In this document: piece after piece, positions 1 through 36,802 of the stretch
Layout: every line of letters starts with the position of its first letter
Numbering within the stretch: the stretch's first letter is position 1
Assembly: GCA_026692705.1 (NCBI GenBank)
Contig: JAPLOE010000122.1
Span: forward strand, 1-36,802
DNA from: Planctomycetota bacterium
Lineage (GTDB): Bacteria; Planctomycetota; UBA1135; GCA-002686595
Length of the DNA: 36,802 nt
Direction: 5' to 3'
The notes under the pieces: generated by a model
The model's database searches: none
What the model was told of the DNA's origin: nothing
What the model saw: only the letters and a program-made list of their open reading frames with translations
Program-made: the position numbers and the translations under genes

Positions 1-2
1 AC

Positions 3-1616
3 GCGCGCGCGATCGCGCCGGCGCCGACGACGCTGCCGAGCCACTCGACGATCTTCACCGGCCTCGATCCGCTCTCCCACGGCGTCCACAACAACGGCAC
101 GTTCAAGCTGGGCGAGGAGCGCACGACGCTGGCGGAGATGCTCGGCGAGCGTGGTTACCAGACGGCGGCGGTGATCGGCGCATTCGTGCTCGAGGCGCGG
201 TACGGGCTCGCGCAGGGTTTCGCGACCTACGAGGACGAGCTGCAGAACGACGGCGCCGCGAAAGGGGCCGTGTACTTCATCGAGCGCGACGCCAAGACCG
301 TCACCGATCGCGCGCTGGGCTGGCTCGAGCAGCGCAAGGACACGGGGCCGTTCTTCCTGTGGACGCACTATTTCGACGCGCACATGCCGTACACGGCGCC
401 GCTCGAGCACCTGCGCGGCGAACGCCGCCCGCCGAACGCGCCCTATGACGCCGGGGCCGTGCGCCGCGAGTATCTGGCGGAGGTGAGCTACGCCGACGCG
501 CAGCTCGGGCGACTGCTCGACGCGCTCGGACCGGAGCAGCTCGCGCGCACGCTCGTGGTGTTCACCGCCGACCACGGCGAAGGGCTCGGCGAGCACGGCG
601 AATACACGCACAGCCGCCTCGTGTACGAGGGCTCGCTGCGCGTGCCGCTGATCGTGTCGAACCCGACGCTGTTCCCCACGGGGCGCACGACCTCCGACCG
701 CGTCGTCGGCCTCGTCGACATCGTGCCGACCGTGCTCGAGCTGCTCGGCGACGAGCTTCCCTCCGGGCTCGACGGCCAGTCGCTCTTCGCGACCAACGCC
801 GATCCGGCGCGCGCGATCTACAGCGAGAGCTACGTCACGCTCTTCAACCACGGCTGGGCGCCGCTGCATTCGCTCACGCGCCTGCAGGACAAGTTCATCC
901 TCGCGCCGCGGCCGGAGTACTTCGACCTGCGCACGGACGCGGGCGAGAACCGCAACCTGTTCGGTCCGACGCAGACGCAGGCCGTGCAGCTCGCGCGCTC
1001 GCTGCAGACGAGGCTCGCGAAGGTGCAGCCGATCGAGCGCACGAACGAGGCGAGCCTCGGCGCCGACGACGAGCGCTGGCTCGCGCAGCTGGGCTATTCG
1101 CGCTCGGCCGTGCCGGCGGAAGCGGGGAAGCTCGACCCCAAGGACATGATCACGACCTGGGCCGTGCTCACCAACGCCTCGACGGCGGTCAGCAACGGCC
1201 AGATCGATTCCGCGCTCGCTGACGTCGCGCGCGTGCTCGAGCGCAACCCCGCTGACCCGTTCGCGTGGGAAATCGCTTACACGGCCCACTACGCGCGCAA
1301 CGACTTCCCCAAGGCCGAGGAATGCCTGCGCAGGATGGTCGAGCTGAATCCGACGCCGGAAGCCTACGCGCGACTGGCGACGGTGCTCATCCGCGAGGGT
1401 CGCAACGAGGATTGCCTCGAGCTGGTCGAAGGCGCCCTGCGCGCTGCGCCCGACCACGGCGAGCTGCTGATGGCGCGCGGTGACGCGTTGCAGCTGCTCG
1501 GTCGTCCGGACGAGGCGCGGGTGGCCTACCAGCGCGCGCTCGTCGCCGATCCCGCGCGCGTCGGAGTCGGGGCGCAGCGTTGCCTCGAAGCGCTCGGCGC
1601 CGCTCCGGCCAAGTGA
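3..1616 (+). CDS. Sulfatase-like hydrolase with C-terminal TPR domain (5' end outside window)
   Basis: The open frame runs in from the window edge, so the N-terminus is missing; an internal ATG at 138 is not the start, because conserved sequence precedes it. The first visible residues contain PTTLPSHSTIFTG and HGVHNNGTF, the nucleophile region of the alkaline phosphatase/sulfatase superfamily. The metal-ligand motif TADHGEGLGEHGE lies at about nt 564-602. The usual sulfatase CxPxR is replaced by TLPSH, so a formylglycine sulfatase is unlikely; a Thr-nucleophile phospho- or sulfo-hydrolase/transferase fits better (inference). From about nt 1140 to the stop the protein is helical TPR-like sequence (repeats around AFAWEIAYTAHYARND and LMARGDALQLLG). 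A small membrane-protein gene follows 71 bp downstream on the same strand. The substrate cannot be told from sequence. Confidence 0.85.
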   Translation, partial: ARAIAPAPTTLPSHSTIFTGLDPLSHGVHNNGTFKLGEERTTLAEMLGERGYQTAAVIGAFVLEARYGLAQGFATYEDELQNDGAAKGAVYFIERDAKTVTDRALGWLEQRKDTGPFFLWTHYFDAHMPYTAPLEHLRGERRPPNAPYDAGAVRREYLAEVSYADAQLGRLLDALGPEQLARTLVVFTADHGEGLGEHGEYTHSRLVYEGSLRVPLIVSNPTLFPTGRTTSDRVVGLVDIVPTVLELLGDELPSGLDGQSLFATNADPARAIYSESYVTLFNHGWAPLHSLTRLQDKFILAPRPEYFDLRTDAGENRNLFGPTQTQAVQLARSLQTRLAKVQPIERTNEASLGADDERWLAQLGYSRSAVPAEAGKLDPKDMITTWAVLTNASTAVSNGQIDSALADVARVLERNPADPFAWEIAYTAHYARNDFPKAEECLRRMVELNPTPEAYARLATVLIREGRNEDCLELVEGALRAAPDHGELLMARGDALQLLGRPDEARVAYQRALVADPARVGVGAQRCLEALGAAPAK

Positions 1617-1622
1617 GCACTC

Positions 1623-1661
1623 TGGCGCGCGCAAGTGCGCCACAGGACGCATCCTGCGTTT
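1623..1661 (+). terminator. Possible double hairpin after the sulfatase-like gene
   Basis: Two short inverted repeats lie just after the stop codon. The first is TGGCGC/GCGCCA (1623-1628 with 1637-1642). The second is ACGCA/TGCGT (1047-type spacing of three bases; 1647-1651 with 1655-1659), followed by TTCG. The stems are short and there is no proper T-run, so this is a weak terminator or attenuator candidate. Confidence 0.3.
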
Positions 1662-1687
1662 CGAGTTCGCAGGCTAGAGGGCCGGGC

Positions 1688-2086
1688 GTGGTCACGTCGA
1701 CTTCCGAACTGACGCCGCGCGCCGGTCCCGCGAAAGCGCGTGGGGGCTGGTGGCCTTGGTTGCCGCGGGTGCTCGCGCTGGCGTTCACCGCGTTCCTGAG
1801 CCTGTTCGCGTTGGACGCCTTCGAGGGCGTCGAAGGCCTCGCACAGCGCGCGGTCGCGCTCGCGATGCACCTCGTTCCGACCGCGGTCTGCCTCCTGCTC
1901 GTCGTGCTGGCGTGGCGTCGCCCGTGGATCGGCGCGGCGAGCTTCGGAGTGCTCGCTGCGGCCTACGTCGGAATCGCGTGGTCGCATCCGAGTTGGGTGC
2001 TCGTGATCTCGGGCCCGCTCGCGCTGGTCGCGCTCGCGTACTTCATCGCCTGGCGCCGCGAGATTTCGCGCGCGCGCGAAACCTGA
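1688..2086 (+). CDS. Small integral membrane protein (DUF7670-like)
   Basis: I chose the GTG at 1688 (132 residues) because the longer frame opening at 1580 would overlap the preceding gene by 37 bp and its extra residues do not look coding. An AGAGG sits a short distance upstream. After about 20 polar residues there are four hydrophobic segments: roughly residues 21-41 (around LALAFTAFLSLFALDAFEG), 51-70, 75-93 and 97-115. The FALDAF-EG motif and the following HLVPT are characteristic of a small conserved bacterial membrane-protein family of unknown function. The C-terminus is short and Arg-rich, so it probably faces the cytoplasm. Nothing suggests a reaction. It may be co-transcribed with the sulfatase-like gene. 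Confidence 0.65.
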   Translation: MVTSTSELTPRAGPAKARGGWWPWLPRVLALAFTAFLSLFALDAFEGVEGLAQRAVALAMHLVPTAVCLLLVVLAWRRPWIGAASFGVLAAAYVGIAWSHPSWVLVISGPLALVALAYFIAWRREISRARET

Positions 2087-2109
2087 GCGGACTCGGGTTT
2101 CGCGCGCGC
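2070..2109. terminator. Perfect 14-bp hairpin between convergent genes
   Basis: GCGCGCGCGAAACC (2070-2083) pairs perfectly with GGTTTCGCGCGCGC (2096-2109) around a 12-nt loop that contains the stop codon of the plus-strand membrane-protein gene. The minus-strand kinase gene ends at 2138, so the hairpin serves both directions. Neither side has a T-run. Confidence 0.6.
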
Positions 2110-2137
2110 CTGCACTCGACTTCGTGGCCTTCCGCCT

Positions 2138-4219
<2,082 letters not shown>

Positions 4220-4334
4220 GGTTCAGGTCCTCTCTTGCCTGCGAGAGACCTGGCGGGCGCGCAACGTTACAGCGAACTCCGGCCACTGGAGCCGGCGAGT
4301 TCGTCGCGGCGTGTGGGCGCAAGCGCGGGAAATG

Positions 4335-4381
4335 CTCGAGCGCTCCGTGCAGCCCTTCGCAGGGCCGCAGGAGCGCTCGAG
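4335..4381 (-). terminator. Long hairpin downstream of the TolB-like propeller gene
   Basis: CTCGAGCGCTCC (4335-4346) pairs perfectly with GGAGCGCTCGAG (4370-4381). An inner stem GCCCT/AGGGC closes a TCGC loop, giving a branched or extended hairpin. It starts 17 bp after the stop of the 4399-6126 gene and precedes the kinase gene. On the minus strand it is followed by a weak ATTTCCC. It could separate transcription of the two genes. Confidence 0.55.
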
Positions 4382-4398
4382 GACTGCGCGCGCAGGCG

Positions 4399-6126
4399 TC
4401 AGGGCTGGAATCGAAGCACGAGCGCGTTGGAGAGCGTCGTGTTGCCGGGCGAGGCGGGGTCGCGGATCCAGCCCTGCGCGAAGACCGTGTTTCCAGCGGA
4501 CCACGGGGTACCGAGGGCGCTGGGGTGCGTCTGCTGGAACAGATCCCAGTCGAGCACGAACGTGCCGTTGCAAGCGCCACTCGTTCCGCCCGACAGCTTC
4601 GTTCCCGTGCGTTGGTACGGAGCTCGCACGCAGTGGAAGCTCGAGCCGCCGAACCACGGCGTCGGCACGAAGTTCAGGTTGTTGGTGCCGTAGAAGATGA
4701 GCCCGCTGCGATTGCCGTCGGCGCCGCTCACCGTCAGGATGCAGCCGGCGGTCGAGCTCGTGTTCGGGTTCACGTTCGCGTTGATCTGCGCGACGCAGCC
4801 GTTGACGCTCGTGCCCGCGGTGCAATAGGGCTGCGGCCCCGGACCGCCGCGGGAGCGCAGGAAAACGTCCGTGAAGTTGTTCGTGTCGCCCGGGACGAAG
4901 CTGTTGCCGTACCCCGTGAACGCGATCAGCCGGCCGTCGTCGGAGACCGAGTCCGCGTAGCTGGAGTGCGACGCCTGGGCCCCGGACGGAGTGAGCGAGA
5001 CGCGTTCCGTCGTGCCGAGCAGGCGGTCGCGGAGGAAGCAGTCCTGCTGGGCATTCGTGTCACCGGGCACGAGGTTCGTCGCGGCACTCGAGAACGCGAT
5101 GAAGCGGCCGTCGAAGCTGACCAGCGCGCCCGTGTCCACGAGGCTTGCCAGGTTGCCGCCGACGCCAGCGGACGAGACGCTGATGCGCTCGATCACGTTC
5201 GTGGTCAGGTCGGCGCAGTACACGTCGTCCGCGTTGTTCGTGTCTCCGGGCACGAGTTGGCTGCTCGAGCTCGTGAACGCGACAAAACGTCCGTCTCCGG
5301 AGAGCGCCGGTCGCTGGAACACACCGCTCGCGGGCGTGCCGGCCATGGTCCAGTCGATCAGGCGCGTCACGCCAAGCTGCCGGTCGCGCACGAACAGGTT
5401 CATGCCGGGGAAGGTGTCTCCCGCCACCAGGCCGGGTGCATTGCAGAAAAAGGCCACGATCCGGCCGTCCGCGGAAATGGCCGGCTCGCTCGCTGAACCA
5501 GCCGGGATTCCGTTGGGCAACGTGCTCACGCACTCGGTGACGCCGGTCAGCGTGTCGCGCACGAAGATGTCCGACGTGTTGGCGACGTCGCCGGCCACGA
5601 AGTTGGATGCCGCGGAGGCGAACGCGACGAAGCGTCCGTCGTCGGAGACGGCGGAGCCCAGCGAGGTCAAGGAGCCGCCGTTCCCTTCGACGCCGGACGA
5701 GCTGACGCTCACGCGCTGCCAGTTTCCGGTGCTGCGATCGAGCAGGAACACATCTTGCACCCCGTTGGTGTCACCGGGCACGACGGACGGGCTCTGCGAC
5801 TCCACGACCAGGAAGCGCCCGTCGCGGGAAACGTCGTGCGAGAACGCGTTGGCAGGGAAGGGAGTGACGCCGCCGATCAGGCTCAGCAGGCTCGTGCTCG
5901 TGTTGGCGGGGTCGCGCAGGAACAGGCCGCCACCGGCCAGTGCGCCAAAGTTCGCCGCAACGGAATGAAACACCACGCTGCCGTCGGCCGTGAGCACGCC
6001 CTGCTGGGAAATCCCGTTCCCGACAAGGCCTCCGTTGCCAAGGCTCACGAACGTTGTCGTCGCCGCTTGCCTTGCGAACGACGTGGGGCAGAGCATCAGG
6101 CCGATCCAAAGCAGGGAGGGGCGCAT
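4399..6126 (-). CDS. Secreted seven-bladed TolB/WD40-like propeller protein with shared C-terminal domain
   Basis: The ATG at 6126 (575 residues) is preferred over an upstream ATG at 6177 because it places a signal peptide, MRPSLLWIGLMLCPTSFA, at the N-terminus. The body holds about seven repeats of roughly 55-60 residues with the pattern S-x-DGRFVAF-S, then VPGDTN-x-x-x-DVF-x-RD, then RVS; such WD40-like/TolB-type repeats form a beta-propeller. GDTNN-type loops are Asp/Asn-rich and may bind calcium (inference). The last 142 residues (from YCTAG) are the Cys-containing domain also found at 7179 and 13170. The start codon is preceded by CCCCCC instead of a Shine-Dalgarno. The gene lies between the ECF sigma gene and the kinase gene. 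Likely an extracellular or surface protein; the ligand is unknown. Confidence 0.88.
   Translation of the reverse strand: MRPSLLWIGLMLCPTSFARQAATTTFVSLGNGGLVGNGISQQGVLTADGSVVFHSVAANFGALAGGGLFLRDPANTSTSLLSLIGGVTPFPANAFSHDVSRDGRFLVVESQSPSVVPGDTNGVQDVFLLDRSTGNWQRVSVSSSGVEGNGGSLTSLGSAVSDDGRFVAFASAASNFVAGDVANTSDIFVRDTLTGVTECVSTLPNGIPAGSASEPAISADGRIVAFFCNAPGLVAGDTFPGMNLFVRDRQLGVTRLIDWTMAGTPASGVFQRPALSGDGRFVAFTSSSSQLVPGDTNNADDVYCADLTTNVIERISVSSAGVGGNLASLVDTGALVSFDGRFIAFSSAATNLVPGDTNAQQDCFLRDRLLGTTERVSLTPSGAQASHSSYADSVSDDGRLIAFTGYGNSFVPGDTNNFTDVFLRSRGGPGPQPYCTAGTSVNGCVAQINANVNPNTSSTAGCILTVSGADGNRSGLIFYGTNNLNFVPTPWFGGSSFHCVRAPYQRTGTKLSGGTSGACNGTFVLDWDLFQQTHPSALGTPWSAGNTVFAQGWIRDPASPGNTTLSNALVLRFQP
4402..4827 (-). 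other. Shared C-terminal domain, copy 1
   Basis: This codes for the last 142 residues of the TolB-like propeller protein. Aligned landmarks are YC, GC, GLIFYG, HCVRAP, GG, CNG, QGWIRD, LSNAL and a terminal RFQP. Copies 2 and 3 are at 7182-7592 and 13173-13580. Confidence 0.8.
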
Positions 6127-6396
6127 GAGGGGGGACTCGGTCTCGGGACACGGAGGCGCCGCGGCGGCGGTTCGCACGCGGTGGAGCCACCAGCGGGCCC
6201 CACATCATCCATTGGCGCAGGCGCCGGCCATTTCCGCCGCGAGGAAAGCGAATTTCTTCGGATCGCCCGCGAGTTCGTGGCTTCCGCGCTTCGGTCCAGG
6301 GCCGTGGAGCAACCCACGTTCTCGACGAGCGGCGCCGCCAGGCGAGACGGCGCAACGAGCCTCCTGGGAGCTCGCGACCTCACGCCTTCACGAGCC

Positions 6397-7137
6397 TCAG
6401 CGCCCGCCGAGCGCCCGGAACAGGTCGGCGATCTCGGCGTCGACCTCGTGCTCGTGCTCGACGGTGTCGCGGATGAGTCCGCGCAGGGCCTCGCGGTAGC
6501 GCTTGCGCAGGCGCGTCGCGGCCACGCGCACGGCACCTTCGGTCATGCCCGCCTTGGCGGCGATGCCGGCGACGTCGGAGAGCTCGGCCCCTTGCAGCGC
6601 GGGGCGCAGCAGCGCGAACAGCTCGTCCTTCCCGTCGGTTTCGTAGTCGGCGCGCACGGCCGCGAGCGCGCGTGCGAGCAGGGACAGCGCCCACTCGCGC
6701 TCGAAGGCCTGCTCCGGCGAGGTCTCGCCCGTCGTCGCGATCTGCAGGCGCTCGTCGGCGTCGACCGGATCGATCGCGACGACACGCACGCCGCCGCCGC
6801 GCTTCTGGGCGCCGGCGCGCGCGCGTTCGTGCGACAGGTGGTGCGACAGCGCCGCGAGCAGGAACGAGCGGAAGCGGCCGCGATCCGAGGAAAGCTCGCC
6901 GAAATTGCGCTTCTCCACGAGCTCCGCGAAGAAACCCTGCACCGTGTCCGCCGCCGCGTGCGAGTCGAGCCCGCGCCGCCGCAGGAACGCGTACAGCGGC
7001 GTCCAGTACAGCTCGCACAGCTCGGTCAGCGCAGCCCGCGCGCGCGGCTCCTCCGCGTGCTTCAGCGACGCCACGAGGCTCCAGCGCGTCGACAGGAACT
7101 GCGCGGGGCCGCTCTCGGGACCGGATGTCGACGACAT
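6397..7137 (-). CDS. ECF-type RNA polymerase sigma factor
   Basis: 246 residues from the ATG at 7137; an alternative ATG at 7164 would add nine residues, and neither has a Shine-Dalgarno. Region 2 begins with FLSTRWSLV and continues through LYAFLRR, DTVQGFFAELVEKR and RGRFRSFLLAALSHHL. The AQKRGGG stretch and EREWALSLLARAL between regions 2 and 4 are typical of the large planctomycete/verrucomicrobial ECF family. Region 4 is the helix-turn-helix around DVAGIAAKAGMTEGAVRVAA, then RLRKRYREALRG. No anti-sigma gene is adjacent; in this family control is often tied to Ser/Thr kinases, and a kinase gene ends the same minus-strand run. It sits between two genes for secreted propeller proteins sharing a C-terminal domain, so those are candidate targets or inputs (inference). 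Confidence 0.92.
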   Translation of the reverse strand: MSSTSGPESGPAQFLSTRWSLVASLKHAEEPRARAALTELCELYWTPLYAFLRRRGLDSHAAADTVQGFFAELVEKRNFGELSSDRGRFRSFLLAALSHHLSHERARAGAQKRGGGVRVVAIDPVDADERLQIATTGETSPEQAFEREWALSLLARALAAVRADYETDGKDELFALLRPALQGAELSDVAGIAAKAGMTEGAVRVAATRLRKRYREALRGLIRDTVEHEHEVDAEIADLFRALGGR

Positions 7138-7178
7138 GCGGCCAGAGTAGCAGCCCCGCGGCATGAGAGCGCGCCGCT

Positions 7179-8942
7179 CTACGGTTGCACGACGAAGCGC
7201 AGGCCGTTGGAAAGCGCCGTGGTGCTCGCGCTCGCGGAGTCGCGGTACCAGTACTGCGCGAACACCTCGCGGCCGGCGACGAGGCTCGGGTCGCGACCCG
7301 AGTCGATCCACGCGTTGAAATCGAAGCTGAAGACGCCGGTGCAGTTGTGCGCGGGGGACGGGCTGCCTCCCGCGTTCTGGATCGGCGTGCGGATGAGCGG
7401 CGCGTGCGCGCACAGCGTGCCGCCCTGGAACGGCGCGGCGCTCGGGGAGTACCCGTAGAACAGGATGCCCGCGGTCTGGTTGATCGCGTTCGTGGCCGAG
7501 ATCGTGAAGGCCGCGTTCGACGAGACGCTCGGGAAGCCCGCGCCCGCCATCGTCGCCGAGCAGCCCAGCGAGTTGACCTTCGCCGTGCAGTAGGCGACCG
7601 GCGCCGCGGGGTAGAGCGAGAGGACCTTGAACACACCGCCGTTGGCGGCGATCTCGTCGCTCGACGAGCCGCCGACGAACAGGTCGAGCTCGCCGTCCCC
7701 GTTGTAGTCGGCGATCGTCGGTCCGATCGCGTCGCCGAGGTTCTCGTTGACGTCGCCCACGTAGCGGGCGAGCAGCAGGCCCGTGGCGCCGGAGAAGATC
7801 GACACGGCGCCGCGGTTCGCGCCGCTGAAGAGCGGCTCGTACCCCGGAGCGCCGACAACGATGTCGGCCACGTTGTCGCCGGACATGTCGTCGACGAGCC
7901 GCACGCAGGCGCCGAAGCTCTCGCCGGGCAGCGAGCCGGTCCAGCTGTAGAGCTCGAGGCTGCCGAAGCCGGTCGAGATGGCACGGCCCGAGTACACCGT
8001 GGCGCGGCCGATGTTCCCGAAGGTCGTGCCGTCGGCACCGGGCGCACCGACGATGATGTCGCCGTAACCGTCGCCGTTGACGTCCTTGCCCGCGTCCACC
8101 GCGGCGCCGAAGTGATCGCCCGCAGCGGAGCCGACCTGCCACCAGATCTGCGCGCCGGTGTTGCCGTCGTAGGCGCGCACCCAGCCGACGTCGACGTTCG
8201 GCGGCCCGCCGAGGGTGAAATCCGCATCCGGAGAGGCGATCACGAAGTCGCGCCGGCTCCCGGAGTTCACGTGGCCCACGGCGAGGGCCGCGCCGAAGTG
8301 CTCGTCCGCCTGGATGCCGGAAAACTGGCCGATCAGCAGCGAACCGGGAGCGCCGTTGATGTGGCCCGCGTTGAACAGGAACACCGTGCCGGTGTTCGCG
8401 ACGGCGGTGTCGTAGTAGGGCGCGCCGGCGAGGATGTCGACCTGCCCGTCGCCGTTGCTGTCGTCCGCCTTGGCCACCGCCGTGCCGAGGCGATCTCCGG
8501 AGTTGCCGACGACGAAATTGCCCGGCGTCAGGAAGTTGCCACTCTGGAAGAGGATGCGGACGAAGCCGTTGGCGGTTCCTCCGTTGTAGTCAGCTCCCGG
8601 AGCTCCGGCCGCGAAGGTGTGGTTGGGCGAGGTCTGGAGCGCGGCGAGGCAGACGCCGAAGTCGTCGCCGTTGGCGCCTTGGGTGATCAGGCTGAGGTAG
8701 TTGGGAGAGGCACCCGTCGCGATCGACTGACCGTTGAAGGCGAAGACCTGACCCGCGCCGGAGCCACCGGGAGCGCCGACGATGACTTCCGGGATCCCGT
8801 CGCCGTTGAAGTCGCGGCCATCGGCGAAGGCGGCGCCCAGGCGCGCGCCGGTCGAGCCGTTGTAGTCGCGCAGGAGGCCTTGGGCGCTGGACAGGGTCGC
8901 GAGGAGGCCGACGGAAAGGAACGAGAGGGTGAGCGTGCGCAT
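7179..8942 (-). CDS. Secreted FG-GAP (integrin-alpha-like) propeller protein with shared C-terminal domain
   Basis: The ATG at 8942 (587 residues) gives the signal peptide MRTLTLSFLSVGLLATLSSA; the ATG ten codons earlier would bury it. About seven FG-GAP repeats follow, with motifs such as DFNGDGIPEVIVGAP, DSNGDGQVDILAGAP, DVNGDGYGDIIVGAP and DYNGDGELDLFVGG. DxNxDG loops are classic calcium sites, and seven repeats make a closed propeller. The last 137 residues (from YCTAKV) are the domain shared with the genes at 4399 and 13170. The start codon is preceded by GAGCCCCCCACC, close to the GAGTCCCCCCTC of the 4399 gene. Only 41 bp separate its stop from the ECF sigma start, so co-transcription is likely. 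Probably a surface or adhesion protein. Confidence 0.9.
   Translation of the reverse strand: MRTLTLSFLSVGLLATLSSAQGLLRDYNGSTGARLGAAFADGRDFNGDGIPEVIVGAPGGSGAGQVFAFNGQSIATGASPNYLSLITQGANGDDFGVCLAALQTSPNHTFAAGAPGADYNGGTANGFVRILFQSGNFLTPGNFVVGNSGDRLGTAVAKADDSNGDGQVDILAGAPYYDTAVANTGTVFLFNAGHINGAPGSLLIGQFSGIQADEHFGAALAVGHVNSGSRRDFVIASPDADFTLGGPPNVDVGWVRAYDGNTGAQIWWQVGSAAGDHFGAAVDAGKDVNGDGYGDIIVGAPGADGTTFGNIGRATVYSGRAISTGFGSLELYSWTGSLPGESFGACVRLVDDMSGDNVADIVVGAPGYEPLFSGANRGAVSIFSGATGLLLARYVGDVNENLGDAIGPTIADYNGDGELDLFVGGSSSDEIAANGGVFKVLSLYPAAPVAYCTAKVNSLGCSATMAGAGFPSVSSNAAFTISATNAINQTAGILFYGYSPSAAPFQGGTLCAHAPLIRTPIQNAGGSPSPAHNCTGVFSFDFNAWIDSGRDPSLVAGREVFAQYWYRDSASASTTALSNGLRFVVQP
7182..7592 (-). other. 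Shared C-terminal domain, copy 2
   Basis: This codes for the last 137 residues of the FG-GAP protein. Landmarks in the same order as copy 1: YC, GC, GILFYG, LCAHAP, R-x-x-x-Q, GG, CTG, AQYWYRD, LSNGLRF and a terminal VQP. Confidence 0.8.
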
Positions 8943-9129
8943 GGTGGGGGGCTCGGCTGAAAAGGAGGACATTCCAGCGATCCGCGAGCACCGGCGGCCG
9001 TTACGGACGACCCGCGGAAATCGGGCAAGTCGACGGGTGAGGAGCTCCCGGGCGTGCCGCAGCGACGCGACGAATCTCCAGCGAACGTCAGGTGCTGCGC
9101 GGGACGCTCTCGGTCGGCGCGGGGCGCGT

Positions 9130-10131
9130 TTACAGCCGCGAAAGACGGCGATTTCCGAGCGTCAGCGCCCCGATGCGGCGTCCTTCGCGGGCGAGCCGCG
9201 CGACCTCCTGCCCATCGCCGAACTGCAAGTAGACCAGCGCGCCGACGACCATGTACGTGCCGCGCGCGATCGTCTCGCCGCCCACGGAGCCATCGATGCC
9301 GAAGGAACCGCTCGCCATCGTGCGGCGAGCGACGGAGCCGTCGGCGCCGAACTCGTACACCGTGTGCAGCGACCCGCCGCCGCCGAAGTCGCTGCTCGAA
9401 GCGAACTCGAGCCCGGCGAGCTCGGCCTCGGCGTCGCGGTCGCGCACGGGCGCCTTGGGTTCGACGCTCGCGAGGATGCGGCGCGCGCCGGGGAGGAAGC
9501 GCTGCGAGCTCGCGTCGACGACGAGCGCCACGACGCCGAAGTAGTATTCGCGCTGCACGATCGCGCCGACCCACAAGGTCACCGGCTGGCCACCGGTCTC
9601 GCCGTGCCAAGTCTGTTCCGCGCCGGCGAGGCCCTGCACTCCGATGCGCTTGGGCTCGGCGGAGGCTCGGGCGAACTGCGCTCCGAGGCCGGCGAAACTT
9701 GCGAGCAGCTCGGACTCCTTCGCCGTGAGGATCGACTCGATCGGCTGGCCGCGCTCGCCCTCGGTGAGCTCCCCGAACATCACGAAGATCACGGCGTCGA
9801 GCGTGTCGCCTTCCTTGAGGCCGGGGTTGATTGCGATCGCTCCCGGCTGCTCCTCGGCCTTCCAGTTGGCCGGCATCTGGAACGTGAAGAAGCCGTCGGA
9901 CTGCCGGAACGTGACGAGCTTGCCGTCGTGCAGGTCCGTCAAGGGCGCGGGCGCGACGACTTCCGTCGGAGCGGTGGCGCCGCGTTCCGCGCTCGGCGTC
10001 GGCGCCTGCGGGGCCTCAGCGGTCGGGTTGGGCGTTCGCGCATTTTCCGCGCGCTCGGTGGTTTCTTGGCTGGCGTCGCCGCAGGCGGAGAGCAGGGTCA
10101 GCAGCAGCGAGGCGAGCGGGGCGAACTTCAT
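9130..10131 (-). CDS. Lipoprotein of unknown function
   Basis: The ATG at 10131 (333 residues) gives a lipoprotein signal, MKFAPLASLLLTLLSAC, with an LSAC lipobox; an upstream ATG at 10179 would displace it. A Pro/Ala/Thr-rich linker of about 50 residues follows, typical of a tether from the membrane. Residues roughly 80-230 (from VTFRQSDGFFTFQMP to ILASVEP) resemble the PsbP/Mog1-like fold seen in many secreted lipoproteins (tentative). The last ~80 residues are beta-rich: GGGGSLHTVYEFGADGSV and ARGTYMVVG suggest a small beta-barrel. No catalytic motif is visible. It is divergent from the transporter gene at 10206 (74 bp between starts) and lies 187 bp upstream of the FG-GAP gene on the same strand. 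Confidence 0.75.
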   Translation of the reverse strand: MKFAPLASLLLTLLSACGDASQETTERAENARTPNPTAEAPQAPTPSAERGATAPTEVVAPAPLTDLHDGKLVTFRQSDGFFTFQMPANWKAEEQPGAIAINPGLKEGDTLDAVIFVMFGELTEGERGQPIESILTAKESELLASFAGLGAQFARASAEPKRIGVQGLAGAEQTWHGETGGQPVTLWVGAIVQREYYFGVVALVVDASSQRFLPGARRILASVEPKAPVRDRDAEAELAGLEFASSSDFGGGGSLHTVYEFGADGSVARRTMASGSFGIDGSVGGETIARGTYMVVGALVYLQFGDGQEVARLAREGRRIGALTLGNRRLSRL

Positions 10132-10205
10132 CGTGCAGCGGAGGATAGCGGGTGGCGCGCGCTCGCGACTGGTCCTCACGGCGCGAGGGCCGTACCGTGC
10201 GCGCG

Positions 10206-10982
10206 ATGGAACCCAGCCGCGCAGGATCCCGCCGCGAGACGTTGCTGCTCGCCTCGCTCGCCCTGTTCACGGGCTTCTTCGTGGCCGCGAACTTCCTCGG
10301 CAACAAGCTCTGGGAATTCACGCTGTTCGGGCTCGCGCCGAAGCACCTCGGCCTCGACGGCGAGACGTTCGTGGCGACGGCGGGCATCCTCGCCTTCCCG
10401 CTGACGTTCGTGCTGACCGACATCGTCAACGAGTACTTCGGGCGCCGCATCGTGCGTTCGTTCACGTGGCTCGCGATCGCGGTCAACCTCGTGCTGCAGC
10501 CGGTCGTCGTCGCATCCGCGGCGGCGCCGACAGTGAGCTTCACGCCGGGGCTCGACTCGGAGACCGCGCACCGCGCTTACCAGATCGCCTTCGGCGCCAC
10601 GTGGACGATCACGATCGCGAGCCTCGTCGCCTTTGCGGTCGCGCAGTTCGTCGACGTCGCGGTGTTCTCGTGGCTGCGCCGTCGCACCGGGGGCAAGATG
10701 ATCTGGCTGCGCGCGCAGGGCAGCACGGTCGTGAGCCAGCTGCTCGACACGCTGCTCGTGATCTACCTCGCGTTCTACGTGCTGCCGGCGCTCGCGGGTG
10801 ACCCGCACATGGACGCGGGCGCGGCGGGACGCATCGCGCTCACCAATTACGTCTACAAGTTCGCGCTCGCGGTGGTGATGACGCCGCTCCTGTACTTCGC
10901 GCGCGGGCTCGTGGTGGCGTGGCTGGGCAAGGACGAGGCGTTGCAGCTCGCCAACGAGGCCCATCCGCAGGATCCGCACTAG
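10206..10982 (+). CDS. yhhQ: Queuosine precursor transporter, YhhQ/VUT family
   Basis: 258 residues from the ATG at 10206; the frame stays open upstream to 10152, but the extra residues are Arg-rich and unlike the family. Family hallmarks (COG1738, Vut_1) are ANFLGNKLWE early in the protein, TAGILAFPLTFVLTDIVNEYFGRR in two parts around residues 57-80, and FVDVAVFSWLRRRTGGK with LRAQGSTVVSQLLDTLL in the second half. About six hydrophobic segments are present. The family imports 7-cyano-7-deazaguanine or related queuine precursors for tRNA modification; no other queuosine gene is in the window. The gene is followed 18 bp later by a large membrane-protein gene on the same strand. Confidence 0.9.
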   Translation: MEPSRAGSRRETLLLASLALFTGFFVAANFLGNKLWEFTLFGLAPKHLGLDGETFVATAGILAFPLTFVLTDIVNEYFGRRIVRSFTWLAIAVNLVLQPVVVASAAAPTVSFTPGLDSETAHRAYQIAFGATWTITIASLVAFAVAQFVDVAVFSWLRRRTGGKMIWLRAQGSTVVSQLLDTLLVIYLAFYVLPALAGDPHMDAGAAGRIALTNYVYKFALAVVMTPLLYFARGLVVAWLGKDEALQLANEAHPQDPH

Positions 10983-11000
10983 CGCGGTATCTTTTTTCCG

Positions 11001-13070
11001 ATGTCGAGCCCGGCCACCGCTGAAACGACGCGCCAAGATTGGAAATGGAAGGCGCGCGCGTTGCTCGTCGCGTTCGCGTTCGTCGCGTACTGGTCCGCGC
11101 TCGGAGGCGACTACGTGCTCGACGGCGCGATCGTCGTCCGCGACAACCCGCTGCTCGAGCCGTTCGAGCCGCTGCGCATCGCGGGACTCGACTGGTGGGA
11201 AGGCACGGGGCGACCGGGCGGACTGTACCGGCCGGTTCCGCTGGTCCTGCTCGGGGCCCTGAAGGCGCTCGGGCCGGGAGCGATCGCGTTCGTCAACGTC
11301 ACGCTGCTCGGGTTGCTCGCGGTGCTGCGTTTCGAGCTGCTGAAGAGGTTGCTCGCGGGCGACAGCAAGGCGGACACGATCGCGTGGCTCGCAGCGATGT
11401 TCGCGCTCGTCCATCCGCTCCACGCCGAGCTCGCGGGCGGGCAAGTCGGGCTCGCGGACAATCTTGCGAACGTGCTGACGACGGCGGCGGCGCTCGTCCT
11501 CGCGGGGCGACAGACGATGGGGAAGCTCGGTGCGGCCGCGGCGTTTGCAGCGCTGGCGGTGCTCTCGAAAGAGTCGGGAGTGCTCGTCGTGCCGCTCGCG
11601 CTGCTGTTCGAGCTCCTGCGCGAGACGCAGGAAGAGCGTGGGAAGCGCGTGCTGCGCGTGGGCCTCGCGACGGCGGGTGGGGTTGCGCTCGCGCTCGCGG
11701 TCCGTCTCGCGGCGATCGGGACGCTGGCGAGCGCGGATGACCCTGTTCACGCGGGATTTCCGCTGCTGGCGCGGCTCGCGTCGGCCTTCGCGGCCTTCTC
11801 GAGCTGGTCCCTCACGATCCTCGTCGCGCCCTGGAAACAGCTCGCGGTCGTCGGCTTTCAGGACGTGCCTCCGGCGGAGAGTTTCTCGGACCTGCGCGCG
11901 CTGGCGGGCCTCGCGGCGTTTCTCGCGTTCGGCGCGGGCGCGCTGTTCGCGTGGCGGCGCGGTGCACGCGGAGTTGCGTTCGGGCTCGCGTGGTTCCTGA
12001 TCGCGTGGCTCCCGACCTCGAACCTGCTCGTTCCGACCGGTGCGATCGCCGCTTCGCGCTTCCTCGCGCCGGGGCTGATCGGGCTGAGCCTGCCGCTCGC
12101 GTTCGTGCTGCAGCGCGGCTGGGAACCCGGCGCGCTCGCGCGTGCTGGCGCCGTCGTGCTCGCGCTCGGCTGCGGGCCTGCGCTCGCGTTCGTCGCGTGG
12201 AACGAGACGGCGGCGTGGAAGAACTCGCGCGCGCTGCTCGAGTCGCAGGCGGCGCGCGCTCCGCAGTCGGCCTACGAGCTGCTCGACCTCGCGCGTGCGC
12301 TCGAGAGCGAAGCGCCGGCGCGGGCGCTCGAGCTCTACGAACGGGCGCTCGCGACGACGGAAGCGCACGTGCCGGGCACCAACGTTCCGCCCGAGGACTT
12401 GCTCGAGAGCTACGTGCAGGCGGCACTCGGCGCCGGGCAGCTCGCGGAACGCGCGAACGACGTCGCGAAGGCCCGCACGCGCTACCGCACGGCGATCGAG
12501 ATCACGAAACGCGCCGAGACGGCCGCGAGCGTGCTGCCGTTCCGCGAGGATTGGTCGCGCCAGCGGCTCGTCGTGCTCGAGAAGGTCATCGCTCTCGACC
12601 TGCGCGAGATGCGCGAGGCGACCGGAGCGGAGCGCAGCGCCGCGCTCGAGCGCATCGCCGTCGATCTCGACGCCGCCGAAGCTCTGCGAGTGCGTTCTTC
12701 CGAGCTCGTGCGCTTGCGCGCCGTTTGGTTCGATCGCCAAGGCGACACGGCGGGCCGCCGCCGCGTCATCGAGGCCGCCTGGGCCACGGATCCCGGCGAT
12801 GCGCTCGTGCGCATCCTGTGGGCGAGCGAGCTGCGCCAGCTGGGTCGCGCCTCGGAAGCGCTCGGGCTCGAGCTCGAGGTGCTCGAGCAGCAGTTCGACA
12901 CCTACGATCGCTCGCGCGCTCTCGCCATCGCCCGCGAGGCCGCCACCGGCTCGGATCCGGCCCACTCCGCCCGCGGCCGTGCTCTCCTGCAACGCCTCGC
13001 CGCCCCCGGTCGCGCGGACGACATCTCCGCGGAAGCCGCTCGATTGCTCCGCTCGCTCAGTTCACGTTGA
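11001..13070 (+). CDS. TMTC-like GT-C membrane protein with TPR-like C-terminus
   Basis: 689 residues. The first ~410 hold about ten hydrophobic segments starting at residues 19-37. Early motifs, DGAIVVRDNP and GGLYRPVPLVLLG, match the acidic first loop and the Y-R-P element of TMTC/O-mannosyltransferase-like GT-C proteins. ALVHPLHAELAGGQVGLADN is the conserved 'HP-x-H-x-E' segment of the same group, and LSKESGVLVVPLALL follows. Residues ~410-689 are helical, Ala/Glu/Arg-rich and TPR-like. GT-C enzymes move sugars from polyprenyl-phosphate donors on the outer face of the cytoplasmic membrane; that role here is inferred, and the acceptor is unknown. The 18-bp spacing from the YhhQ gene suggests a two-gene transcript. 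Confidence 0.7.
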   Translation: MSSPATAETTRQDWKWKARALLVAFAFVAYWSALGGDYVLDGAIVVRDNPLLEPFEPLRIAGLDWWEGTGRPGGLYRPVPLVLLGALKALGPGAIAFVNVTLLGLLAVLRFELLKRLLAGDSKADTIAWLAAMFALVHPLHAELAGGQVGLADNLANVLTTAAALVLAGRQTMGKLGAAAAFAALAVLSKESGVLVVPLALLFELLRETQEERGKRVLRVGLATAGGVALALAVRLAAIGTLASADDPVHAGFPLLARLASAFAAFSSWSLTILVAPWKQLAVVGFQDVPPAESFSDLRALAGLAAFLAFGAGALFAWRRGARGVAFGLAWFLIAWLPTSNLLVPTGAIAASRFLAPGLIGLSLPLAFVLQRGWEPGALARAGAVVLALGCGPALAFVAWNETAAWKNSRALLESQAARAPQSAYELLDLARALESEAPARALELYERALATTEAHVPGTNVPPEDLLESYVQAALGAGQLAERANDVAKARTRYRTAIEITKRAETAASVLPFREDWSRQRLVVLEKVIALDLREMREATGAERSAALERIAVDLDAAEALRVRSSELVRLRAVWFDRQGDTAGRRRVIEAAWATDPGDALVRILWASELRQLGRASEALGLELEVLEQQFDTYDRSRALAIAREAATGSDPAHSARGRALLQRLAAPGRADDISAEAARLLRSLSSR

Positions 13071-13087
13071 GGCTGCGGTGCGCGTCC

Positions 13088-13141
13088 CGCGTTCCGTTGT
13101 TTGCCGGCGCGCTGCCGGCGAACGGACAGAGACGGAACGCG
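13088..13141. terminator. Nested hairpins between convergent genes
   Basis: The outer stem CGCGTTCCGT (13088-13097) pairs perfectly with ACGGAACGCG (13132-13141). The inner stem GTTTGCCGGC (13099-13108) pairs with GCCGGCGAAC (13114-13123) with one mismatch or wobble. It lies between the ends of the TMTC-like gene (+) and the sugar-dehydrogenase-like gene (-) and can serve both. Confidence 0.6.
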
Positions 13142-13169
13142 CGAGAACGAGCAGAGGCGCGGCGACGAG

Positions 13170-16100
13170 TCAGGGACAAACCATGACGCGCAACGCGTCG
13201 CTCAATCCGAAGTTGTTCGGCGGCGCGTAGCCGTTGTCGCGCGACCACCACTGGAAGTGCAGGACCTGGCCCGCGAGGAAGCCGTTGGAGGCGAAGAGCG
13301 TGTCGTTGAACGGCTGCGCGTAGGCGCCGGAGCAGTCGGTGCCGCTGGTCGAGCCGCCCGAGGACTGCACGGGCATGCGGCGAATCGGGACGCCGACGCA
13401 GCGCACGCCGGCGCCCAGCGGAGCGAAGGTCGCGCTCGTGCCCCACATGAGCAGGCCCTGGCGGTTGTTGATCACGTTCGAGGCGCGCACGACGAAGTCG
13501 TCGGGGGCGCCGAGCGTCGCCGAGCCGGTGGCGGAGATCACGGGGAAGCAGCCCTGGCTGTTCTGCAGCGCGAGGCAGTAGCGCGTGCCGAGGCAGTCGC
13601 ACTCGTCGGGGTTGCCGTTGAGGTCCGTGTCGGCGCTCGTGCCGGAGATCACGTCGCAGGCGTCGTCGACACCGTTGCCGTTGCAATCGATCGGCGTGCG
13701 GTAGTGGATGCGCAGCAGGTTGGCGCCGGTCGAGGGAGCGGAGCCGCCCTCGTCCGCGTAGAGGTCGGTGAAGTACAGGCCATCGGGGCCGGCCTCGAGG
13801 CCGCAGACGGTCGCGCGCCGGTAGCCGGAGTACTCGACGAACGGCAGCGGCCCGGAGAGCAGCGCTCCGTTGGCGTCGAGGATCCACTCGGTGATGCGCT
13901 TGCCCTGCGTGTTCTGGCCGCTCGCGTAGGTCGGGCCCGATTCGGTCACGAAGGCGTGGCCCCACTTGGAGACGGGGAAGCCGGAGCCGCCGAAGCTCTC
14001 GGGCTGGATGAACGCGAGGTTCACCGGGCCGGCGGCGGGGTTCCAGTTGTGCAGCGCGAAGTTCTGCATCGACGCGTCGCTGCCGTCCCACAGGTAGTTG
14101 CGGCCCATCACGATCTTCGCGAAACGGTCGACGCTCGGGCCGTTCTCGACCACGTACTGCGAGTTGTCCGCCGCGCGCCACTCGCCGCCGAAGGGGTTGC
14201 GCACGCCGTAGGCGTACACGTAGTCGCGCGACGTGATGCCGTCGAGCGCGTTGTAGAACGGGTTCGACGTCACCGGCGTGCCGTCGAGGTTGAGGCGCAG
14301 GATCTTGCCGCGGAACGAGTTGAGGTTCTGCGCGGTCGCGGCGTCGAAGCCGTCGCCCATGTGGCACAGGAGCGTGCCGTCGGGCAGCAGCGTCAGGTTC
14401 GAGATCTGGTGCGACTGGCCCTGCACTTCGCCGGGCATGTCGAGGATCGTCGTCGCGGTCGCCATCGTGCGGCCGCCGTCGCTGCTCGAGAAGCGCACGA
14501 GCTTGGGGTTGTGGTTCTGCGGCGAGCCCGCGGGCGCGTAGAGCATCGCCACGATCAGGTCGCCGCTCACGGGATCGACCGCGAGTCCGGTGACACCTTG
14601 CTCGCCGGAACCGGGGAATGCGCCTGTCGGCGGGAAGTTGAGCAGGCCACTCGCGTACTCGATCACCGTGCGGTTGCGCAGCACGGTCTTCACGCGGCCG
14701 TAGAGCTCGGTGACGTACAGGAACGGCGCCGTCGTCGGGCCCTGCGGGCTGACGCCGGGCACGAAGGCGATGTTGATCGGCAGCTGGAAGCCGGTCGCGA
14801 AGACCTCGACCTCGTAACCGGGCTGGCGCGCGCTCCACGGCGGGCTGGGCGAGCGCGCGAGCTGGTTGAACACCGGCTGCGATTGAGCGTTGGAAGCGAC
14901 GAACGCGGCCCCGCTCGTGGCGATCCACCACTGCGCGCTCGCGCCGGCGGCGAGCGAGACGGGCGGCAGGAAGATGCGGTGCGACTCGCAGTGGTCGTCG
15001 CGCAGCGTGAGGTCGGTGGCGGGCAAGGAGAGGCCCGAGGATCCGGCGATGAACCGCCCGCGGACGTCGGCGGGCGCCGCCAGTTCCGGGGCGTCGAAGC
15101 GCTGGTTGGAGAGGCCGTCGGCGCCGACGAGCTCGTACAGCAGGTCGCCGGCGGCGCCTTCGATCGCGAGGCGCGACGGTAGCGCGGCGAAGGGGAAGAT
15201 TGCGGGCGAACCGGAGCTCGAGATGCGCCACGTGGGCGGCGGAGTCGCGGCGACGTCCTCGAGCTCGAGCGCGAAGGTCTGCGTCGCGGCGCCGGTCGAG
15301 AACGTGCGCTGCGACCACGCGCTCCAGCGCGTCAGCGGATCGCCGCTGTCGTCGGAGTGGCGCACGCGCAGCACGTAGGCCGTCGACGGCAGGAGCTCGG
15401 AACGCCCCGCGTGCGAGTTCTCGAACGTTCCGTCGCCCAGGTGCGTGTGCACGCGCTCGACACCCTGGATGCAGAGCGTCGACCACACGCGCTGCGACGG
15501 GCTCGCGAGCCAGATCTCCCAGTCCGTGCAGAAGTGCAGGTTGCCCGCGTCGGGATCGGCGAAGGGCGCCGTCTCCATGTGCACGTCCGCGGCGTTGAGC
15601 ACGACGCCGTTGGTCGAAGGCTCGGTGATCGTCGGCGCGAACGGAGGCAGGTTGCCGCCGGTCGCGGGCGTCTCGTCGAAGGTCCAGTCGAGCAGGTCGT
15701 GCGCTTCCGCGAGGCCGCCGGTGGCGGCGGTGAAGCCGACCCAGGCCTTGCCGTTGTCGAGCGAGAGGACGGTGTCGAGCTGCAGCGGCGCGCTCGCGAC
15801 GGGCAGCGCGAGGTTGTCGACGTACACCGACAGCGTGCCGGCCGCGTAGCGGATGCGCGCGGTGTGCACGTTGCCGTCCGCGAAGTCGGGCACGGCGGTC
15901 GAGCTCGCGATCGAGAAGCTCTCGACGACGCTGTTCGCGCCCGGGCCGCCGGTGTGGACGCTGACGTGCAGGCCGGCGGGATCGTTGACGTTCGCGACCG
16001 AGCACGAGCCGTTCGAGAACGTGTCGAACTCGACCGCGAGGCTGTCGACGAGGCCGTGGTAGCCGAGCTCACACCCCGCGCCACCCAGTGGCGAGGCCGA

Positions 16101-16394
16101 GCCGTTCTGCAGCACGAACGCGAAGCCGTCGGCGCCGGCTGCAGCGCCGAGCTGGAAGCGGAAGGTCGTCTCGAAGCCCGTCGACACCGACTGCTTCGTC
16201 GTGGCCCACGCTCCGCCGGCGACGTTGCCGGTCGCGGGCACGAGGCGCAGCACGTTGCCGACGCGCGCGGCGGAACCGACGAGCGTCAGGCCGCTCGTGC
16301 TCGCGAAGTCGGGGAAAGCGAGGTCGGCGCGCGCGGGCGCGGCGAGGACGAGGGCGGCGAGCAGCAGCGGGAGCCGAGGGGCGAAGGGGGGCAT
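13170..16394 (-). CDS. Secreted lectin / sugar-dehydrogenase-like propeller protein with shared C-terminal domain
   Basis: 1074 residues from the ATG at 16394. Signal peptide 1-23 ends APARA. Residues ~27-241 look like an L-type (legume-lectin-like) domain: GADGFAFVLQNG, VDSLAVEFDTFSNG and KAWVGFTAATGG. Residues ~250-370 resemble fibronectin-like beta sequence. Residues ~526-905 match the glucose/sorbosone dehydrogenase (PQQ-type, six-bladed) propeller: GYEVEVFATGFQLPINIAF, YVTELYGRVK, GEQGVTGLAVDP, FRGKILRLNLDG and YAYGVRNPFG. A CNGNGVDDACD motif follows, typical of planctomycete secreted proteins and probably calcium-binding. Residues 939-1074 are the shared C-terminal domain. Its start overlaps the open frame of the upstream lipoprotein gene by 109 bp. 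Catalytic activity is uncertain; extracellular carbohydrate binding is the safest inference. Confidence 0.88.
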   Translation of the reverse strand: MPPFAPRLPLLLAALVLAAPARADLAFPDFASTSGLTLVGSAARVGNVLRLVPATGNVAGGAWATTKQSVSTGFETTFRFQLGAAAGADGFAFVLQNGSASPLGGAGCELGYHGLVDSLAVEFDTFSNGSCSVANVNDPAGLHVSVHTGGPGANSVVESFSIASSTAVPDFADGNVHTARIRYAAGTLSVYVDNLALPVASAPLQLDTVLSLDNGKAWVGFTAATGGLAEAHDLLDWTFDETPATGGNLPPFAPTITEPSTNGVVLNAADVHMETAPFADPDAGNLHFCTDWEIWLASPSQRVWSTLCIQGVERVHTHLGDGTFENSHAGRSELLPSTAYVLRVRHSDDSGDPLTRWSAWSQRTFSTGAATQTFALELEDVAATPPPTWRISSSGSPAIFPFAALPSRLAIEGAAGDLLYELVGADGLSNQRFDAPELAAPADVRGRFIAGSSGLSLPATDLTLRDDHCESHRIFLPPVSLAAGASAQWWIATSGAAFVASNAQSQPVFNQLARSPSPPWSARQPGYEVEVFATGFQLPINIAFVPGVSPQGPTTAPFLYVTELYGRVKTVLRNRTVIEYASGLLNFPPTGAFPGSGEQGVTGLAVDPVSGDLIVAMLYAPAGSPQNHNPKLVRFSSSDGGRTMATATTILDMPGEVQGQSHQISNLTLLPDGTLLCHMGDGFDAATAQNLNSFRGKILRLNLDGTPVTSNPFYNALDGITSRDYVYAYGVRNPFGGEWRAADNSQYVVENGPSVDRFAKIVMGRNYLWDGSDASMQNFALHNWNPAAGPVNLAFIQPESFGGSGFPVSKWGHAFVTESGPTYASGQNTQGKRITEWILDANGALLSGPLPFVEYSGYRRATVCGLEAGPDGLYFTDLYADEGGSAPSTGANLLRIHYRTPIDCNGNGVDDACDVISGTSADTDLNGNPDECDCLGTRYCLALQNSQGCFPVISATGSATLGAPDDFVVRASNVINNRQGLLMWGTSATFAPLGAGVRCVGVPIRRMPVQSSGGSTSGTDCSGAYAQPFNDTLFASNGFLAGQVLHFQWWSRDNGYAPPNNFGLSDALRVMVCP
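13173..13580 (-). other. Shared C-terminal domain, copy 3
   Basis: This codes for the last 136 residues of the lectin/dehydrogenase-like protein. Landmarks: YC, GC, GLLMWG, RCVGVP, R-x-x-x-Q, GG, CSG, FQWWSRD, LSDALRV and a terminal VCP. Confidence 0.8.
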
Positions 16395-18142
16395 TGCACA
16401 AGGCTACGCGGAACTCTCCCGACCGCCAGTCGCCTGCGCGCACGCCGCCGGAAACAGGCGCGGGAGGCCGCGACTTGCGTCGCGACCTCCCGCGTCTCCC
16501 TGTTGGGCCCCCGCATCTGGTTGGAGGCCGTCTCTCTGCTGAACAGCGCGTAGAGCTCGGACTCGGTGCTCGCCTCGTCGTCGAACACGCAGCCGGTCGC
16601 GAAGTTCACGGCGCAGTTGCCGAGCGTGACGTTGGTGGCGAACGGATCGTCGAGGCTCGACATCGTGACGTCGATCGAGTGCTGGCCGGAGAACGTGTTG
16701 GTGACGACGCCGCGCAGGCGGCCGGCGTGCACCTTGACGCTGGTGGCGGCGATCGTCGGGCTGTTGCCCGGTCCGCTGATCGCGCCCTTGACCTCGACCT
16801 TGATGCCGGTGACGAGCTGCGTGACGAGCAGGTCGGGCTTGCCCTCGGTGTCGAGGTACAGGCTGCCGTTGTTCGCGAGGTTGACGGTGATGTCGGTGTT
16901 GCTCGAGTTGACCGAGCCGCCGATGGCCGGATCGCTCGAGGAAAGGCGCATCGTGAAGCTCGCCGGGAGGCCGGCCACCGACGTGATGCGGCCCTCGAAT
17001 TCCGGGTGGCCGTCGATCTCGATGTGGATCGCGCGGAACGGCTCGGCCGTGAAGGTCGCGAACTTGCACTTCACGCGCTGGCCGTTGGCGAGCGAGGCCT
17101 CGGTCGTCGCGACGTCCTCGTCGAGGACGATCGCCGTGGTGGCATCGTCGTAGTCGACCTCGATCGAGAGCGGGTTGTTGAGCTGCGTCAGCACGGGCGA
17201 CGCGATGCTCGAGCCCTTCTCGATCTCGACGACCACGAGTTCGAACGTGTTCGTGGTGGTGTTGAGCCCCTCGATGCGTCCCTCGATCTTGACCGAGTAG
17301 GACTGCGCGCCGTCGTCGATCTCGACGCGGTTGGCGACCACCTCGCCGCCGACGAGGTCGCCGTGGACCTCGACGAAGGTCGTGTTGGGCGTGAGCGCCG
17401 TGAAGAAGGCGGTGGTGCTCGCGAAGGCGACGCCGTTGTCGTCGAGCAGCAGGGCACCCTGCGCGAGCGAGACGTTGATCTCTCCGAGCGAGATCAGGCG
17501 ATCGCCGTCGGCGAAGGCGTCGATCACGAACTCGCTCGCGGTCTTCGAGCGCACGGTGCCGCGGATCTCGTCGATGCCGACCGTCGCGCCGGCACCGCTC
17601 GTCAGGCGCGCCGCGCCCTGCGGGTCGAACGTGAGCGGCGGGGCCGAGACCGAGCCGGAGAGCGACTCGGCGAGGTTGATGTCGAGCAGCACCTGGCTGT
17701 AGGAGTTCGCGGAGATCGCCACGGGCGCCGGGAAGCGGATGTCGAAGGTCGTGGCAGCGTGCGTGACGCCCACGATCGCGCCCGACAGGTCGCGGGCGAC
17801 CGTCGACGAGGCGTCGATCGTCGCGCGCACGCCGCGGTAGGTGCCCGTCGGCAGGTTGATGCGGCTCGCCCAGCGCGGCGCGACTCCGGCGCCGATCAGG
17901 TCGACCGTGAAGTCCTCGTCGAGCACGTCCGTGCCCGGCGTGCCGGTCGCTTCGTCGATCAGCTGCAGCGCCTGCACCTTGACCTGGAACGAGAGCAGCT
18001 CGTCCACAGTCGCGTCGGTGAGGAGCAAGTCGGTGGAGGCCACCGAGCTTCCGCCGCCGCCTCCGCCGCCTCCGCCACAGGCAGGGGCAAACAGGGCCGC
18101 GAGAGCCAGCAAAGTCGTTGCAATAGTGGGACGGTTCAGCAT
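16286..18142 (-). CDS. Lipoprotein with DUF4382-like and DUF5666-like repeats
   Basis: I start at the ATG at 18142 (618 residues) because it gives a lipoprotein signal ending LFAPAC followed by nine glycines; the frame stays open upstream to 18298 without coding character. Residues ~30-190 resemble DUF4382: LLTDATVDELLSFQVKVQAL, LPTGTYRGVRATID and YSQVLLDINL. The rest carries repeated short beta units of DUF5666 type, such as VHGDLVGGEVVANRVEIDD and VEVKGAISGPGNSP. Such proteins are exported and anchored to a membrane; function is unknown. The final ~80 residues differ: codons become unusual (AGA, AGG, CGA, CTT, CAA), a strong hairpin lies inside (16459-16494), and the frame runs into the next gene. 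The natural end may be near 16510-16550. Confidence 0.75.
   Translation of the reverse strand: MLNRPTIATTLLALAALFAPACGGGGGGGGGSSVASTDLLLTDATVDELLSFQVKVQALQLIDEATGTPGTDVLDEDFTVDLIGAGVAPRWASRINLPTGTYRGVRATIDASSTVARDLSGAIVGVTHAATTFDIRFPAPVAISANSYSQVLLDINLAESLSGSVSAPPLTFDPQGAARLTSGAGATVGIDEIRGTVRSKTASEFVIDAFADGDRLISLGEINVSLAQGALLLDDNGVAFASTTAFFTALTPNTTFVEVHGDLVGGEVVANRVEIDDGAQSYSVKIEGRIEGLNTTTNTFELVVVEIEKGSSIASPVLTQLNNPLSIEVDYDDATTAIVLDEDVATTEASLANGQRVKCKFATFTAEPFRAIHIEIDGHPEFEGRITSVAGLPASFTMRLSSSDPAIGGSVNSSNTDITVNLANNGSLYLDTEGKPDLLVTQLVTGIKVEVKGAISGPGNSPTIAATSVKVHAGRLRGVVTNTFSGQHSIDVTMSSLDDPFATNVTLGNCAVNFATGCVFDDEASTESELYALFSRETASNQMRGPNRETREVATQVAASRACFRRRARRRLAVGRVPRSLVQCPPSPLGSRCCSPPSSSPRPRAPTSLSPTSRARAA
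16459..16494 (-). terminator. Strong hairpin inside the lipoprotein gene tail
   Basis: Sixteen-base arms (16459-16474 and 16479-16494) enclose a 4-nt loop. The single mismatch on the plus strand becomes a G-U pair in minus-strand RNA, so the structure favours the minus-strand transcript. It is followed in that direction by CCTGTTTCC. It lies about 65 bp before the start of the next minus-strand gene. Confidence 0.6.
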
Positions 18143-18363
18143 GGTCCTGACTTCCAATCTGTCCGTAGATTCAAACCTCGGGCCCCTTGGACGGGCGGAG
18201 GCGCGTCCGGGTGCCCCGAACTTTCGAGTTTTGGTCCTTTCGGAACATGGCCAGCCGTCCGTGAAGGTCCGGGCTCTCGGCGGCGATGGCGGTCCCACGG
18301 ACGCTCGCAGAATGTCTATTGCGGCATCTTGACAGGGCGCAATGCCCGTACGAGGATCCGGTC

Positions 18364-19002
18364 GTGCAGACGCCCCTCCCGCCGCGCTACTCGATCGAGG
18401 ACCTCGAGCGTTCGAGCGGCGTGCCCGTGCGCACGATCCGCAGCTACATCGCCCGCAAGCTCCTGCCGGGTCCGTTCGGGCGCTCGCGCGCGGCCGCCTA
18501 CGGGGACGAGCACCTCGAGAACCTGCGCTTCCTTCAAGCCGTGCGTGGGGCGGTGCCCTACGAGCTGCCGCTCGCGCTGCTCAAGCGCCTGATCGACACG
18601 CTGCCGCGCGAGCAGATCGCGCGCATCGCCCGCGGGGAGGAGGCCGTGCACGCGGAGTTCCTCGGCGACGTCGATCCCACGTTGCTGCGCCGGCGCAAAC
18701 GCGCCGACGAGGAGCCGGACGCGTCACCGCTGCGTCCGGTGCTGCTCGCTCCGTCGCGCGAGCCTCCCGCGGAGCTCTCGCCGGATTTCGCGGCCGCGGC
18801 GCACGCGACAACGCTCTTCGACCTGTCGAAGCGCAAACCCTGGGACGCACCCGACGAACGTGGGGCGAGCGTCTGGACAGAACTCGAGGTCACGCCCGAA
18901 TTGCGGATCTCGATGCGGGGGCCCGCGGAACTGACGCAGGCCTCCTTGCACCGCCTCGCGCGCCAGCTGCGCGCCTGGCTCGATTCAGGACTCAACGGCT
19001 AG
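18364..19002 (+). CDS. MerR-type transcriptional regulator
   Basis: The GTG at 18364 (212 residues) is preferred. The frame opens earlier with an ATG at 18286, but the intervening codons (CTA, TTG, CTT, AGG, CAA) are unlike the rest, and a GAGGA lies eight bases before the GTG. Residues ~8-60 form a MerR winged helix-turn-helix: YSIEDLERSSGVPVRTIRSY, then the wing RKLLPGPFGRSRAAAYGDEH and LENLRFLQAVR. The rest holds helices (LPLALLKRLIDTLPREQIARI) and an acidic/Pro-rich linker, ending in a small domain around LEVTPELRISMRGPAEL. No metal-binding cysteine cluster is seen, so the inducer is unknown. It is divergent from the lipoprotein gene at 18142 and lies 199 bp upstream of the VWA gene on the same strand, which it may control. 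Confidence 0.82.
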   Translation: MQTPLPPRYSIEDLERSSGVPVRTIRSYIARKLLPGPFGRSRAAAYGDEHLENLRFLQAVRGAVPYELPLALLKRLIDTLPREQIARIARGEEAVHAEFLGDVDPTLLRRRKRADEEPDASPLRPVLLAPSREPPAELSPDFAAAAHATTLFDLSKRKPWDAPDERGASVWTELEVTPELRISMRGPAELTQASLHRLARQLRAWLDSGLNG

Positions 19003-19201
19003 CCGGCCGTTGACCTGCTCCTGCGACGGAGTCCCGCGTCCGAGCGGACTCAGGCGTCGTCGGCCGATCCCCAGCGAAGCCAGTTCGATTCGCTCGCGGT
19101 TGGCGCCGTCGACCTGAGCGCTCTGGCCCGAACTCCGACGCGCCTTCGACTTCACGGCAGCCGAGCCGTGCTCCGCTCCGGCATTTGCAAACGCACAGCG
19201 A

Positions 19202-20368
19202 GTGCGCGAGCCACCGTTGGAACGGCCCGGGCGCAGGCCGCTCGATCTGGCGCTCGTGCTCGACGTCTCGGGCTCGATGGCCGGCGAGAAGCTCGCCGCA
19301 GTTCGTCGCGCCGTGGGGTTGCTGCTGCAGCGCCTGCGCGCGACGGATCGAGTGACCCTCGTCAGTTTCGCGAGCGACGTGCTCGTGCACGCCGACCAGC
19401 TTTCGCCGAAGGGAACCACCGGCCTGCGGCTCGCGCAGGAAGTGGCGACGCTCCAGCCACGCGGCTCGACGAACCTCTCGGCGGGCTGGCTCGCGGCCGT
19501 CGGCCTGTGTGGCGCCGTCGCGGATCCCGCGCGGCGCAGGGCGCTGGTGGTGCTCTCCGATGGTCAGGCGAACGAAGGGATCGTGTCACCGACCGAACTC
19601 GCGGCGTTGTGCGAGCGACCCGAGATCCGCAGCCTGCCCACGACGTGCGTGGGGGTCGGGGCCGACTATTCGACGCTGCAACTCGCGGCGATTTCCGACG
19701 GCACGGGCGGGCGGTTTCACCACGCGGCGACGACCGAGGAGATCCTCGCCGTGCTCGCGGGGGAACTCGAGGAGCTCGAGCAGGGCGGCTTCCACGAGCT
19801 CGAGTTCGGACTCGAAGGCCCGCGCGAGCTCGAGCTGGACGCGCTCGGCACGGGGCGCGTGCAGCGCATCGGGAACCTGTGGCGCATCTCGCTGGGGGCG
19901 CTCGTCCCCGGGCTGCCGCGCAAGTTCGTCTTCGGCCTGGAGCTTCCCGCGCGCCTGCCGGGGGTCCGGGACGAGCTCGCGGTCGCCTGCAGCGCCATTC
20001 GCGCGAGCGATGGCACGTTGTGGGAGGACGGTGCGTGCCTCGAGCTTGAGTGGAGCCTCGCGCCCGGGCCGGCGCCGTCACCCGCGGACGAGTTGCTCGT
20101 CGTGCAGCGCACCGCTGCCTGGCTGCGGCGCCGTGCGGCGGAGCTGAACGAGCTGGGCGACCTCGCGCAGGTCGCGGAACTCCGGCGGAAGTGGCTGCAG
20201 GCGCTGCGCCAGTACGCGGCCACCAACCCGCAGGCGCTCGCGGAGCTCGACCGCCTCGAGAGCGAGCTTTACACGGTGCAGATGGAGCTTCCGCCGCTCG
20301 AGCGCAAGGAGCTGTTCGTGCGCGGCCTCAAGTCCAGCCGCGACGAGCGCGACCTGCGGCGGCGCTGA
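19202..20368 (+). CDS. Von Willebrand factor A (VWA) domain protein
   Basis: 388 residues from a GTG at 19202. The MIDAS metal site is complete: DVSGSM near residue 21, RGSTNLSAG about residues 87-95, and VVLSDGQANEG about 117-127. The VWA domain covers about residues 13-185. Beyond it are a beta-rich region (FHELEFGLEGPRELELDALG, LPRKFVFGLELPA) and a helical tail (LNELGDLAQVAELRRKWLQ). No signal peptide is seen, so a cytoplasmic protein is possible. Relatives usually have 25-40 residues before the first VWA strand; here there are only about 13. The frame is open further upstream but lacks a start codon, so the N-terminus may be shortened or frameshifted. A hairpin follows the stop. Confidence 0.82.
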   Translation: MREPPLERPGRRPLDLALVLDVSGSMAGEKLAAVRRAVGLLLQRLRATDRVTLVSFASDVLVHADQLSPKGTTGLRLAQEVATLQPRGSTNLSAGWLAAVGLCGAVADPARRRALVVLSDGQANEGIVSPTELAALCERPEIRSLPTTCVGVGADYSTLQLAAISDGTGGRFHHAATTEEILAVLAGELEELEQGGFHELEFGLEGPRELELDALGTGRVQRIGNLWRISLGALVPGLPRKFVFGLELPARLPGVRDELAVACSAIRASDGTLWEDGACLELEWSLAPGPAPSPADELLVVQRTAAWLRRRAAELNELGDLAQVAELRRKWLQALRQYAATNPQALAELDRLESELYTVQMELPPLERKELFVRGLKSSRDERDLRRR

Positions 20369-20402
20369 TTGGCCTGAGCCGAAGCCGACGGTGCGGGCCG
20401 GG

Positions 20403-20438
20403 GCCCGGCGTCTCTCGCGCGTGCGGGAGTCGCCGGGC
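20403..20438 (+). terminator. Hairpin after the VWA gene
   Basis: GCCCGGCG (20403-20410) pairs with CGCCGGGC (20431-20438). Between them CTCTCGC and GCGGGAG form an inner stem with one wobble around a GCGT loop. It starts 34 bp after the VWA stop and ends 38 bp before the glycerol kinase start. TCTGG follows, with no T-run. Confidence 0.55.
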
Positions 20439-20476
20439 TCTGGCCTTCTCGCGGGCCGGAGCGCAGATTCAGCGCC

Positions 20477-21952
20477 ATGAAGCACCTGCTCGCGCTCGAC
20501 CAAGGGACGACCAGCAGCCGCAGCATCGTGTTCGACGCGCAGGGGCGCGTGGTCGCGCTCGCGCAGCAGGAGTTCGCGCAGCACTTCCCCAAGCCCGGCT
20601 GGGTCGAGCACGACGCCGACGAGATCTGGCGCACGCAGCTCGCGACGGCGCGTGCGGCGCTGCGCAAGGCGAAGCTCGGGCCGCGCGACATCGCGGCGAT
20701 CGGCGTCACCAACCAGCGCGAGACGACGGTGGCGTGGGACCGGCGCACGGGCGAGCCGCTGGCGCGCGCGATCGTGTGGCAGGACCGGCGCACCGCGGGC
20801 GAATGCGAGCGGCTCGTGCGCGAGGGAGCGGCGGAGCGGATTCGCGCGCGCACGGGGCTCGTGTGTGATCCGTATTTCTCCGCGACGAAGATGCGCTGGC
20901 TCGTCGAGCACGTGCCGGCGGTGCGCAAGGCGGCTCGCGCGGGGTGGCTCGCGCTGGGAACGGTCGATGCGTGGCTCATCGCGAAGCTCACCGAAGGAAA
21001 CGAGTTCGCGACGGACGTGAGCAACGCCTCGCGCACGTTGCTGCTCGACACGCGCACGGGGCGCTGGAGCGCGGAATTGCTCGAGCTTTTCGGCGTTTCC
21101 TTCGAGGCCTTGCCGCAGGTGCGGGCCTCGAACGCGAGCTTCGGAGACACGCGGCTCTTCGGCGGCGAGATTCCGATCCACGGCGTCGCGGGCGACCAGC
21201 AGGCGGCGCTGTTCGGGCAGGCCTGCACGGAGAGCGGACTCGCGAAGGCGACCTACGGCACCGGAGCGTTCCTGCTGCTGCACACGGGCGAGAAGCGGCA
21301 GCTCTCGAAACACGGGATGCTGTCGACGGTCGCGTGGCAGCTCGCGGGCGAGCGGCTCGAGCACGCGCTCGAAGGCAGCGTGTTCTCCGCGGGTTCCACC
21401 GTGCAATGGCTGCGCGACGGGCTCGGGTTGATCGGGCGCTCGAGCGACGTGGAGGCGCTCGCGGCGAGCGTTCCCGACACCGCGGGCGTGCACCTCGTGC
21501 CGGCCTTCACGGGACTTGGCGCGCCCCACTGGGATCCGCAGGCGCGCGCGCTGGTGTGCGGCATCACGCGCGGCACGACGAAGGCCCACGTGGCGCGGGC
21601 GGCGCTCGAGGCGATCGCGTTCCAGTGCGCGGAGGTGCTCGACGCGATGCAGCGCGACGCGCGCACGCGGTTGCGCGAGCTGCGGGTCGACGGCGGCGCG
21701 AGCCGCAACGACCTGCTGATGCAGTTCCAGTCCGACGTGCTCGGGCTGCCGGTGCTGCGACCCGCGGTCACGGAAACCACGGCCTGGGGAGCGGCGGCGC
21801 TGGCCGCGCTCGGCGCCGGAGTCGTTCGCGACCGGGCCACGCTCGCACGTCGCTGGCGCGCGGCGAAGCGTTTCGAGCCGCGCATGAAGGCCGCGGAACG
21901 CGAACGCCGGCTGGGCGAGTGGGCGCGTGCGCTCGAACGCGCCCGCCGCTGA
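20477..21952 (+). CDS. glpK: Glycerol kinase
   Basis: 491 residues, close to the family's usual ~500. It phosphorylates glycerol with ATP to sn-glycerol 3-phosphate in the cytoplasm. FGGY-kinase signatures are all present: [16 protein letters not shown] at the N-terminus, [17 protein letters not shown] and AIVWQDRRT (active-site region), [13 protein letters not shown] (second ATP-binding half), [27 protein letters not shown] and [17 protein letters not shown] near the C-terminus. No glycerol facilitator (glpF) or glycerol-3-phosphate dehydrogenase (glpD) is adjacent, so it stands as a single gene between a hairpin at 20403 and a clear terminator at 21987. No Shine-Dalgarno is visible before the ATG at 20477. 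Confidence 0.95.
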
Positions 21953-21986
21953 CCGTCGCTCACCGGTGAAATCCTGAATCGATAGC

Positions 21987-22008
21987 CACGACATTGGTGT
22001 CGTGTTTT
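21987..22008 (+). terminator. Intrinsic terminator after glycerol kinase
   Basis: A perfect 7-bp stem CACGACA/TGTCGTG (21987-21993 with 21998-22004) with a TTGG loop is followed directly by TTTT. It is the only hairpin in the window with the classic T-tract and lies 34 bp after the glpK stop. Confidence 0.8.
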
Positions 22009-22137
22009 GCTCGTCGTGCCGAGCCGCCGCATGACCCGCACGATCCAAGTTTGCCCGGTGGCTGGCGGATGGACACGGATTCCGCGTCGAACGTGGGACT
22101 GGACTGGCGGGGAGGGCTTCCCGACTCCGATCTGTCC

Positions 22138-22198
22138 GGAGCGGCTTCCGAAACAACCGCTCCCCCCGTCCCCCCAGACTCCCCCGCGCCCGGCGTCC
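22138..22198 (+). promoter_or_regulatory. Structured, C-rich leader of chemoreceptor gene 1
   Basis: The stem GGAGCGG/CCGCTCC (22138-22144 with 22157-22163) is followed by C-runs at 22162-22167, 22170-22175 and 22181-22185 before the ATG at 22199. The leader of the second chemoreceptor (34379-34828) has the same order of hairpin then C-runs. No Shine-Dalgarno is present. A regulatory role is inferred. Confidence 0.4.
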
Positions 22199-25006
22199 AT
22201 GTTCCATTCGATCAAGTCGCGCTTCCTCCTGGCCTTCAGCTTGCTCGCCGGCGTCCCGCTCGCCGTGGTCGGCTGGTTCACGGCGGACCAGAGCGCGGCG
22301 ACCCTCGAACGCGCCACCGGACAGGAGCTCGCCGCCAAGGCCCGTCAGGCCTCCGACACGATCGACCGCAACCTGTTCGAGCGCTACGGCGACGTGCAGG
22401 CCTTCGCGTACCACCCTTGGGCGCGCGGCAGTGCGGCCGAGTGCGTTCAGGCGGCCGACTTCTATGCGCGCACGTACGGCATCTACGACCTGCTCCTCAT
22501 CGCCGACCGCGACGGTCGCATCGTGGCGTGCAACACCGTCGACGGGACGGGGGCGGCGCTCGACACCTCGGCGCTGATCGGCCGCGACGTCTCGGCCGAG
22601 CCCTGGTTTCGCGCCTGCATCGGTGGCGAGACGCGGCCGGGCGAGACCTGGTACGCGGACCCGGTCTTCGATCCGCTCGTCGAGCGCGTGACCGGCCAGC
22701 ATTCGCTCACGCTGAACTTCAGCGCACCGATCGTCGACGACTCCGGTCAGGTCGTGCGCGTCTGGTCGAACCGCGCCTCTTGGCACCGCATCTGTGATCA
22801 GGTGCTCGAGGAGCTGCGCACGGAATACGCCGAGCGCGGCGTGACCGTCGAGACGCAGATCCTCCGCAAGGACGGCGTGCTGCTCTCCGACGCGGACCCC
22901 GAATCCGTGCTGTCCGTCAACCTCGCCCAGCGTGGGCTGGAATCGGCTCGCAAGGTCTGTGAGGGCGAGTCGGGCTTCCTCACCGAACAGGATCTGCGGC
23001 ACGAGAAGCTGCAGATCAACGGCTTTGCCGCGTCGCGCGGGGCGCTGGGATTCCCCGGCTACGGCTGGGGCGTGCTCGTGCGCATGCCGCCCGACGACGT
23101 CCAGCGCGTCGCGGCCGGAATTCGCGACACGATCGTGCTGATCACGGGTGGGGCGCTGCTGCTCGCCTGCCTCGGCGCGTGGTGGCTCGCCAGCCGCATG
23201 GCCTCGCCGATCGTCGCTGCCTCGCGCGCGATCGACGACCTGTCGATCGGAGCGCTCGAGCGCCAGTGGCGCCACGACTCGCGCGACGAGCTGGGAGCGA
23301 TGGCGCAGTCGCTCGAGAGCGCGCGCGCGACGCTGCAGCGGCTGATCCGCGACCTCGGCGAGCTCGTGCGTGCCGCGCAGGAGGGCCAGCTCGACAAGCG
23401 CATCGACGCCGCGAGCTACCAGGGCGGCTATGGCGAGCTGTGCGCGGGCGTGAACCACATGCTCGACCGTCTCGGCGAGCCGCTCAACGCGACGCGCGGC
23501 TCGCTCGAACGGCTGGCGCGCGGGGAACTGACGCTGGAATCGGCGCAGCGCTTCCCCGGCGACTGGGGCGAGGTGCGCGGCTCGCTGCAGCGCACGTCCG
23601 ACTCGGTTTCGGAGCTCGTCGCGGAGCTCGAGCGCCTGATCGCCGCCACGCGCGACGGACGGCTCGGCGAACGCGCGGCCGTCGAGCGCTTCGACGGCGC
23701 CTACCGCCAGCTGTGCGAGGGCGTGAACCAGATGCTCGACGCGGTTTCCGAGCCGGTGCAGGCCAGTTCCCGCGCGCTCGAGCGCATCGCCCGGGGCGAG
23801 CTCGGCGCCGGCGAGGCGACCAATTTCCGCGGCGACTTCGTCGCGATCCAGTCCGGCCTCGCGGGAACGCGGGCAGCGATCCAGGAACTCGTGGCGCAGA
23901 TCACGCGTCTGTCCCACTCGGCCGCGAAGGGCGAGCTCGACGAGCGCGCGGATTCCCGCCAGCTGCACGGCGGCTACCGCGAGCTGTGCGCCAGCCTCAA
24001 CGCGATGCTCGACGCCATGCTCGGGCCCGTGCACGAGGCGTTGACCACGCTCGACGCCCTCGCGGCGCGCGACCTCACGGTGCAGATGAACGGCCAGTAC
24101 CTCGGCGATCACGCGCGGGTCAAGGATGCGCTCAACCTCGCGGTCGCGGCGATGCGCGAGGCGCTCTCGGACCTGTCGCGGGGAGCCGCGTCGATCGGAG
24201 ACTCCGCGGCCAGCCTGACCTCGATCAGTGGCCGGCTGGCGGTCAGCGCTCGCCAGTCCGCCTCCGTCGCCGCGTCGACCGCACAGGCCTCGGAAGAGGT
24301 GCTGACCGGCAATCGCAACGTCTCCGCCGCCGCGGTCGAGATGCAGGCGAGCATCTCCGAGATCGCCGCCAACGCCGCGCAGGCGACGAGCGTCGTGCGC
24401 ACCGCGGTCGACACCGCAGGTTCCGCGCGGGCGGCGATGGGGCAGCTTGCGGCCGATGCCCAGCGCGTGGCCGGCGCCGTCGAGCTGATCCGCACGATCG
24501 CCGCGCAGACCAACTTGCTCGCGCTCAACGCCTCGATCGAGGCGGCTCGCGCTGGTGAGGCCGGGCGCGGCTTCGCGGTCGTCGCGGACGAGGTCAAGCA
24601 GCTCGCCTCCCAGAGCGCCGGCGCCACGGTCGAGATCTCCCAGAGCATCAAGGCCATGCACGCGAGCACGAAGTCGGCCGAGGAGGCGCTCGCGAGCATC
24701 GTGCAGGTGGTGAGCGAGGTCGACCGCATCTCGACCTCGATCGCCGGCGCCGTCGAAGAGCAGTCCGCGACGACGCGGCAGATCAGCGTCGTCGCCGCCG
24801 ACGCGGTGCAACGCAGCTCCGAGATCGCCGCCAACGTGCAGCAGTTCAACGACGCCGCGCGGGCCACGCTCACCGATGCCGAGGCCACCGACAGGTCCGC
24901 GGCCGAGCTGCAACGGCTCGCCGCGCACCTGTCCGAGCTCGCCTCGAGCTTCCGCATCCGCAGCGAAACACCGCCGCGCCGGCTCGTCGAGCGCGGCGCG
25001 GCCTGA
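22199..25006 (+). CDS. Methyl-accepting chemotaxis protein with Cache-like sensor and poly-HAMP-like array
   Basis: 935 residues from the ATG at 22199; the frame stays open upstream (to 22007), but that part is Pro-rich leader sequence. TM1 is about residues 9-28 and TM2 about 311-332. The external region between them looks like a double Cache sensor: [28 protein letters not shown] and [21 protein letters not shown] segment follows TM2, then three tandem units exactly 91 residues apart (see 23423-24241). The signalling hairpin is intact: [19 protein letters not shown], then [20 protein letters not shown]. No C-terminal CheR/CheB-tethering pentapeptide is seen. No che or flagellar genes are near. 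A paralogue lies at 31562-34378 on the other strand. The stop codon abuts the stop of the next, convergent gene. Confidence 0.92.
23423..24241 (+). repeat. Three 91-residue HAMP-like repeats in chemoreceptor 1
   Basis: The motif G-[GA]-Y-[GR]-x-L-C-x-x-x-N-x-M-L-D begins at 23423, 23696 and 23969, exactly 273 nt (91 codons, 13 heptads) apart. Each unit also has a P about 20 residues in, and the first two carry an I/L-A-R-G-E-L and an F-x-GD element. The third unit drifts toward the signalling coiled coil. Similar ~90-residue poly-HAMP repeats are known in fungal Nik1-type histidine kinases. Confidence 0.85.
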
Positions 25007-26068
25007 TCAGCGCTGCCCGAGCGCTTCCGAGCGCCGCTTGACGATCTCGAGGATGTAGGACTGCACGTCCGACATGATGAAATCGGTCCAGAGCGTCGCG
25101 TAGAAGTTGAAGTGCGTCGAGACGCGGTGCCGCGAGCGCAGGTGCAGCAGCACGGCGCCGTCGGCGAGCGGCTCGAGCTCGTACTCGCCCTCGAGCACGT
25201 CGAAGTAGGGGCCACCGATCGTCACGTGCTCGTCGAGCGTGTGCGGCGGGATCGTGTCGGCGTCCGCGTGGATGCCGAAGGTGAGCTTGCGCGGCTCTTC
25301 CCAGTGCGTGATGGTCTCGATGAACAGCACGTTGCCCTCGAAGGTCGCGTGGCGCACGCCGCAGACGCCTTCGTGGCTCAGCGTGGCCTCGACCGGCCGC
25401 GGAAAGCCGATCACGTGGCTCAGCGCGAAGTGGTGCTCTTCCTCGCGGAAGCGTGGCACGCGCTCGATCTGCGACCAGATCGCCTCGGGGCTCGCTTCGA
25501 TGCGGATCACGTTCTCGACGACGCGGATCTCGTCGCGCGTCTCGAAGCGCCGCTCGAGCGGGGCGACGAGGTAGGGGAGCAGCACCACGAGCGAGAGCAT
25601 GCGCGTGTCGCGCTCGTTCCGGTTGTGCCAGTCGGCTGCCGCGCCGCCGATCAGCGCGCCGACGGCGGCGAGCGCCGCGTACAGCGGCACCCACAGGAAG
25701 ACGCAGATGATGCCTTCCCAGGCGAGCGCGAGGCAGGCGGCGAGTGCGAGCAGCGCCGAGAACACGGCGGTCGTCAGGCGTTCGGAGAGATTCATCGGCC
25801 CGCGGCGCTCGCCGAGCACGACGACGAGCATGCCGATCGTGAGCGGAACGAGCAGGATGAAGCTCGCCGTCATCACGCCGAGGAATTCCTGCGCCTTGCT
25901 GTGGCCGAAGGCGCCGCGCGCGATCAGTCCGTGCACGACCCCGGCGAGGATCGGAAAGAGCAGTTGCTCGATTCTCGCGGCGCTCCTGCGTTTCGCACGC
26001 GCGGCATGTCCATCGTCGAGCGGCGCATCCTCGTCAGGCCCCTTCGGTCGAGCGATTTCTTCGGCCAT
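25007..26068 (-). CDS. Membrane protein with C-terminal SRPBCC/START-like domain
   Basis: 353 residues from the ATG at 26068. A charged N-terminus is followed by hydrophobic segments at about residues 36-54, 62-86 and 103-147 (the last long enough for two helices). Residues ~180-345 resemble an SRPBCC (polyketide cyclase/START-like) fold: RVVENVIRIEASPEAIWSQI, the typical opening, then HEGVCGVRHATFEGNVLF, ITHWEEPRKLTFGI and VLEGEYELEPL. SRPBCC domains bind hydrophobic ligands in a cavity; the ligand here is unknown. The domain probably faces the cytoplasm. The C-terminus ends directly against the convergent chemoreceptor gene with no spacer. It is downstream of the PhoX-like gene on the same strand, but a strong hairpin lies between them. 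Confidence 0.75.
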   Translation of the reverse strand: MAEEIARPKGPDEDAPLDDGHAARAKRRSAARIEQLLFPILAGVVHGLIARGAFGHSKAQEFLGVMTASFILLVPLTIGMLVVVLGERRGPMNLSERLTTAVFSALLALAACLALAWEGIICVFLWVPLYAALAAVGALIGGAAADWHNRNERDTRMLSLVVLLPYLVAPLERRFETRDEIRVVENVIRIEASPEAIWSQIERVPRFREEEHHFALSHVIGFPRPVEATLSHEGVCGVRHATFEGNVLFIETITHWEEPRKLTFGIHADADTIPPHTLDEHVTIGGPYFDVLEGEYELEPLADGAVLLHLRSRHRVSTHFNFYATLWTDFIMSDVQSYILEIVKRRSEALGQR

Positions 26069-26096
26069 GGGCGCGACGATAGCGCTGGATGCAGCC

Positions 26097-26129
26097 GGGC
26101 GGCCACGGCGGAATTCGCCGCGACCGCCC
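26097..26129 (-). terminator. Hairpin after the PhoX-like gene
   Basis: GGGCGG/CCGCCC (26097-26102 with 26124-26129) and CGGCG/CGCCG (26106-26110 with 26116-26120) stack around a GAATT loop, separated by a 3x3 internal loop. It lies 23 bp after the PhoX-like stop on the minus strand. There is no T-run. Confidence 0.55.
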
Positions 26130-26152
26130 GCTTCTCACGTAACCCCTGAGCG

Positions 26153-27547
26153 CTACAGCGAGTCCGGGTTGAACAGCGCGAGGATCTGGCCACCTTCGAC
26201 CAGCGCGCCCGGGATCGAGTAGTGCGCCTGAATGTTGAACACGAACCAGCCGGCGCCGAGCAGCGACGAGGCATCGAAGATCCCGGAGGTTTCCTCGTCC
26301 TGCGTCAGGAACGACGCGCCGCCCGAGACGAAACGGACCGGGTCCGGTTCGGTGAGCGCGAGCAGCGAGTCGCTGGCGATGTCGTACTGCCAGATGCGCG
26401 CGAGGTAGGACTGGTTGCCCGGGTCTTCCTGGATGAGCAGGTGGCCCTTCCCGTCGTGGCAGAGGTTGTCGAACATCTGCTGGCCTTCGGTGCCGTCGAG
26501 CAGCATCTCGATCGAACCGCCGAGCTGCGGAGCGTTCGGCAGCGCGAACGTCAGGCGCCACAGGCGGCTGCGGCCCGGCGACGGCGCGGTGTTGAAGCGG
26601 TCGGTCGTGACGAAATAGAACACGCGCGGATCCGCCGGATCCCAGGCGCCGTCCTCGGGACGGAGGAATTCAGTCACGCCCGCAGCCGTGCTCGCGCTCT
26701 GGATCTGCGCACCCGTGAGGCCGCTCGCGTCGCCGAGGCTCGCGAGCTCGAACACGTTGACGCCGCTGAGGCCGTTGACGCGATCCTCGAGAGCGATGCC
26801 CGGAACGCGCACGCCGTACAGCGTGCCCTGCGCGAGGCCCGCGCGCTCGATCGTCGAGCCGACGCGCTGCTTCGAGCCGACGTAGAAGTAGACCTGACCC
26901 GGCGTCGAGTCATCGAGGCCGGCGACGAGCGTGAGGCGCGACGGATGCGGGCGGGCGACGGCGTTTTCCCAGGAGAAGTTGCCGAGCGCGGGGAGTTCGT
27001 GGCTCGTGCCCGCTTCGGCGCCGCTCGCGATGTGCGCGAACGCACGGCCTTCGGCGCCGGATTCCTCGCCGCTCATGAAGATGTACGGAGCCGTCGCGAC
27101 GTTGGAGTTGAGGAAGAAGGCGGTGCGCTTGGGCAGGTCGCCCGAGCACAGGCGGTTGATGGCCTGCGTGCCCGAGGTGATGTTCAGCGTCTGGATCAGG
27201 TCGGCGCCCGAGCTCACCGCGAGCGTCGTGCGGTTGATCTGCCACTTGGACACGAACGCACCCGCCGCACCGTGGGCGCGCACGGCGCCGAGCGTCGAGC
27301 TGATCTCGTGGTTGACGACGAGCTGGAACTCGCCGCCGGGGAGGCCGAAGGCACCCATGCCGTCGGGAATTCCGGCCAGCGTGTAGCCGCCGACGGTGTC
27401 GCCGACGGTGAGGATCGAGACGGTCTGCACGCCCGGGGCGGAGGGGAGGATGTAGGGCGACTGCGAGCTCGAGGGACCTTGGGTTTGGGCCGAGGCCACG
27501 AGGGCGATCGGACCGGTGAGGAGCGCTGCTGCGATTGCGAGTTTCAT
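26153..27547 (-). CDS. Secreted PhoX-like (DUF839) propeller protein
   Basis: 464 residues from the ATG at 27547, which gives the signal peptide MKLAIAAALLTGPIALVASA; the frame stays open upstream to 27823 without coding character. The body matches the DUF839/PhoX-like family: IPDGMGAFGLPGGEFQLVVN followed by HE, VRAHGAAGAFVSKW, LRPEDGAWDPADPRVFYFVT and LIQEDPGNQSYLARIW. PhoX enzymes are calcium/iron phosphatases with a beta-propeller, but the catalytic Cys and ligand set cannot be confirmed here and the export signal is not a clear twin-arginine one. It may therefore be a non-phosphatase member. It lacks the C-terminal domain shared by the other three propeller proteins. It is divergent from the pilin-like gene, 341 bp away. 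Confidence 0.75.
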   Translation of the reverse strand: MKLAIAAALLTGPIALVASAQTQGPSSSQSPYILPSAPGVQTVSILTVGDTVGGYTLAGIPDGMGAFGLPGGEFQLVVNHEISSTLGAVRAHGAAGAFVSKWQINRTTLAVSSGADLIQTLNITSGTQAINRLCSGDLPKRTAFFLNSNVATAPYIFMSGEESGAEGRAFAHIASGAEAGTSHELPALGNFSWENAVARPHPSRLTLVAGLDDSTPGQVYFYVGSKQRVGSTIERAGLAQGTLYGVRVPGIALEDRVNGLSGVNVFELASLGDASGLTGAQIQSASTAAGVTEFLRPEDGAWDPADPRVFYFVTTDRFNTAPSPGRSRLWRLTFALPNAPQLGGSIEMLLDGTEGQQMFDNLCHDGKGHLLIQEDPGNQSYLARIWQYDIASDSLLALTEPDPVRFVSGGASFLTQDEETSGIFDASSLLGAGWFVFNIQAHYSIPGALVEGGQILALFNPDSL

Positions 27548-27888
27548 GCGTCGATGGTGAGTTGGGTTCGCGTGGGGGTCTCTGACAGGAGTCTCGCGTC
27601 GTGCGAGGCCCGCGCAGCAAAGTGCGCGCGCCTCAAGCTGCGTGCGAGATCGCGCCAACTTCGCGACAAGCTCAGGGAATGACGTCTTGGCAGGTTCGTT
27701 GCGTGGGCTTGATGTCCGCAGTTTCGTGCGAGGACTGGAACAAGATTCCCACCCATGCGCGCTGCATCGGCGCCGACGAGCGCACGGCGCGAAACCGGCG
27801 CGAGGGAGTCCAGAAACCTGCATGGGGGGACCGATGTGCGGGGGAATCCGCGGCGTTCCGTCGTGGCGCCCCCCTTTCCGGACACCCC
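27548..27888. other. 341-bp divergent intergenic region
   Basis: No convincing gene; the open frames here have poor codon use. It holds a -24/-12 type promoter candidate at 27688-27702, G-runs at about 27820-27846 and a C6 run at 27869-27874 shortly before the pilin start. Confidence 0.6.
27688..27702 (+). promoter_or_regulatory. Possible sigma-54 (-24/-12) promoter of the pilin-like gene
   Basis: TGGCAGGTTCGTTGC matches the sigma-54 consensus TGGCAC-G-N4-TTGC at every fixed position except one, with correct spacing between GG and GC. It lies 187 bp before the pilin-like ATG and points toward it. Pilin genes are sigma-54-dependent in several other bacteria; that this holds here is inferred. 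Confidence 0.4.
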
Positions 27889-28617
27889 ATGCGCATGCAC
27901 ATCCACCCGCGGCGAGGCTTCACGCTCGTCGAGCTGCTCGTCGTCGTCGCGATCATCGCCATCCTGACGAGCTTCGCGATCCCGCGCTTCCTCGGCGCGC
28001 GCCGCTCGGCCAACGAGACCAGCGCGATCGCGACCATGCGCGCGATCGTCTCGGCGCAGATGAACCTGCAGGCGGCCGGCTCGATCGACACGAACGCCGA
28101 CGGGCAGTCGGAATTCGGCTACATGGCGGAGATGGCGGGCCTTGTCCCGGCGCGCATCTGCAGCGGCGGTTCAGCCGCGGCCGGGGTGGTCGGCACGAAC
28201 GAGCTCGCCCCGTCGCCGCTCCTGCCTTCGCTGGGCGCGATGAACAACGGCCTCGCGTCACACTCGGGCTACTACTTCCAGCTCTGGCTGCCGGGCAACG
28301 CCGGCTCGCCGGTCGGTGGCCTCGCCGAGGACGCCGGCGGCGGCAAGCTCAGCGCGCCCTTCCCCGACTCGGACGCGAGCGAGACCGGCTTCTGCGCCTA
28401 CGCGTGGCCGATGAACGCCGGCGGCACGGGCCAGCGCTGCTTCTTCGTCAATCAGGAAGGCGTGATCCTCGAGACCTCCAACCGCACGTCGGGCTACTCC
28501 GGGCCGACCGGCGGCCCTGAGTTCGACGCGGCCTTCAGCATCGACGACGACATGAGCGCGAACTTCGCGCGCGGTGTCGCGGGCGTCGACGGCAACGTCT
28601 GGAACCCGGTCCAGTAG
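27889..28617 (+). CDS. Type IV pilin-like / pseudopilin protein
   Basis: 242 residues from the ATG at 27889 (a second ATG two codons later is equally possible). The N-terminus is a classic prepilin signal: basic leader HIHPRRG, cleavage before F, then FTLVELLVVVAIIAILTSFA with Glu at +5 and a ~20-residue hydrophobic helix. The processed protein would have Phe1. The globular part has few Cys (ARICSGG, TGFCAYAWP, QRCFFV) and contains the AYAWPMNAGG segment often seen in planctomycete pseudopilins. It would be processed by a PilD-type peptidase and assembled by a type II secretion or type IV pilus machine, none of which is in the window. A C6 run lies 15-20 nt before the start. Confidence 0.88.
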   Translation: MRMHIHPRRGFTLVELLVVVAIIAILTSFAIPRFLGARRSANETSAIATMRAIVSAQMNLQAAGSIDTNADGQSEFGYMAEMAGLVPARICSGGSAAAGVVGTNELAPSPLLPSLGAMNNGLASHSGYYFQLWLPGNAGSPVGGLAEDAGGGKLSAPFPDSDASETGFCAYAWPMNAGGTGQRCFFVNQEGVILETSNRTSGYSGPTGGPEFDAAFSIDDDMSANFARGVAGVDGNVWNPVQ

Positions 28618-28638
28618 CGCAGCGCGCGCCGGAGCGCG

Positions 28639-29151
28639 TCAGTCGGCCTCGCCGGAGTCGTCGTCGACTTCCTCGAGCCAGGCCGTCGCGACTTCGGGCG
28701 TCTGCTTGCCGTCCGCGACCTGCCGCAGCGCGGCGAGGCAGCGCATCGAGTTGCCCAACCACGCCTCGACGACGCCGCAGAAGACGTCGCGGTCGAGCGC
28801 GCCCGGCGGGTGCGACAGGAAGAAGCGGCACTGCACGTCGGGAGTGGCCGCATCGAAGGAGACGGCGCCGACGAGCTGCTGGTAGTTGATGCGGTTGCAG
28901 GTGTCGAGCACCGCCGGCGCGTGCTCGGGCGGGACGCCGAAGTCGCCGTGCGCCACGAGCAGGACCCAGCCGGAGTCGTCCGACGCGATCATGCGCACCG
29001 AGAGCTCGCCCTCGTCGCTCTCGAACAAGAGGTCGAAGACGTCCTCGTCTCCGCTCGTGTCCGCGTACTCGTTCTCCTGCAGCCAGCTCCGGATGATGGT
29101 CGGACTGGCGGCGATGCGGTGGCCGCGCTCGGGCGTTTCGTCTTCGCTCAT
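28639..29151 (-). CDS. YbjN-domain-like protein
   Basis: 170 residues from the ATG at 29151; the longer frame to 29382 lacks coding character and runs under the ApbE gene. The pattern fits the YbjN/CesT-like fold: an N-terminal helix (SPTIIRSWLQENEYADTS), a strand-rich core (FDLLFESDEGELSVRMIAS, GWVLLVAHGDFGVP), a helix with NRINYQQLVGAVSFDA, then VQCRFFLSHPPGA and a long helix. The C-terminus is acidic (EEVDDDSGEAD). Such domains occur in small cytoplasmic proteins, some chaperone-like; function here is unknown. It ends 21 bp from the convergent pilin-like gene and is divergent from the ApbE-like gene. Confidence 0.7.
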   Translation of the reverse strand: MSEDETPERGHRIAASPTIIRSWLQENEYADTSGDEDVFDLLFESDEGELSVRMIASDDSGWVLLVAHGDFGVPPEHAPAVLDTCNRINYQQLVGAVSFDAATPDVQCRFFLSHPPGALDRDVFCGVVEAWLGNSMRCLAALRQVADGKQTPEVATAWLEEVDDDSGEAD

Positions 29152-29264
29152 GGGGAATGAAGCCGCACAGGGTAGCGTCCGCCGAACGCAGGCCGTTCGC
29201 GCTGCGGGGCCGGCCGGAGGAAAAAACTGCGGAACTCGCGCTCCCAGGAAGGGTTGACCGCGGG

Positions 29265-30875
29265 ATGGCCCCCCCGGTTCGGCGCGCGGCTCTGGCCGCG
29301 GCCCTCGTGTTTCCGTCGCTCCTTGCTCCCGCTTTCCCGTCGCGCTCCGTCGGCGTGTTGCCCCAGGAGGGGCGCCCCGCACGGCCGTCGGCTCCGGCCG
29401 AAGAGCTGCGCCGCTTCTCCTTCGACAGCGAGAGCGTGCTCGGCACCTCGCTGCACCTCGAGCTCGCCGCGCCCGCTTCGGTGCTCAAGCCGGCGCGCGT
29501 GGCGCTGATGGACGAGATCGAGCGGCTCGAGAAGATCCTGAGCACGTACCAGCCGCGCAGCGAGCTGCGCAAGCTGCCGCGGCCGTGCGCGGCGACGCCG
29601 GCGTCGAAGGAGCTGCGCGAGGTGCTGCACGCGGCCGAGCGCTGGATGAAGGACTCCGGCGGCACGTTCCATCCCGGCGTGCAGGTGCTGAGCGAGCTGT
29701 GGAAGGCCGCGGAGCAGCGCGGCAGCGCGCCGACGACCGAGGAGCTCGCGGCGGCGAAGGCGAGGCTCGTGCCGCAGCTGTGGACGATCGACGACGCGGC
29801 GGGCACGGTCGCGTTGCTCAGCGACCTGCCGCTCACGTTCGACGCCTTCGCGAAGGGCTACATCCTCGACGCGGCCGTGGCGGCGGCGGTCAAGGCAGGA
29901 GCGCGCGACGTCGTGCTCGACATCGGCGGGGACGTGCGCGTGCACGGCGACGGCCGCGCGCGCATCGCGGTGGCCGACCCGCGCCAGCCCGCGGACAACG
30001 CCGACAAGCTTTGTGAACTCGACCTGCGCGGACTGGCGGTCGCGACGAGCGGCGGTTACGCGCGCGGCTTCGACATCGCGGGCCAGCACTTCTCGCACAT
30101 CTTCGATCCACGCACCGCCGCGCCGGTCACGGCCGTGTTGCAGGCGACGGTGGTCGCGCCCGATGCAGCGACGGCGGATGCGCTCGCGACGATCCTGAAC
30201 GTGCTCGCGCCGCAGGAAGGCCTCGCGCTCGTCGCGAAGGTGCCCGGGGCGGCGAGCCTCGTGATTGACGCGCAGGGCCAGCAACATGCGAGCCCCGAGT
30301 GGGCGAAGCACGTGCGCCAATCAGCGCCCGTCGTGGCTTCGGGGCCGAGCGTGCTGCCCGGTGGTGGGCAGCTCGTGCTGAGCTTCGAGCTGCAGCAGCC
30401 GCCGCCGGAAGCGGAGCGCGCGGGCGGCGACGAAGGTCGTGGAGGACGCGGCGGTCGCGAGCGTCGCGGTGGTGGCGGCTACCGTCGGCCCTACGTCGCG
30501 GCGTGGGTCGAGGACGCGCAGGGCCACGCGGTGCGCACGCTCGCGCTGTGGGTCGCGGAGCCCAAGTGGATTCCTGACCTGCGGCGCTGGAATCGCCTGT
30601 ATTCGCGCCGCGAGGACGACGTGCGCGCCGTCACGCGCGCGACGCGTGCGGCCGGCAAGTACGAGCTCGTCTGGGACGGCCGCGACGACACGGGCCAGCC
30701 GGTCGAGGCCGGGACGTTCACCGTCAACCTCGAGGTCGTGCGCGAGCACGGCACGTACCAGCTGCTGACGGCCTCGTTCGCCGCCGACGGCACGGAGAGT
30801 TCCGTCGCGCTGAAGGGCGATGGCATCGAGGTGAAGGCCGCGACGCTCGCCTATCGACTGGCCAAGAAGCCGTGA
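29265..30875 (+). CDS. apbE: FAD:protein FMN transferase (ApbE) fused to a DUF2271 domain
   Basis: 536 residues from the ATG at 29265, which gives a signal-like N-terminus (RRAALAAALVFPSLLAPAF). Residues ~50-335 are ApbE, which attaches FMN to threonines of exported proteins: EKILSTYQPRSELRKL, LTFDAFAKGYILDAA (the lysine-glycine active-site loop, a divergent form of DLGGIAKGY), VVLDIGGDVRVHG, VATSGGYARGF and FSHIFDPRTAAPV, then the Mg-site helix PDAATADALATIL. A Gly/Arg-rich linker (about nt 30420-30480) leads to a DUF2271 domain: RRPYVAAWVEDAQGHAVRTL, KWIPDLRRWNRL, KYELVWDGRDDTGQPVEAGT and VREHG. These two are usually separate neighbouring genes. The stop overlaps the start of the PepSY-type membrane gene. 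Confidence 0.92.
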   Translation: MAPPVRRAALAAALVFPSLLAPAFPSRSVGVLPQEGRPARPSAPAEELRRFSFDSESVLGTSLHLELAAPASVLKPARVALMDEIERLEKILSTYQPRSELRKLPRPCAATPASKELREVLHAAERWMKDSGGTFHPGVQVLSELWKAAEQRGSAPTTEELAAAKARLVPQLWTIDDAAGTVALLSDLPLTFDAFAKGYILDAAVAAAVKAGARDVVLDIGGDVRVHGDGRARIAVADPRQPADNADKLCELDLRGLAVATSGGYARGFDIAGQHFSHIFDPRTAAPVTAVLQATVVAPDAATADALATILNVLAPQEGLALVAKVPGAASLVIDAQGQQHASPEWAKHVRQSAPVVASGPSVLPGGGQLVLSFELQQPPPEAERAGGDEGRGGRGGRERRGGGGYRRPYVAAWVEDAQGHAVRTLALWVAEPKWIPDLRRWNRLYSRREDDVRAVTRATRAAGKYELVWDGRDDTGQPVEAGTFTVNLEVVREHGTYQLLTASFAADGTESSVALKGDGIEVKAATLAYRLAKKP

Positions 30876-31465
30876 GCTCCGGGAAGTCGAGCCTTCCGGC
30901 GCTCGTGCGCTGGCTGCACACGTACCTCTCGCTGCTCGGTTTCGCGACGATCCTGTTCTTCGCGGTGACGGGCCTGACGCTCAACCACGCGGCGTGGTTC
31001 GAGTCCGGTGGCGAGCGCGAGAGCTGGAGCGACCTCGAGTGCCCGCGCGAGATCGTCGGCGAGTCGGGCGAAGCCGACGAGGCGCGGGTCGCGGGCTGGC
31101 TGCGCGCGAGCGCGGGCGTGCGCGGCGACGTGTACGACTTCGCGGCCGATGCGGAGCGCGTCTCGATCGTGCTCAAGGCGCCGGGGTACGCGGCGGATGC
31201 GGAGATCGACGTCGCGAGCGGGCAGGCGCGCGTGCACGTGCTCGCCCTCAACGGCTGGGCCGTGCTCGACGACCTGCACAAAGGGCGCGACAGCGGGGCC
31301 GCGTGGGCCTGGGCGATCGACGTGAGCGCGGTGTTGATGGCCCTGTCGGCGCTGAGCGGGCTGTGGCTCGTGCTGTACGTGCGACGGCGGCGTTCCCCGG
31401 GGCTCGTGGTCACGCTGGTGGGCACGCTCGTGCTGCTCGCCGTCGCGTGGCTGTGGGTGCCCTGA
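30872..31465 (+). CDS. PepSY-associated transmembrane protein (COG3295-like)
   Basis: 197 residues from a GTG at 30872 that overlaps the TGA of the ApbE-DUF2271 gene by 4 bp (GTGA), implying translational coupling. The N-terminal helix WLHTYLSLLGFATILFFAVT plus GLTLNH is the start of the PepSY-TM family, with its conserved His residues. A periplasmic PepSY-like region of about 110 residues follows, then NGWAVLDDLHKGRDSG and the helix pair AWAIDVSAVLMALSALSGLW and TLVGTLVLLAVAWLWVP. The family is linked with flavin- or heme-dependent redox and metal uptake. Together with the ApbE-DUF2271 protein it suggests an extracytoplasmic flavinylation/electron-transfer pair, though no FMN-acceptor domain is seen here. 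Confidence 0.85.
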   Translation: MSSGKSSLPALVRWLHTYLSLLGFATILFFAVTGLTLNHAAWFESGGERESWSDLECPREIVGESGEADEARVAGWLRASAGVRGDVYDFAADAERVSIVLKAPGYAADAEIDVASGQARVHVLALNGWAVLDDLHKGRDSGAAWAWAIDVSAVLMALSALSGLWLVLYVRRRRSPGLVVTLVGTLVLLAVAWLWVP

Positions 31466-31487
31466 GCGCTGACCCGTCTGCAACGAA

Positions 31488-31524
31488 ACGGCCCCCGCGG
31501 GCCGAGTGGGCTCGCGAGGGCCGT
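31488..31524. terminator. Long hairpin between convergent genes
   Basis: ACGGCCC (31488-31494) pairs with GGGCCGT (31518-31524), and CGCGGGCC (31496-31503) pairs with GGCTCGCG (31509-31516) with one G-T. It separates the PepSY-type gene (+) from the chemoreceptor gene (-). No T-run on either side. Confidence 0.6.
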
Positions 31525-31561
31525 GGGGGATCCGCGCGCCTTGCCGGCGGCGGCCGTGGCT

Positions 31562-34378
31562 TCAGGAAACGCCGGCCGTCTTGCGGCCGCGCGCCTGCGT
31601 GCCGAGCTCGAACTTGCGCACGAGCTCGTCGAGCTCGTTCGCGAGCCTCGCCACGTCGTCGGCCGTGCGCAGCGTCTCCTCGGCGCCGCCCGCGGTCGAG
31701 CTGGCGGCTTCGGCCACGCGCGAGATCGAGTGCGCGATCTCGGTCGAGCCCTTGGCGGCCTCGGTGACGTTGGCGCTGATCTCGCGCGTCGTCGCGGACT
31801 GCTCCTCGACGGCGCCGGCGATCATCGACGAGGCGTGCTGGACTTCCTGCACGGTCCCGATGATCTGCTCGATCGAGCCCGAGGCCTGCAGCGTGTCGGC
31901 CTGGATCGCGGTGATGCGCTCGGAGATCTGCTCGGTCGCCTTGCGCGTCTGGCTGGCGAGGTTCTTGACCTCGTCGGCCACGACCGCGAACCCGCGTCCG
32001 GCCTCGCCGGCGCGTGCGGCCTCGATCGTCGCGTTGAGCGCGAGCAGGTGGGTCTGCGAGGCGATCGCCGAGATCAGCTTGAGCACCTCGCCGACCTCGC
32101 CGCTCGACGCCGCGAGCTGCTTCATCGCCGTGCGCGTGACGCCGGCCTGCTCGACGGCCTTGGTCGCGACGGTCGAGGCGTGCTCGGCGCCGCGCGCGAT
32201 CTCCTTGATGCTCGAGGTCATCTGCTCGCTCGCCGTGGCGACCGACTGGATGCTGCGGCTGACCTGCTCGGCCGAGCTCGAGACCACGTTGGCCTCGTGC
32301 GAGGTCTGCGCGGCACCCGAGCCGAGCTGCTTGCCCGACGCGGACATCGAGGTCGACGAGCCCGTCAGGCTCGAAGCGCGCGTCGAGATCGCCAGCAGCG
32401 CCTCGCGCATGCCGGAAACGGCCTTGTTGACGGCGTTCTTGAGCTTCTCGTGGTCGCCGCGGAAAGCGCCGGTGATCTCGACGTCGAGGCGCTGGTCGGC
32501 GACCGACGCGAGCACCGTGATGGCCTCGTTGACGGGCCCGAGCAGCTCGTCGAGCATGCGGTTGATGCCGCTGCACAGCTCGCGGTAGCCACCGGCGAAG
32601 GCCGCGGCGTCGGCGCGCGTCGAGAGCTGGCCCGCCTGCGCGGCCGTCGTCAGGCGACGCGTCTGGTCGACGAGCCGGCCGAGGACCTCCGCGGTGCGCG
32701 CGAGGCTCTGGGTCATCTTGGCGTAGTCGCCCTGGTAGGCGCCCTTGAAGCGCAGCTCGAGATCACCGGCCGCGAGCCGCTCGAGCGCCTGCGCGCAGTC
32801 GCCGACCGGGGCCGAGACGGCTTCCAGCATCTGGTTCATGCCCGCGCACAGGTCGCGGTAGGCACCGTGGAACTGCTCGAGGTCGGCGCGCACGTCGAGC
32901 TGGCCGTTGCGCGCGGCGCCGATCAGCGTCTGCGCCTCGCCCGTCAGGCTCTTCAGCACGCGCGCGGTCTCGTGCAGGTTCTCCTCGACGCGCGACCAGT
33001 CGCCGCGGAAGCCGAGGCTCGCCGGGAGCTCGAGGTCGCCCGCGGCGATCTGCGCGAGCGCGTTGGCCGTGCCCTGCGCGGGCTCGGTCACGCCGTCGAG
33101 CATCTTGTTGATCGACTCGCACAGCTGGCGGTAAGCGCCGTCGAAGCGCGCGGCGTCCGAACGCTCGGAAAGCTTGCCCTCGTTGACCGAGGCGATCAGC
33201 TTGTCGGTGGTGCCGAGGATGTCGCGCAGGGCCACGATCGTGTGGTCGAGCGACGCGCTCATCGCACCGACCTCGTCGACGCCCTTGTGCTCGCTGAGCT
33301 CGCTCAGGTCACCCTTGGCGACCTTCTGCAGCACGTCCGCGCTGCGCGTGATCGGCTTGGCGATGCCGCGCGAGATCCACAGCGCGAGCACGAGCACGCC
33401 GACCGACATGCCGGCGATCATCAGGATCGAGAAGTTGCGCACGGCGACGACCGGCGCGAGCACGTCCTCGGACTTCGCGCGCAGCAGGCACGGCCACGTC
33501 GGGCCGCCGTCGTTCTCCTTGTCGATCGACGCGGCGAAGCCGTTGAGGTACTCGACGCCCGTGCGCGTGCTCGGCTCCTGCGTGTGGCCGGTCTGCCCCG
33601 CGATCGCCTTCTGCGCCGCGACGAGCCCCGACTCCGCCAGGTTGAACTTGAATTCCGCGGCCTTGTCGTTGTCATGCAGCACGACGCCGTCGGAGCGCAG
33701 GACCTGCATCTCGAAGGCGTAGCCCTTGCCCGCGAGCACCTCCTCCGTGCGCGCGACCAGCGGGCTGTGGATCAGGTCCCAGTTGGTGTGCATGGTCCAC
33801 ACGCGGACGAACTTGCCGTCCTTGTCGAACAGGGGGATCGACATGCAGATCGTGCGGCGCTCCTCGCCGTAGACTTCGCTGGCGAGCACGTCGTCCTCGG
33901 GGTTGAACCAGACCGGCTCGACACCCGGGCCGTTCTTCGCGGCCTCGCACGCGGCCTTGAACCACTCCTCTTCGCTGACGTCCTCGCCGACGATCTTCTC
34001 GGTGGCGAGCGACTTGCCCTTGGCGTCGACGCGGTTGGTCGCGACCACCTGGCCGTCGGTGTCGACGAGCGAGATCAGGTCATAGACCTCACCCGTGCGC
34101 ATGAAGCGGTCGGCGACTGGCGGGAAATCGTAGGCCCGCCCGGTCGCGGCCTCGGTGGCCGAGACGAGATGCAGCTCGTTGCAGCGCGCCTGCACCGCCC
34201 CGTGGATGTCCGCCGCGAGCTGCGTGGCAAGTTGCTGCAGCTCCTGGCTGGTCGAGCTCGTGATGCGCTCCTGCGACTTGTCGTAGAGCACGGCCGCGAC
34301 GACCATGGCAGGGATCACGCCGACGGCGAGGAACCAGACGGACAGCTTGGTGCGGATCGACTTGAACTGGAGTTTCAT
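31562..34378 (-). CDS. Methyl-accepting chemotaxis protein 2, Cache-like sensor and poly-HAMP-like array
   Basis: 938 residues from the ATG at 34378, where [16 protein letters not shown] opens the first membrane helix (about 10-30). The second helix is near residues 315-335 ([19 protein letters not shown]). The external part resembles a double Cache sensor: [30 protein letters not shown] and [23 protein letters not shown] follows (around [20 protein letters not shown]), then three units exactly 91 residues apart (see 32321-33139). The signalling tip is canonical: [19 protein letters not shown], then [20 protein letters not shown]. No CheR/CheB-tethering pentapeptide at the C-terminus. It is a clear paralogue of the receptor at 22199-25006, but with a different sensor sequence, so probably a different ligand. 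No che genes are in the window. Confidence 0.92.
32321..33139 (-). repeat. Three 91-residue HAMP-like repeats in chemoreceptor 2
   Basis: The motif G-[AG]-Y-R-x-L-C-x-x-[IM]-N-x-M-L begins at 33139, 32866 and 32593 on the minus strand, again exactly 273 nt apart. Units share [16 protein letters not shown] and F-x-GD / Y-x-GD elements with those of chemoreceptor 1, so the array predates the duplication of the two genes. Confidence 0.85.
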
Positions 34379-34828
34379 CACAGGAGGGCGGGGGGGATTC
34401 CGGGGGGGGACAACGCCCTCTTCGAGGAGGGCGCTGGTGCCGGCGTTCGCCCGGAGGCGACGCTTGCGTGGCCCGCTCATCGGCTTGAAACACAGGGGGG
34501 ATGAGGGAATCCAGACCCGGTACGAGCCGGTTCGTACCCCTCTGCGACCGAGGTCGGAGGCCCTCCGCCCGCAGGTTGGGAAGGATGTTTCAATCTTGGG
34601 CAGCGCCCACGTTCCAGAGCACGCCGAGGCCAGTTCATGGCCTCGCAGCGAGACCGCTCGAGCACCTTCGCGCCGTCGTTTGGGCGCGTCTCCGCGAGCC
34701 TTCGGGGGCCCGGACCGAGGTCCGAAGTTGGGACCGGCGCCCCGTGGCCCGCTCCCGCCGGGGGCTTCCACAGCCACCGGCCCCAGCGCAAGTTGAAACG
34801 CGCGCCGTCTACCTTCGGCTCCGCTGTT
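34379..34828 (-). promoter_or_regulatory. 450-bp intergenic region with structured leader of chemoreceptor gene 2
   Basis: No gene is supported here. Reading toward the receptor gene it holds a small CGAC/GTCG stem (34545-34556), a 7-bp hairpin GGTACGA/TCGTACC (34519-34538, loop GCCGGT) and a 7-bp hairpin CGCCCTC/GAGGGCG (34414-34433, loop TTCGAG). The last is followed by C-runs of eight (34402-34409) and seven (34390-34396) on the minus strand, ending 11 nt before the ATG. The hairpin-then-C-runs order matches the leader of chemoreceptor 1. No recognised riboswitch class fits. Confidence 0.45.
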
Positions 34829-36193
34829 TCAGCCCAGCCGCGCCGCCTTCAGGTAGGCCGCGAGATCGTCGTACTGGCCGCCCTGATTCGAGAAGCGCAC
34901 GTAGTTCCTCGCGGTCGCGAACCACTCGAGGATCGAGCTGCGCGTCGCCGTCAGCGCCGCCTCGAGATCCTTCTGCGTGATGTCGGAGAGCGCACCGCCC
35001 TCGAGCGCCCGCTCGAGCGGTCCTTCGCTCGCACGTTCGCACAACCCGCGCAGGTCGGCGGCCGAAAAATGCTCGGTCCGCTTCATCGCCGGGCGCAGGT
35101 CGAGCTTCGCGCCCCCCGGCAGCTTGCGCAGGTGGCGTTCGAGCAGCGCGAGCCGCGCCGCATCGTCGGGCGGCGGCACGAACAGCACGCGGTCGAAGCG
35201 CCCGGGCCGACGGAAGGCCGTGTCGACGTTCCACGGCGTGTTCGTCGCGGCCATCAGCAGGATGTCGCGGTTGCGTCCGCCGACGCCGTCCATCTCCTGC
35301 AGGATCTGGTCGACCATCATGCGCAGGAACTGCGGCGAGTCGGCGCGGCGCGAGCTGCCGAGCGCGTCGAACTCGTCGAAGAACAGCACTGTCGGCCGGT
35401 TGCGGCGCGCGTGCTCGAACAGCTCGTGCACGAGCTTCTCGCTCTCGCCCCAGTACTTGTCGATCACGTCGTGGATCGACACCGACACGAAGCGCGCCCC
35501 GAGCTCGCCCGCCGTCGCGCGCGCGAGGAACGTCTTGCCGCAGCCCGGCGGCCCGTACATCAGGATTCCGCCGCCACCTTCGCGCTTGTAGGCCTCGAAG
35601 ATCTGCGGGTTGCGGAAGGGCGCAAGGATGCGCAGCTGCACTTGCCGCTTGGCCTCGTCGAGACCGGCGACGTCGCGGAACGTGATGCGCAGGTCACCCC
35701 AGTCGAACTGCGCGGCCCAGGCGGTCGGATCGGTGTCGTCCGGATCGATCTGCGCGGCGCCGGGCTCCTCGCGCGGGTTCTCGCGACCGGCGGAGCTGCG
35801 CGGGGCGGGACGTGCTCCCGCTTCGCCGCGGTTCGGCGCTTTCGGTGCCGAGGGCGGGGCGGCGGGCGTGGGCGGAATCGAAGGCGGCGTGCCACGCAGC
35901 AGCTCGATCAGCGCCAGTTCGGCGCGCAGCGTCGCGTCTTCGCCGCGGGCGAGCTCGGCTTCCGCGCGGATCAACGCCTCCGCGTACTGACCTTTCTCGC
36001 GCAGCAACGCGACCAGCTTGCGCGCCGCCTGCGTGCGCACGCCCTCGAGCTCGACCGCCTTGCGCAGCGCCGCGAGCGTGTCGTCGCCGCGCCCCGCCTG
36101 CGCGAGCATCTCGGCGTAGTGGAGCCACAGCGTGCCGTTGCGCGGGTCGGCCTGCAGGGCACGGGCGAGGGCGTCGAGCAGCGAGTCGGTCAT
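34829..36193 (-). CDS. AAA ATPase with N-terminal TPR-like helices (Vps4/katanin-like core)
   Basis: 454 residues from the ATG at 36193, which overlaps the upstream stop by 4 bp (ATGA). Residues 1-100 are TPR-like helices (LWLHYAEMLAQAGRGDDTL). Residues ~101-155 form a Pro/Ala-rich linker. The AAA domain follows: Walker A GPPGCGKT (214-221), pore loop KYWGESEKLV (246-255), Walker B LFFDEFD (270-276), sensor-1 Asn318 (MAATNTPW), arginine fingers Arg329 and Arg332 (FRRPGRFDR) and the helix FSAADLRGLCERA. All motifs needed for ATP hydrolysis are present. The pore loop resembles the Vps4/katanin/spastin group, whose members also have a helical N-domain and flexible linker. The C-terminus (WFATARNYVRFSNQGGQYDD) fits a bacterial AAA subfamily. 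Its partner is probably the TPR membrane protein encoded just upstream. Confidence 0.9.
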   Translation of the reverse strand: MTDSLLDALARALQADPRNGTLWLHYAEMLAQAGRGDDTLAALRKAVELEGVRTQAARKLVALLREKGQYAEALIRAEAELARGEDATLRAELALIELLRGTPPSIPPTPAAPPSAPKAPNRGEAGARPAPRSSAGRENPREEPGAAQIDPDDTDPTAWAAQFDWGDLRITFRDVAGLDEAKRQVQLRILAPFRNPQIFEAYKREGGGGILMYGPPGCGKTFLARATAGELGARFVSVSIHDVIDKYWGESEKLVHELFEHARRNRPTVLFFDEFDALGSSRRADSPQFLRMMVDQILQEMDGVGGRNRDILLMAATNTPWNVDTAFRRPGRFDRVLFVPPPDDAARLALLERHLRKLPGGAKLDLRPAMKRTEHFSAADLRGLCERASEGPLERALEGGALSDITQKDLEAALTATRSSILEWFATARNYVRFSNQGGQYDDLAAYLKAARLG

Positions 36194-36802
36194 TGGGGCG
36201 GGCGCAGCTTGAGCCAGCCGCTCACGAGCAGGCCGGCGAACCACGTGTAGATCACGAGCGCGAGGTAGGCGACGCCGACGATCCCGAGCACGAGCGGCGG
36301 GACACCGATCGACTGGCCGCCGTAGCTGAGTGCGATGAACAGGGCCCAGACCGTGATCGCGCCGCCGGGGATGCGGCCGACGACCAGCGACCAGTAGTAC
36401 ATCGGCAGGTAGATGATGCGGCTGCACTTGTCCGCCTCGAGGTACAGCTCGCGCAGGTGCTCGTCGTCCGGATCGAGCCGCAGCGCCTCGAGCGCCACGC
36501 GCCGCGCCGCGAACGGGCGACCGGTGCGCAGCAGGCGGGCGCTCTCGGCGGCGTGCGAGATCGAGTCCTCGGGCGCGATGCGCAGGCCCTGGCGCGAGTG
36601 GTGCTTCGCGATGCGCTGCTCGCTGCGTTCGCTGGAGACGAGCGTGAGCAGCTGATGGGCCGACTCGCTCTCGGGGTCGAGCTCGAGCGACTTGCGCAGC
36701 AAGCGACTGGCCTTCTCGAGGTGGCCGGTCTTCATCAGGATGCGCGCATAGATCTCGTAGGCGAAGGCATCCTGCGGGTCGAGGCGCAGCGCCTCGAGCG
36801 CC
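36190..36802 (-). CDS. TPR protein with C-terminal membrane segments (5' end outside window)
   Basis: The frame is open to the window edge (visible start EALRLDPQDAFAYEIYARIL), so the N-terminus is missing; an internal ATG at 36735 is not the true start. The visible part contains TPR units around LRLDPQDAFAYEIYARIL, ASRLLRKSLELDPESESA and ALEALRLDPDDEHLRELYLE. Two or three hydrophobic segments follow (YLPMYYWSLVVGRIPGG, VWALFIALSYGG, LVLGIVGVAYLALVIYTWFA), then a short tail ending LRPPQ. The TPR part should face the cytoplasm. The stop overlaps the start of the AAA ATPase gene by 4 bp, so the two are translationally coupled and may form a membrane-tethered TPR-AAA complex (inference). Confidence 0.85.
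   Translation of the reverse strand, partial: ALEALRLDPQDAFAYEIYARILMKTGHLEKASRLLRKSLELDPESESAHQLLTLVSSERSEQRIAKHHSRQGLRIAPEDSISHAAESARLLRTGRPFAARRVALEALRLDPDDEHLRELYLEADKCSRIIYLPMYYWSLVVGRIPGGAITVWALFIALSYGGQSIGVPPLVLGIVGVAYLALVIYTWFAGLLVSGWLKLRPPQ

Follow-up and report, generated by a model that had tools for sequence, protein, structure and literature searches.

The two chemoreceptors encoded in the window (the whole stretch of 36,802 nucleotides analyzed) are standard transmembrane poly-HAMP chemoreceptors, ordinary for their family, in which a canonical HAMP domain, three divergent A-B pairs of HAMP domains (seven HAMPs per receptor) and an MCP hairpin would very probably form a stalk relaying the signal of a dCache sensor, a reading to which we assign a probability of about 0.92. 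Receptors of this poly-HAMP type are already known and those of the window are only new examples of them; a literature search found no paper on planctomycete poly-HAMP receptors.

For translation, the likely start of each gene was used. Chemoreceptor 1 (P0001, 935 aa) is encoded at 22199..25006 on the plus strand, and its translation and Pfam matches yielded the order TM1, dCache-like sensor, TM2, canonical HAMP, three di-HAMP units and MCP signaling domain. The Pfam-matched part of its extracytoplasmic sensor spans 22301..22753 (PF02743, 21.3 bits, not reaching the cut-off of 45) and is followed by the membrane-proximal canonical HAMP, which carries DELG (23183..23338; PF00672), by di-HAMP units 1 to 3 of 91 aa each, at 23330..23602 (PF18947, 43.7 bits; HAMP A and HAMP B by the A/B models), 23603..23875 (56.1 bits) and 23876..24148 (51.1 bits), and by the MCP signaling domain with the hairpin tip GEAGRGF (24416..24859; PF00015, 92.8 bits). 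Chemoreceptor 2 (P0002, 938 aa; 31562..34378, minus strand) was found by translation, Pfam and alignment to have the same architecture, with the matched part of its dCache-like extracytoplasmic sensor at 33809..34267 (PF02743, 33.4 bits, sub-threshold), the membrane-proximal canonical HAMP, carrying DEVG, at 33221..33379 (PF00672, 51.1 bits), the three 91-residue units at 32960..33232, 32687..32959 and 32414..32686 (PF18947, 45.4, 59.6 and 59.2 bits, respectively) and the MCP signaling domain, again with the tip GEAGRGF, at 31706..32188 (PF00015, 118.3 bits), all on the minus strand. The two proteins are 39% identical overall, and their alignment is free of gaps between the first HAMP and a point close to the C terminus. 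Although the Pfam match is sub-threshold in both receptors, the sensors are predicted to adopt a two-subdomain dCache fold between the TM helices; this prediction comes from an AF2 model of the receptor 2 sensor (pLDDT 89), the receptor 1 sequence being included in its alignment, which Foldseek matched to dCache receptor domains with E values in the 1e-11 range.

The motif GxYxxLCxxxNxML, which the first-pass annotation had reported to recur at a fixed interval of 273 nt, was confirmed in three ungapped copies per receptor. It is located at residues 409, 500 and 591 of receptor 1 (DNA positions 23423, 23696 and 23969, plus strand) and at residues 414, 505 and 596 of receptor 2 (33139, 32866 and 32593, minus strand), the distance between successive motifs being exactly 91 residues throughout; a DNA repeat search likewise returned three copies spaced 273 and 273 nt in each gene. 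Upon ungapped self-comparison of the two proteins, offset 91 exceeded the other offsets by 7.1 and 7.6 s.d. and offset 182 did so by 6.3-6.4 s.d., while no offset besides these two rose above 2 s.d. in either protein. Judged from sequence, the recurrence lies far beyond chance, since each of the six units exceeds the cut-off of the Pfam HAMP_2 profile (PF18947; 43.7-59.6 against 24.3 bits), which also bears out the assignment of the repeats to the HAMP family. Genome-wide, HAMP_2 has six matches, and these are exactly the six units of the window.

Each 91-residue unit comprises two divergent HAMP domains, an A-type followed by a B-type. Glycines are conserved at unit columns 19, 32, 65 and 77. 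The spans between them, 13+33+12+33 = 91, were the same in the window receptors and in one protein each from Methanolobus and a gammaproteobacterium. The short spans of 12 and 13 residues correspond to the non-helical AS1-AS2 connectors of the HAMP domains, and each 33-residue span consists of AS2 of one HAMP and AS1 of the next. Separate models of the two unit halves alternated as A and B along the arrays in steps of +44 and +47 residues. DExG, the mark of canonical membrane-proximal HAMPs, was confined to the first HAMP of each receptor, the remaining HAMPs keeping the single Gly that marks divergent poly-HAMP domains (PMC3570549). An AF2 monomer model of the 368-residue array was poor (pLDDT 42) and was for that reason excluded from the fold search; in this low-confidence model, helices restart at 96, 187 and 278, that is every 91 residues, and seven non-helical connectors are present.

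Aer2 of Pseudomonas aeruginosa has 3+2 HAMPs, and its solved C-terminal HAMP pair reads A-B with the models built here. As in the window arrays, the divergent single-Gly HAMPs of Aer2 feed an MCP domain (3LNR, 3VOL; PMC3570549), the difference being that Aer2 is soluble and PAS-haem based, whereas the window receptors are transmembrane dCache proteins in which a canonical HAMP precedes three A-B pairs. In a sequence search of solved structures, the array retrieved a poly-HAMP construct of a histidine kinase (9trk; E 4e-12 and 6e-11) as well as Aer2 (3vol). The former match, to a histidine-kinase array, supports the kinship with Nik1-type kinase HAMP arrays that had been claimed for the repeats. 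Group III (Nik1-type) hybrid histidine kinases, fungal CaNik1 and bacterial homologues, likewise contain tandem HAMP pairs of ~90 residues (92 in CaNik1; PMC3848655), but they combine a period of 92 with kinase output and lack a transmembrane sensor, against a period of 91 and MCP output in the window receptors. Membership of the Nik1-type histidine kinase class itself (HisKA/HATPase, 92-residue pairs) was ruled out by the MCP output and the 91-residue pairs. A planctomycete of the same order was found to have a Nik1-type histidine kinase whose nine HAMP pairs show a period of 92 and a first gap of 97 (L118, G030:C4:198500-205500). FrzCD of Myxococcus xanthus resembles the window receptors in having a HAMP pair ahead of its MCP domain and differs from them in being cytoplasmic and DNA-binding, with two HAMPs of ~53 residues each (PMC12077210). 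The 36H receptors of Azospirillum brasilense, which we liken to those of the window by HAMP count, are MCPs with three HAMPs, fewer than the seven found here (PMC6759762); three is what we would expect if a canonical HAMP were joined by a single pair.

By analogy with Aer2 and related work, from which the conformer relay, the dimer state and the control of CheA are all taken, ligand binding to the dCache domain in the periplasm would move a TM helix, the canonical HAMP would respond to this motion by adopting one of its conformers, and the change of conformer would pass from HAMP to HAMP down the array to end on a B-type HAMP beside the signaling domain, which would set CheA activity. A B-type HAMP adjoins the MCP domain in both window receptors and in nearly all complete relatives read; the few cases in which the last HAMP before the output is not B-type concern cut-off or weakly scoring ends. 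A strict parity rule, under which the divergent HAMPs of every array would be even in number, was rejected, since methanogen arrays and part of the gammaproteobacterial ones end A-B-B. Counting against the main reading, no che genes were seen beside either receptor among the neighbors scanned, and CheW-domain matches numbered only two genome-wide, both within a single 939-aa open frame of another contig (G000:C206:6566-7444, plus strand), which may be a CheA carrying two CheW-like domains.

The arrays might alternatively serve mainly to set receptor length, receptors with equal numbers of units co-assembling in arrays of one height. Azospirillum receptors do segregate by length class, the 36H class having its three HAMPs (PMC6759762), and the two receptors of the window match in unit number. 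Of the five MCP signaling domains in the genome, however, the three outside the window receptors belong to MCPs without a HAMP_2 match, and a length-setting function is compatible with signal relay rather than exclusive of it. As the main function of the arrays we consider length-setting rather unlikely; by analogy with the Azospirillum receptors, height-setting is a possible secondary role beside the relay.

The period itself had been read in the first-pass annotation as 13 heptads, with a continuous coiled-coil register kept from HAMP to tip and selection for multiples of seven. To place it among relatives, we drew on a non-exhaustive sample of 83 non-redundant proteins, covering planctomycetes, gammaproteobacteria and other proteobacteria as well as Deinococcus and a methanogen; the initial multi-length alignment (A3) was discarded for its gaps. 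Among sampled chemoreceptors, those of gammaproteobacteria and archaea included, 91 is the commonest period, accounting for 54 of the 87 gaps between successive units of proteins in which an MCP tip was detected, with 90 found in another 20 and few others. The predominance of 91 in MCP-type arrays speaks for the heptad reading, as does the finding that in the 91 class the hydrophobic phase of AS2-B equals that of the next AS1-A. Against it stand the periods of 90 and 92 that recur in homologues, kinase-type proteins showing gaps of 92 (n=39) and a first gap of 97 (n=6). These differences in length map to the connectors or their border: the 90 class (13+33+11+33) has lost one residue in connector B, the 97 gaps have gained five there, and the 92 class (13+33+12+34) has gained one at the end of AS1-A, adjoining connector A. 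Neither of the single-HAMP steps, 44 and 47, is a multiple of seven, nor is the 33-residue helical span from glycine to glycine. Because the two short spans of each unit are non-helical HAMP connectors, no single coiled coil runs through it; about a quarter of the unit is not coiled coil, and its residue count divided by seven therefore does not describe the register. On the strength of the period survey, indel mapping and phase analysis, with their 90 and 92 classes, the heptad register was rejected as a general rule and we regard it as very improbable; a heptad effect could at most be a weaker preference within MCPs. The annotation had named two findings that would count against its view, of which non-heptad lengths in homologues (90 and 92) were observed and a lack of HAMP similarity was not. 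Nor is the fixed period unusual, as had been claimed, the exact 91 recurring in other planctomycetes, gammaproteobacteria and a methanogen. What has been kept in the unit are its two 33-residue helical stretches between glycines and the order of A and B, rather than a count of heptads. The exact period does not stem from a whole number of heptads; most likely it results from duplication adding a complete A-B pair, together with a near-zero tolerance of HAMP helices and connectors for changes in length.

The number of units ranged from 1 to about 14 across the survey and, as had been predicted, varied by whole 91-residue units among close relatives, which have 1, 3 or 4. Units within a window receptor are 33-38% identical to one another, against 84-98% (receptor 2) and 66-71% (receptor 1) between same-position units of congener orthologues, and in a unit tree each window unit pairs with the same-position unit of its orthologue and not with its neighbors. 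The units of the planctomycete set are thus old and position-specific. In a relative with four units (L033), units 1 and 4 group in the tree with units 1 and 3 of receptor 2, unit 2 shares its highest identity (51%) with window unit 2 and unit 3 is a complete additional one; another relative (L014), whose sensor is 49% identical to that of receptor 1, has a single unit. The distance from the Asn of the last unit to the tip was fixed at 184 residues in the four close relatives measured. Such natural one-, three- and four-unit relatives with related sensors would make a handy set with which to ask how far a signal reaches along a HAMP array. A gammaproteobacterial chemoreceptor of 1734 aa (L149, G186:C10:53200-59200) was seen to carry about 13-14 near-identical 91-residue di-HAMP units, with a mean identity of 78% and values up to 99%; this array is apparently a recent tandem expansion.

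The Cys of the motif falls at unit column 38, where it was present in 35/48 units of planctomycete MCPs and 2/178 elsewhere (related sequences counted separately), and in 32/39 units of the 91-residue planctomycete set. This enrichment is what favors the speculative proposal of the first-pass annotation that the Cys of each unit is a redox sensor modulating the array as a disulfide or thiol switch. The proposal went unsupported and is very unlikely: the Cys is clade-specific and replaceable, giving way to A, V, S or I in homologous units of congeners or of other members of the family and to a dominant V, T, A or I outside planctomycete MCPs, as expected for a small, mostly hydrophobic AS2 packing position; methanogen and gammaproteobacterial arrays carry a Cys at column 89 instead (45/68 units of the non-planctomycete 91-residue set), and no partner Cys or cofactor motif was seen. 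The related idea that planctomycetes fixed the Cys at this packing position in most A-type HAMPs of their chemoreceptor arrays, where thiol chemistry would tune or gate the array relay, strikes us as equally improbable. The Cys at column 38 seems to reflect a preference of the lineage at a packing position.

Some further observations were made in passing. A single archaeal genome, that of Methanolobus vulcani (G152, L100-L107), holds 41 HAMP_2 matches, with several receptors of up to nine units in which a Cys at column 89 is common and the arrays end A-B-B. Within the window, one protein combines a legume-lectin-like domain with a glucose/sorbosone dehydrogenase domain (13170-16394, minus strand), a second joins a DUF2950-like region to a type IV pilin-like N-terminal methylation motif (27601-28617, plus strand), and a third is a fusion of an ApbE flavin-transfer domain, DUF2271 and a FlgD-like Ig domain (29157-30875, plus strand).
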